From Isoetes taiwanensis (taxonomy: Eukaryota > Streptophyta > Lycopodiopsida > Isoetales > Isoetaceae), in contig JAJEKV010000052.1 of the NCBI GenBank assembly GCA_021234155.1, positions 6,743,358 to 6,807,357 on the forward strand: DNA of 64,000 nt, in the 5' to 3' direction. Below the pieces are notes generated by a model that worked only from the letters and a program-made list of their open reading frames with translations, made no database searches and was not told the DNA's origin. The position numbers were made by a program, and so were the translations under genes. Of this stretch, positions 1 through 64,000 are shown piece after piece. The stretch's first letter is position 1. Every line of letters begins with the position of its first letter.

Positions 1-1620
1 CTCAAGTCATTCCAGTCGCGAAAGAGGCGACCGGGCCCCAAACCTCGACCCGTCTGGAAGGGACGGGCTCGACCGGTGCGAGCAGATGTGACCGATGGCC
101 CCAATCATAGAGCTCGCACGGTGGTTGTTCTCGCATGGCATAGAGCTTTTCGGCCCATTTGTCAAGCGGATAGGCGTCCCAGCCAGGCGAGGGAGGGGAA
201 CTCCACCCCTAGGTACTTGTAGGTGGGCGACGTGAAGGGCAATGAGAGTTGTCCCACCCACCCCTCCCCAAAATACCCCCACCATAATTGTATAATACAT
301 GTATGAAATTAAACCATTAAGTAATTTATTTCAAACCATATAGTATCTTAGAGAGTTTGCTATACTTATACCCCTTTGTTACTTAAAGCTATTATTAGAT
401 TTAAGGAACTCACTGTTGTACCTATCTCTAATAGGATAAGTCAGTTGCTTGAGTGCTTTGTCCTTTTCAACATAATTTCCTTTCTATTTTTTTACCAAAA
501 GACAAACTGTTAATGCCCCTGGACGACTCAAAATCAAAGCAACTTAATGTCATGAATCTACGCAAAAACAAGAAAAATACTTGGAAAATACGTAAGAAAT
601 GCGGAGGAAATTCGGCGAAGAACCTAATATATAAACAAGAATCAAGAGTAAAATGGCCCAAAGGCAAGCAGGAACACGAGACAGATGGCTAGAAGTCTCA
701 AGACTGGCATTGAACTGGAATGGTTCGACGAGAAGGAGGTGCCTCCTTATATATCTAGGCCAACGGTCAGGATCGCACCACTCCAATGGTTGAGATCACG
801 CCAAGCGTCGCACATGCATGTAGGTTCTAGAATATTCTAGAACCTCCTGAAAACAACCCCGCATATGAGAAAGACGTGAAGAAATATCTTTAACAAGTAT
901 TGGTAGCACATTTGGCAAAGGTGTGTGACTTATAACTAGAAGGTTGCAAGTTTAAACTTTGTCTTGTGCAACTACCCTTTTGCATCCGTGTGACGACCAT
1001 CTTTTGTACGTACGAGTATAATATTCGTATGATACGAATGTCCGTATGATCGTCACACTTGTCTGAATTGCCTAGGACCTAAATTTACAACAAACGAGGG
1101 TTAGGGACCCAAATTTGTTATAGTAGGGCATAACACCCAAGTTCTAGGGTGTTATCCGCCTTAGCAAACTGGACTGGGCCCGAGAGTTTTATGGTGGTTT
1201 TATGGTAGTTTTGTGGGGGTTTTATGGTGGTTTCCATAATATGCTAGGTATTTATGGCCATCTAGCATAACGAGCTAGGTGTTTATGGGCTTTTCTCTAT
1301 TACTTGTGGTGTGGGTAACACCACTACAACCAATGGCTGAGATCTAATCTCAGCTATAAAACTCGAGGCCACATTGTTTAGGAGAAGCTAATGCATAAAT
1401 AGCTATAGCAAAACATTTACTTATGTACCTACGAAGGGGCTCATCCATAAGGAGCTCGCTATGTCTTCACCCTGATTGATACACGCGTCTTCGCCCTGCA
1501 CTCATTCAACGAAGGATATAGAATGTGAAACACATGTCCATTTTTTCACATAGAAACAAAATTTGACAAAAGCACTGGGAGGCAAAGAAACAGTTACAGA
1601 ATGTATGGTTGTGGTGTATT
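1..1620. other. Intergenic, no gene recognised
   Basis: No open frame here resembles a protein I know and none shows convincing codon structure. Around 895-985 there is a stretch with a degenerate pol III B-box look (ggttgcaagtttaaac near 943), which may be an old tRNA-derived SINE piece; this is weak. At 1010-1060 short tacgta/cgtatga palindromic words cluster. I see nothing else that can be supported. Confidence 0.5.
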
Positions 1621-1780
1621 TATGGTTTATTTATTCATATTTATCACTATTAAATTGTTGGTGTGTGACATAGACAGGTACGAGTGTTACACAGACAGGT
1701 ACGCGAGACCGAATTTATGGGTTTATTTATTCATATTGACCACTATTAAATTGTTGGTGTGTTACATAGACAGGTACGCG
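1621..1780. repeat. Two-copy direct repeat, about 63 bp each
   Basis: Bases 1621-1682 and 1717-1780 are near-identical. Each runs from a tatgg(g)tttatttattcatat start through cactattaaattgttggtgtg to acatagacaggtacg. The 34 bases between them contain a further acagacaggtacgcg echo, so the array grew by unequal duplication. It lies upstream of the short-chain reductase gene and holds no credible coding sequence. Confidence 0.8.
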
Positions 1781-1815
1781 CGCGAAACGTAGTCGTGACA
1801 AATACGTAGACAAAC

Positions 1816-1876
1816 TATATAAATAAACCCCTTATTAAGCGGATGGACAGGATAGGGTAGAGCAGAACTATATAAA
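1816..1876 (+). promoter_or_regulatory. Candidate TATA boxes of the SDR gene
   Basis: Two TATA-like words lie close upstream of the start codon at 1918: tatataaa at 1816-1823 and tataaa at 1871-1876. The first would give a 5' leader of about 70 nt. The second would leave only about 15 nt. Which one is used cannot be decided from sequence alone. Confidence 0.4.
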
Positions 1877-1882
1877 CCCATT

Positions 1883-1908
1883 ACTAGTAAACGTGTGCCC
1901 GGCGTTGC
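1883..1908 (+). repeat. TE-end fragment just before the SDR start codon
   Basis: These 26 bases (beginning actagtaaacgtgtgcccgg) are identical to 5910-5935. They are related, in inverted orientation, to 33661-33712. At 5.9 kb and 33.7 kb the motif continues into gttgccgggctaatgt; here it stops after ggcgttgc, 9 bases before the ATG at 1918. It looks like the conserved terminus of a dispersed element left in the leader of the reductase gene. Confidence 0.7.
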
Positions 1909-1917
1909 ATAGCAGAT

Positions 1918-3235
1918 ATGGGTCGTGCATGCTTTTCATCCAAAACTGTTGCCGTTGTTACAGGGAGCTGCCGCGGAATCGGCCTTCAAATTGTCCGGCA
2001 GCTCGCTCGCCATGGCATCACCACCGTTCTCACAGGCAGAAACCCTGATCGCATACAACAGGCCTCTGATTTGCTGCACCAGGATGGCCTCCATGTTTTC
2101 TCTCATCTCCTCGATGTCACCAATCTCATTTCAATTCAAAAATTTGCCTCCTGGCTTCAGTATGAATTCGGTGGTCTCGACATATTGGTAAGATCACTTA
2201 TATCTGTGTCCCAAGAATATGGAGTCAGTATTGTAATTTAAATTAAACGTGGAGTATTTGTGACAGATCAATAACGCCGGAGTTGCAGCACGAGGTGCAG
2301 CAAACTCCAGGCTAGTTATGCAGACGAATTATTATGGGGCGAAACATGTAACAGAGGCTATGCTTCCTCTATTCAGGCCCTCTTCAGCAGGCTCAAGGAT
2401 TGTGAATGTCAGCTCGTCTTTAGCGCGGCTAGATGTAAGAAATATTGGTTTTTATGGACGTAAAAACCATTCAATTCCATTCAATTTATTTAACAGCTTA
2501 TTGTTTTCCTGGACGATAAAAACCATTCAATTCAATTCAATTCATTCAGTAAAAACCATTCAATTCAATTCATTCAGTATGTAACAAATATTGGTTTTCA
2601 TGGGCGATAAAATCTATTCGAATCAATTCAATTCAATTCATTAACAGCATGTACCGAAGCCGGTCACCAAATGCGCATTTTCTGATTCTTCGCCCTTTTT
2701 TTTCTCACAGTGGCTGGAAAACGAGGCGTCAAATTGGGCTTCAAAATTAAACGACGTCGAAGAGCTTTCCGAGGAGCTGATTGAAACATTTGTTGAAAGT
2801 TTTTTGGAAGATGAAAATCAAGGCAAACACATACAGAAGGGATGGCCAAAACTGGAGGGTGTCAACCCGCCGGATCTGCTAGGAAGCTACACTGTCTCCA
2901 AAATGGCACTAAGCGCATACACTAGAATGCTTGCTCGAGATCTGATGAACAGAATCTCAGGCCATGATTTTTTCGTAAATTCCATGTGCCCCGGCTATAC
3001 TGCAACGGACATTACAGGAAAACTTGGACACAGTATAGAAATTGGAGCTGATACTGCAGTGTGGCTCGCTCTGTTGCCCCACAAAGACTGCAAATCTGGC
3101 CAGTTTTTTGTGAACAGAAAACATGAGGGATTTGTTGCGGTTCCGTTGTTTTTGAATAGCGCATTGAGTTACCATCTGGCAGAGCATCGACAGATATTAT
3201 TACACATGTACCTCGCCAGAATTTCATCATCATAA
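1918..3235 (+). CDS. Short-chain dehydrogenase/reductase (carbonyl/menthone/salutaridine reductase-like)
   Basis: Three exons, 1918-2187, 2267-2434 and 2711-3235, join in frame through GT-AG introns (gtaaga donors; gacag and cacag acceptors) to encode 320 residues. That is the usual length for the plant carbonyl-reductase-like SDR clade, cytosolic NADPH-dependent reductases of ketones or aldehydes. Visible motifs are the TGSCRGIG nucleotide-binding loop (TGxxxGxG) near residue 15, the NNAG motif at the start of exon 2, a catalytic Ser in NVSSSL, and the YTVSK catalytic Tyr/Lys pair followed by CPGYTATD. The insert between NVSSSL and YTVSK (WLENEAS to LEGVNPPD) is the helical flap typical of salutaridine/menthone reductase relatives. 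All catalytic residues are present, so the gene looks intact. The substrate cannot be told from sequence. Confidence 0.9.
2463..2645 (+). repeat. AATTC-rich simple repeat in SDR intron 2
   Basis: Intron 2 carries three partial repeats built from aaaaccattcaattcaattc and attcagtatgtaac words, each with a tggttttcatggacgataaaa-type lead. It is a degenerate minisatellite. It does not touch the splice sites. Confidence 0.7.
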
Positions 3236-3407
3236 ATATATTTTCATAATACAACAATTAGAACCAACTTGTTTCATTTTTCCCAAGCACTTCGAAAGGG
3301 TCCCTCTTATATCCCTTGATCTAGGACAAATTTGTGTGCTTGATTTAGGACAAATTTGTGTGGTGGACCTCGCTTTAGCATTTGTCGAGAGTCCTTATCT
3401 TAAAAAT

Positions 3408-3727
3408 ATATGTATCTATCTATCTATCTATCTATCTTAGTCTTATCCTTTCGTAGTTGATTCCAGTTAATTTCACTCATCAAGTGGCATCCTTAAAAGC
3501 TCCAACATCCTTTGGGTCCTCACATCCTTTCGTGGTTGATTCCAGTTAATTTCACTCATCAAGTGGCATCCTTAAAAGCTCCAACATCCTTTGGGTCCTC
3601 ACAAAGGCACGTGAATTTGTGGCTCGGGTTAGTTACACCAATATTGGCATCCTTAAAAGCTCCAACATCCTTTGGGTCCTCACAAAGGCATGTGAAATTG
3701 TGGCTCGGGTTAGTTACACCAATATTG
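3408..3727. repeat. TATC microsatellite followed by two tandem duplications
   Basis: A (tatc)n tract at about 3408-3437 is followed by a 76-bp unit present about twice (about 3450-3601, containing gttgattccagttaatttcac). Next comes an 81-bp unit present twice (about 3567-3646 and 3647-3727), starting ggcatccttaaaagctccaa and ending gggttagttacaccaatatt. The two units share the aaaagctccaacatcctttgggtcctcac block, so they form a composite array. The long frames across it are products of the repeat. Confidence 0.8.
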
Positions 3728-4225
3728 ATGTTGTCAATAGACCATGTTTGGTCTCCTGTGGACATTAAAATTCCTCCTCCAAATCTGACGTTTTTACATT
3801 GTCAGGCCTTTTATGGCTTTGTAAATTTGCATAGGATGTAAGAAGGACCAAAACAAGACCATTTATAATGCCTACGAATGAGAACAATCTAAAGTGAGAT
3901 GAGCATCATAATGATGGCATGCAAGAAGTGTGATGCAATGTTGCACTTAAAGATCTCTTCTTGACCTATGCTAACATTTATAGAACTTCAACTTTGGAAC
4001 ATTCCATTGTTATTGTACCGAGAGCATGTACCATTACGGAAGGTATGTCCAGTACAGATTCTTACAGCATTGCCTGCGGAGTAGAGATATTAATTCCCCT
4101 AGATGTAGTAACTTTTATCCATTGATTGATGGCACCCTTACATCACTAAGGCCAGCTTTCATCCCTGCTCAACAGGTGGGTGTTGCTGTCAAGCTCCCTT
4201 CTTCCTGTAAAATCAAACAAGATAC

Positions 4226-4320
4226 ATCTTCTTTATTCGTTGTAAAAATCCATTGCCTCAAGGTCACGGGTTCAAGTGCTACCAATTAGTCCTGTAGTAG
4301 AGACCTTAAACCTGTCATAT
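4226..4320 (+). mobile_element. SINE-like fragment (family A)
   Basis: The segment cattgcctcaaggtcacggg followed by ttcaagtgctaccaa has a pol III B-box-like core (gggttcaagtgc). It ends in a tag(t)agagacctta tail also found at 42335-42500. Two diverged copies with the same order of blocks suggest a tRNA-derived SINE family. This copy lacks a clear A box and poly(A) tail. Confidence 0.5.
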
Positions 4321-4342
4321 GTACTCAATAATCACATGCAAA

Positions 4343-4537
4343 AAGCAGCTCCTAGCATATCGCGCCTAGGTAGTGGATTGGCTTCCATGTGAAATGTAAA
4401 ATAAAGTGATATAGAATGTACTCATGATATGATGATGAATAATATATGCAAAGCAACTCCTAGCATATCACGCCTAGGTAGTGGATTGACTTCCATTTGA
4501 TATATGTATAATAAAGTGATATAGAATGTACTCGTGG
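4343..4537. repeat. Direct repeat of about 85 bp
   Basis: Bases about 4343-4423 and 4451-4537 share cagctcctagcatatc-cgcctaggtagtggattg and then taaagtgatatagaatgtactc. A faint relative (tgaattggcttccatatg) occurs at about 9825. The function is unknown. Confidence 0.75.
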
Positions 4538-4787
4538 CTTCTTTTTCAGTATTTCATCTTTCATTTGCGAAATGATGCATTCCACAACATTAGGGGCTAG
4601 GGGGTCAAGTCCTAGGCCTAAGTGATAATGTGGTCCCGATGAAGAACCGTATGTTTATAACTCTAGATTTGTGAAGGTGTGCTTCTGTATTCGTATGTAA
4701 ATTTGTATGAAGCTGACACTGGCAATTGGTTTTGGGGAAGAAGCTATATTATCCTGTTCGCTAAGGTCGGCCTGTAGATAGCATCGT

Positions 4788-4900
4788 GGGTGAAAGCATG
4801 TTGTAGTGGAACAAAAACGTGCATTTTAGCACCACATTTTTGGGTGCTAAGTGTGGTGGGAACTACCGAATTTGTAGTGGGAGAGGCAGTTATTTTTTCA
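4788..4900 (+). repeat. Left terminal inverted repeat of the giant transposon
   Basis: A 26-bp perfect terminal match to the right end is followed by a region with caccacattttt and gtgtggtgggaac, alike but diverged from the right end. The next gene starts about 200 bp inside. Confidence 0.75.
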
Positions 4901-4934
4901 AATATACACATGATTACTTATTCAAAATTTTGTC

Positions 4935-5075
4935 CTTTCTGAATTACACGATCATTTTCCCTCAAAAACTCTGATCACGTTCCCTTAACCCGGCAAGACC
5001 ATTTCTGACTCTGAATTTTCATTTTCCCTCAAAAACTCTGATCACGCTCCCTTAATCCGGCACCATTTCTGATTT
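4935..5075 (+). repeat. Direct duplication in the leader of the first transposon gene
   Basis: The block cattttccctcaaaaactctgatcacg(t/c)tcccttaa(c/t)ccggca occurs twice, at about 4952-4998 and 5023-5068, directly upstream of the ATG at 5099. It could hold promoter or transposase-binding elements; that is inference. Confidence 0.75.
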
Positions 5076-5098
5076 CTGGCAAGAAGATCGATCACGAA

Positions 5099-5756
5099 AT
5101 GGCTCTGATCATACCGGACTTGAATGCCACGGGATACACCTATAAGGAAATGTACATGCAAGAAAAGCATTACGCCACACAAGAAGAAATCGAGTCTGTT
5201 TGGGGACCGAAATTATTAGGAAAATCCACTTACAGGTGGGTTGCATTCTAGATTCGGGGATGCCCATGATTCTCTGTTGTTTAAAGTATTGTTTTGTTTC
5301 ATCATGCAGGTTGAAGAATCTGAGCAAGGAGAGGTATAATGAATATATGTCCCTTTACAGGAAAATCACACAAAGGAAGTGTGCCTGGGGAGGCATGGCC
5401 TCACAGACTATGGCTGTTGCGTATTACCTTCACACAAAAGGAAAAGAAATAAACTGGTTGAGTTTCTGGCAACAGTTAAGAGAAAAAGGGTCTGAAGCCT
5501 CTCCGTCCCAACGTAAGAGGAAGCATGCAAGCATTTCAAATAGTGAGGAAGCAGAGCAAAATGCCACAGATGATGCTTCCTCTCTTGAAATGACTAGGCC
5601 ACAATTCAAGCCTCCTCAAGCTGTAAGAAGAATCTCGGGGAAAATCACTGAAAAAATAGGTACTTTTCAACCCTCTTCTTCTGGAACCACCATATGATGC
5701 AATTTAATATTGGAACTGTTATTTTCCAGCAAGGTCAAGCAAGCTTGAACAATCAG
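5099..5756 (+). CDS. Unknown protein, 5' exons of a + strand transposon gene
   Basis: Three exons are supported by splice signals: 5099-5235, 5310-5659 and 5730-5756. The phase joins correctly across the first intron (tacag/gtggg donor, catgcag acceptor). The product starts MALIIPDLNATGYTYKEMYM. It has a Trp/Tyr-rich folded part with WGGMASQTMAVAYYLHTKG and then INWLSFWQQLREKG. A basic segment (SQRKRKHAS, possible nuclear signal) and a Ser/Glu-rich linker follow. I do not recognise the family. The gene probably continues through the exons at 10.3-18.6 kb, but the links are not provable here because 5.8-10.3 kb holds inserted repeats and no obvious further exon. It is the first gene inside the left TIR. 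Confidence 0.55.
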
Positions 5757-7940
5757 GTACACCACTTACTTCTTCATTTGGGTGTGTTGTAAGTTATGTG
5801 TAGGAAATTTGTGCTGCTAGTTTCGAGTTGTGGTGGATAATTTCAGTTCACAGTAGTATGTAGCTCCAAATGTGTTACAGGACAGTCATATGGTGCCAAT
5901 TATATGTTAACTAGTAAACGTGTGCCCGGCGTTGCCGGGCTAATGTCCTTACGTGTGTTTTTACTCAGCCTTTTACGTCCATATGTGCAACTTCGACAAT
6001 AACACATTGATATTGGCAAGAATTGACATTATTTACTTTTGTAATAATTTTTATTATTAAAATAGTCTAATGACAGTATCATCAATGTATTAACTTTGCG
6101 TTTATGGATTTCAGTAGAGAAAACAATGCTTGTTTTGGTATTGTCTTAGCCCATAATTTCATTTGGCCTCATATCAAATCAGTAGAGCTATGGAAAGTTA
6201 ACATGCATATCTTTAAGGTCCATCTTTGTTTCCATTTGAATTCATTTCTTTCCAATCCTACTGGTATGTTAGGATATAACCAAAAAAGAAAACAACTTGA
6301 TAAGGTTGCTTCTGTGTATATAAGATGTATAAGTTAAAATCCAATTCTCAGTGTATTTCAGTATTATCTTATCTGGAGATTCACTTGTTTTCTCTTTTTT
6401 CCGTAACAATAAACGTGGCTTAGCAATTCTAAAGTCATATTGTGTGCCTTAAGTATTTGCAACTACATCCTAATTTAATTGATAGCAGGGAAACTTGTAA
6501 GATCATTAAATGTTGTAGAACATTTAAGTAATTGTAGTATTGAATGTAAAACAATAGCTCATAATTTGGATGGGGATTTGAATTGCACATCCCTTGAGTG
6601 CTCAAAAGGTGCACTGCTAGATGGGCCGAAGCTGAGCAAGATGGACAACTGAATGGCCTATTTTGACGGCCTATAAGTTAGGTTCTAGAGACCATTTGCA
6701 AAGATTTCTGTCTTTTTGAACAGATTAATTCCCAGGCTTTCCAAAATGGTCCTTTTTCCATTTTCATTAAAAAAATCTACTCCGTTGCATTCACACCTTA
6801 AGAAATGCGATAATCTCTTGTAGATGTCCATCAATTGCAATTGAATTAAAACTCAGGACATAATATTCAAAATCATTAGAAATGGGCTTCCAGAATGTCA
6901 ATGTTACAACAGGATATGATGTTTACAGAATGTCAATGTTACAACAGGATATGATGTTTACAAACCTCTACGGCATGTGAGGTTTCACATGCAAAAACCA
7001 CAAATGGCAAAGTAAAAAATGAACAGCATCTTGCTTTTATCCATGCCAAATATCCTAAAGGTAAAGCATATGACATTAAGAAATCTATCGTATGCCAGGT
7101 TTCAAACCCAAAACCATGTTCACACTTGCTGCAAGACCATGATGAGAATGGATTTTTTGATGACAGATTTCATCCAAATAAGAATATCGTGCATTTTGTA
7201 ATGCCCAGCTGATAGATATGATGATGTATTGACATAAACATGCATAAGCATCAATGCATTTTGTCACAATAAATTTATAGACGTGTCAGTCTATGGCCAA
7301 CTTCAACAACACTTCAAACTAAAGAATAACATATAACGTTAGCCCAGTTAGCACAAAAATATAAGCTCTGGTGTGCAAAAATTATAAAAAGGAGAATATG
7401 GCCTATGTTTTGCCTTATGGAAAATGATGCAGACACTGGATATCTGATTTTCTTTCTGCAACCACCTCTATAAAACTGCAAAAATAACAGTTGTAATTGC
7501 AAGGGTCAGTACAAATCAAGCTTCAATCCAACATCCCAGGCAGTATTAGGTAGACAATTCACTAATACCTGACTGTAAGTAGATGCTTTTGGAGAACATC
7601 TGATTTGAATCTGTTTATTGAAAGTAATCGCACAAAACAACATTATGAAGTGCCATAATCATATTAAACAGCAAAGGTGGCTCAAAAGAGAAAAGGCTTA
7701 GAAATGGTCCAAAGAGGCTTAATGAATCTACTTATCCAAGCATTCTATGCCCTTACCTTTATCATCTTCAAAAACGGCCGGCCAAGCTAAATATAGTGAT
7801 GCACCTGTATCCATCTAGAGTGAAATAAAAAAAAAGTGGTGTGTCAGATGAACATATCCTGCAATGAGAAATACAAATAAGAGACCGTAAATGCCACATT
7901 AAAGTGCCCATCCTTTCTTTATAGCAACAAATACCTTCTG
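5757..7940. other. Intronic or intergenic DNA of the giant transposon, mostly repeats
   Basis: No supported gene. At 5910-5942 there is a full copy of the actagtaaacgtgtgcccgg terminal motif continuing into gttgccgggctaatgtcc, probably the end of an inserted element. At 6887-6962 a 36-bp unit (cagaatgtcaatgttacaac followed by aggatatgatgttta) is duplicated in tandem. The remainder is AT-rich with short accidental frames. Confidence 0.5.
5910..5942 (+). repeat. Terminal motif of a dispersed element
   Basis: The first 26 bases are identical to those at 1883-1908. The motif then runs into gttgccgggctaatgt, shared in inverted form with 33661-33712. The cccggcgttgccggg part is palindromic and could form a small hairpin, as element ends often do. 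Family unknown. Confidence 0.7.
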
Positions 7941-8083
7941 ATTTTTTCTGATATAGGACAAAAGCATTTCTGGAAACTCCACTTTGGTGCTAACGGGTAA
8001 AATCGGAGCAGGGTATTTTTGGAACTCAGGCTCAAGATTTCCAAGAAATAAAAGACCAGGTACATAGGCAGAATGCCCCATAT

Positions 8084-8376
8084 CTGACAATGGTGTATCT
8101 TCCTGGTATTACCAGAGTTCCTGTAGGCAGGCAACCATATAACATATATGAGCAGATTTCTGAGATTATAATGGAGTATATTAAGCCGAATGAGAGTATT
8201 ATTCTGAATGTCTTTATCTGATAGTGTTGATTTTCCAACATGCGAAAGCATTAGAATATCTCAAATGGTAGACAAAAGGAAGAAAGGACTTTAGCTGTTG
8301 TGACCAAGGTGGATAAATCGCCTGAAGGTTTATATGAAAAAGTTACAGCAGATGCAGTAAATATTGGGTTAGGTTA
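8084..8376 (+). pseudogene. Fragment of a dynamin-related protein 4 (DRP4-type) GTPase domain
   Basis: On the + strand, codons from 8084 read a dynamin G3-region relative (LTMVYLPGITRVPVGRQP), then YNIYEQISEIIMEYIKPNES and IILNV. After a frame change and a stop near 8220 come VDFPTCESI and RTLAVVTKVDKSPEGLYEK, then a VTADAVNIGLG block that ends in a stop at 8374. The order and wording match plant DRP4 GTPases. The canonical D-x-x-G of the G3 motif (VDLPG) has become VYLPG, and the G4 TKxD motif survives as TKVD. Only about 95 codons are present, with two breaks, so it is a non-functional captured or inserted host-gene fragment inside the giant transposon. Weak similarity may extend upstream to about 7960. 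Confidence 0.8.
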
Positions 8377-8379
8377 AGA

Positions 8380-9780
8380 ATCAGAGCCAGAGTTGGACCC
8401 AAATCTGCCATATTCTTTGGGTCTGGCGATCCCAAACTGGGACGAACAAAGAGCACAATGGCCCCAAAAAAACCCCATACAATAAACCCAGGATTCTTCT
8501 CGTGACAGGGTCTCAGCCAAAACCCTGCGATAATCTGGTAGGGGATCATTATCTGCTTGAAATCTCTCAAAAATAAGATCGATTACTGCCGGCTTGGCTT
8601 CATGGGATAGAAATCTTCTACAACATGGAGAAATGGCAGGGTATTGGTGAATCTGCCTCTGCTAAAGAAGCTGTCACTCTAACGTCCAGAGGTTGGATAT
8701 GGTGGATGGATTCAGATGAATGTTTACAACAGAGCTCCAAAAGAAAGAAGATAAAAAAAACCCTTAAATTATAGAAATTTACCTTCTCACAAAGAAAAAT
8801 CGGGGTCAGGCTATATGGCGGCAACAAATGCTCAACTTCAAATAAAGACTTGATTGGATCAAACAAATGCTCAGATCTGAATCTGAAAAAATGCAAGAGA
8901 TGAAGTGTGAGATGAAAAACAGATGAAAAAAATGCAAGAGATGAAGCTGGAAAATAGATAAAATGCAGCAGAGTTAGGGTGTTAGAATTTGAGGAGGGTT
9001 CGAGGAGGATCAGATATGGAAAATAGGCATGCTTCTTATCTGTAAAGTGATTATTTAGTCGCAGAAATAGATATCGAATCTTCATAGCTTGTTACTCTGA
9101 GTCTGAATAGCTTTTTGCCTAAAGCATACAGAGATGCATCTGAGGAAAAAACTTACCTCGACGATTTTTCATAGCCTAATACTCATTTGCCAAACTCGCT
9201 TACTGCAAAGAACTCTTCAACCTGCAAAAAAAAAGAAAGAGAGAAAATAAAATCATACGCTTCAAGCTCCATAGAAGAAACCGGAGGAGAAAAAAATAAA
9301 GTTGAAATCCAACTGGTGATCCTTAAACAATCGCCTAAACTTGGTTTAGGCAGCACAAAACTTCCTCGGATTTACAATGAAATGAAAAAAGGAAAGAACC
9401 GGAAAGCCTTAGCAGATCTGCTCCCCGCCTGATGCAGGATGAAGCTGGAAATACCTGAGCCTTCCAAGGTTCGTTTCGCTTCTGCCATTTTTACCCTTGG
9501 CAAGAAATCATGGAAGCAAGAGGCGATGAGGAGAGTCAATCCTGTAACGGTGGGCTCTAGCGTTACCCACCGCCCCACCATGAAATTTTGGAAAGGAAGC
9601 ATAGTGAAAACCCTAACCCGAGCGCTTCCTCAGCCGGAAAAAGAATACGATAACACAAAAAATGAAACATGAAGAAACTCGCCGGAAAAAGCGTTACATC
9701 CGGCGGCCGGAAAGGGCACACCGGCATCAGCAAGACACCCCAAAAACTTTTTAAATAAGTAGATAATGTAGTTTGTAGCA
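8380..9780. other. No recognised gene
   Basis: Several open frames of 60-155 codons occur on both strands but none has recognisable motifs, a consistent start or splice-linked partners. A purine-rich stretch with many gatgaa/aagaga words lies at 8880-8980. Nothing else can be supported. Confidence 0.45.
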
Positions 9781-10300
9781 TATGTAGTGTCACATATAGT
9801 ACCAAACGTGGTACCTTATCTGAATAGTGAATTGGCTTCCATATGTTTCTATACTTTGTGTCATATGTGATGTTAGATATGGTGATACTTGTGAATGGTG
9901 GATTGTCTGCCATATGTGGTGTCAACTGCTACGCTAAATATTGCACCACGCTATCTGCCACATATGGGGTGGTGGATGCCTGTCGGATGTGGTGCCTTCT
10001 GTGCATTGTGGTGCCACATGTGGTGTCTAATGTGGCACCACTATGGATCCACATTTTGCACCACATGTGGTGTCTTTGACGCCATTTGTGGTGCGAAGTA
10101 ATGGATTGCCATATATGGTGCTTTGGGTGCATTGTGGTGCCATATGTGGTGTGGCATGTGGCACCAGGTTTGGTGCCACATGCCACACCACATGTGGTGA
10201 ATATGACGCCATTTGTGGTGCAAAGTTTGTCATGATGGAATTTGTGGTGTGTAAAGTGGTGCCTGTTGTGTCATGTGGTACTAACCTTGGATTACTTTCC
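9780..10300. repeat. Tract rich in tgtggtg / caccaca words
   Basis: From about 9785 to 10275 the sequence is built from irregular repeats of gtggtg, catatgtggtg, ccacatgtggtg and caccacatgtgg, many of them palindromic. The same words occur in the transposon TIRs and at 19905-20000, 20520-20640, 21785-21840, 23995-24080 and 26190-26820. It sits in the intron upstream of the coiled-coil exon at 10303. His- and Cys-rich frames crossing it come from the repeat. Confidence 0.8.
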
Positions 10301-10394
10301 AGTTGAATTCAACAGGACACTGGAAGAATGGATCAACTCTACAAGATCAGAAGTGATTCAGTGTAAGGCAATGTTGCAAACTTGTGATCAAAAG

Positions 10395-11967
10395 TCGTGG
10401 CGTTCCAAAGACAAAGATAACGGTCCTAGAACGCATAATCGCATCGCCTCGCCACACGCCAGTACATGCCACTCCGACCGACGTGTACGCCGACGGATAG
10501 CCAGGTAAGTAGCCCTAGGGGCAACTTGCTAGGAATGTTCACATGTTATTAATGTGCACATATGCACATTAATGTGGGCACACTTTTCCATGTAGGCACT
10601 TTTTGCCACCTTGCCATTAATGGCAAGTGGGCCCTTTCCAATTATCCCACATGCCAAAAAGGGATAATTGGAAACCCTAGCCCTAAACCCATGTCTATTT
10701 AGGGTAGAAAGACCCTAACTTGCTAGTTTTTCGTCCTTAGGGTTTTAGAGCCCTGTTTTGACTGCCCAGAGCCAAAAACCGCATCCCGCACGCCCAAGCT
10801 TAATTATGCCATCGGTTTCCCTGAATTCGATCAGCTCAGCAGGATGGTTGAACTCAGGTCAGGAGGAGCCACTCAGGGATCAGGTATTTGGTCAATTTAA
10901 TAGCTTAAACCGTCTTCTAGTCATAGAACCAGTAAGTTTAGACTATTAAATTGCCCATAGTAGCTATCTAGATCTTAGATCTCGGACACTAACTAAAGAA
11001 CCTAACTCTATGATCTAGATTAGATCTAGTTCTTTAGTTCTTCGGTGATGTATATGGATGATGTATCTTTGTGAACTCCTTGTATTGGGAAGGGGGGTAG
11101 AGGCCCTAAGGCTTGTAGTTGATGCTCCTAGAGTAGCCTCTCTAGCACACGGTAGATTCGGCCTGTGCACAAGAACCACACCTGGTTGTGGGTGAAGGGG
11201 CCAGACTGGCTTAGAAAGAGGTTCGTGTTCTGACTCTTGAACGATCCCTATGGTGTGTTAGTGCTACCGGGGATCATTGTGACTAGGTCTAATGCCTTGC
11301 CACTGAGTGCGGGCAAGGCATGGGCTCGACACCCGTGGGGTGGGGTTCACCTTCCAATGGGTTCAAGTCGAATCACGGGGTGGTGGCCCTCTAGTCACCT
11401 TGAGTCAGCATGTAGACCTCTGGAGGGAGTGATCCCTACCTGCCCCATCGGAACTGGGGAGATGAAACCCAGGAATAGCCCTTTTGGCTATGCATCCGGC
11501 GGGCTACAGTCAGGTCCCAACACTTTTCAGCCTACTCTGCAAAGTGTGCACAGGAGGGGCGGATGGAGTGGACAACCCTATGCCATGTTCATATGCCAGC
11601 CAAAGCCATTGCCATGAATTCCGTCTGCAATGAACTCTGGAGACCCAAGCCGTCAGTCATCCCCTTGAGTCTGAGCCCTGGGTAAAGCTTCCCATATGTA
11701 TTGTGCTCACCTTGTTTATGCAGATGTGATGGACCACCCTTGGAGGTGGTTATGTGCTTATGTTATATACTGACATGTATGTTTACGCTTCCGCAGCTAG
11801 GTTGGCCCTGAGGGAGACAGGGTAGAATGACACCTTCACTCTTCCCACTGGGACTCGTTACGGGTGCAGTGATGTGTGGAGGGCCCTATATCAGTGTGGA
11901 GCTGGTATGGGGGGAGAACTCCTGTTTGTATACGGTGAGGGCACCGTATGCGAGTAGGGGACGTCAC
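10395..11967 (+). mobile_element. Solo LTR related to the 44.9-kb chromovirus LTR
   Basis: The segment is flanked by perfect 5-bp direct repeats AAAAG (10390-10394 and 11968-11972). It starts tcgtggcgttcc and ends gacgtcac, close to the tgtgacgttcc start and cgtcaca end of the LTRs at 44894 and 55751. A long block at about 11540-11600 (aaagtgtgcacaggaggggc and ggatggagtggacaacccta) is almost identical to both LTRs, and the gggtagaggcc...gcacaagaacc order is conserved. No internal region remains, so it is a solo LTR left by LTR-LTR recombination. It interrupts a coding exon. An open frame at 11237-11617 within it has no meaning. Confidence 0.8.
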
Positions 11968-13742
11968 AAAAGCCTGCAGGTGCTACAAATGAAGGTTCAG
12001 CAACTTGAGTTCCAGACCGAGAAGATGAATAAAGATTTAAAAAAATGGGAAGGAATGATTAAGGATAAACCAAGTCGTGCAGACGGTATTCGGGCTATAT
12101 GCCAAGATACAGAGGCTGAGCTGAAGGAACTATTACCAGAACTTGAGCAGACAAAAATCGAGGAGCTTAATCTGCTGTCAGCCAGGGAAGCAGACACAAC
12201 AGCATTGAAAGTGCTGGAACCAAGGTTAGAGAGGTTTCTGTCTTGCAAGGACCGTCTTCCTTTATTTGTCTTGGATCCACTACTTTCAGATCTTGATAAG
12301 GCTGAAGATTATGGTAGTGGCTGTCCATTCTGTGGCAAGATCCTCCAGTGGATGGGGAAACCACTACCAACTTTGATTGCTGAATGCAGTCACCAATACC
12401 ATCTTCCATGTCTGCTCAGCCTCTTGAGGTACTTCATAACAAAATTCCTGAAGTGCTTAGTATAATTGTATTCTCATTGACAAATTTGCGTTCACTTTGC
12501 AGGATTTGTAATCACTGTTGCATTGAGAATTGCTGTCATGAATTTTCTACAGCATGGGTACAAGCCTTAGGTGTGAGTAGGGAGGATCAAAAGCAACTTC
12601 AAGCTACTGAGACACTTATACATCCTGGCTTAGTCTCTTCCATCCTGGCTGGCTTAGTCTCTTTTGCTTGTCCTGTTTATTGTATCTAAAGTGCCCCCTG
12701 GGATGAGATCGCTCACTCATTTTAGGGGGCACTTTAGATATATATAAATAGGAACATCGTAAAGAGAGTAAAAAAGCCTGGAGCTTAGTTAAAAAAACCA
12801 AAGCATAGTTACAATCAATTGTGATTCAATTCCAGGTTTGCAGAGCATGGTGCCGTTTACTAATTCAGGTCTAACTGTTCATACTGGTGGCAATGACTTT
12901 GTGAGTCCATATAGCACACCAAAAAGGGAATTATTTTCTACCCTCCATTAGGGCGGATTTGGGGTCTGAAAATGGCCTCCTATCAGCCATTCCACGTCAT
13001 ATTTCCGCTCCCTTTTTCCCATGCCACCTAGGATACCAAACTCTCATAATTACAGATTTGCTTGGAATATTCTTCCGGAATAAGGGGGATTGCACATTCA
13101 TGGCGCCATATGTATTTAATTCTGTTGGTTGTCAGACGGACTGATGCAACACGTGGCGCTTCTAAAATGCCACTTGCATTATAGCATACTGGCAACTCAT
13201 GACGGTGTCTCTTGGTAAGCGTGCGCGTCACCGCCTTCTACATTTCAAAATTTGAATGTGTAGGTTGAAGCTTTGTATCGATCGGACTTTCATTTTGGAG
13301 GGCCAAGGGGTCGCGCTTTAACCGATCTTCACTTCATCCTAATATTGGGCTTCCCGCCCCTACAATTCGAAATTTGAATTTGCTTAATGTATAAAAGCAT
13401 GGATTGTAGGAGAATGGACTTTTCGATTTCCATATGCACGGTGCAAATTTCAAAAATGAAGTTAGTACCGGACGCGTTCGGCTCACACGGTTTAATTGTG
13501 TTTGGGGCATAAAAATACCACACCTTGATTTCAGCGTCGCGATCGACTACATGATATGGAAGTTGCTTGTTGTCAAATTAAACTTAAACACAAGTGAGGT
13601 CGGCACTTACGTGGTTTTCTCGAGGAGGGTTTGGAGTGTTTTTTAAATCCCAATTATCGACATAGTGTGACGTAGCATCTTGGTATTAAATAGTATGTTA
13701 AATTCGAATTATATCGGTGTTCATTTTCAGGTTAAACTCAAA

Positions 13743-13860
13743 TCATATAGGTTTAGGAATAAGGTTAAAAAAGGAAGATATTGGATATTTAGGAATAAGG
13801 TTAAAAAAGGAAGATATTGGATATTTAGGTATAAGGTTAAAAAAGGAAGATATTAGATAT
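13743..13860 (+). repeat. 39-bp tandem repeat, three copies
   Basis: The unit tttaggaataaggttaaaaa followed by aggaagatattggata is repeated three times with few differences. It lies upstream of the acidic gene of the same transposon. The serine/proline-rich frame on the opposite strand is only a reading of this repeat. Confidence 0.85.
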
Positions 13861-14050
13861 GGCTCAAATTTCGAGATATGCACATAATGGCATGTAATGA
13901 TGGTTGATAGGACTGGAATACGAATCATTCCTACGATTTTCATGTCTAATCCAGCCTATATCTATTCCAGCCTAGATTGGCGCCCATTCTCCTCCCAATC
14001 TCCGCCCAATCTTCGCTAGATCCTCCGCCCAATTTCTCTAGTCCATCGCC

Positions 14051-14422
14051 ATGAAGAGATCAGCTACGGAAGAGCCGGAGGTGTCCTCCAAGAGGCGCCT
14101 ATTACGGCTGGAAGAGGTGTTCCCTCCGCAGTTCCCTCCGCTGCCCACGGTTCTTGCTTTGAATGCCTCTGATTCCTCTGATTCCTCTGATTCCTTTGAC
14201 GAGGAATCAGAGAATGAGGAATCAGAGGAAATTTCGGAGCAGGAGTTCATCACAGGTGTTCTTGAAGGCTGGATAGGAGATTCTTCAGAAAATGAGTGGT
14301 CTACCGACGGAGAAGAAGCCGAAGATGATGAAGAAGATGAAGAAGTTGAAGACGAATCCGCTGACTTCGAGGAGCTCATGGCGTTAGTTCATGGTACATG
14401 CATGTTTTCTTTCTTTTCTTAA
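14051..14422 (+). CDS. Acidic unknown protein, probably first exon, in the TA-flanked transposon
   Basis: The ATG at 14051 follows a C-rich leader (repeated ctccgcccaatc). The product begins MKRSATEEPEVSSKRRLLRL, a basic start that could serve as a nuclear signal. A D/S repeat (SDSSDSSDS) and a long Glu/Asp stretch ending in FEELMALVHG follow. A gtacatg donor follows the last coherent codons at about 14393, so translation beyond it is probably intronic and the true exon ends there. Acidic N-terminal segments like this are common in plant transposon-encoded proteins, but I cannot name a family. Downstream exons were not found. Confidence 0.4.
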   Translation: MKRSATEEPEVSSKRRLLRLEEVFPPQFPPLPTVLALNASDSSDSSDSFDEESENEESEEISEQEFITGVLEGWIGDSSENEWSTDGEEAEDDEEDEEVEDESADFEELMALVHGTCMFSFFS

Positions 14423-15003
14423 GCATTCAACTAACGGTTATTTCTTATTTTTTTTTGAGATGGTGAAGCGGATGAATGAAATTTGTTAGGGTGAGCACCT
14501 CTTATTTTTTTTCCTTGTTCTTAGCCTCCGGCTTGCCTCCGACTTCTTACCATATTTGCAAGCCTCCGGGCTTTTTGTTGTGAATAGTTGAAGCCTCCGG
14601 GCATTTAAATTTACAAAATGATGTAAAGCCATACGGCCATAAAAAATTTTGAATGTAAAAAGTTTTTGCTTCTAATTCCATTTGAATACCTAACTTTTTT
14701 TTTACTGTACATGTGTTACCACTCTTAAGTACATAAGTCATTATCCCTTTTCAAAGAGCATATTATTTTTCAAGGATCACACCAAGCGAATAGTACATAT
14801 GCAACAAAAATGGAACACACTAAATTCGCATCGTGTGATCCACTTTCTTAGTTGTTGTCAAATTAAAATTAAACACAAGTCCCTCATCAATAGTCTCCCA
14901 TTTGCATATAAAATATCTATCATTCCAAGTTATATTATGTTTTATGAACTAAAATGGCCTCCTATCAGCCATTCCACGTCATATTTCCGCCCCTTTTTTC
15001 CCG

Positions 15004-15384
15004 TCAGATTTGCTTGGAATATTCTCCCGGAATAAGGGGAATCGCATATCTATGGCGCCATATGTATTTAATTCTGTTGGTTGTCAGACAGATTGACGCA
15101 ACACGTGGCGCTTCTAAAAAGCCACTTGCATTATAGCATACCGGCAACTCATGACGGTGTCTCTTGGTTTGTTTGATACCAATCATGCGCATCACATTCC
15201 TGGTCGCCTTCCCCTTTCTGGCGTTGGGCCTCCTCCTTTGATTTGAAGGTCCTGGCACCTCCACAGGAGGAACAGGAGGAGCAGGAAGAGCAAGAAGAGG
15301 CGGCTGCCCAATAATTAATCCGGCGTCATATTCTGCTCGCCGGTCTCTCACATTTTCATCCTCTGTCTCCGAACCGGAGTGCAC
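15004..15384 (-). CDS. Possible Pro-rich transposon protein (doubtful)
   Basis: The - strand frame from 15384 reads MHSGSETEDENVRDRRAEYD and then a proline/alanine-rich linker (LLALPAPPVPPVEVPG) and a basic segment (NQRRRPNARKGK). Its last 50 codons lie in the internal direct repeat and may be noncoding. The N-terminal part has codon character compatible with a gene in a C/T-poor strand, but no family is recognised. It could equally be chance. Confidence 0.2.
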   Translation of the reverse strand: MHSGSETEDENVRDRRAEYDAGLIIGQPPLLALPAPPVPPVEVPGPSNQRRRPNARKGKATRNVMRMIGIKQTKRHRHELPVCYNASGFLEAPRVASICLTTNRIKYIWRHRYAIPLIPGEYSKQI

Positions 15385-17842
15385 CTCCCTACTTACTCCG
15401 AGCCGCTTCTCCCGCCGCCATCATGCGCGGATTTCTTTTCGGGTCTTTCGTTAGGCATGGTCGGAGGAGGAGAATCTCTATCGAGACTTCAGTCGAGTCG
15501 ATGAAGAAGGCGGACTAATGTAATCACTGGCCTTACACCACTGGATGGATCCTTGCGGTTTGCTTAGTTCTTGCCATGGCTTCTCGCCGGATGGATGGCT
15601 TTATACTACTTAACACCGACAAAAATAGACAACCGGCAAGAGATAAATAGTAAAAAAGAAGTTAAAGTAAAATATGATGGTAACATTTTTAAATAATTGT
15701 AACGGAACCCTAAAAAATATCGGACAAAATACGGAACCCTAAAAAACATCGACAAAAACACAAATAAAAAAACGAGATTCAAAGCGCTAGCCGATAGACA
15801 ATTTCTTGTTGATCGCGAACTCACTAAACTTTACATTTCCCTCTTGCCTCAGAACCAACCCTAATGCCATCAATAAAATAATGGAAGTCGCCGCCAATCT
15901 CCTCTGTCTCCATTAGCACTCTTAGCTCGATAATGGCCATTCGCTTTCCATGGGTGGTGTATAAATGACTTCCTCCCTCTCCATACTCGAATATCCACCG
16001 CGATCGGAGTATCATTTATGGTCCTCAAACGGCTCCCAAAAAGTTGTGCAGCCTCTCTTTTTTGTTTCCTTCGTTCTAGTTGACAATTAACGATAAATAT
16101 TGTTTTGGAAGAAAGTATCCGAACTTAAAGGAGGACTTAACTACGCGGACCTCTGTTAGTTGACCGGATGATTCGTGGAATCGAACATCCCGTGTCGGAA
16201 CCAAAAATAAGCCATCCACAAAATCGGCAAGGGGGGAGAAAAGCGTATATGTCTTCTGAGCTTTCGAACTTCTGCGCCATATCCGAATATGTTAGCAAAT
16301 ACCTCAAGCGGTGTGAAGATTTTGAAACTCATCCTCACGCCTCCGTTTTTCAGACATTCCCGCTTGCACCTCGTCGACCATGCATTTCTTCATTGCAATT
16401 ACATTGTTCTCATTAGTCCGTGGCTTACAAAGTTCACTTAAAGGGGGCAATTCAACCGCCTCAAGCTCGGTTTCCGACCTTTACGTTATAATCATGTCCA
16501 GTAAAACCAGATGCCTATACCCGCAAGGTCACGGCATCCATACCTTGAAAAGGACAATTCCGATGTCTATGTGATACACGACAAGTACACTACTAATACT
16601 TTTCGGCCGGAATGACATCCACGACGCCCCGATAAACATAAACCCGCACAATAAATTTGTTTGTAAACACGTGTCAACGAAAGAAATAAAAGATAAGGAG
16701 ATCACACGACGCCAAACTATCTCTACGCAGGTTAAGTAGTCGACGCCTAGCTTCAAGGCCGTCGTGTGATCCGATTAAGGTGGTTACCATTTGCGGGCAA
16801 TTTTGGGAAGCCGCTTTTTGGTGGAGATTAGCTCTTTGGCCATATCGGAAGGGGTATATGCATGTCGTATTGTTATACTTTCCACTTTTCGCCGCTAGAA
16901 TTCAACTTGAACTCTTTTATCCTACCTATCCAATGTGTCCGCATCGTCGATCGCCTTTGTCGCTAACTCTATGCTCCCTCGTTGATGGCAAAGCATACTC
17001 ACCCACGAACCTATTGAGACAAAACCTCCCACTTCGCGGACCTTGGGAGTTCGTAAATGGGGCAAGAACACGTAAATTACGGGGAGACATGGATTGCGAG
17101 ATGAGGAGTGAAGGCGAGAGGATGCGAGAGAGGCCGGAGTGACAAGATGTAAGTTTGGCGCCAAAATTTGACAAGGGAGTTGGTGACGCCGACAAGAGGG
17201 CGGTCAAAGTCACCATTATTTTGGCGGCGGGCGACTCAAAAAAAAATACGGGCCATTAAAATGGTTGCAATAAAAGCGCAGGCATCCCCTATGAAAATAC
17301 GCCATGTGGATGCCAAGTAAGCCTGCTCATCCTTCTACCTGCCAAGTAATACTGACTTTCGTAAAAAAGGCGCAAACCTGATTGGTCCTGGCGAATCTGA
17401 CGTGGAAATCTTTAGCCCAAGATAAGGGCCATTTTCAGACCCCAAATCCACCCTAATGAAAGGTAACCAAGTCTTGTTTGATGCAATTGGGATATGTAGC
17501 TTACTTCTTCATCCCTACTTTGTAGATATAGAGGTACAATGTGGTCAGGTAGGGGGACAAGACACTCACACCCCTTCAATAGCATTAGACACAGAAGATG
17601 CATCAGGTTGCAGGAACTCGGACAAATTAGTAGATGTCAACAAATCAGTAGGTGCATCAAGTCAAGCTCCAACTGGACAACAATCTGCCAGATCAGCAGA
17701 TGCATTAAGTCATGCTCCACACCAATCTGCCAAATCAGCAGATGCATCAGGTTATGATCTGAACAAATCGTTAGGTGAATGTAAGTCACAAGGTAACTTC
17801 CAACCTTTTGTGCCTGTCTTCTTTTTAATTTGACCCATATAG

Positions 17843-18650
17843 TTACGAGAATCCGGTTAAATTTTTGGTACCTGGAAGTGTCTCGGAGAAAAAGCAAGAG
17901 CGTAATTCCAAGCAAAAGACACCTCCAAGACATCTTTGAAGCGTAAGTTTCCAGCCCCGCACGAAAGAGATTTGAAGCGAAGTTTCCAGCCCAGCCACCA
18001 AGAAATCTTGAAGCGAAGTTTCCAGCCCTACACCAACTCGGGTCCATGTAAGACTACAAGGTTAAGCCCAATCCTGCTTGTTTTTTACTACAATGGAGTT
18101 TTGGGTAGAAGCTATGACAAGAGTCAGTTACTACCCACTGCCAAAGAAGTTGGTGTTAAGTTGATCACACTTAACAGATCCAAGTGGGTAGTAACTAGAC
18201 CAGGCTGGGCCGAGTTCATAGATTGGTGCAGTCAGAATTTTCATATAGCACTTTGGTCCAGCCTGCAGGCTCAAAACTTGAGAATGATAGTTAAGGGAGC
18301 ATTGATGAAATACAAGGACAAATTCAAGTTCATATGGAATCAGGATCAGTGTACCAACACAAATTTATATAATAGTGGAAAGCCAATTTTTTTGAAGCAC
18401 CTCAAAAAGGTCTACTTAATTTAATTTCCAGGTTTCACAAAAGAGAACGTGCTTCTCATTGATGACAGCAGATACAAAGGGTACCTCAATGAGCCAAAAC
18501 CATGATCCGTCCCAAACAATTTGGAGCCCCGACATAGTAGATGGCAATTTCCTCATGAATGATCTAAAGGTTTGGCTTCGTGGGGTTCTTTGAAGGTGGA
18601 ATGTGCAAAGTTATGTCGAAAAGCAACAAAATCTTTGAATATGTTTGACA
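17843..18650 (+). pseudogene. FCP1/NIF-like HAD phosphatase domain, inactivated
   Basis: After an acceptor at 17842, a basic KRSFQP repeat (three copies, 17939-18035) leads into a HAD/FCP1-homology domain. Recognisable blocks are ILLVFYYNGVLG (motif I), TRPGWAEFIDWCSQNFHIAL with WSS (motif II), FKFIWNQDQCTNTN, GKPIFLKHLKKV, then after an in-frame TAA ENVLLIDDSRYKGYLNEP (motif III/IV). A frame-shifted tail WLRGFFEGG follows. The family is Mg-dependent aspartyl phosphatases such as the plant FCP1-homology proteins. Here the catalytic Asp of motif I (usually LDLNG) reads Tyr, so catalysis would be lost even without the stop. A 22-nt gt...ag remnant at the TAA may be a shrunken intron. The domain is inside the giant transposon and is probably a captured host sequence. 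Confidence 0.75.
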
Positions 18651-18880
18651 CGAGAGTCAAATTTGTATTAATATGATGAAAAACATAGAACTAAAGCCTA
18701 GAAATAGTATTATTGTGTATATGATGTAACCTCTCTTGACTTTTTAATATAAACAAAGTTTTACTTCAATTGTTCATTTCTTGGCTATTTCAATGTTCCT
18801 CAAGGTTTTCAATGATCTTCCATTTCTTTGAATGTAAACTTACACCACCAGCAGCTTAAGAGCGACATCCCACCAGAACA
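18651..18880. other. AT-rich spacer between FCP1-like and Ulp1-like regions
   Basis: No gene is seen. The tail of the FCP1-like similarity ends near 18650. The following DNA is AT-rich and lacks splice-linked coding segments until about 18897. Confidence 0.4.
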
Positions 18881-18896
18881 CTTGCCACTTGAAGTG

Positions 18897-19722
18897 TTTA
18901 AAGGACAGCAGAGAGCTTTGTTGTGCTTGATCAAGATTCAATCGTAATATTGGAGAAAAGTAGGGATTGGTTCAAAGGATGGGATAGTCCATTTCTTCAT
19001 GAGGTTAGTAATCTAATATAAACAACTCGATTTGAAGTCTTCGTTGTTTCTTAAATCATCTTGTTTTACCGCACCTTGGACTTGGCGGTGTATGCACCAA
19101 CTCGCATCAAGCATGACATGGACAGAGGTTCCATTTCATGGATACGCTCATTTACACATTATTGTCGAACGAGCTTGCTTCAAAGGACAAACCGTTGAAC
19201 CCTCAACTTGCAATTTTCGAATGTACCATTTCGCCAAAGATGTTATCGCCTTTGGGCCGGTGTATGTCATTGTAGGTCTTGGTCCTTGGAGGTCGGTTAA
19301 ATGTCAGCCCGTGTGTGTACCATTTTGTGACCTAGAAATGTACAAGGGCTCCGAGCCTATCATGAGTTTTGTTGAGGATGCAAACACAAAATTCCCAAGC
19401 ACCATAAAGCTGCACCACAAGAGAATTACAAGTTCCCCCACTCAGTCTGATTGCTGGTCGTGTGGTCCTGCTATATGTGTCTTTGTAAAGAAAGTTGTGG
19501 CTGCAGTAATGTGAGACTTGGACATACTATCCCAATGCAAGGTGAGTTCGTAAATTTGAAGGTATTACTCATCCAATGTGAGGCCTGATATGTTTGTTGC
19601 AGGGTGTACCAATTTCTAGTGGCGAGCTGTTGGACACGTGCAGAATGATGATTGATGTTGTGAAGCACAGTTGCTCTAGTAATGAAGCTGAGGTTGACAG
19701 ATCAATAGATCTTTACTTGTAA
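18897..19722 (+). pseudogene. Ulp1/C48-like cysteine protease-related sequence
   Basis: Three coding blocks can be seen. The first is SFVVLDQDSIVILEKSRDWF with KGWDSPFLHE before a gttagt donor at about 19004. The second is a region ending SPTQSDCWSCGPAICVFVKK at about 19432-19494. The third is a last exon from about 19603 (SSGELLDTCRMMIDVVKH) to a TAA at 19720-19722. Q-x-D-C-x-S-C-G-P followed by a hydrophobic CVF is the catalytic-Cys signature of SUMO-protease-like C48 peptidases, a family often carried by plant MULE-type and KDZ-type transposons. The upstream His and Asp of the triad are not evident and frames between the blocks are broken. I therefore call it a decayed copy. It is the last + strand gene before the convergent zone. 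Confidence 0.5.
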
Positions 19723-19904
19723 TCACATGTTTGTATTATTGTAACCAAAGAGGTTATTCTTGTAACCTATTCTTTCATTGACACTCTAATGTACATTGTT
19801 GTATACCATTGTATACAATAGACTTTTCTGGCTGACCAGAGCAACACTCTGGTGGAGTTCAAATCTTCAGAAGAAATTGATGTATTCAAAGATTCATGAC
19901 AATG

Positions 19905-20640
19905 TGGTGATACATGTCGTGATAGATGTGGTGATGCAAATGGTGCATGTGGTGAATCATGTGGTGCATGTGGTAAATCATGTGGTGTGTCATGTGGTGA
20001 ATCATAGGTGGCATGTTGGAGCCTACGTGGCATGTTGGAGCCTAGGTGGCATGTTTGAGCCACCTTGGCATGTTGGAGCCTAGGTGGCATATTTGAGCCA
20101 CCTTGGCATGCTTGAGCCTAGGTGGCACGTTGGAGCCTAGGTGGCATGCTAGGTGGCATGTTGGAGCCCACGTAGCATGTTGGAGCCTAGGTGGCACGTT
20201 GGAGCCTAGTTGGCATGCTAGAGCTCACGAGGCATGTTGGAGCCTAGTTGGCATGTTGGAGCCTACGTGGCATGTTGAAGCCTTAGTGGCATGTTGGAGC
20301 CTAGGTGGCATATTTGAGCCACCTTGGCATGCTTGAGCCTAGGTGGCACGTTGGAGCCAACTTGGCATGTTCGAGCTCACGTGGTACGCTTGAGCCCAGG
20401 TGGCATGTTGGAGCCTAGGTGGCATGCTACGTGGCATGTTGGAGCGTAGGTGGCATGTTGGAGCCTAGGTGGCATGTTGGAGCCTAGGTGGCATGTTTGA
20501 GCCACCTTGGCATGTTGGAGCCTAGGTGGCATGTGGTGAATCATGTGGTGAATACTGTGGTTATACTGTGGTGATGCAAATGGTACATATGGTGAATCAT
20601 GTGGTGACATGTGGTGGGTGGCTCGGCTCCTGAGGTGTGC
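19905..20640. repeat. Minisatellite (about 19-21 bp unit) flanked by tgtggtg repeats
   Basis: From about 20005 to 20535 the sequence is an irregular array of ggtggcatgttggagccta units, more than 20 copies, with variants cttggcatgctt and cgtggcacgtt. Higher-order repeats recur (for example ggtggcatatttgagccacc at 20085 and 20305). Both sides (19905-20000 and 20520-20620) are atcatgtggtg-type repeats. The array marks the meeting point of the convergent + and - genes. Open frames on both strands come from the array. Confidence 0.9.
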
Positions 20641-20831
20641 AATCGTATGCATGCAAACGTCCCTTTCCTCTTCTGCCTCATTCCCAGAATCGTATGCAGG
20701 CCTACGATTTTGCATCCCTTTTATTCCCAAAATTCTGCCCGCAGCTTCATTCGGCCCATTCCGTCCCCATCGCGTTTATTCGCCATCTCCTTCACTCCTT
20801 CCCCATTCCGCCCATCTCCTTCACTTCCGCC

Positions 20832-21053
20832 ATGGCCAAGTTCAAGACTACACCGGGCAGAATACTATCCCGCCATGGTGCGCTCCTCCTCCGCCCAAAG
20901 ACGGTCCAGTTCTTCCTCCCGAGGATCCCGTGTCTTCCTCCGGGAGAATCCGTGTCTTCCTCCCGGGAGGCCACCCTAAGATTCTGGCCAGTATGGGTTC
21001 ACTCCATCGAGGTGGAGAAGCTCATCATGGATCATCAGCTGCCGCTTCGTTAA
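20832..21053 (+). CDS. Small hypothetical protein (73 aa), doubtful
   Basis: The ATG at 20832 has a good plant start context (cgccatggcc) after a C/T-rich leader that looks like a 5' UTR. The 73 codons begin MAKFKTTPGRILSRHGALLL and end at TAA 21051. Base composition is clearly more GC-rich than its surroundings, which supports a real expressed 5' end. The region has three overlapping open frames and no recognisable domain, and splicing after the first codons is possible. Confidence 0.25.
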   Translation: MAKFKTTPGRILSRHGALLLRPKTVQFFLPRIPCLPPGESVSSSREATLRFWPVWVHSIEVEKLIMDHQLPLR

Positions 21054-21109
21054 GGGTGATCGAGTGGGTGCATGCGGAGTTACCTCGACGAGGGCGACTC
21101 CTTAAATGA

Positions 21110-22030
21110 AGATGTATGCCATGGAGGACGACCTCCATATAGAGCTGAAGATGGCCTGAAGATCAAGCCTTGTTTTTTGTAATCCCTGGTTTCAATTTTT
21201 TTGGCAATAGTCCTTGTGACTATTCTTTGTAAAGCTTTTTAATTAAATACAGAACTTGTTTTGCAATAGTCCTTGTGACTCCATTTTTTGTAAAGCTTTT
21301 TCATTAATGACAGAACTCCTCTTCTCTACAGCTGTTGTGACTATTTTTTTTGCTTTAACTGTTCTCTGAGTTTCCACTGTTCTTTCAGTTAGCTGAACTG
21401 TTCAGTTAGCTGAACTTTTTGTCATTAATTATAAAATGCAAACAAGGAATTTGAAGGTGCAGAATCTATGATCTGCACACTAACAAAATATGGTAACCAG
21501 CAGCAAATAGGAAAATATGAGATGGGTGGCTCGGGTTCAAAAGAAATAGAGTTCAAAAGAAACTGAAAAGAAAAACACAGAATTCCCTGAAGCAAAAGTT
21601 AGTGGCCTTGCAAGAATCTAGAGCTTAATGAATTTTGGCCTCATATCAATTCAGGGACCTAATTTGGGATCCATATATTGCTGTCACCAAAATCAGTCAA
21701 GATACTATCAGGAATATGAGAACCATTCCATTTTCTGACCGGGTCAAAAAATGGTCAATGCCCCTGGCTGATTATAGTGAAATCTGTGGTGAAAGCTGTG
21801 GTGAAAATGTGGTGAAAACTGTGGTGAAGCTGTGGTGATGCAAACGTTGTTTTTATATTTCAAAGGGAGAAAAATACATATGGAAATCTACCATACCCGG
21901 TAGAATAGTTCATACTTCTTATGAAATGAAGCATGCAGAAAAATCAGGGAAAACTATAACCCTGAGCTTCTAGTATTATCAAAATGCATTAGAGATATAA
22001 TAATAGCTGTTTTGAAGAGGTTAATGATGA
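21110..22030. other. No recognised gene; T-rich spacer
   Basis: A duplicated ttttgtaaagctttttnattaa block occurs at about 21225-21310, with the word gcaatagtccttgtgact before it in both copies. At 21780-21840 a short run of gtggtgaaa repeats appears. Nothing codes convincingly. Confidence 0.5.
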
Positions 22031-22038
22031 CATCTGAT

Positions 22039-22824
22039 TCATCGGGCCTCAATCAGATCCTGCATTGTGAGATCTGTAACTCTTCTTCTTCCAAATATGT
22101 TCAAGATGAGATCAAGTTTTTCTGCTGAATAGTTGGTGAAATCTAGCAACACTAAAACATGAGCTTCTCGTTTCTGCTCCCACTTATGATACAGATTCAT
22201 AAAGTATTGTCTCAAGTTGTTGTGTCTCCATGCATCTGGCCTGTTGAGCACTTTTTTAATGGCTGAAGCATGGATCATTTCCTGCTTTAGTTGGATGAAC
22301 ATATCCTCTTCCTCAAGCATGGAGAGAGCTGCGAACTCATCCTCGAATCATACGCCACCCCCGGATCTCGGGCCGGCTGCACCAGCTCTGTTAAGTCTCC
22401 TGACTGCATCTGTGTAAAACAACATCATTAGTAATATATAAATCACATTCTACTACAAAGAAAGGCAACCGCCTATCACTGCCTTGGCTTCTAATTCTTT
22501 AAGCCTATCAGGAATTAACCTATGTTTTAAGTCTAGAATACCTCGGAATTCATGGGTCCTCCGCTCCTCTAATATCCGCCTCTCGTTCTCGGGTTTATTT
22601 GCTCCAAAGATAGGTCCTACCAGATCGATCGCATTTGAACCGGGCGAAATTGTTTGTGCTTTCGTGTTCTCCTTCGTTTTCTTCCGCCGCCATTTGGATT
22701 GGGATAAGCCAATGTCTGCATGCAAAACTAGATTTAGGATTTCCCTCCAATCTTTCCTGCACAGCCAGCTTTTGAATGATTGACCTTGCATTTGATGTGA
22801 CAGATTTCCAATGGTGGGTTTCAT
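22039..22824 (-). pseudogene. Unknown helical protein, - strand transposon gene
   Basis: Two coding parts are read on the - strand. The upstream part (about 22824-22470) includes KDWREILNLVLHADIGLSQS and HEFRGILDLKHRLIPDRLKE. The downstream part (about 22410-22039) includes DAVRRLNRAGAAGPRSGGGV and LEEEDMFIQLKQEMIHAS, then RRRVTDLTMQDLIEAR and a stop. A single-base frame change at about 22350 separates the Gly-rich linker from LEEEDM. No family is recognised; it is Lys/Glu-rich and mainly helical. It runs in the same direction as the transposase at 24.3-27.8 kb and is the last gene of that convergent set. Confidence 0.4.
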
Positions 22825-22829
22825 TGTGT

Positions 22830-23030
22830 GTTTCTCTGTCCCATTCTGTTCATCCTTAATGTAATTTTTCTGTGTGTCACTTTCACCCTGTCAATTAAAC
22901 AGTGAAGATTGAAGAGTGAAGATTTATATTAAACATATAAAATGATTACATAAGGTTACATTTCAGATTACAAGCGAGGATTTGTATTCAGATTACATGA
23001 GAAACAAAACTTTTTATATACACTTGCTTT
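22830..23030. other. Spacer with short tandem words
   Basis: A gtgaagattgaagagtgaagatt repeat occurs near 22902-22925. No coding signal. Confidence 0.4.
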
Positions 23031-23515
23031 CATTCCTGTGGGTCTATCAAAAAGAGATCTAGGTCCAGCTCCTCCTCGTCATCTTCTATGATCACCAGAT
23101 CAGTGGCCACCGGGTCAGCTTGCCAGCCTATTTCATCCCATTCTGGAGGGAAAGCAAAAACCCATAATGGTGCAGTGTTACCAAACAGAATAGCAGCTTC
23201 TCCATGTGCATCCCCGCAAGCCCTTGTGATGATAGAACATATCCCCTCGGGCGAAGGAATTGGTCCTCAGTAAACAACCTATCATAACAAAAGCGAGTAA
23301 CACGTCTAGCGTAAAGGCTTGGTAGCCATTAAGCGTAAAAGGTCTCAACCTTGCAGATCCCGGTCAATAGTATGAGGAACGGGCCAAAGATCTTGGTGTG
23401 TAAAAATTTCAATGGCAAAGCAGAGTAAGTTGAGAGGTGCGGGAGGTCCGTGTACAATTCATCCTCTGGGTGAGAGTTTTCAAAGCATTTTGCGTGGTCA
23501 TATTCTCATCCGGTG
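23030..23515 (-). CDS. Unknown protein, C-terminal exons (partial)
   Basis: On the - strand, an exon at about 23510-23350 reads EYDHAKCFENSHPEDELYTD, continuing LPHLSTYSALPLKFLHTKIF, and ends at a cag/gttgag-type donor. A second exon, about 23267-23030, reads GPIPSPEGICSIITRACGDA with EAAILFGNTAPLWVFAFPPEWDE. It closes with an acidic tail (IIEDDEEELDLDLFLIDPQE) and TGA at 23030-23032. The open reading, clear splice words and an acidic C-terminus argue for a real gene; the family is unknown. The 5' part, above 23.5 kb, was not resolved: a competing + strand frame at 23513-23710 also looks protein-like there. Confidence 0.4.
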
Positions 23516-23989
23516 AATAGAGAAATTTTCATTTGGTTCGAGGATGTCCATCCGTTCGCATGGCTGAAAATCGACAAAGACGCTGGGGTATTATGGGCTC
23601 TTCTTCTCGGGTCACATTGTCCCATTAGGCACTCCATCGTTTTTGCAAAGATCCAAGAGGTGAAGTTGACCATGTCTGCTGAAGTAGCTGCTGTAAGCTG
23701 TAAACTATAAACTGCTTCCCACCCAACTGTAAACTGTAAACTGCTTCCCAAGGACCTGCTGCTGTAAACTATAAGATGCTCCCGAACTGCGGTAAAAGAC
23801 TGTAAACTAGGTCGGGAGCAAGAAGAATGGCATCTCGGCTTTTGGGTTGCCCGGGGTCATTAATTTTTGCCATCCCATAATGATTTTCGGGTACGGCTGT
23901 CAGCCAAAGGATGATGAGGGGACCGAGAGAATTTAAGGAAAAGGAAAGCATTTCAGTGGAAAAGCTGTTCAGAAGGATCTATCTGTCTC

Positions 23990-24085
23990 GGGGGAAGAGA
24001 CAGAAAGTGAAACACGTGGTGAAACATGTGGTGAAACACATGTGGTGACACATGTAGTGAAACATGTGGTGAACCTGGCGCATGT
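23990..24085. repeat. gtggtgaaaca tandem words
   Basis: A short array of acatgtggtgaaac-type units precedes a direct repeat gggacatcaaaatacaatt (at about 24101 and 24149). It is part of the dispersed tgtggtg motif set of the giant transposon and lies just past the 3' end of the transposase gene. Confidence 0.7.
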
Positions 24086-24273
24086 TACATCAGGGACATC
24101 AAAATACAATTACATATTACATCAAAAGCAAACATAGTACATTGAAACAAGGGACATCAAAATACAATTGAGCATGGAATTGAGTTTCTTATATTATTCC
24201 CAAACAAGGCAAGACACAACAACATATATTCAAAATTTCTGAATCATTTCCTAACCTGTAAGAATGTGTTCAA

Positions 24274-27200
24274 CTATTCTTCATCAGACATGCTATCTTC
24301 ATCAGATAAAACCTCGGGCAAGTTTTCTAGAATCTTTTCCTCATCTGCCTGGTCTAGCCTGTAAACAGTTCGAGCATCTTTCTTGATCTGCACAAATTTG
24401 AGTAGAGAATACAAGTGAATTTGGCTCGTTTGTCAACAACTCATATATCACCTTTGACCGAGGCTTCTTTCTATAGTAAATGCCCTCCACAACGGTTTCA
24501 CCTCTTATAAACAAGTTTCCGTTCTGCTTGAAGTCATTTTCAACTTCAAATTTTGGCTTGGTGCATAACATCCAAAATACAGAATCCTCCTCATTCCCTT
24601 TAGGTGCAGCAACTGCAAAGCTGTCTCCTTCTCTAAGTGCTTCTGCAAGTACATTTGCTAAGGTTGAGTATAGTGGCCTGGTAGACTTGCGGGTCTCTTC
24701 CACATCCGCATGAACATTGGAGGATGGTTCAACGACTACAAGGTTCCATTCATCTACATACAATTTGTTCTCACACATGTCCCATTTTCCATCCAAACAA
24801 TTCTTTGCAAAAACATGATAGCTTTACGGTATGTAGGCGTGTTGGATTTTTCTGTCTTTGAATCCATGGATTTGAATGAATTTGCCCGGTTTTCGGAATT
24901 GTCTCTCGCACCCCAAGCCTTTTTTCTGTTGATATCCTCGGGTTTTATTTCCCGTAAGTATCTCGAACTTTTCTTCCATTTTCAGTCCACTTTCGGATGT
25001 ACCACATTGAAATTGTTTCTCGCAATTTTCACCACATCATGGGCATTATCTAGTTTAATGTCGGGATGTTTAAGCTGCAGACCTCGTGATCCATCTTTTC
25101 AATTCGCCGCCTTCCCATCATGTTCACCTTTTCCATGGTTTGATCCAAAGAAGTTCCACATCATGTTGACCTCTCGTATCACAACCGTACCTTCCAACAA
25201 AATAAAATGATCTCGGGCTGCTTTTGAATTGTGATGCATCACCATCCGAAAATACATATAGTGCTTTGTTTGGGGACATTGCTTTTCGCTTTAGGTACTC
25301 AAAATGTTTCATAAAACAATATTGAACAAAAAGTGTGTCATGTTCCCTATCATCCCGGCACATAGTAGTGTGTTTCCTTCTCAATGGTGTAAATACGTGG
25401 ATCAACCCGATAGGTTATTTGAACAAATATAGTCATCCGGTTGTTGACCCAAATAAGCATGGACTGAACTTCATTCTCGCTCCTTAAAAGTATAATTCTC
25501 TGCGAAGTCAACCACGGATAGGTAAGCATCTCCAGGCAAGTTATCAAGGAGTTCTTTGTACTGGCCTGCCTGCCACTTATATCTGAAGTTGTGTAAAGGA
25601 AATTTTGGAAGCTTCTCCAACATTTTGTTCACCAATGGAAGACTTGCGTTTCATTGTGTTGGTGAACTAGCTTAGACTTCTTCTTTGCCATCATCTGAAT
25701 ACTGAGTTTTTCATAGTCTAGGTATTCCCACTTCACCATGCCACTATCACTAGATTGTTCATGTGGCCAGATAGGGAACTTCGTAATCCCACACTCTTTA
25801 CACTTACCCAGAATGCATTCCCTCTTATGGTAAGGTTGGAAGCTAGTAGTTTTCTCGCATAAAATTCCCTGCCACAGACTTCTTGTGCTACTTATTTTGT
25901 ATTCAGGGCATGCATTCACCATATATGTCCGACCGCAAAGTTGACAAAAATTTTTGCAGACTTTTGGGTGCTTAGTTCTCATACTATTGAAGCCATCTAT
26001 TAGCATCTGCATTCTAACATGGTATATACAAAGAGCAACTATTGAAGTCCTTTAATTTTACAACAAACCATGGTTTTGACTTTTCAAACATCCTCTGTTT
26101 GATCATAACACTAAGGATGTTCCGCCTTGAATTTTCTGAACAATTGCAACCGCAAGGAAGATAACAAGGTGATCAAAGATATTTATTGCACACTACATTT
26201 TCCACCACACTAGGCACCACATAGCATATATTACGGACATTCATCTTACACCTCGTTATTCACCACACTAGGCACCACAAAGCATATATTAAATAATTTT
26301 ATCAGACACCATATTTTTTCACCACACTAGGCACCACATAGCATATATTACAAAGATTTATTTTACACCATATTTTTCACCACACTAGGCACCACATAGA
26401 ATATATTACAAAGATTTATTTTACACCATGTTATTCACCACACTAGGCAACTACATAGCATATATTACAAAGATTTATTTTACACCATGTTATTCACCAC
26501 ACTAGGCACCACAAAGTTTATATTTAGAGCATTTATTTTACACCATATTTTTCACCACACTAGGCAGGCACCACATAGCATATATTACAGCATGTATTTT
26601 ACACCATGTTATTCACCACACTAGGCACCACAAAGCATATATTTACAGCATTTATTTTACACCACGTGCCTCACCACACTAGGCAGCACATATCATATAT
26701 CATAGCATTAATAGGCACCACACACCACAAGCAATCACTAACCACACCAAACACATATCACAAGCAATCACTAATCACATACCACATACCACATTAACAA
26801 TAAAAAATGTGGTGAAGATGAAGAAATGAAATAACCTGTGATTCTTCCAGATAGTGAGTGGCATGATCCTCTCTTACATTTCGTTCCAATCTTCTGAACG
26901 TAACATCCTTTGCATTTGGAGAGACCCTACTGTTTTCGGTCCAAAATTGCTGCACAAGTTCTATGACAGAATTGGGAATTGCATCTGCTCTTCTAACTCT
27001 TTTGTACAAAACCCATTTCCCCCCTTTGCAATCTATCTCTTCCCTCTTCAATTTTGCTTTGGTAAGATTCCTAGGATGAACACCCATCAGTTTACCAAAA
27101 CCCCGAGCACTGACAGGATTAGCACTTTCGGTAATGCTTCTGCTTACGGCCATAGCAAGGCAACTACTCTTGGCTGCTAAACTGTCATTGCTGTTAGACT

Positions 27201-27751
27201 TCTTCACAAGTTGAATAGAAGCCCCGAGGTTCGCGACCACAATGCTCTTTGGCTTGCAAATCTTTTCAGCTCTTCACCAAGTATTTGTCCATTGTGTCAT
27301 CTTCCAGGAAATCTCGTAAAACCTCTTTCTTATCACTGTCAGCCAAGCCTTTAGTGGTGCTATGAAATGAAGATAATAATTTCAACACCATCCGACGCCT
27401 AGTAGAGGCCGTTCTGGTGGATCCTCCCTCTGCTGATGCAATTTTTGCTAATTCTTCTTTAGCTTCTCTTTTTCTTTTCCTTTGGCGTCTTTTATGATCC
27501 CGTTCTTGTTCTGGAGTTCTCTTTCTCACACCTGTGCTCCGGTTTGAGATTTTAGGCAGATTTGCTTCCAAATTAAATGATTCAAAGTATGAACCGGATT
27601 GATCCACAACCGGATTAAGCGCCATAGCCGTGTGCTTCAGGAAAGGCGCGGGTGGGTTTAGGAATCGGTTAGGTGGAAATTGGAATGGGACGGGTGGCGT
27701 AGAAATTTGGAATGGGACGGGTGGCGTGAGAATCGGGTCGTTGCAGTTCAA
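24274..27751 (-). pseudogene. Decayed DDE-type transposase gene of the giant transposon
   Basis: Exons read downwards on the - strand. First, 27751-27266: Pro-rich start, then a basic KRRQRKRKREAKEEL segment. Second, 27240-26845: LMGVHPRNLTKAKLKREEID and RADAIPNSVIELVQQFW. Third, 26012-25629: a Cys-rich domain with CKNFCQLCGRTY and CILGKCKECGI. Fourth, about 25560-24800, the core: LPGDAYLSVVDFAENYTF, ALYVFSDGDASQFKSSPRSF, WNFFGSNHGKGEHDG, DNAHDVVKIARNNFNVVHPK. Then 24796-24456 has a Cys-containing CLDGKWDMCENKLYVDEW and acidic blocks. A last exon ends DEDSMSDEE at TAG 24274-24276. The two Asp motifs and the HGKGEHDG motif match a transposon-encoded protein type in plants whose superfamily name I do not recall. 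In-frame stops (TGA in the PKVD-KWKK region, TAA near 24817) and several frame changes show the copy is dead. Confidence 0.65.
26190..26820. repeat. About 63-bp tandem array with caccacactaggcacc cores
   Basis: Eight or so units run from 26190 to 26700. Each has a ttcaccacactaggcaccac core followed by atagcatatattac-aaga and tttattttacacca. A looser caccaca-rich tail reaches 26820. The array sits within an intron of the transposase gene, between the exons at 26845 and 26012. The shared caccaca word links it to the TIRs. Confidence 0.9.
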
Positions 27752-27799
27752 GAAATGATTGAATCCGGGCAGTTATGCACTAGGCGCCAAACAAACATT

Positions 27800-27892
27800 T
27801 AAAATCGCACCACAAATTTGATATCTCCCACCACATTTTTAGGGGGGACAGGGGGGACACCCAGGGTGTTCCACTACAACATGCTTTCACCC
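27800..27892 (-). repeat. Right terminal inverted repeat of the giant transposon
   Basis: Bases 27867-27892 are the exact reverse complement of 4788-4813. Inward lie caccacattttt and caccacaaattt, alike to the left end. Between them is a ggggggaca duplication (27842-27858) that the left end lacks. The transposase gene starts about 50 bp inside. Confidence 0.75.
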
Positions 27893-27905
27893 TCATGCGT
27901 GCGCC

Positions 27906-28237
27906 TTGGGCACATTTTGGGCAGCCAAGGACTTTCTAATTCCGTCTCCTGTAGGTGGCGGCATAGCGATCAAGCGGATGGACAGGTTCTTCTTTCAAAT
28001 TTGCAGGGATCTGCGGTTCACCAAGCAGGTAGCATTTTCTGCCCTCTGTGTTGTTCTTGTTCTTGCTTTTTGTTATGTCTTTGAGGAAGGCAGTGAGGAA
28101 GGGGAGGGATGCGGCAGGCCAGGCCCCCCATCCCGGCTGTTGGTGCGATTCCTCCTGCCATGTCTGCTAGTGCATAGATGCATCCTATCCGGCCTGCTAC
28201 TGCCATGTCTGGCACATCTAGCTCTGGACAGACAGAC
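27906..28237 (+). other. Coding-like remnant left of the hAT-like MITE
   Basis: A frame starting at 27906 (MGTFWAAKDFLIPSPVGGGI) runs into hydrophobic and Leu-rich stretches. In another frame a Pro/Ala-rich reading with several AMSG/AMSA words continues, after removal of the MITE and one target duplication, into 28615 onwards. It may be part of the same old gene as 28615-29118. No family is recognised. Confidence 0.25.
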
Positions 28238-28606
28238 CAATGTTGTCCCGTACGTGATACGTTCCGTACGTTTCGGACGTATTTTTTGAAAAAATACGTA
28301 TTTTATACAATACGTTCTTAAAGTGCTTAAAATACGTTTTTTAAAAAAATTGAAAAAAAGCTTAAATATAACAAATTATGCAATATAAACACAAACAGAC
28401 TGTTGGAAAGTTGGTTAGCATGTTTGTTTGCTATCTGGGAGGCCCAGGTTCGAATCCTACTGGGTGCAGATTGAGTCTGTTTTGAGAAAACTGTGTCTGT
28501 TTTTTTGAAAAAAGCATTAAGCGTATTTTTTAAAAAATACGTGTACCATACGGTACGGGAGGGTACGTATGCATTTTTAAAAAATACGCGTATTTGAACA
28601 ACACTG
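28238..28606 (+). mobile_element. hAT-like MITE, 369 bp, with internal tRNA-like segment
   Basis: The ends CAATGTTGT and ACAACACTG form the short hAT-style terminal inverted repeat (CARTGTTGT). The flanks are agacagac (28230-28237) and ggacagac (28607-28614), a 7-of-8 match to an 8-bp target-site duplication, as hAT elements make. Inside, subterminal zones repeat ttttttaaaaaatacg words in both orientations. At about 28405-28475 a B-box-like ggttcgaatcctac with an upstream ggttagcatg A-box-like word suggests a captured or inserted tRNA-derived segment. Confidence 0.7.
28405..28475 (+). other. tRNA-like (pol III A/B box) segment inside the MITE
   Basis: ttggttagcatg (A box-like, about 28411) and ggttcgaatcc (perfect B box consensus, about 28448) are spaced about 36 bp apart, as in tRNA genes. 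The flanking stems do not pair into a clean acceptor arm, so this is not called a tRNA gene. It is more likely a tRNA relic or SINE head. Confidence 0.5.
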
Positions 28607-29118
28607 GGACAGACCCAGGAGCCTCCTGCCATGCCCAATTCGTCCATGTAGCAGGGGCTGTTGCCTTGGAGCGGGGCTCCCCTGCAGATCACTTGTATGT
28701 TCAGAGTGTTTTGAGAGCACGCTTTAGATCTCCCAAGGCTATCAATGAAGCTATCAAGAGAGACTTCAACTGTCTATGTAAGCCAACAGGCATGGTTTTG
28801 GTCTGTAAGGCGCTCAGGAACACGAGGCTCCACTGCTTTGAATGGATGGTGGGCTACTGTATGAAGGATATTGGCAAGGTGCATTATTCATGTCATCTTC
28901 ATAATGTGAGCGATTCCATGATACAAAAGGGCAAAGATCTGTACTTGCAATGGGGTGCTGGAGATACTAAGGGCCTCTGTATTCTTGACAATCGTAACAG
29001 CCTGAATAAGGCAGCACATTTCATTTTCTATCATGGGGGACGTCGTGCCACACCGAGCCTCATCTTTACCTTGGCTAGAACAATCAGGAGCAGCAAGTAC
29101 ACCCTACCCAACAGCTAG
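28607..29118 (+). CDS. Unrecognised protein remnant with replication-protein-like look
   Basis: An open frame across 28594-29118 carries, after the MITE border, SPKAINEAIKRDFNCLCKPT, HCFEWMVGYCMKDIGKVHYS and GKDLYLQWGAGDTKGLCILD, then a C-terminal FTLARTIRSSKYTLPNS. The patterned GYCMKD-GK-HY and NVS words, with a compact end, suggest a real conserved protein, probably from a mobile element. I cannot name the family. There is no credible start codon of its own, since the first 4 codons lie in the MITE. A second frame at 29248-29433 (ERNGPGRCRYWDDSDPADET) may be its continuation. Confidence 0.4.
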
Positions 29119-29445
29119 ATAATCCCTTCTAACACAGCCCACGTGAATGAACACAGGGTCCGTGTTGTCTGGAGGATCCTCCTGAGCCCTGCTCGTTGCA
29201 TGCCTTCAGATATCTGAACAATTCTATATGGCCCGCCAGCTGGCTATGTGCCAGTTGAGAGAAATGGACCTGGCAGATGTAGGTACTGGGATGACTCCGA
29301 CCCTGCTGATGAGACTAATGAGAATTTCCATGATATTTGTGACCCCACGTTCAGCCCTGAGGTTCTGATACCTGATCATGATGCTGATTACATTCCAGTT
29401 TATATAGGAGATCATACCAGGGCTGTTGACTAAGCCTGTTAGTTC

Positions 29446-29841
29446 TTGTGTGATTGTACAGTTTCCTTTATGTATTGCTCTTCTTGTTGCAGGTTAGAAA
29501 TGGAGGTGGATGCGAATGCCCAGGATGGTGCAGGTGATCCTGTGGTGCACATAGATCCTTCGTTGATAAGCTCTAGCGTGGATGCCTCTCATTTTGATGC
29601 TCGGATTTACCCACCGGAACTGGAGGAGACATTCTATGCTGAGGAGTTCGTGAACCAGCTAGTTCAGATTGGCACGAAAATGCATAGGATGGCGGCCTCA
29701 ATGCGTATTCTTAAGCGTCAGCTTCGCAGGTTTTACTTGGTAATTGGTACTGCTATGAGCAGTGTTGCGTGGAAGCGGCTCACATCTGAGCTTCATACTC
29801 TCAGGTTGCACATGAGCCTTGCAAGGGCGCTGCTGTCATAG
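29446..29841 (+). CDS. Hypothetical helical protein
   Basis: The open frame of 131 codons follows an acceptor-like cttgttgcag at about 29491, so the real exon probably begins there with LEMEVDANAQDGAGDPVVHI. The part PELEETFYAEEFVNQLVQIG with MHRMAASMRILKRQLRRFYL is amphipathic helix. It ends at TAG 29839-29841. It lies in line with the unrecognised frames at 28.6-29.4 kb and may be the last exon of the same old element gene. No domain is recognised. Confidence 0.35.
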   Translation: MCDCTVSFMYCSSCCRLEMEVDANAQDGAGDPVVHIDPSLISSSVDASHFDARIYPPELEETFYAEEFVNQLVQIGTKMHRMAASMRILKRQLRRFYLVIGTAMSSVAWKRLTSELHTLRLHMSLARALLS

Positions 29842-32800
29842 GAGATCCATGCATTGGATAGCGTTATAAGGCAACTCAATCTGGAGAGCTGCGCAAGTGA
29901 GTTTATGCTCATGTTCTCTTTTCTGTGTACTTTGTGATTGCATGAATGTACATATGCCACGTTGTACTGTAAAGAAATAACAGATTCACTTAATTTACTT
30001 CTCTTATGGTGTTGTCTTTACATGCTCGTCTTTTGTATTTTGGCTTCAATTCATGGTTTTTGTGCAAGGGGCGCTCCTATTAAATGGGGTCAATTTGACC
30101 CCATGTTGACCCCACTGGTGGCTTGGATTCTCGCAGCTAGCATATTCTGTAGAAGGTGTCGTCATCGGACGGCTTGAATTCTCGCAGCCAGCATACTCTG
30201 TAGAAGGTGCCATCATCGGACGGCCAATAAACGATAATACACCCAAAATAAACGATCTTTATATAATATAATAATAATAGTATAGGGTGTGTCCATTGTG
30301 CATCGAGCCCTAAATCGAATGGTTTAGATTTAGGGCCTCAGATCTGACGGACCAATTTGTGTTTGTTTTTTACTAACCCTAATTTGCCCATTCAGTTGTT
30401 GAACAGCAAGGAGCGGCTAGGTTGTTGGTAACCCGCTTTTGGGTAGTGTAGGTATGGCGACGCCCTCTGCTGGCGACTGTGTTATGTCCTTAGGCTCCTC
30501 TTGGGCTGCTAAGATTGCTTTTTTTTTTTTTTAATTATAGGGCCATTCCAGCAGCTGCTCTCAATCTTGCTTCATGGAATGGAAGGCTGTGGTGAAGCTT
30601 CCTCTTTGGCTGTGGTGAAGCTTCACAAATGGTAGAACATGGCAGAATGGCAACAAATGGCAATAACAAAATTCTAATAAGCCTCAACCTTGAATCCAGA
30701 CCAAATCGACCTTCTTAGGACAGTAAGTTTTGGTGCATGCCTATGCCTAAACTGGTTGAATGGGAAGGGCAATGCTCCACCACCAGCTTCTAGCGACACC
30801 CTGAGTTTTTTTCTGCTGCACCACAAGAATACGCCATGAGACATTTTCTGCTGCACCACAAGAATAGGCCATGGTACTGTAGCTTTGACAACAAGCCCCT
30901 TTTATCAAACCTCCAGATCTTCTTCGACCAGTTCTATGATTCTTCTGTTATGCCATGCCACGATTTACACAGGTCAGTTGAAGTGAAAGGTTGTGGATTT
31001 ACACATGCCAGTTCACAAATTACACAAGCCAGTTGAAGGTGAAGTTTATGGATTTACACGGGACATAAGCTTATGGACTGGAGTGATCCTTCATCTTGCT
31101 CCTACATTTGTTTTTGGACTTCACCAAGGAACCTAAAACATATACCAGAACTTATGTATCCAGGTAGTTTGTTGCATTTGGTGCCCTCGATATTACATGT
31201 CCTAAATCTGACGGTTTAAATCATCCTATGCCTTTTCGAATAGGTCTTTTGATTTTCCCTAATGATGGTGCAGCAGTTCAGCGTCAATTCTTGCGTCAAA
31301 GCTAAAATTGGTAAGGTCCTTCCATTTTCTGATGATTCCAGGGCCTTTCATGCAGGCCTGAGACTCTGTATCTACAGATTTGTTAATTTTTATCCAATCC
31401 CTGTACTTCGATCCTCTAGAGCTTCCATCTGGGTTTTTGTTCTTGGATTGCAGCTTGAATTTGGCCTACATTTTTGGCATTTCTTCTTACCAGATTCAGC
31501 CACGGCGATCGCTTTTGAAGATGTGGCTGCATTTTGTAGCACAAAATTAATTTCTCAGGGGCATTGCGTTGCCATCATAGTTCCTGCTAAGTTATACAAC
31601 AGTTGTGGACGTAATGCTCCTTTGGTTAAATCAGCAGGACCTTCTAGAAGATGTTATCATTTCCCGTCAATAGTATGTGAAGCAAAAGAGATTACAATTG
31701 TCGGCAAGTGGAATCTTGTCTTTTCGAAATCATTTTATGATATTTAGCTAATGTAAAAATCTCCCATGAATTTCATCAAATTTTGTCAAATCTCTGTACA
31801 GAAATACAATATGATGTTTTTCATCGATGTCAAACTGATCTTCGGAGTTGAGTCGAATTATTTAGTCAAATGCATATGCATTTCTGATTGTTAGAAGCAG
31901 TGCGCTAAATCCTATATGCAGATAGGTGATTTTGGCTTATCACGAATTAAACATGCCACTGTTCTAGCAACAAAGTGGGAAGGGGAACAATACATATGAA
32001 GTCAGTGTTTTCATATGCATATGCAAAATGAATTTTCTTATGATCGTTTTTTGCAGCAGAAATAATGTGAAATGAACTCTGATGAAAAGTAAGTTAAGAA
32101 GCTCTGCTTACAGAGAAATTTATTGGCTCTATGGGTTATTTTTTCCAAACAAAAAAATTGCTGCGTAAGAAGCTAGAAGATCTACTACTCGATTTCCTGT
32201 TTCAGTTATACGGCAAAATAAAAGTCCCTTTCCAGGTTGTTGATACTAAAGGCTTCAACTATCTTGGCGCATGGACTTGATTCATCTTCTAGATTTCAAG
32301 TTAATGACAACTACTCCTGTTTCAACGATAATATTGTGTTTCAGATGTTCACTCAGCATTATAAATATGAGCGCATGGCAGATTTATTTATAAGGGTAAA
32401 AGTTCCAACCCCAGGTTTGATTATTAAATCCTGTTTCAATTATATGGCAAAAAAAAAGCGCTTTTCCAGGTCGTTAATACTAAGGGCTTCAACTATCTTG
32501 CGCATGACTTGATTAATCTTTTAGATTCTACGGAAATGACAAGTACGCATATTTCCACAATAAGATATTGTGTTTTAGACGTTCATTCAAAATTGTAATT
32601 ATGAATGCAATGGCAGATTTATTTACAAGCGTAAAAGTCAATTCCACATTTGATTATTAGATAGTTTTTATTTGTGAAACACCAGCATTCTTGCATACTG
32701 GGTAGAGCTAACTCTGAAGGTGTAGCTAACTTTGTAATTGTGATGCTAATTAGCATGCTCTCAAGTTCTGTTTATGGTAACGCTTGAGAATGATGATGTT

Positions 32801-33600
32801 GTCATGTATCAGATGAGTAGATGCTTAGGATGTGGTGCGGGTCATATATGTAAATGTGATATTGGTATTATTCGATAACAATATCATACATTAAATTACA
32901 AGCAGTTGTATGATATTCTGGATTCCCCATCTTGAGACACCATAAATAAGGTTCCATTTCCAAATACTTGCTCCATTGTCAAACACTAACTTCTACAACA
33001 CCAAACCCTGTGTAAACCAACTCAGAACAATGGTCAATAAATAATATGTTAATCAAAACAACCTTAGTTCCAAAGGATGTAACAAATAATTGGCCAAATA
33101 GTTTGTTAACCAAAACAAAGCTGTATGTATAATGCCATAGGTAATAATCGAAGCAAAGCATATAATGCCATAGGTAATAATCGAAGCAAAGCATATATGG
33201 TTGAAGCATCCACTTATAGAGGACACATGAATACAAAGTACATTCGATGTATACACCAAGCCAATAAGATCTAAACTCTACCACGAGTGGTTTTTGCTAA
33301 TATTATATGTACATTATGAATAATTGTTCTTCACCGGGAGGTGCACTAGGTATTAATGATAACCATGTGCGAGTTGGGTTTTGTGTATGCATCCTCAATG
33401 AAGAGGCTATCTGAATTATTGTTGCATATACATTTCATATATTAAAACAATTAGAAGTGATTTAAACCTTTCTACATTGTCTTTTTCCTTTCTTATGCAA
33501 ACATGAAGTTCCTATAAAACTTGCAGGGTAAACATGAACCTATTAAAACACAGACACGAGGTAGTCCCTACGAAAATTGCAGGGTATGTGGATTGAATCG
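29842..33600. other. Intergenic, repeats, no supported gene
   Basis: At 30118-30225 a unit of about 54 bp is duplicated (gaattctcgcag then gcatactctgtagaaggtgcc). A 12-plus T run lies at 30519. At 30836-31060 catttctgctgcaccacaagaata is duplicated. A 161-codon frame at 31262-31747 has no recognisable motif. At 32230-32520 and 32395-32600 diverged copies of ggttgttgatactaaaggct occur, so a local duplication is likely. A 35-bp unit (taatgccataggtaataatc then gaagcaaagcata) is doubled at 33129-33197. Confidence 0.5.
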
Positions 33601-33712
33601 AGTAAGTTCGTTAACAAGGTCCCAACATTAGCCCAGCGAGTAAGTTCGTTAACAAGGTCCCAACATTAGCCCAGCAACGCTGGGCACTATTACTAGTACT
33701 AGTAATAATAGA
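33598..33712 (-). repeat. 38-bp tandem pair and inverted copy of the dispersed terminal motif
   Basis: gagtaagttcgttaacaagg tcccaacattagcccagc occurs twice (about 33598-33636 and 33638-33674). The second copy runs into aacgctgggcactattactagtactagtaat, the reverse complement of the actagtaa...gtgcccggcgttgccgggctaatgt element end seen at 5.9 kb. It lies about 140 bp before the SCCPDH-like start codon. Confidence 0.75.
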
Positions 33713-33850
33713 ATTCTTAACAAACATGTGGTGATCGTCATTTTCAAAGGGTCTTTGACAATTGTATTTTTTTTAGCAAATACACAACTGTATTTGCTTT
33801 TTATTTATTTAAAATGCAATATACTAACATTATTTTCAGGACAACGAACT

Positions 33851-35350
33851 ATGGCGATGGGGGAACGGGTCGACGTAGTGATTTTTGGAGCCTCGGGTTT
33901 CACAGGTAAATATGTACTTCGTGAATTCCTCAAGTTTAACCAAGTTCAAATCGCGATCGCAGGTCGCAGTGAATCCAAACTTGTAGAAACCCTAAAATGG
34001 GCCTCCAAATCAGCATCTCCACCTCAAATTCCCATTTTTCAAGCGGATATAAACAAACCAGATTCCCTTGCTAGGATTTGCTCTGCCACTCGTCTTCTGG
34101 TAAGTTGTGTTGGCCCTTTCAGACTCTATGGCGAGCCTGTGGTTAAGGCTTGTGTGGAGGCAGGGATTGATTATTTGGACATTACTGGGGAGCCTGAGTT
34201 TATGGAAAGAATGGAAGCTGCGTATCATTCCAAGGCTTTAGAAAATGGTTCCCTGGTTGTTTCTGCTTGTGGATATGATAGTATACCTGCGGAGCTGGGT
34301 TTAATCTTCAACAGCAGGCAATGGATTCCTCCATCTGTGCCCAACAGTGTGGATTCTTACTTGGTGCTACATTCTTCTGGAAGAATACGAGGCAACGTTG
34401 GGACTTACGAGTCAGCTGTGCTAGGAATTGCCAGTGCAAGAGAGCTACAAAAACTACGTGCATCTCGGCCCAGACGTCCCAGGTTACAGGTGAAATGGAA
34501 CCCGCAAGTATTTGGGCTTTTAAATTATTTTAGGAATGTTGGTTAATTTGTCGTGCAGTTCTAGTAAAAGATACTATCCATCTATCTATAATGTGCATGA
34601 TGTTTTATCCTTTACATTATAGTTGAGCACAAACTTATCAATGTGGATTAAACAATGCAGGTTCCTGGTCCTGGTCCAAAGAAACTTTCACTAGTACATT
34701 GGGAAGAGAATTCTGGGACATGGGCTTTAAAACTGCCAAGTGCAGATGCCATTGTAGTTCGAAGAACCATGGCAACTATGGCAGCATATCCACAGGGGCT
34801 TCCAGCACAAGAAGACGAAGAGAAAGAAGATGCAAAATTAAAAAGACAGAAAGCATGGGAAACTTTAAAACCGGTTCATTTTGGGGTTTTTATATCTCTG
34901 AAGAAACTTTGGCATGTTGTTGCCTATATCATTTTTGGTGCCTTCTTCTTGCTGATGGCAAATTTCAAGCTTGGAAGAGATCTTTTAGTTCGGTACCCCG
35001 AATTTTTTACAGCTGGAGTGTTTTCCAAGGATGGACCTTCTGAGGAGGAAGTAAAGAATGCATCTTTTTCTATGTGGTTTGTAGGAAATGGATTTAGTGA
35101 TTCTAGCAAGATTCAAGCTGGGAAGAAGCCAGACCAGCAGATTGTGACAAGAATAACAGGACCAGAGATTGGATATGTAACAACTCCAATAGTTCTTGTA
35201 CAGGCTGCTCTTGTGGTTCTTACTTCCAGAAAGAGTCTTCCTAAAGGTGGGGTCCTAACTCCTGGTGCCGTTTTTGGCATTACTGATTTGCAGGAGAGGC
35301 TGCAAAAGAATGGAATTTCATTTGATGTTGTTAGCATCAAGTCTATCTGA
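33851..35350 (+). CDS. Saccharopine dehydrogenase-like oxidoreductase (SCCPDH type)
   Basis: Two exons, 33851-34489 and 34661-35350, join in phase (tacag/gtgaaa donor, atgcag acceptor) to give 442 residues. This matches the plant SCCPDH-like protein such as Arabidopsis At5g39410. The N-terminal Rossmann fold has DVVIFGASGFTGKYV (GxxGxxG) and later NKPDSLARICSATRLLVSCV and GPFRLYGEPVVKACVEAGID with YLDITGE, the family signatures. A hydrophobic segment at about residues 290-312 (VVAYIIFGAFFLLMA) fits a membrane or lipid-droplet anchor known for the family. The start MAMGERVD is preceded by an acceptor-like attttcag, so a 5' UTR intron is possible. The reading frame is intact. The reaction catalysed is not established; members are not true saccharopine dehydrogenases. 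Confidence 0.92.
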
Positions 35351-36221
35351 TGCCCTTGCTTGTTAATTGCATACCTGGGATGTGTTCGAAGGTATTTACA
35401 ATATTTCAGTACTTCAGATTTACAAAGTTGTACTTGAACTTTGCGTTAGTCTTTTAGTATTTCATGCAAGCTATTCTATTGAAAACGTTTTGGATTGGGA
35501 TTAACTGGCATTTTCAAGGGAATAAATACTCCAGGTAAATGTGAGGAAAAGTGGCCATATTGTTTGCTCCTGTGACCCAAATTTTCCATAATTCATTGAA
35601 GAGTTTGGAAGTTCTTCAAGAGCCAGGAGAAGCATTGAGTTAATCAACACAGCAAGTAACAAGAAAATACCTCTGCTACCATTTTGAATGCTACCATTTT
35701 TCCAAAACATTCAATTCACCATTTCGACTTCCTAATTGACATAAGCATTATTGTCCTCAAAATGTTCAAGTTTTTTAAGCTGACGATGAGTGTTTTGGCT
35801 TCAGTTTAACAAAATTTACAAGTCTTTTGGCTTCAGTTTAAAAAAATTTACAAGAAACTAAAAGAATTGGCCACATTTTTGATAAAGTATCAAAGGAATG
35901 TAACAATTTGAATTGTTCAATCAAAGAAACTTTCAACCATCATTCAGTTATAATTATATACTGTACAACAAAATAACTTTGTTTCCAAGCACCTGAAAGT
36001 TGTGACTCATTCCATTCTTGTTTCCGCTGTTCCATGCTGCAACTCTTATTATTATATTCTCTTAAGGAGAAATCCATCTGGAACTCGTTACCTCAGGTGT
36101 GACTCTTTCTGCGGACCAGTACACGAGTATTGAAAGAAATACTGAGCACATTAAATAAGATAAATAGCATGCATGGATGCACGATGTACCAACAATTGGT
36201 CAAACCATAGAATCGGTTAAC
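35351..36221. other. 3' flank between convergent genes
   Basis: No gene. Direct repeat ttggcttcagtttaanaaaatttacaag at about 35795-35855. It contains the 3' untranslated regions of the + gene ending at 35350 and the - gene ending at 36222. Confidence 0.6.
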
Positions 36222-39200
36222 CTACTCATGAATGGAGGAACCTCGACGAGGCACATAGAGTTCAAGTCTACCACGTTTTTGGCTAGCATCTTTATATGCC
36301 TGCACAACCACTTCCACAGATTTTGGGTCCTTAAGTGGTTCCTCGATTTTGAGCTGGTTCTTTCTTTCCACATCAAATGCTGAAGAAGTTGAATTGGCAT
36401 GCAATGTTCCTAGCTGTGGGATATCCTCATTCATCCTAGGACCTAATCTTTCCCATACACTCCTCCTAGGGGCGTTGTCTGGTATTCCGTGTACTTTTTC
36501 ACTTGATCCTTCAGGTATTCCATTTACTTTTTCACTGGATCCTTCAGGTTGTCGGCTAGGGACAGCATGCTGATGGTTATAGCCCCATTCATTTTGTTTC
36601 GAATTATCCATAGATGATTCCTGTTCATAATCTCTTGATTGGTTCGATGATCCTTTTCTTGCTGACAATTTAAACCTGTCTCTTTGTTTAGAACACGCAT
36701 CAAGTCTAGCAGATTGGCTATCTGTAAGACTTGGGGATGGAAACTTTGCAGTAGTTTCAGAGACCGTTTCCAACTCATCGTCCGAATCCTCAACTACATC
36801 ACCCCACTTCCTTGTTTTATCAAACCGGTTTGCCACATTTTCATTAGCTCCTTGACTAGCCTTTAAATCTTCAGTACTTTGTTGCTTGACTTCATGTTGC
36901 AAATTCCATTGCTGTTGAGAAGATGTCGCAGATGCAGCTCTACTTGGACATGGTTCTGTATATCTTCCACTTGCCAGTGCAACACCTTTTAGGGACTCTG
37001 CATCTGAAGAACCTCTTAACAATCTATTAGAATTACTAGCTTCCTTGCCAACTCTAAAATCTCTGCCACTCCTTTTTGCATAAGGTGCACGCCTATCTTT
37101 CCGAGAGTTTAGAAAATTGTTTTGCTGTTCATGGGCGTCCTGTAAGGGTTTGTTCGCTTTAAATTCAAATGATCTAGAGACCTCAGTGTCCTTGCGAGGT
37201 TTTGCCATAGGAAATTTTTCCCCATCGAAATTAGACATATAAGAACTGCTAACATTGTCCTCCTCAGACTTCCTTCCATGTTTCTCAGCAACAGGGACAC
37301 TAGATCTTTCAATGCGTCGCTCTTGTTTTGCAGTATCAAACGTGATAACCATAGTTGACTTTGCATACTCTATGTGCCTCTCCTGGCGTTGGCTATCAAA
37401 TGTTATTTTTAATCCCACGTTATCTGTATCATCGTGGCTTGATTGGTCCACCTGAGATTGAATTTCTTTTGGATGATCATCCGCAGCATATCCATGACCA
37501 TGCATCGGACGTCTGCTATTTCTGCCTTTTCTAGACAATAATGTTGATACATGAGGATCCACGAAATACGGCACATTGTCTACAAATGCACTTTCATTTC
37601 CAGTACTGTTTGTCTCCAATGGCGGAGAACTAGCCTGATTCTCATATTGGTTGCTTGCAAGTTTTCCAGTTTGCCAAGATCCTGAATCTTTAGTTTGCTG
37701 CCTCTGTTTATGCACGTTCCTCTTTTTTGAAAATTGTAGTTTCGAAGTGACTTCGTGTCCTGTCTTTTTTATATTTAATGTGCTTAGCTCTTCTTCCTCC
37801 AGTTGCTCAACTCGCGAAGTTTTCTCTGGCATCTGCTAAAATCCAACTTAAGGTCTCACAAATCACAATATATAGTAATGATTACAAAATGCAAGGTAGA
37901 CTCGAAATAAATTTTTGATCAGCGTTTTACTTTTTCTTCTCAATGAGGTGTGGAGGTTAAGATGACGTTTTGATATACCAACAGCAGTTACAATTACAAA
38001 TGCCCCATCCAGGTCTTATGGGCTGTCATGAATTGCCCAACAGAAACAAGGACTGCATTTATGGATGGGCTTGTCCGCCTATTTTACTGTAATATTCAGG
38101 AATACTATTTATATTACTAAGGCCAACTACTACTGCATGTAATTTTATGGACCATAATTCGTTAGCATATGCCAACCCATTCTTCACTTTTGACCCCATT
38201 CATGTTCCTATGACGGCCGACATACTCATCTTTCAACCGTGTTAGCATATTGTTGACTCATGCTGTTCAAACTTACTTCAAAGAAAGAATAAACCACCTC
38301 ACCTGCTTATGAAGGGTAATTTCAGCAAGTTGTTGTGCAGCTTGGCATTGCCTCTCATATTGATCTCGGTCGTGCTGAATCTTGACCTGAGAAAAGAACT
38401 TCACTTTTCAAAACACGTAAGGCGTCTGCATTGTAGTGACTACATCACTCCGTTTACTATTCCACAGAAAAAGGCCCCTTTCCATAAGAAGTAACTAAAG
38501 AAGTGAAATACAGATGCACGCCTGCTCAACATAATATTATGCATTGTGGATTTCTCCACAACAAAATGTACAATGTCAACTTACAATTTCCCGCACAAAC
38601 TGATGTTGGAGATTAATCCTTTTCTTTTGTGGCTCTTGCCGCAAGGAAGGCTGCAAATTGGTTGCACTATCCTCACTGCTGCTGCTCTCAATTTCGTCAA
38701 CATTGAGCTTCCTAGAATGAGGCTTCTGACCACTATTTGCAGTGCTATCTAGGCTACTGTTTTCAAAATTACTCCCCTCTGTCAAGTTCCCTTCGCTGGT
38801 CATTGAGTTATGTTCCTGCCAAGCGATGGTAAGAGACAATGCTACCAATATATAAGAAAAAATGTCTGAAAAAAAATAAGAACCTTTACAGGAGTTTCAG
38901 AATCATCCCGCACAACTGTGTCTTGATTATGTGCATTGGAAATGTCATTTTTCTCGGGTATAACGGGATCTGTTGGCCCTATGTTACAAATCTCTGTACC
39001 ATCTGGCTTTGTAGGCACATCAACCTTAACTTCATTCCCATCCATGTGATCTTTATATGCAATCCTGGCATGTGGAGGAATGTAGATGCCAGGCTTTCTC
39101 TGTAGTCCAATTTCTGGGTTTACAACAGCAATATCCTTTACAATTTCTGACTGAGACCCAGCGTCCTGCACAGCCAATTTTGAAACTGCTTTAGCTAACC

Positions 39201-39489
39201 CATCAATATCCTCATCGTTGGAACTTGGAACGTTTCCTCCAGGATTTATGTTGACATGAACGTGAGAATCTAATGAAGTTGCCAGCTCCAATCTTACGGG
39301 CTCTTCAGCTTCTGCTCTATTATGATCCCCCAAAGACATGTCGTTGACAGAAGATGCAGAGGATTCATCACCTGGGACGTCCGGAGAGCTAGCTAAAGAA
39401 CTGGCTTCCGATGTCGCAACGTCAAGCTGTCTTTTTTCTTCTTCCTGCGATGCCCCAGTTGTATTAACTGCTTCATCTGTTTCTTCCAT
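36222..39489 (-). CDS. Large disordered plant protein, 843 aa, unknown function
   Basis: Four - strand exons, 39489-38884, 38815-38585, 38386-38303 and 37832-36222, are all multiples of three with GT-AG junctions. They encode 843 residues from MEETDEAVNT to a stop at 36222-36224. Exon 1 is acidic and Ser-rich and ends with a conserved-looking GLQRKPGIYIPPHARIAYKD. Exons 2-3 hold a basic helical segment (KKRINLQHQFVREIV, then KIQHDRDQYERQCQAAQQLA). The long last exon is disordered, with two DS/DTAK-QER repeats (ITFDSQRQERHIEYA / ITFDTAKQERRIERS), KWGDVVEDSDDE, a duplicated PEGSSEKV-GIP, and a C-terminal RRSVWERLGPRM. The IPPHAR and ERLGP words are common in RNA-processing proteins, so a nuclear RNA-related role is a weak inference. 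The gene appears intact. Confidence 0.8.
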
Positions 39490-42400
39490 GGAACAAACTA
39501 AAAAGCCTAAATATGAATGTCCTCCAAACCCTAGTCTTGGTCCCAGGAAACCTTAATTGCCTCTAAATTATAGCTTTTGTGAGAGCAAGGCTTTGGATTG
39601 ATAAGAAAATCTCAATTTTTACGCAGATGTACCTCGAACTTAGAGAAATGGCGGCCCTGATCTCTGTAAAACCATACAAAAGCTGATCTAAATCTCAGAT
39701 CCAAATTAGCTGAGTTTCGCCCTCGCCACGACAATCGAAAGGAATACGGGCTTGCCGGCTGATTCTCGTATGAAAACCTCAACCTGCTTTTTTCGAATAA
39801 ACGCATATCTGGCCGATCACGGCGGCCATTTCTTTTACCTTTTTCCTGAAACTTTGTAACTAAACGAAGAAAGAATCAAGTCGGTTAAGCACTTTGCGTA
39901 ACTAGTTTCTCTTAACTCAGTAATCATTTTTCATGTTTTATTAAACTAAACTATAGGGTTTTTGAAAGTTTGGGTTGTAGATCTGCAGTTTTCTTTGTAT
40001 CTCCCTTGCAACTTTGCCATGCATAATATTGGATATGGTGAGGGAGTTTTGGGTTGGATGCTCTTATATCTGGAGTTGTAGCTGCTTTTTACGGGTTTTG
40101 TTATATCCCCCACATGATATATGGCAATTCCTTTGTAGCTACTTGAGTATGGTTGGGAATGCCAATCTACTTTTTGGGTTGCCCTTTCTGGCAAACCTCG
40201 TTTCTGGGGTGGATGAGAAGTATTCTAAACTCATTCTGTATTCGCCAATAAAGTGCTAATTTTTGGGGCAGACATTCCATGGGATATTTGCTTCAACAGT
40301 TTTCTATTGTATACCTTCCTTAGGTCACACGTAATTTGCAAGTTATATTGTGGTTTGGTCGACCAGCTCTATTAGTCTAACAGTTTGGGAGATCTTCTGC
40401 TCAATGCATGCTTCGCAGCAAAGGTCTAGCTATGATGGAGCTTTTAGTTATCATACTATCCATAGTTATCCTACCATCTCTAGGAATAGGCCATCTCCAT
40501 CGTGGGGAAGAATAGGAGTTAGGTGGGCTGCCAGAGCGTACCTATCCAATCATGCAAGCATTCTTGCTGTTGTTGCACATGCATGTGGTATTGATACCAT
40601 GTGAAGCATCATCGTCTTATGAATGTAAATGTTAAGTGGCAACATTTCTGACCTCTCTCCAATCATATACAGCCACCTGGACTGTGTTTGTTTTAGGGAA
40701 TGTTGAGCTTGTTTGTTTTAGGGAATGTTGAGCTTGAAAGGCATTCCTTATTTTGCTTGCAGATCTCACTTTTTATCCTCATTCCTAAACTCGAGTTTTT
40801 TTCTTGACATTCTGCAAGTTTTTATCCTACATTTTGTGATCTCAGAATTAAACCCACAATGTTAAGTAGAAATCTGAAAAGCAATTTACGGCCACTCACA
40901 AATGATTTTCTTTTTCAAAGACACAATTGGGTCGACTCTTGACACATAGAATTTACAATAACAATGGAGCTAATTTTTCATTATTTACAGCATGAAATCC
41001 TCGAATTCATTTTGTCATCTGTGGCATTATGACGCTACAATTCTGGAATTCGTCCACGATGCATGTCAAACAACAGGACAAGATGCTGCAAGTGTCTCAA
41101 GATCCTTACTAAACTATACCAACTCATTTTATCTTTGTTTGCACTTCTTCAACTATAGATGGTAGAACAGTTGACACACCAGTTACAGGACAACTACTCA
41201 GCTTTATAGATGTTGTGCTAGAAGAATTTACAACGGGAACAATAATCTCAAAAATAAAAACCTTCTAATGTTAAAGCACTAGTAGAGCAAAATTTTTTGA
41301 TAATTATATACAATGTCTTCTTTTTTTATAACCTTGGTTATAACAAAATGAGCACCGGAAGTTGGGGCTTTTGACTTTTTCACAAATTGGAAAGAATAGG
41401 GTAAAGGCAAGGATGCATGTACCCCTATGGCTATAGCTAGTGGAGGCAACTCTGTCGAGTCGAATCTAAGATAGAATCTACTATTTGAAGCAGGAATCAA
41501 CACTTTTAAAGTGGGAATTATATTTTTGAAGCAGGATTGAGAAACTAAAGCAGGAATCTGCCATTTTGGAGCAAGAACCGGCGATGTAAAAGAATCTATT
41601 ACACAAAAAAAAGGTATGCAGTACTTCTTAACAAGATTCAGCCCTTGCATAAAGAAAATGGATCTACAAGTCAAAGAAAACATAAAGTTGGAATGAAATA
41701 CTCAAGAAAATCACTAAATCAACTAAATCTTGCAAAGATTACCAAAAATAACTGAAATTAGAGTGGAATCTTGTTGCTAGAACTCATATCTGAAGTAAAA
41801 AACTTGGATGCCAAAGTCAGAATGCTAAAATAAGACAAAAAATAAGCTAGACGACTACAGATGCACGACTACAGTTACTCTAGTGCAAAAAGCAACTAAC
41901 AGCTACAATGGTTCATCTTCACCTATGAAATGCATCGCTGCCTCACAGTGCCATAGCTATGTCCAGAAAAAAGGAGAAAGAAAGAGTGAGGCAAATGGCA
42001 GAAATATTTTGGCATTACCATATGGCCGCCATGTCAAAAAATATTGTTGCATGGAAGAAATATCGCTACATGGCAGAAATATCACTACCGTAGAAATTGC
42101 CCCACTATTCAAATTCGTTGGGATCAAATTCCACGGACGCATATGTTGACCTCTCAAAATTTAAGTCGTGGGTCATTTCTTATATACTTAATTACTTTTG
42201 CCTTGGATGATGTAATCATTGGAATATATTTTTGTTATGTTTTGTCCCTCTTCTATGTCAATGTCTATAAGTCTTTGACATCCAAAACATAGCAATATAG
42301 TTCGTAGATATATTAAATACATCATAGTTGCTCTTTGGGGCATGGTCTAGTGGCAGGACCTTAAATTGCCACACTCAAGGTCATGGTTTCAAGTTTGGCT

Positions 42401-44000
42401 AACATCAGTCTAGTAATGGGGACTTTAAAATTTATTGCCTCAACATCAGAGGTTCAAGTACGGCCAACCAATTCTATGGTAGAGACCTTAGGCCATCTCA
42501 TTGCCCCTTTGTTCTATTCACCTATTTGTTCATAAGAGTGGCCCTATTCACCTACCATGATAGTTCCGCTATTAGAACTATTAGCCCATCTCATTGCCCC
42601 TTTGTTCATAACAGTGGCCCTATTCACCTACCATGATAGTTCCACTATTAGAACAATAAGCATTTTTTCATCGTATTTGTGACTGTAGGACCAGCCAACT
42701 ACAAACAATCTTCCCTCCATCAGAGGGGAGGGATCACGTTTTGTTCATGTAGTTTATGTCCGAGTGCACTTTAGAGGTGTTTTTTGGACCAATTTATGTA
42801 CGTATATGGATGGAAGGGGAGTGCTTTCATATGTACTTAGGGTGAGTTGCATATGAAGGGGTTCAAATTTGGCTTTAATCCATATACAAGGGGTGTTTTT
42901 TCTACTATAAGAATGCAGATATAACTGCATCCCCCAGCTTATCATGCTCCTGTTGATCTGAAACTTGGCACTTAGATCAACCTCAGAGGATTCTACATGG
43001 CTAGAATCTCTAGGTTGCTTAAGACAACCAATCTTGGTGCAAAATTTGCAAAAAAAAGGACTAATTACTTTAGGATCCCTAAAGCAAAATGAGATAATTG
43101 CAGTTAGACATGAATATATCGAGTTCTACTGATCTTTTTTAAATGATTTTTGAAGGAGCAATAAAAAAAAAAGGTTCGATGAGATGTGGGGAAAAACTTG
43201 GCTCAATTTGAATCTGGAATGACTGAGAAGATCGGATTCAAATTTGGCCAGTGCACTTCCCTGAGACCAAAAAAAAAGTCTGTACACCCAAATGAGGATA
43301 TGTTGAGTTTTACTAAGCATTTTTTTCTGACTTTTGGAAAATTATCAGAGAAAAGTTGTAGGAACGTCTCAAAAAAACTTGGCCAATTTGGAACTCAGAT
43401 GGTGAAGAAAAATGAGTCAAAGTTGATCGAAAATCCTGTCAGTGAACTGTCACAGAAAAATAGCAAGCAAATTTATGTATCTTGAGTTTTATAAGGGGTT
43501 TTTGCATGATTTCAACTGGCACTGGCCTGAATAGGGTCTAGGATTGTGTGCAAAAGATAAAATGTTGGTTTGGATCACTGGAAACATCTCTTATAATAAT
43601 GTTTTGGGAAGTAGAAGTTGCAAACATAATGGTTTCAAACTTGACATGGAATTTTCATTGATATGAAGGTCAAATAATCATAATGACGATATGTTCATAC
43701 TATGCAAATCATGTACACAACAAAAGTCATGTAGAAAGTAATGTAAGAAAGATTTTTAGCCTTAGAAATTTATCTCAAACTGAGGAATGTACAGATAAAT
43801 TTAGGATCAACTTCAAAACATGTTCAGCATGCAAATAGAGTGTCTTCAAATGTCTGGATCTTCAATTAAAACCATTACCCTTGTTATGGTTCAAGTTTTT
43901 GGTGATCATTAATTTAGTGTATGTTTTTAGCATTCCTGAGTTTAGGAGGAGCAGGAAATAAAAAATAGGTAGGCTCCAGTTCCATATCAAATTCCGTTGC
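39490..44000. other. Intergenic, SINE copy and small duplications
   Basis: 39490-39840 probably holds the 5' UTR or promoter of the 843-residue gene. Around 40700 tgtttgttttagggaatgtt gagct is doubled. Bases about 42480-42655 contain two copies of catctcattgcccctttgtt with a shared cctaccatgatagttcc. No open frame between 39.5 and 44 kb shows a known domain; a frame at 43186-43485 comes from a diverged duplication (aaacttgg-caatttg). Confidence 0.5.
42335..42500 (+). mobile_element. SINE-like copy (family A) with A and B boxes
   Basis: ggcatggtctagtggcagga (A box-like) and ggtttcaagtttggc (B box-like) are followed by a second ggttcaagtacggcc and a tggtagagaccttaggcc end. Blocks and order match the fragment at 4226-4320. 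A tRNA-derived SINE is the simplest reading; no clear tail or target duplication was seen. Confidence 0.55.
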
Positions 44001-44893
44001 AGAAGATAGGTTTCTTACCCCTTTAGAGGGCAGCCCTTCATCAATACACCGTCTACTTTCAGAAGGTGGTCACTATGGATGATGCTCATCTCCCTAGCCC
44101 GGCTTATACCGTGGCAATGGAGCCACAACACCTCACACCACGAACTCCCAGAGTCCCCCACGACTGATGGGATTACTCTGGATGGGATTAGTCTCCCAAA
44201 GACTAACCAGGAAGCCTTCCTCTTGATTCTTTCCTAAATAATCGAATAGCCTTTGCAACACAAAGGCCAATGGATTATCTCCCAGAGATAATTCTTTTGA
44301 TGCAAGCTCACTCTTGCAATCAGTATTGCATACTGCAATCAAATGCAATTCACGCTTTTGTATTCCAAATACAAGTGAATCTTTTGCAATTACTTGCAAG
44401 CAATTAGCCCGGATTGCTTCTGTTATCAAGCCACCCCCAAGGTGCTCCAGAGACCAAAACTGTGCTAAAAAAGGTCGGATTGGGCTGGAGAATACCAAAG
44501 CCTCATTGGCTGATCTGTAACAGAGATAAAATAGCAATTTTGAAGCCTTTCCAATTTCGTGGATCCTTCCAAATCGCCTCAGACAGCTTAAATAGGTCTG
44601 ATTTCCTCTGCTACATGCTTTTCGATGCAATTCTGTCCACTCCCAGGTGGTCTCCATGCCCTGGCAGGTGGATCGGCACCTAAGGGCGTCCAACCAGCCG
44701 TGTATCAGGGAAATTAGAAAAGCTCCAAGCTTTTCTTAGCTAATGTTTATTCAATAAACATTAAAAGTTGTGCCCCTAGGGCGAACTTTGCTAGCCCCAG
44801 AATGTCCCCATAGCCCGATTACGAGTTTATGGTCCATCGCATAGCCACTATGCCTGGCATGCTATCGACGGTACCTCCATGCTTATGGATATC
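44000..44893 (-). mobile_element. Continuation of the 3' LTR of the older - strand chromovirus
   Basis: Before insertion of the 44.9-57.4-kb element this DNA joined 57384 directly. On the - strand the LTR would start at 57434 (TGTTACATGTGC, right after a purine tract), run to 57389, and continue from 44893 downwards. Within it are a ctatttaagctg TATA-like word (about 44590) and an ATG-less 186-codon frame that is not a gene. The far LTR end was not located, so 44000 is a nominal limit. Confidence 0.5.
44889..44893 (+). repeat. 5' target-site duplication ATATC
   Basis: ATATC here and at 57384-57388 flank the + strand chromovirus exactly outside its TGTGACG...CGTCACA ends. Confidence 0.95.
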
Positions 44894-46514
44894 TGTGACG
44901 TTCCAAGTATTTATACGGTATAAGTATAAATATGTTGACACGTCACCAAGGATACATACGCCACATGGGGTATGGGAACCTAGGTGGTTCACTTAAAAAG
45001 GATTAAATTAGCTATGCTAATTTAATTATTGACAATAATAACCTATAATTAAGGAACTAATATTTAAAAACCATAATTAAGCTAATTATGGTTTGGGAAG
45101 GCGCCACGTGGCCACCCTCGATTGGCTAGCATGATAATGCTAATTGGGGTCAATAGGGTGGATCACCACCCCCATACCAGCCACAACTCACCTTGAGCGT
45201 TGGAGCCACCCTTGTGACCGAAATGAAGCCACCTTGAGCAATTGGACGCCACCCTTCTCACACAAGTGGAACACCAAGATCAAGAAGATGGAGATCCCCA
45301 ATGACAATGGGTCGTCGAAAAACATGTGGGTGGCTAGTGTAGTTGTGAATTCTAGGATAAGCTCTGCTGGGCACCTGTTTGGGTTGTTGGTCTATTCTCT
45401 CTGTGGTTTACTCGTAGGAACTAACCCTTGATTGTAAAGGTAGGTTCTCTATATATTTCGATTCCGGTTCTCGCTTGTAATGGATGGATTGGTGGTTGTT
45501 AGCCTAGTGTTACCTCGAAATGGGGATTAAGGGGGTAGAGACCTCGGGAGGCTATTTATTGTAGTATGCTCCTAGATAGAGCCCCCGTAGATATCCCGTT
45601 AAATGCGGCTCGTGCACAAGAGCCCACCGGGTCATAGATGCTATGGACCGGCTTAGCACCAGATAAGGAACACAAGTGGTGAAGTGGTTGGCGGGTCCCG
45701 CACTAACATAAAAGGCTCCAGGACTCCTATAGTGAGCTAGGCGATAGCCGGGCCACGTAGAGGGCCGGGTATGGGTCCGACACTCGGGTGGGAAGGTGTG
45801 ATCCGTGATGGAGCACCTTGCACTTTGAGTAGATTTAGGGCGCAGTAAGCCTGCACGGATGCGGGGTCGCCGATGCGGCACGTATTCTCTAGCTCGCCCA
45901 TGGAACCACCGCGGATTCCGAAGGGGACGCTTCCCCGACCCGCCTCATCGGACGGGACTTCATGAACCCCGGAGTAGGCTTAGCAGGGTGATGCCTCAAG
46001 CCTACGTCTCCGGAAGGCTATAGCGACACCATAGCGTGAATTGACCCATCTGCAAAGTGTGCACAGGAGGGGCGGATGGAGTGGACAACCCTAGCCAATG
46101 TTCTATGCCAGCCAACGCCATGTCAAGATTCGGGTCCGGCCGATCTCTTGAGGCCTAGCCATCAGTCGATCCTCACTAGAGTCTGAGCCGGGGTAGAACC
46201 ATGGGGTTGGGGTGTTTTCTTAGGTTTAGATGCATATTCTTTGCCGTTGGTATTTGGATGGATATGCCACCCTTCGTGGTGGTTATTTATATGTGATTTA
46301 TGCTGTGTGCTAACCCTTGTATTCACGCCTGCGACGTAGGAGCCCACCGGGGCGTGGGCGAATGACCCCTTAGGTGTCCTTCTTTCGGGCATCCCATTAT
46401 AGATGGCCCGGAATAGACGGAGGGAGCCTCGCCATGGCGAAGTTGGTCGCCATGGGAGGAGAAAGTCCCCTGTATGTATACCGGCCGGGGTCGATATGTT
46501 CGGGGAGTCGCCGG
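44894..46514 (+). repeat. 5' LTR of the + chromovirus
   Basis: It starts TGTGACGTTCCAAGTATTTA and is collinear with 55751-57383. The end is worn: where the 3' LTR ends gggagcgtcaca, this copy reads gggagtcgccgg before the primer site. Many differences between the LTRs are CCG versus CTG or CG versus TG, as expected from deamination of methylated cytosine, plus small indels. Open frames inside are not genes. Confidence 0.9.
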
Positions 46515-46527
46515 TGGTATCAGAGCC
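46515..46527 (+). promoter_or_regulatory. Primer-binding site (initiator Met tRNA)
   Basis: tggtatcagagcc directly follows the 5' LTR. It is complementary to the 3' end of plant initiator tRNA-Met, the standard primer of Ty3/gypsy elements. Confidence 0.9.
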
Positions 46528-47080
46528 GTGATTTCGGTTACTCGAAATCATAGCACTGACCAAACCCTAACTCGCTAGTTCGGTAGTTAGGAGAGAGAAT
46601 TAAGCAAGAGTGATTGTTTAAGTCTTTCATGTTTGAATTGGTGCTAGGTTAAGGTAATAGACTGTAATTTCTAAGGAAGTCTAGGCTGCCTGGAGGACCC
46701 AAGTTTCGAGGAGCCATAACTTTTTGTAGGTAGCTCGGATGAAGGCGAAAACGGCTCCAATGGATCGGGCACCTCTCAAATACCCTAGGGGGCACGTCTC
46801 CCGAGGCAAAACGGATAACGGGCCGCCGAAAAACAAAAAGGGGCGCCGAGGTATCCGAGGGCGTTTCTTTTCGAAAATAAAACGCGTATAAACACGTCGG
46901 CGTCTCTGATACTTGGCCGCACAGATTTTTTATACGCGCCTGTTTGAAAATTTTTAAAAAAAAAAATATATTTTTTAAATTTTAATAAAAAGTCAAAAGT
47001 TAAAATTTGAATTTTGAAGTGTCTTTTCGGGCGTGTGTTTCTTTTGAGCGCCTTTTTCCGCCATATAGCCCGGGACCTAA
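46528..47080 (+). other. Leader of the chromovirus, no ORF
   Basis: This is the untranslated leader between the primer site and the first extra ORF. It includes an A/T-only stretch at 46945-47000 (ttttaaaaaaaaaaatatat words). The 202-codon frame on the opposite strand has no protein character. Confidence 0.5.
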
Positions 47081-47105
47081 GCTTCGCGATCCGCCATAGC
47101 CGACC

Positions 47106-48546
47106 TTGACGCCTTCCTTGCACCTGCCCTACACCCCGGTGCCCTCGATTACCCCTTCGCGCCGTCCCGCCTTGCTTGAGCGCCTCCTTTTTCCTTGTCC
47201 CCTGTTTGTTCCCTACCAAGTACGACATGCCGCGCTTCAAGCCGACCAGATCCAAGAAACCAATGTATATCGGTTGTTTCTTCGCCTTAGTCGAAGCATC
47301 CGGGCCGAGGAAGACCCTATAATAGATACCATTCTTAACCTTCTTGTCAAACACTTTGTCGAGGGCCGACGAGTCCCCTACCCTATCTTCCACTTCAACG
47401 AGCGCTTCCTCCTCAAGTTGAATGAAGCCGGTCAGGATTACACTCTCGTGGAGCAGCGGACCATGCTTGGGCTGTGGTTAAGTTTTATCCTCGCCAGACC
47501 GGATGACGACCGGGCAGAGCTTAGTCGGAATGAAGCCCGTGAGGATCATGCATCTTTGCGAGAGTGGAAGACTTACACCGAGATAGCCGGTGCTCCACCG
47601 CATATATAAGAATGGAACGTTTTTATTATTTGGGGAAAGGTCGTATACTTACGTACCGGGAATACTTTAATCTCCCTACCTTCTCTTGGAATGAAGATCT
47701 TAACAGCTTTATCTTTGAGAATGTCCCGCCAAGGTTTAGTCAAGGCCACCCGAACTGCGGGGAGGACATATGAACCGGCCACCGATATCATACCGAGATT
47801 GCCCCTGCATTTGGGCGTTTGGAGAGAGAGGCCAGGGCTGAAGAACGAGAGCGGCTCCTAAAGGAAGGCGAAGACTCCCATGGCCAGCAAAGTGAGCACG
47901 AGCAGGAGGAGCAGCCAGGCCATCAGCAGGAGGAGCAGCGGCAGAATTTTGATGATAGACAGCAGGACCTAGGTGCGGCTCAGAACGTTGTGTCCCAGAC
48001 AAACCCTGTTGACATGGACCCATCGGCAAACCCACAGCAATCGACCGGGCCGGGTAACCGGAGACTGAAAAGGACCAAATCTAGACCGGTTCGGGGTGGG
48101 GTGCACTACAAGACCCGGACCGAATAGATGCCGCTGACGCCAAAAGAAGACATCGCTCGTAGAAGGGAGTTGATCGTAGAGCGCACAAAGCATCCTTCGA
48201 CAGGAGGTAAATCCATTCCGTCGCTCAAGGCGACCCTTAAGCCACGGAAGCCCCACAGGTTCCGACCTGGCACGGTAGCTCTTCGGGAGATACGCAAGTA
48301 TCAGAAGACTACCGAGCCATTGATCCGCCGGCTTCCTTTCCAAATGGACTGTATGAGATCGCTCAAAAATTCAAGACCGACTTGCGGTTTCAAGCCTTTG
48401 CGGTCCTTGCATTACAAGAGGCTGCCGAGGCGTACCTGATTGAGCTTTTGAGTGACGCCAACTTGTGCGCCATACATGCGAAGAGGGTCACTATTATGCC
48501 CAAGGACCTTCACCGGCATTTAAGGATCCGAGGGGAATTTAGGTGA
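47106..48546 (+). pseudogene. Extra ORF1: unknown N-terminal part, acidic linker, histone H3-like C-terminus
   Basis: One degenerate coding region in successive frames. 47106-47609 includes NLLVKHFVEGRRVPYPIFHF and FLLKLNEAGQDYTLVEQRTM. After a frame change near 47600 comes RMERFYYLGKGRILTYREYF with FENVPPRF. A TGA at 47771 is followed in the same frame by an acidic, Gln/Glu-rich coiled stretch (REARAEERERLLKEGED, EQEEQPGHQQEEQ) and a basic RRLKRTKSRPVRGG. Then TAG at 48125 leads in the same frame into the H3-like domain (48128-48546). The stops look like single C-to-T changes (CGA to TGA, CAG to TAG). The first part is not a family I recognise. The whole would be a protein of roughly 480 residues. 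The start is unclear because no good ATG lies at the beginning. Confidence 0.7.
48128..48546 (+). pseudogene. Histone H3-like domain within the retrotransposon
   Basis: From 48182 the + strand reads a shortened H3 tail ([10 protein letters not shown]), then [20 protein letters not shown] and IRRLPFQ (the alpha-N helix and loop of H3). After a frame change at about 48344 it reads [49 protein letters not shown] and RIRGEF before TGA at 48544. All H3 secondary-structure elements are in order, with strong identity to canonical plant H3 rather than CENH3 in alpha-N/loop 1. The tail keeps RTK and STGGK but the K9 region is reduced, the K27 (ARKS) segment is missing, and the K36 position reads Arg. 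No introns. It is fused in frame (apart from a TAG) to the acidic ORF1 linker and lies between the LTRs, so it is an element-borne retro-copy of a host H3 gene. Confidence 0.9.
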
Positions 48547-48557
48547 TGACACAACCG

Positions 48558-48596
48558 TTTTTTTTTTTTTTTTTTCTCAAAAAAAAAAAAAAAAAA
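48558..48596. repeat. T18/A18 perfect inverted repeat
   Basis: Eighteen T (48558-48575), CTC, then eighteen A (48579-48596), 11 bases after the H3-like stop codon. It would form a perfect AU hairpin in RNA. It may be a fossil poly(A) junction from the H3 capture event, or a homopolymer assembly artefact. Confidence 0.85.
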
Positions 48597-48808
48597 TTTG
48601 TAACTTATCCATGTACTAGTCCCATTTTTGGGGTTGTGAATATAAAAACATTTTTTTTTTTGGAAATATAATATTAAGTAAATAAAAATTTTAATAATAA
48701 TTTTGGGAAACGTGCCAAAAAGTATAAAACCCCTTTTTGGCCATTAGGGTTTCATTCTTCCTTCTAGTTCCAGCGCCTTCTTCCCCTTCCTGTGCGCCTT
48801 CACTCCTC

Positions 48809-50200
48809 ATGGCTCGCCCAACCCTTCAGCAGTGGTATGTAGACGGAGAGCATTGGGACCCTGCGGTTCCCTTTGATCTTCTTCACCCCTACCCCGCTCC
48901 CGCCAGGTAGATCTTATCTCCAACATGCAGCCCACCCACATTATTACGCCTTCCTTCGGGGTTCTATGGAGAGGAGATTGTGCCTGCATGCGTTGGTAAT
49001 GATGACGATGAGCAGCTTTACCTCGACTTCCACACCTTACACCAGATGTTAGGGGGTGATGATCATGCCCGTAACGTCATCAAGGGCATCAGACGGCGAG
49101 GGACTGACCTCCCTATTGCCACAATAGATCGGGAAACTTGTTTTGAGGCCCGATTTGCACTGGCCATCATTATGGACCAGTACATAGAGGATGAGGAGAT
49201 CCCTGCCGAGCGTTCTTCTACACCTCTACCTCCTGACCCAGAAGATGACGAAGTCGTTGATGAGCAGGATTTTGTGAGATGGAAGGAGCTTGCCACAGAA
49301 GCTCCTGCCAGCAGGCAGCAGGCCCTAAAACTTGAAGGGTTAAACCTTCTCCCTACAGTACTCCTGAATGATCAAGAGTACCTGATCCTTGACGATATTA
49401 TGTGGGCGTACCATGTTCTTACTGGGGTCCGCCGCAGGAAAGTAGAGGTTCTCTATGATCTTGCGGAATATTGCCAAGATGACTTCATCGACTTCACTAC
49501 TCCAGTGGTGCAACCTACACAGGTAGAGAGCCTATTGGCATATCGGCCCGAGGAACAAGAGCCCGTTGAGACTCTTCTGTCGCTTCGCCAGTACTTGCTA
49601 GCTGAAACCCCCCAGCCTCCGGAAGAGCAATTTGCGGCCCCGACACGGTCTCTCCTTCGAGATCCGCCTCTGCAAATCACTATGGGCGAGGGGGATCAAG
49701 ACGAGGAAGACCTTTGGGACACCAAGGTCAGCCTTAAGGATGAGAGAGAAGAAGAAGACGAAGGGAAGCTCCCCATCGACTTGGAGAAGGAAGCTGAGAC
49801 CTCCACCGACCCTCAAGTTAGGGCAATGGGCAACCATATGGCCCGATTCTTTCTCTCAGCTTTCCGCCAAGGAGAGGTGCTGTTCTTCTCCGAGAATTTA
49901 GGCCCATTTTCTGAAGCTTCTTGGTGGGCGCTCCGAGCCATATCTACTTCAGCGGGCCATAAGAAGATTGATTATCGTGTCACCACTATTACTCTGGTCC
50001 GTAGAGATTTGGCTATAGCAGCGTTGGGAGACGTGGCGGGCTGTACTAGCATGCGCCTCCTTGTCGCGGCACCTTTGGCTACCTGTCTACCACCTGAGGC
50101 AGCAGCTCAAGCCGCCCTCTCTGCTAGTCCCAGCGCCACTTTGATGCGTTATCGTCCACCTCCTCAGCCAATGGATGAAGATGAGGGATTCAGCTCCTAA
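48809..50200 (+). pseudogene. Extra ORF2: unknown acidic protein of the chromovirus
   Basis: An ATG at 48809 (MARPTLQQWYVDGEHWDPAV) opens a frame that is closed by one TAG at 48908 and then stays open in the same frame to TAA at 50198-50200, about 463 codons. After the TAG come FYGEEIVPACVGNDDDEQLY, LHQMLGGDDHARNVIKGIRR, an acidic middle (EDDEVVDEQDF) and DEEDLWDTKVSLKDEREEED. The C-terminal folded part has MARFFLSAFRQGEVLFFSEN and LAIAALGDVAGCTSMRLLVA. The gene is preceded by a ttagggtttcattcttcc leader. I recognise no family and no zinc knuckle or protease motif. It is the best preserved of the extra ORFs and is placed between the H3-like ORF and gag-pol. A CAG-to-TAG change at 48908 would explain the stop. 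Confidence 0.75.
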
Positions 50201-50398
50201 ATTATTGTGTTATGAATTTTGCCTTTGAAATCCTTGTTGTTTAAAATATGGTTATTACTCGTGATGTGATTTCTCCTTATTGTATCAAGTCCAATACATA
50301 ATGCCAATACAACTTTTTTTTGAATAAGCCTCTTCCATGACAAGTTATTAAGCCTCCTGGAAATGTTAGTATTATATACTCATTCCGCCCTTTTGCAG

Positions 50399-50859
50399 AA
50401 GAAACGCTCGCGGAGTACGAAGATAGGATAACATCCCAGATAAGGAGAGATGAACAGGGACCTCCACAACAGGACTATGGGGAACGATACAACGAGTATC
50501 CTGAACGGGCAGTTGACGATGAGATAGCGGAGCTTAGGGTGCCGGAACAACCTTATGATCCTGACAAGGGGATGGAAATAGTTACTCTTCTTCGAGAACG
50601 TGCTTACGATGATCTGAAATGGACTCTTTCCCGTACTTGGGATTATTGGAATATGACCCCACATGAGGCTTTTGAGGATGCTAATGATCATCTCTGGCAA
50701 ATCTTCTACGCACTGCGAAGGCTCTTCAACCTTCTTATTATTAGCCCCACTTGGGATTATCAACCCGTTATTATCCAGGCTTGGGCACGTTACAAGCTCG
50801 TCAGAGCTGTGCGTGAGAGTGTGCGCTATGCCGTCATGTATCCCTACGCAAACCCTTAA
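50399..50859 (+). CDS. Extra ORF3 (possible spliced exon) of the chromovirus
   Basis: An acceptor-like cgcccttttgcag ends at 50398. From there the frame reads AEETLAEYEDRITSQIRRDE, an acidic linker, then LKWTLSRTWDYWNMTPHEAF, HLWQIFYALRRLFNLLIISP and YKLVRAVRESVRYAVMYPYA to TAA 50857-50859. That is 153 codons with no ATG near the start, so it is probably an exon joined to ORF2 or to the leader by splicing. It is mostly helical, Trp/Tyr-rich, of unknown family. Confidence 0.5.
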
Positions 50860-51093
50860 GCCGCATTTTCCAGTTTTGTGTGTTCCTATGCTTCACTATG
50901 ACTAGGAAAATGGCCTGTATCAGGCCCATGTATGTATTATATAACTATAAGTCATAATTACTGTCAGTATCAAGCTCTTGGATGTAACCGTTACTTCACT
51001 TGTAATTAAAATTTTTCCGTGGGTTTTTGCGTGTTCACTTTGTTCTCGACACGACTTAAAAATGACCTTGTATGACACTTATTGTCGCTGTAA
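50860..51093 (+). other. Spacer before gag with possible splice acceptor
   Basis: No frame. AT-rich DNA ends in ttatgtttaatatag at 51124, which reads as a splice acceptor just inside the gag ORF. Gag could therefore begin from the ATG at 51094 or be spliced at 51125. Confidence 0.4.
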
Positions 51094-53775
51094 ATGTTCT
51101 TATATCATCTTATGTTTAATATAGACGGGGCACGCAACGCCGCTTGGCAGCCACCCTCAAATGCAAGTCGATTAACACCAGAACAAGAATTGATGCTGAT
51201 GAAAAGACAGTTAGGCGAATTACAGGCCTACGTCTTGCATGCTAACCCACCACAGCATGTACAACAGGATGCACCGGAGTTACCTCCGTTGCCGCCTAGT
51301 CCACCTGCACAGCAGCCGTCCCCACCACGAACCAGTCCTGTACCCGTGCGAAAGAGGTCCCACTCTAAACGCCGACGGAGCTCCTCCAGGGACAATGCCA
51401 CCTCTTCAAAATCTGCCACTTCAGTGTCAACTGAATCATCTGCATCATCTGGCGACCATACGAAACGCCGAGATAAGGAGTACCGCAAGACGGTTGATAC
51501 GGCCATAACTAGCATATGGAAGAATCGCAAGTTGGCCCAGTTTGATGGGAAGTCTAGAGGCGGATTAAATGCCGAATCCTGGTTAGATGAAATGAAGGAG
51601 TTCGGAAGGTCTTATGGCATGGCAGAAAGGGATACCGGAAAGGTTGCCACCACCAACCTTACCGGAGCTGCCCGTATATGGTGGAAGGGCTATGCCCGAG
51701 CCAAACACTTGGACAGGAGCAGATGCAAATTCAGAAAGTTTGCCAAGGCCTTCAAGTCGCATTATGTGCCCCGTGCACACAAATGCCAACAGATCCAAAC
51801 TTTTTACAGGTTGGAGCAGAAAAGTATGTCCGTACAGGCATACACGGATGAGTATATGCGCCTAAGGCTGTATGTACCCGGTATGAATGAGAAAAGAGCA
51901 GTGGAGGGTTATATTGAGGGATTGGCACCCTCGATCAAACGGATGGTTAAAGCCATAGATCCGAAATCAGTTGCAGAGGCCGAGGCTAAAGCGTTGAGCC
52001 TCGAGGAGGACATACCCAGGGCTCAGTATTCGCGCCCTGCTACTTACTCGCAGCCACGGCCATCCACACCGTACAAACCCCGCTCTCCAAGCCCGGGGCC
52101 CTCTCAGCAGAGCACTTACGCTCGCCAGGAGAAGAAAGTCGCTTTTAGCACGCCAGAAAAGCAGAACAATGCTGGCAAGGACGTTCGGAACCTCTTACAG
52201 TCCATTCCTAAAGAGGCCAGAGAACAGCTCCGCCGCGACAAGGCATGCTACAGGTGTATGAGGCCTGGGCACTTCATGCAAAATTGCCCATATGTTACCC
52301 AGACTGCCCAGTTGGCTATGGCCGACCTCGACTGGGATGAGCTTGAGGCAACACTACCGGCAGAGGAGGACGCTCCCGACTACATTCATGGTGCGTCTCA
52401 TATCCTTGCAGCTATAGAAACTGGCAATGCTGAAAGTCAGCCTGCTGTCATTTCTACCATAGGCCAGGTAGACAGTAAGCCTTTCATCATTCTTATGGAC
52501 ACGGGAAGTACCCATAATTTTGCTTCCCCTAGAATGGCCCAGGTCCTACAATTGGAAACCCTAAGGTCACGACCGAGGCCTGTCACTTTAGCCAGTGGTA
52601 AGGTTAGGCATACTCATGGTCGTCGCATCAATCTAAAGATGCAGTTGCCAGGCGCACCAGTTGCTATGGGCGCCGAGCTAATGGATATTGGCAAATATGA
52701 CCTCATTGTTGGGATGGAATTCTTGGCATCTGCAAAAGCCAACATAGACTGCGAGAAGAGAGAAGTTACCTTCAACGCGGCAAATGGAGCCCGCGTAACT
52801 ATAAAAGGTGAACCATTCAACCCTATCATGCAGTCTATGTCCATCCGACAGTTAGATAGAGCTATAAGCAAGCAAAAGCTCCTCTGCCTTATCAGACTTG
52901 CTTCCATTGAGTCAGACCCTAAACAGAAGCAAGTAATTGACACCTTACCGGAGGGGATCGCCTACCTTATCCGACAATTTTGTGATCTCTTCCCAGACGA
53001 AATCCAGAAGCTTCCTCCTTTTAGAGGGGTAGAATGTGAGATAGCTTTAGAGCCAGGTACTAAGCCTACCAGCAAGGCCCCGTACCGTATGAGTCTCCCA
53101 GAGTTGGCAGAGCTTAAAAAGCAACTTCAAGAGCTACTAAACCTAGGTTTTATTCGACCTAGCGTCTCGCCCTTTGGCGCCCCTATTCTTTTTGTAAAGA
53201 AAAAGGACGGCTCCTTGAGAATGTGTATTGATTATCGGCAACTCAACAAGCATACCATCAAGAATCGCTATGCTTTGCCAAGGGCAGATGATCTAATGGA
53301 CCAGTTGCAAGGGGCCAAGTATTTTTCGAAGATTGATCTTCGCTCCGGATATCATCAGATAAGGATTAAAGAGGAGGACATTCATAAATCTGCTTTTTGC
53401 ACTAGATATGGGCATTATGAGTTTACCGTTATGCCTTTCGGATTAACTAATGCCCCCACAACGTTTATGCGGTTAATGAACGATGTTTTCCGACAATACT
53501 TGGATGATTTTGTTGTCATTTTCTTTGACGACATTCTCATCTACAGTAAGACTCTAGAAGAGCATGAGAAACATCTTAAATTGGCCCTACAAAAGTTAAG
53601 ATGTCATCAGCTTTTTGCCAAGTTCTCTAAGTGCAAGTTTGCCACTCCAAAGGTTGACTATTTGGGCCATATCATTTCAAGCAATGGGAATTGCTCTGAG
53701 ATCCAAAGAAAAATAGAGGTAAGGGAATGGCCTATTCGAAAAATGTCTCCGAGGTCCGAAGTTTCTTGGGATTAG
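51094..53775 (+). CDS. gag-pol: Gag-protease-reverse transcriptase polyprotein, first part
   Basis: The frame of 893 codons covers a disordered Pro/Ser-rich start, the Ty3 capsid domain (about residues 150-310, with [15 protein letters not shown] and [20 protein letters not shown]), and a CCHC zinc knuckle ([14 protein letters not shown], about residue 384). An aspartic protease follows (MDTGSTHNF, about residue 467) and then reverse transcriptase from [20 protein letters not shown] through [20 protein letters not shown] to [13 protein letters not shown]. The catalytic box is FFDD, within the F/Y-x-D-D class. The polyprotein drives capsid assembly, processing and cDNA synthesis. The frame ends at 53775 because of a frame change near 53735-53750; reading continues in the next ORF. 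Confidence 0.93.
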
Positions 53776-55853
53776 CAGGATATTACCGAAAATTTGTAAA
53801 GGATTTTGCAAAGATTGCAGTCCCTCTTACAAATCTTACCAAGCATGAGAAGGTAAAGGATTGGATGGAGCACTGGAAGACTAAGGTTCAGGGAAGTTTC
53901 CAGCAGCTTAAAGATGCCTTAACCTCAGCACCCGTTCTCACGTTGCCCGATCCTGATAAGGATAAACTAGTGGCCACAGATGCCAGTAAAATTGCCACTG
54001 GTGGGGTTCTAATGCAGGAGGGGAGGGTTATTGCTTATGATTCAAAGAAGATGAATGAGACAGAACAACGATATCCTACCCATGACCAGGAATTGCTGGC
54101 TGTAGTTCGCGCTTTGCGAATATGGAGACACTACCTCCTTGGTAGAAGATTCCAGTTGGACACGGATCACCAAAGTCTCCGATATTTAACCACCCAACCC
54201 AATCTCAACCTCCGGCAGAGGAGATGGATGGAATTTCTTGAGGAATATGATTTTGAGATCATGTATAAGCCTGGGAAGCACAATGTGGTTGCGGATGCAT
54301 TATCACGCCATCCCTTGGTAACCCGGACTCATTGTAATGCAATTTCGACACTCACAAGTGAGTTTGGCAAACAGATAGAACAGACTTTGGCCACGGATCC
54401 TGAGTTCTGTGACATTTGGAGTAGTCTCAATAAGGAGGCACACACAGATAGAGAGCGTGACGCTTTCCGGTCATATAAGAAAGAGGGCAATTTGTTGTAT
54501 CACAAGGACAAGTTGTGTGTACCTCATACTTCCGGGGTGCGTAAGTTAATCCTCCATGACACGCACAACAGCCCTATAGCTGGACATGCGGGTTTTATGA
54601 AGACCTACTTTAAGATCCGCTCCAGTTATTTTTGGCCTTCAATGAAGAAGGACATTGCCAGGTACATCAAGCAGTGTCAAGTATGTCAGCAGACCAAGGC
54701 AGAACAATTAAGGACTCCAGGAGAATTGCAACCTTTGGATGTGCCCAACGCTAAGTGGGAAGTGATAACCATGGATTTCATTGTGGGCCTTCCACGTACT
54801 CTTCGTGGATATGATGCGTTAATGGTAGTGGTCGACAAATTGTCGAAAATGGCTCATTTCTTGCCATGTCGTACCACGGACACCGCCTTTGATACTGCTC
54901 TGCTTTTTGCAAAGGAGATCTTCAGATTGCACGGAATGCCACGGGTAATTGTATCTGACAGGGATCCCAAATTTGTAAGTGCATTTTGGAAAGATTTCTT
55001 CACCACCATCCAGACCAAGCTTGCTATGAGTACCGCATATCATCCTCAGACAGATGGTCAGACAGAGCGTACCAATCGTATCATAGAGGATATGCTACGA
55101 AGTTATGTGTGGAGTAAGCAATCCCAATGGGCTGACTATATTTATCTAGTAGAGTTTGCCTATAACAGTATGAAACAGGAGTCTTCCAGAATGTCTCCTT
55201 TCATGATAAATTATGGTTATCAATGCCTTACTCCTGACACATGGCACAACCCCGTGTCGAAAGTGGAGGTTTCTCAACAACTCCTCCTGGAGATGCAAGC
55301 TTTGGTCGAGGAAGTACGTGGTTACTTGTTAGCTGCACGCAGTCGTCAGAAAAGTGTAGCGGATAAACACAGAACCCCACGAATCTTCCAAATGGGCGAA
55401 TCAGTTTGGCTTAAAATCAAGGTAAAACAAGCCAAGCTTAAAATTGGTAACTGCAAGAAGTTAGCGCCCAGATGGGCAGGACCATTCAAAATCACCGAGC
55501 GTATTGGAGAACAGGCATATCGCTTGGATCTGCCACCCCGTTTGAAGATCCACAAGGTCTTCCACGTAAGTCTTCTGAAACAGCACACCCCTGATCCAGA
55601 GGAGGTTTTGGAAACCCCAACCCTCCTCGAAATGACAGAGGAGCAGCTCGAGATAGTGCCTGAAGCTCTCCTTGACCGGGCTTATAAACAGACTCGGAGG
55701 ACGCAAAAGTTGCAATACCTGGTCAAGTGGAAGCACTTGCCGGTGGAGGATGTGACGTTCCAAGTATTTATACGGTATAAGTATAAATATGTTGACACGT
55801 CACCAAGGATACATACGCCACATGGGGTATGGGAACCTAGGTGGTTCACTTAA
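53727..55853 (+). CDS. pol: Polyprotein second part: RNase H, integrase, chromodomain
   Basis: It overlaps the preceding frame by one frame change. Connection and RNase H start at [20 protein letters not shown], with RNase H residues in [18 protein letters not shown] and TDHQSLRYL, ending VADALSRHP. Integrase has the HHCC zinc domain ([15 protein letters not shown] to CQVCQQTK) and the DDE core ([44 protein letters not shown]). The [18 protein letters not shown] module precedes a C-terminal chromodomain beginning [14 protein letters not shown]. The codon for V in PVEDV is already in the 3' LTR, so the last chromodomain strands (usually TWE...) are replaced by LTR-coded residues up to the stop at 55853. 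Confidence 0.93.
55738..55750 (+). promoter_or_regulatory. Polypurine-like tract inside the chromodomain codons
   Basis: ttgccggtggagga directly precedes the 3' LTR start at 55751. ggtggagga is the only purine run there, so the plus-strand primer is probably embedded in coding sequence for the chromodomain. It is shorter than typical tracts. Confidence 0.45.
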
Positions 55854-57383
55854 AAAGGATTAAATTAGCTATGCTAATTTAATTATTGACAATAATAACC
55901 TATAATTAAGGAACTAATATTTAAAAACCATAATTAAGCTAATTATGGTTTGGGAAGGCGCCACGTGGCCACCCTCGATTGGCTAGCATGATAATGCTAA
56001 TTGGGGTCAATAGGGTGGATCACCACCCCCATACCAGCCACAACTCACCTTGAGCAGTGGAGCACCACCCTTGTGACCAGAGCTGAGCGCCACCTTGAGC
56101 AATTGGACGCCACCCTTCTCACACAAGTGGAACACCAAGATCAAGAAGATGGAGATCCCCAATGACAATGGGTCGAGCCGAAACACAGGTGGGTGGCTAG
56201 TGTAGTTGTGAATTCTAGGATAAGCGCCCCTGTTGGGCACCTGTTTGGGTTGTTGGTCTATTCTCTCTGTGTTTACTCGTAGGAACTAACCCTTGATTGT
56301 AAAGGTAGGTTCTCTATATATTTCGATTCTGGTTCTGCTTGTAATGGATGGATTGGTGGTTGTTAGCCTAGTGTTACTCTGGAAATGGGGGATTAAGGGG
56401 GGTAGAGACCTCAGAGGCTATTTATTGTAGTATGCTCCTAGATAGAGCCCTGTATTATCCCGTTAAATGCGGCCTGTGCACAAGAGCCTACCGGGTCATA
56501 GATGCTATGGACTGGCTTAGCACCAGATAAGGAACACAGTGGTGAAGTGGTTGGCGGGGTCCTGCACGAACATAAAAGGCTCCTGGGACTCCTATAGTGA
56601 GCTAGGCCTGATAGCCGGTCACGTAGAGGGCCGGGTATGGGTCTGACACTCCCTGGGTGGGAAGGTGTGATCCGTATGGAGCACCTTGCACTTTGAGTAG
56701 ATTTAGGGCGAGTAAGTCGGGTACGGATGCGGGGGTCGCTGATGCGGCACGTATTCTCTAGCTCGCCCATGGAACCACTGTGATTCTGGAAGGGGACGCT
56801 TCCCTGACCTGCCTCATCGGACGGGACTTCATGAACCCCGGAGTAGGCTTAGCAGGGTGATGCCTCAAGCCTACGTCTCCGGAAGGCTATAGCGACACCA
56901 TAGCGTGAATTGACCCATCTGCAAAGTGTACACAGGAGGGGCGGATGGAGTGGACAACCCTAGCCAATGTTCTATGCCAGCCAACGCCATGTCAAGATTC
57001 GGTCTGCTGATCTCTTGAGGCCTAGCCGTCAGTCGATCCTCACTAGAGTCTGAGCCGGGGTAGAACCATGGGGTTGGGGTGTTTTCTTAGGTTTAGATGC
57101 ATATTCTTTGCCGTTGGTATTTGGATGGATATGCCACCCTTCGTGGTGGTTATTTATATGTGATTTATGCTGTGTGCTAACCCTTGTATTCACGCTTCCG
57201 CGACGTAGGAGCCCCACTGAAGGCGTGGGCCGAATGACCCCTTCGTGTCCTTCTTTCGGGCATCCCATTATAGATGACCCGGAATAGACGGAGGGCCCTG
57301 CTCATGGCGAGTTGGTCGCCATGGGAGGGGAAAGTCCCCGTATGTATACGGCCGGGGGTCGTATATGTTCAGGGAGCGTCACA
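55751..57383 (+). repeat. 3' LTR of the + chromovirus
   Basis: It starts tgtgacgttccaagtattta, ends gggagcgtcaca and has TGTGACG/CGTCACA terminal inversion. It is followed by target duplication ATATC at 57384-57388. It is 1633 bp long against 1621 for the 5' LTR, with many scattered transitions and 1-3-base indels. Confidence 0.93.
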
Positions 57384-57388
57384 ATATC
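57384..57388 (+). repeat. 3' target-site duplication ATATC
   Basis: Matches 44889-44893 exactly. Confidence 0.95.
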
Positions 57389-57434
57389 CGTCAGGAGTCC
57401 GTAAAAACTGTCACCCCTGGAAGCACATGTAACA
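57389..57434 (-). repeat. Start of the 3' LTR of the - strand chromovirus
   Basis: On the - strand the sequence TGTTACATGTGCTTCCAGGG begins at 57434 directly after a purine-rich tract (57435-57452, complement of attcctccctccttt), as an LTR does after its polypurine tract. The LTR is interrupted after 46 bases by the + strand element. Confidence 0.65.
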
Positions 57435-57452
57435 ATTCCTCCCTCCTTTAAG
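57435..57452 (-). promoter_or_regulatory. Polypurine tract of the - strand chromovirus
   Basis: The - strand reads aaaggaggaggg-type purines ending just before TGTTACATG. The tract is 24 bases past the chromodomain stop codon at 57476-57478. Confidence 0.6.
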
Positions 57453-57475
57453 ACCTTGTCCTCAAGGTATTTTAA

Positions 57476-60400
57476 TTAGTTCGGGTGAGGAAACTGTTGC
57501 ACGTACTCATCCGACTCCCATGTGGCATCCTCGGGAGTCTGGCCTCGCCACAAGACTAAATATTCTACAACATCTCTGTTGCGCAACTACCGAACTCTTT
57601 TATCCAAAAGAGGTTCTGGCGTTACAGAGGAGTTTAAGACTCTCAGGACTAACCACGTTATCTGTATCTAGTATAGCATGCTTTAGTTGACTTACATGAA
57701 ACACAGGATGGATCCCAAGGTCCTGTGGTAAGCTCAATTCATATGCCATTGGACCTGTTCTTTTCAAAAATTTAATGGGTCCGGCATATCGCGGGGTAAG
57801 CCTAGGCACCCGTCCTTTCACTACAGGTCGTAAACTATTTACCCTTAGTGACGAAGGATAGACCACTCTTAGAAAGACATAGTCTCCTTCCTTATAGGAG
57901 ACATCTCGTCTATGCTTATTAGCACTAGACTTATATCGATCCCGAGCCCCTTGCAAATTCAACTTGCATTGATGCAGTATCGCATCCATATCATGAAGCA
58001 TATTCACAGCTGCTTCTGCTTTGAGGTACTTGTGCATCCCAGCATAAGTTCTCGGGTTCCTACCTATTATAGCCACAAAAAGCGTCATGATACTCGTATG
58101 ATGGCTATTGTTGTAGGCAAATTCCAAATAGAGCAAATAATCCTCCCACTTAGATTGTTTTTCATGAACAAAACTTCTCAACATATCCTCCAGGATCATG
58201 TTGATTCTCTCAATTTGTCCATCGGTCTGCGGGTGATTCCCACTACTCATACAACCGCATGTAACCCCTTCATCAGTTCTCTCCAAAATTGGGTGAACTT
58301 GGTGTCCCTATCACTTATAATGGATAGTAGAAACCCGAATATTGGAAACACGTACTGCATGTAAGTTGCAGCTACGTTGAATCACGTAGCATCACCCCTT
58401 AGAGGTATAAACTTAACATACTTAGTCAAGCAATCAACCACTGCTAAGATCTGGGCATGTTGCTTAGCAGTTCAGAATAATGAGACTACAAAGTCCATAC
58501 TCACACATTCTCACCTCTCATTAGGTACTGGAATGGGTTGCAACAGGCCTGGGGTCTTGCCATGGTCAGCTTTCACAGCCTGACACACCAAACAATGTGA
58601 ATCCATCTGTTTCACTTGGTCTTGCAAACCCGGCTAATAATATTGCCTTTTAACCAGCTCATAGGTTTTCCATTCACCCCCATGCCCAGCTTGTGGGGTG
58701 TCATGATGCTCATGAATAATTGTTTCTCGCAATTCTTCCTACAAAGGAAAAATACAGTACAACCCTTCTTGCTTGGTCCACCAATCCCCAGTTTTGGTGA
58801 CTGCAGGGTCTTGTTGATCCTTTGTGTACGCATCCCTAATCCTCTGGAAAAGGTCATTCTCAATGATAGCAAGAGCATTTACATGCTTAATCCTTGATAA
58901 AGCATCAGCTACTGGGTTATTCTTCCCAGGCATATGCTCAATGATAAAATGAAATTTATGGAGAAAATTAAGCCATCTAGTCTGTCTAAAGCTAATCTCA
59001 ACGTGACTTTGCAAAAACCTCAATGGTTTATGATCGACTTGTGTGGTTCCTTATTTGTACCACTTCTCAAGTAATGCCTCCATGTTTTCAGAGCATGAAC
59101 TATTGCCAATAGCTCTTGCTCCTATGTTACATAATTCCTCTCAGCAGAATTAAGCTTTCGGCTTTCATAAACCATTACCCGACCTTGCTGCCTTAATACA
59201 GCCTCAACTGCTTGACCACAAGCATCGATATAAAACTCAAAGGATTCATTGAGATCGGGAGCCTTTAGTATGGGGCTACTAACCAACAACCTTTTGACAA
59301 GCTCAAAAGCTTCTTGTTGTGCTTTCTCCCATACATACTCATGATCTTTCTTCAAAAGATCCGTGAGTGGAGATACTACTTTTGAATATTTCGGCACAAA
59401 TTTTCTATAGTACGTAGCCAAACCCAGAAAACTTCTCAACTCGGAAACACATTCAGGTGGTAAGTGGTAGCCAGTCTTGCACTATTTGCACCTTGCTGAG
59501 ATCCGCTGACACTCCCTCCCCTGAAAAGATATGTCCAAGGTATGCAACCCTTTGCTTAAGAAAATCACACTTGGATATCTAGCATAAAGTTTCTGAGTTT
59601 GAAGAGTTTGCAATACTTGCTCCAAATGAGTAAAGTGCTCTTCTAACGTTTGTGAATACACAAGTATATCATCGAGCAACACCTCGACAAACTTATCTAA
59701 GTATTCCGAGATTACTTGATTCATCAACTTCATAAAGGTTGCGGGAGCATTTGTGAGATCAAACGGCATCACTAAGAACTCATAGTGCCTCTGATGAGTT
59801 CAAAGGCCGTCTTAGGTTCATCACCTTCCCGAATCCTAATTTGATAATATCCACTACGTAAATCAGTCTTAAAAAAATCATTTGGCTCCATCAAGTCGAT
59901 CTATAATGTCATCTATTCCAGGTAATGGATATCTATCCTTGATAGTTGCTTTGTTAAGAGCACGATCATCTATGCACATTCGCATAGTCTCATCTTTTTT
60001 CTTAACAATCAAAACTGGACTCGCAAAAGGCGACTTACTAGGCTTAATAAATCCCCTTGCAAGCAGTTCTCTAACTTGATGCTTAACTTCCTCTAACTCT
60101 AGAGAACTAAGACGATATGGAGCACGTACCATTGGCTTAATCCCTGGTTCAAGCACAATTTCATGCTCAACTCCCCGAGAATGTGGTGGCCCTTTCGGCA
60201 ACTCTTCTGGAACATGTCTTTAAATATTTCCAAAGGATTTTGTAATTCTTGATTGACATCTGAACCTAGTTCAATGTTTACATCCATAGATTACAAGACT
60301 TAACCATGTCATCACCAGGCATGATATACATCAAGAAAAAGCTACCTTTATTAACTTGAAAATATCGCTTTGCCTCAGTGGCAAACAACAATTTTCCAGG

Positions 60401-61138
60401 CCCCACATAAGATAAGCCATGGAGAGTAATTGTTTTCTTAGGTGAAATTTTGATCATTACAGTATGGGATGGCCATAAAATGATTGGCTGAGCTTTTTGC
60501 ACACTGGATTCCCAGAATCACATCATAGCGGTTTAGCTTAGCAATATCAAAATCAATGACCATAGAGACAGCATCACGGGTCTCCTTATCCACCAACTTC
60601 AACCGAACGCCCAGTGCTTGTTGATGATAGTGCTGAGTCTGGGACTCAGCCGCAGTCTCAATAACATAAGGAGGCACCTTGCTTAGGCTCAAGCCTAGTT
60701 CCTCTACCACATCTGCAGAAATAAAGTTGTGAGTACTGCCAGAATCAATCAAGACACTCAAGTCCTTACCATTGATCCTTCCTAACAACCTTATTGCATT
60801 ATCGGCATAAGCTTGTGTAGGACTTACCATATTCTCTCCATGACCAATCATCGATAATGATTTCACCTCAATCTCGCTCTTGGAGGTACTTGCTAAAACC
60901 TTCTTATCCTTCTGTGGCTTTGTACAATCCCGAGCATAATGCCCCACAATGCCACAGTTATAACATCCCTTGGATATTTTAGTTTTAGCACTAGCCTCCT
61001 TAGGATTATCCATCCGCTTTTCCTTAGCTGGATTTTTCTTTTGCTTTTTGGAAGGTGACCCAGTCTAAGAGGCACCCCCAATCCTCTTTGCCTTCCATTC
61101 AACAATTCTTTGGGCTTTACGGGATTCCTCCCTACCAA
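57476..61138 (-). pseudogene. gag-pol: Degenerate - strand chromovirus gag-pol
   Basis: Read downwards, the blocks are a basic gag end and zinc knuckle (CYNCGIVGHYARDC, near 60950) and a protease (LIDSGSTHNF, about 60740). RT is in two frames: [20 protein letters not shown] with [20 protein letters not shown] at 60201-59878, and [20 protein letters not shown] with VLLDDILVYSQ at 59772-59482. Connection/RNase H follows ([34 protein letters not shown]) with IEHMPGKNNPVADALSR near 58930. The integrase core is partly lost, GNHPQTDGQIERIN remaining near 58235. GPI-x-FLKRTGPMAYELSLP comes next, and a complete chromodomain to 57476 (YLVLWRGQTPEDATWESDE, about 57560-57500). Many stops and frame changes show an old insertion; it is also the host of the younger + element. 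Confidence 0.9.
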
Positions 61139-61737
61139 CCAGTTTTCTAGCTGTTGATAAGTTAGGAGATGTCATCAAATGATAGCAAGTGTGCTCAATT
61201 CTTAGCAGTTGTGCTCAACTCTTCATGGATATTTATGTAAATAAGGGAGTCATGGGCGCATCAGAACAAAATAGTTCAATGGTTAAAAGGGTTAAAGATG
61301 CAACCATTGAACTTGTATATACATGACCAATTATTTAAGTTTATAAAGGTTCGAAATAAGGATTCTAGGGAAAGGTCCTTATGCACAAATATCAACATCC
61401 GAAGTGAAGTGGTGTTCCATTGAGCTGAATGAAAAAATAGTACAATGACCCATGGGGAAACAAACTGATGAATCCCAAAATGAGTGAAGAGGGGAACAAA
61501 ATGATGAACCCCAATGGGTAAAAAAAACACAACCTCGGGTTAGACCACCCAACGTATAAGATAATTGTGTACAATGAGTACAGGCCCCCACAAAGAACAT
61601 CTAGAAGGCCGCTGTATTGTAATGCTCCCAAACTGCAACAACTGCAAAAAATCAGGTCGCGCTACCCATCCAAGCAGTGACTCAAATCCGCCCCGCTAAG
61701 ATACCGCTCCATGCGTCCCACCTGGCCACTGGTATAA

Positions 61738-62160
61738 AAAACAGCCACATGCACATCAGAGAGCTCCAAACTGCAAGACCAAACCACATGTGATTGTCAA
61801 CTGTGTTAGAAGCCATCTACGGGCCAAGAGTAAGCAAGCTACAAAGTGGGACTAAAAATACAAGAGCACAATATCAAAATGGAAAAGATGATCCATGAGG
61901 ATCCCCGGAAACCACGAGGCTACGCCGAGATAGGGAAATGTAGGCTCGACCCAGATGCATAAAGAAAGCAGCTTCATGCACATCAGTGAGCTCCACACTG
62001 CAAGACCGAACCATATGCGATTATCAAATGTGTTAGAAGCCATCCACGGGCCAAAAGTCACCAAACTATAAAGTCGGAATAGAAATACAAGAGCATAATA
62101 TTGCAAATTGAAGAGATGATCCATAATGATCCCTGAAGCCACCGGCTACGCCGAGATAAG
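61738..62160. repeat. Tandem duplication, two units of about 200 bp
   Basis: Bases 61738-61937 and 61971-62160 share the same order: catgcacatcag-gagctcca, ctgcaagaccgaacca, tgtgttagaagccatc-acggg, aaatacaagagca, aagatgatccat, ggctacgccgagata. They differ by scattered substitutions. A third partial start (aggctcgacccag/aggcccgaccca) links the units. Confidence 0.85.
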
Positions 62161-62485
62161 AAAAATATATATGTAGGCCCGACCCAGGGGGGGTTCCCCT
62201 TGGTGCCCTCCAGAAGCGCCATGTGCTACGCTGGGAAAAAAATGCAAAAGCCCATCGGCCAACACTGAACAAAAAGTAAAACCCATATAGGAGAGTAAGA
62301 GGTGGAGGGGGGGAACTCCGCACAACAACAACAAGATTCAGCGTGAGGAAACGCCGATGAGGAATGCAGGAAGACACAAGGCTTTTTATGGGAGAAATGG
62401 CCAAAAGAAAGCCTCAAGGCTTATAGCAGGCTTGTGCCAAAGAAAGCTTGGATCCAAAAGCAGAGCTAGCGCCAAAACTGGCGTC

Positions 62486-62545
62486 CCTTTCCCTAGAATG
62501 ATGGTTCTCTTCTATAGAAGAGAACCATTGCATTCTAGGGAAAGG
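62486..62545. repeat. 60-bp palindrome
   Basis: cctttccctagaatg (62486-62500) and cattctagggaaagg (62531-62545) are perfect inverted arms. An inner ggttctcttctatagaagagaacc is itself a perfect palindrome. Only the short spacers at and attg do not pair. It can form a long hairpin or cruciform. Confidence 0.9.
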
Positions 62546-64000
62546 TCCTTATGCACAAATATCAACATCCGACACAAAGAGGAACCTCCCTCAAACCCCA
62601 TCATAGATTGAGACCACGAGAGATTGTAAGGCACACTGCTAGGAAAGAGTAACGACCATGAGATGAGGTGGGATGCCACTGCAAATAGAGGGGAAGGGGC
62701 TCAAGAAACCCTGAGACAACTAGACTGCATAAGGCAAAGAAGGCATGAAAATCGAACACAAACAAGATCTATGGCCACCACCAAAGCACATGAAATCAAA
62801 ATTGTAGAACCAACGTACCCAACAAAATACAGAGAATACCTAACGACAAGACGCTATGGAAGTAAGAACAAACATACCTAACTTATATTATTCATGCAGA
62901 ACAGACTCAAGCGAACTTTCATGAAGACAATGCAAACCCCCTAATAAGAAAGACCAAAACCATGCACCATGGAATGCATAAAAAGAGAAGACATCAAGAC
63001 CGGACATAGTCAACAAGCTAACAAAGAGCACCTGGAACTAAAATTCAAGAATCAACCTACCAGTAGTGAACTACAGTGAATACTATAATGACAAAAACAC
63101 TACAACAAACAAGGACCTAAAACCTAAACATATACGCTACACGCATAACCAGTTCAAACAAACTTTAAAAAATAGAAACAACATAACCCATGGGAACAAG
63201 ACGAAAGGGACCCCGAGACACAAGAACAAAAAGGTTTCATAAGGTGACGTAACAATTATGCAATTGAGAACACGGTAGATGACGCCACGTAGTCAAGTGA
63301 GGATGGGATCAACGCCAAGATGAGGAATAAATGAAGAAAACCGAGGGCAACCTCAAAACAAGAACCATTTACTTAATGCAAGACAACGGACCACAAGAAC
63401 CACTACAACATGCACGAACCGCAAAGATGCAACCGTGATTTTGAAATTTAAACTACAGCCAAAAGAGAGAATGTCACAGAAAAAGGGGACACCAAACAAC
63501 TCCTTTAGTCTTTAAGAGGTCAACGTAGAAAAGGCATGACGACCGGACCAACAAGGCAAGAAGAACTACGCCAAATCAAGGGGCGCATAAAGGAGGGAAT
63601 CAAGACAATAGCAGAGCAAAGATGTATTTTAAGGGATAAACCGGAAACAAGAGGAAAGGAATAAACATAGGGTGAAAAAAAAGACAAACAGAGACCAGAA
63701 TGAAATGGATAGAAAAAAGGGATCGAGAATAGCAAACAAAGCAAAACGAGACAAAATGGCCGAGGACACAAAATGGAAATAATCAAGGCCCTCAAAGGCA
63801 CTAATGAGACACTAAGAATCTATGACAAAGAGTTTTAGTATAGGCCCCCATAAGGGCATCCATGAGAACCACTGAGAACATATGAGAATATTGGAGTAAA
63901 AGAACAAGTAGAGCAACAACAATAAATAGCAAGGACTAAAATTCATGAATGTATACCCACATACATCACGGATCCAAGTTTTAATTTTCAACGAGAAACA

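Follow-up and report, generated by a model that had tools for sequence, protein, structure and literature searches.

Retrotransposons in the genome of Isoetes taiwanensis seem to produce their own version of a chromatin building block. Upstream of gag, a group of chromoviruses carries a reading frame that joins a domain of no known family to the core of histone H3, and, judged by its copies and by how they differ, this frame is a conserved retrotransposon gene and not a private retrocopy. It is probable that what selection has kept is a gene for an H3 with a replaced tail, whose product would act by pairing with host H4 in nucleosomes or in H3-H4 complexes. Retrotransposon silencing acts largely through marks on the H3 tail, and a retrotransposon family conserving a tail-less H3 would directly attack, or use, the substrate of host silencing.

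The copy from which the work set out occupies positions 44894-57383 of the window, i.e., of the whole stretch of 64,000 nucleotides that was analysed, and is a 12.5-kb Ty3/gypsy chromovirus, an LTR retrotransposon, with the following parts (P0114 is a public protein introduced below).

44889..44893, no strand: target-site duplication ATATC, left, a perfect pair with the right copy
44894..46513, plus strand: 5′ LTR, starting TGTGACG, from self-BLAST against the 3′ LTR
46515..46526, plus strand: primer-binding site TGGTATCAGAGC, exact match
47227..47773, plus strand: ORF1 N-domain, starting MPRFK, from tblastn with P0114; broken by frame changes and a stop at 47771
47774..48229, plus strand: ORF1 linker, 16 of 49 aligned residues identical to P0114; stop at 48125 in the window copy
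48230..48543, plus strand: ORF1 H3 core, residues 36-135, from Pfam Histone; one frame change between 48343 and 48355
48809..50859, plus strand: ORF2, a second extra gene of no known family, from its open stretches; broken in the window copy, with a presumed start codon at 48809
51094..55750, plus strand: gag, protease, RT, RNase H, and integrase with the start of a chromodomain, from Pfam
55751..57383, plus strand: 3′ LTR, ending CGTCACA, from self-BLAST against the 5′ LTR
57384..57388, no strand: target-site duplication ATATC, right, a perfect pair with the left copy

The ATATC duplication around the LTRs, reported in a preliminary description of this DNA, is thus confirmed at both ends. The LTRs are 94.15% identical by self-BLAST (K2P 0.033 over 1598 aligned sites), and the primer-binding site, which we take to be the complement of the 3′ end of initiator-Met tRNA, is the sole match in the 64-kb window at up to one mismatch. 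Pfam recognizes Retrotrans_gag, RVP_2, RVT_1, RT_RNaseH, Integrase_H2C2, rve, SH3_Tf2-1 and Chromo within 51094..55750, rve and Chromo being slightly under the cut-off in this copy and Chromo partial (21.1 bits against 25.1), and the order gag-protease-RT-RNase H-integrase holds here and in seven of eight further copies. At 55656-55757 the chromodomain passes directly into the 3′ LTR; all seven other copies having both parts show some 720-740 bp extra between INT and LTR, and in two other copies tested the chromodomain is complete (38.1 and 37.8 bits). The truncation is a private deletion of the window copy.

Are all the breaks in the window copy biological? The 96 differing columns of its LTR pair are tightly clustered, with a longest identical run of 305 columns, a length reached in one of 20,000 shuffles where random placing gave a mean longest run of 84 (the probability is 0.0044 when clusters are treated as single events), and the LTR alignment has 44 gap columns in 35 openings. 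Clustered differences with many small gaps resemble consensus error, and so the breaks are perhaps not all biological; the frame changes and two stops of ORF1 are damage specific to this copy, or in part errors of the consensus. The assembly is described as nanopore-based and as comprising 1658.30 Mb in 204 scaffolds and 909 contigs (PMC8566536).

On the plus strand of 48128-48546 all the H3 motifs that had been picked out there are present, with a single frame change at H3 residues 68-73. The accompanying statement, that essentially the whole H3 fold lies as a domain between LTR and gag, stands for the position and for a core from about residue 36; however, the canonical tail is replaced by another domain and the H3 is not free-standing, being the end of a longer ORF1 that begins at about 47227. 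Against a Pfam cut-off of 26.4 bits, the two frames of 48230-48543 match Histone at 36.8 and 78.7 bits (E 5.5e-9 and 5.6e-22), their best PDB H3 chains give 2.5e-14 and 8.2e-25, and Pfam, PDB chains and the tree discussed below agree in placing the sequence among H3 histone-fold cores. When proteins were searched with the ORF1-H3 frame (the best 120 of 2403 were examined), the top matches read were tandem or extended ordinary H3s, and among the matches listed only P0114, at rank 114 of the 120, clearly matched the N-domain. This ENA protein of 373 aa, from a 2,953-bp contig, matches first the window N-domain (E 5e-12) and then the H3 core (E 2e-36), as they are ordered in ORF1, with 76 of 96 aligned residues identical in the core; upstream, its residues 34-109 match the window frames at 34% and 132-178 at 30% (joint E 5e-12), and the N-domain match scores 52.8 bits against at most 25.4 in 500 shuffles. 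Since P0114 matches the upstream frames and a linker that continues into H3, the H3 forms the C-terminal part of a protein with two domains, whose N-domain, broken in the window copy, is open in other copies. Across the family that protein has about 370-440 aa and consists of a tip resembling that of the H3 tail (M-x-x-x-K), an N-domain of about 200 aa, a basic linker and the H3 core.

A search with the N-domain, leaving out H3, found nothing among 512 candidates; a profile including P0114 recovered, of 5389 candidates, P0114 and P0121 only, both of them public ENA proteins, and no relatives were confirmed in IMG/VR, GTDB contigs or phages. The N-domain of P0114 and the window pieces has no meaningful Pfam match, and for nine other members the best Pfam family was CENP-Q (E 0.0087, in two of the nine) and the best PDB chain reached E 0.27; the CENP-Q likeness was taken as chance. 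AlphaFold models of P0114 are poor (pLDDT 38 and 52). Two further ENA proteins of 201 aa, P0097 and P0100, have another insert between an MTRTK start and the H3 core, seemingly a different tail-replaced H3.

Could the H3 be the product of an assembly join, or a host H3 retrogene privately inserted in one copy? The frame breaks and the nanopore basis of the assembly lend themselves to such an explanation, and the preliminary description had named both as cases that would undo its proposal, but the genome makes them extremely improbable. The search covered 1,658,258,908 bases in 1110 contigs, and every copy read was found through an H3 or fusion-protein query. With the 419-bp H3 segment there were 40 scored matches from 1010 candidates: besides the window, 39 genomic places match the greater part of it at 86-93%, and these with the window are the 40 copies read for the window subfamily. 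Seven other loci that were compared align with the element over some 3.4 kb around H3, and the target-site duplication is intact. A host H3 retrocopy with its poly-A had also been considered, for just 3′ of the H3 stop codon, at 48558-48596, there is a T18-CTC-A18 run; it is a perfect inverted repeat, with no target duplication beyond the A-runs, and the candidate was rejected. Between this repeat and ORF2 lies a TATAAAA at about 48723, and the two together may perhaps give ORF2 a promoter of its own.

Most of the 40 copies are broken. Eleven show a single frame, free of stops, that includes the N-domain markers and the two halves of H3; in eight the alignment is one stretch of 425 codons or more without a stop; and in four the frame is 442 aa long, beginning MPRFKLT and ending IRGDFR or IRGEFR, with H3 from about residue 343. 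For the eight open copies the surroundings were fetched in separate pieces: the 5′ LTR is present in seven, ORF2-gag-RT-INT in seven and the 3′ LTR in seven, the exceptions being L019, with no LTR upstream, and L028, with neither ORF2-gag-RT-INT nor 3′ LTR downstream. One open copy has deletions in ORF2 and integrase. In the six open copies whose LTR pairs are measurable, K2P is 0.017-0.051.

The fusion extends well beyond the window subfamily. A genome search with P0114, in which 110 of 9724 candidates were scored, gave at least 216 matches, and the 30 loci fetched were the best-scoring ones, so that they are no random sample; 29 of them have one stop-free frame across both H3 halves, 24 are full-length fusions, and several diverged subfamilies are represented. 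Upstream of the fusion ORF, the primer-binding site occurs with up to one mismatch in 20 of 29 loci, where shuffles lead one to expect 0.003 per flank; downstream, 27 of 29 have an ORF2 homologue. In 15 of 18 readable loci the bases preceding the primer-binding site end CGTCACAG, the LTR end (CGTCACA) also present in the window 3′ LTR; adjacency of gag-pol to the fusion was read in the window subfamily. The start pentamers of 25 fusions are MAITK (15), MANTK (4), MARTK (2) and, once each, MPRFK, MANAK, MAHTK and MAPTK, and in an alignment of 10 fusions (nine loci and P0114) H3 lysine 4, residue 5 counting Met, is invariant. As ordinary H3 begins MARTK, the N-domain may sit within the former H3 tail.

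That selection has kept the fusion protein intact is indicated by the substitutions between open copies (Nei-Gojobori dN/dS, with 5-95% ranges from codon bootstraps). In the eight open copies of the window subfamily dN/dS is 0.07 (0.04-0.12) for the H3 core, 0.18 for the N-domain and 0.31 for the middle; four of these copies give 0.05 for H3 and 0.10 for the N-domain. For 22 open copies of the main subfamily the values are 0.042 (0.019-0.069), 0.093 and 0.22. Of the element's other genes, stop-free copies of the window subfamily have 0.11 for gag, 0.07 for pro and 0.05 for RT (four copies each), and 0.12 for INT and 0.13 for ORF2 (three copies each). The frames were chosen as open, a choice that removes stops and not missense changes. 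When the decayed copies were included, dN/dS was 0.42 for H3 (40 copies) in a range of 0.42-0.58, with many codons from wrong-frame alignments; for gag, ORF2 and INT it was 0.40, 0.48 and 0.29. These values were deemed unreliable. ORF2 itself, open at 48911-50200 and 50341-50859 of the window, has no Pfam family match; its 3′ part gives a dN/dS of 0.17 in six copies.

Is the H3 then just a passenger, a captured host fragment amplified with the element and functionless? There is a precedent among fungi, Pyrenophora and its relatives having hAT DNA transposons with a captured histone H3, H3L (PMC3538342, PMC6710886); in P. fijiensis all the captured H3 copies are reported as inactivated (PMC6710886), and full-length, expressed H3L copies are reported for P. 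tritici-repentis (PMC3538342). The window copy is broken too, as are most of its subfamily. However, an H3-core dN/dS of 0.04-0.07 in open copies, the proportion of full-length open frames among the 30 best-scoring loci and the sharing of the fusion by several diverged subfamilies leave a functionless passenger as highly unlikely.

As to origin, an H3 phylogeny had been called for and was run: the fusion H3s (23 distinct rows) stand on one side of a branch with support 100/98, against 32 other H3 rows, and a smaller tree has three fusion rows against 32 others at 98/89, the bootstrap being unsettled in both. The residues agree with the trees. The window, P0114 and P0121 share F87 and A107, which none of 68 other H3s has, and L124 is in one of the 68; in 32 further open copies A107 and L124 occur in all and F87 in 31. 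By overall identity the window H3 stands no closer to P0114 than to ordinary H3s (76 of 96 identical in each case), and so kinship rests on the N-domain, the common residues and the tree. An ordinary-H3 query, for which 150 of 9022 candidates were scored, found 15 genes at 96-98%, each full-length and in a single frame, some of which, on unplaced contigs, may be allelic, and, beyond a gap in identity, 135 divergent H3 places at 71-86%, fusion status having been read for part of the 135. The ordinary genes are at most 98% identical to the query, a seed-plant H3. Given the single clade, the diagnostic residues and the gap, the simplest reading is one capture with long co-evolution: an H3 ancestor would have been taken up once and have diversified with the element. 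Taken together, the open copies, the selection, the H3 clade, and the primer-binding site, LTR end and ORF2 common to the subfamilies point to a conserved retrotransposon gene, and the proposal of the preliminary description, that a chromovirus had acquired an H3 as part of itself, is borne out by the many copies, the open frames, the purifying selection and the clade.

How does this compare with what is known? Like plant chromoviruses, the Isoetes element has LTRs, a tRNA-Met-type primer-binding site, the order gag-pro-RT-RH-INT and a C-terminal chromodomain; unlike them it carries two additional genes in the interval from LTR to gag, the H3 fusion being one. A Selaginella chromovirus is described as a single gag-pol ORF (PMC3350952). 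Among the matches listed in the open-access literature there was no chromovirus or other LTR retrotransposon with a histone gene, and the word ‘histone’ has no occurrence in the main text of two Isoetes genome papers. The nearest precedent is the fungal hAT with captured H3, which is likewise a transposable element that has multiplied an H3-like gene into tens or hundreds of copies, but is a DNA transposon with TIRs, whereas the Isoetes element has LTR retrotransposon anatomy, its H3 is joined to a new domain, and purifying selection is measured between diverged copies. The Isoetes family also shows an LTR retrotransposon that has stably captured a histone and keeps it as its own gene, together with an N-domain that matches no known family and a second extra gene, likewise of no known family, adjoining. 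As in plant H3.1 and H3.3, residues 36-135 are in the same register and nucleosome-contact residues are kept; the fusions differ in having the N-domain and linker for the canonical tail, in F87, L90, A107 and L124, and in changes at 77, 86, 102 and 105. CENH3 also has an H3 core with a divergent N-terminus, and in that respect the fusion is like it, but CENH3 has a longer loop 1, and the window, P0114 and P0121 keep the canonical register 36-135, which would speak against a CENH3 (the comparison set was one without a known plant CENH3).

What might such a protein do? ORF1 would, as the 5′-most reading frame of the LTR transcript, be translated from it; the H3 core would pair with host H4 and enter nucleosomes or H3-H4 complexes; the N-domain, standing where the tail with K9 and K27 would be, would bind element proteins or block tail-based silencing, and as an outcome either the chromatin of new or active copies would withstand repression or the integration complex would be brought to chromatin. 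A role at the level of nucleosomes or chaperones seems the most likely mechanism, and within it we would put anti-silencing somewhat above tethering. In favour are 22 H3 positions that we take to be nucleosomal DNA contacts or part of the H3-H3′/H4 interface: in 25 fusions 20 are invariant and two have one exception each (one C110R, one V117I), and the eight window-subfamily copies have all 22 unchanged, with two cells unread. The canonical tail, ARTKQTARKSTGGK..., is absent, TKQTA being in none of the 25 fusions, though ARKS is in the linker before the H3 core in five of them, so that some fusions still have the K9/K27 context. A further point against is L60P in the H3 core, which all eight open copies of the window subfamily have. 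Near-invariant contacts with the canonical tail gone favour entry into nucleosomes with a replaced tail.

The H3 fold could, alternatively, be kept purely as a protein-interaction domain. In one such version, rather unlikely though not without attractions, the core would be a chromatin or chaperone handle that binds H4, ASF1/CAF-1-type chaperones or nucleosome surfaces and uses the N-domain to tether the pre-integration complex to replicating chromatin, with no stable nucleosomes; the histone-interface residues are kept, the element also has an integrase chromodomain, complete elsewhere as noted, and the altered sites of the core cluster at 86-90 and 101-107. But the arginines that we take to be DNA contacts are as invariant as the interface residues, and a mere handle would have no need of them. 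More improbable again is that the fusion condenses or packages element cDNA or RNA in virus-like particles, outside the nucleus. A basic linker with a net charge of +10 to +16 (four proteins computed), a DNA-binding fold and the position upstream of gag in the same element would suit that purpose; yet gag already has a zinc knuckle, albeit under Pfam's cut-off, and H3 requires H4 to fold and bind DNA.

An H3 conserved without its tail would supply a natural separation-of-function H3. A full extension can be put forward only tentatively, with the balance somewhat against it: that LTR retrotransposons of a diverse clade make a dedicated, nucleosomal, tail-replaced H3 variant, that the chromatin of these elements is thereby blind to H3-tail silencing, or their integration steered, and that in one genome transposon-made H3 genes far outnumber host-made ones, an arms race over chromatin in which the nucleosome itself would be the weapon. 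Elsewhere in the window, 28594-29115 is an ORF with a Pfam Replitron_HUH match (E 2.1e-14), and 33728-35350 is a probable host gene, saccharopine dehydrogenase-like in its first 272 aa (E 7.3e-16), followed by an ORF without a Pfam match.
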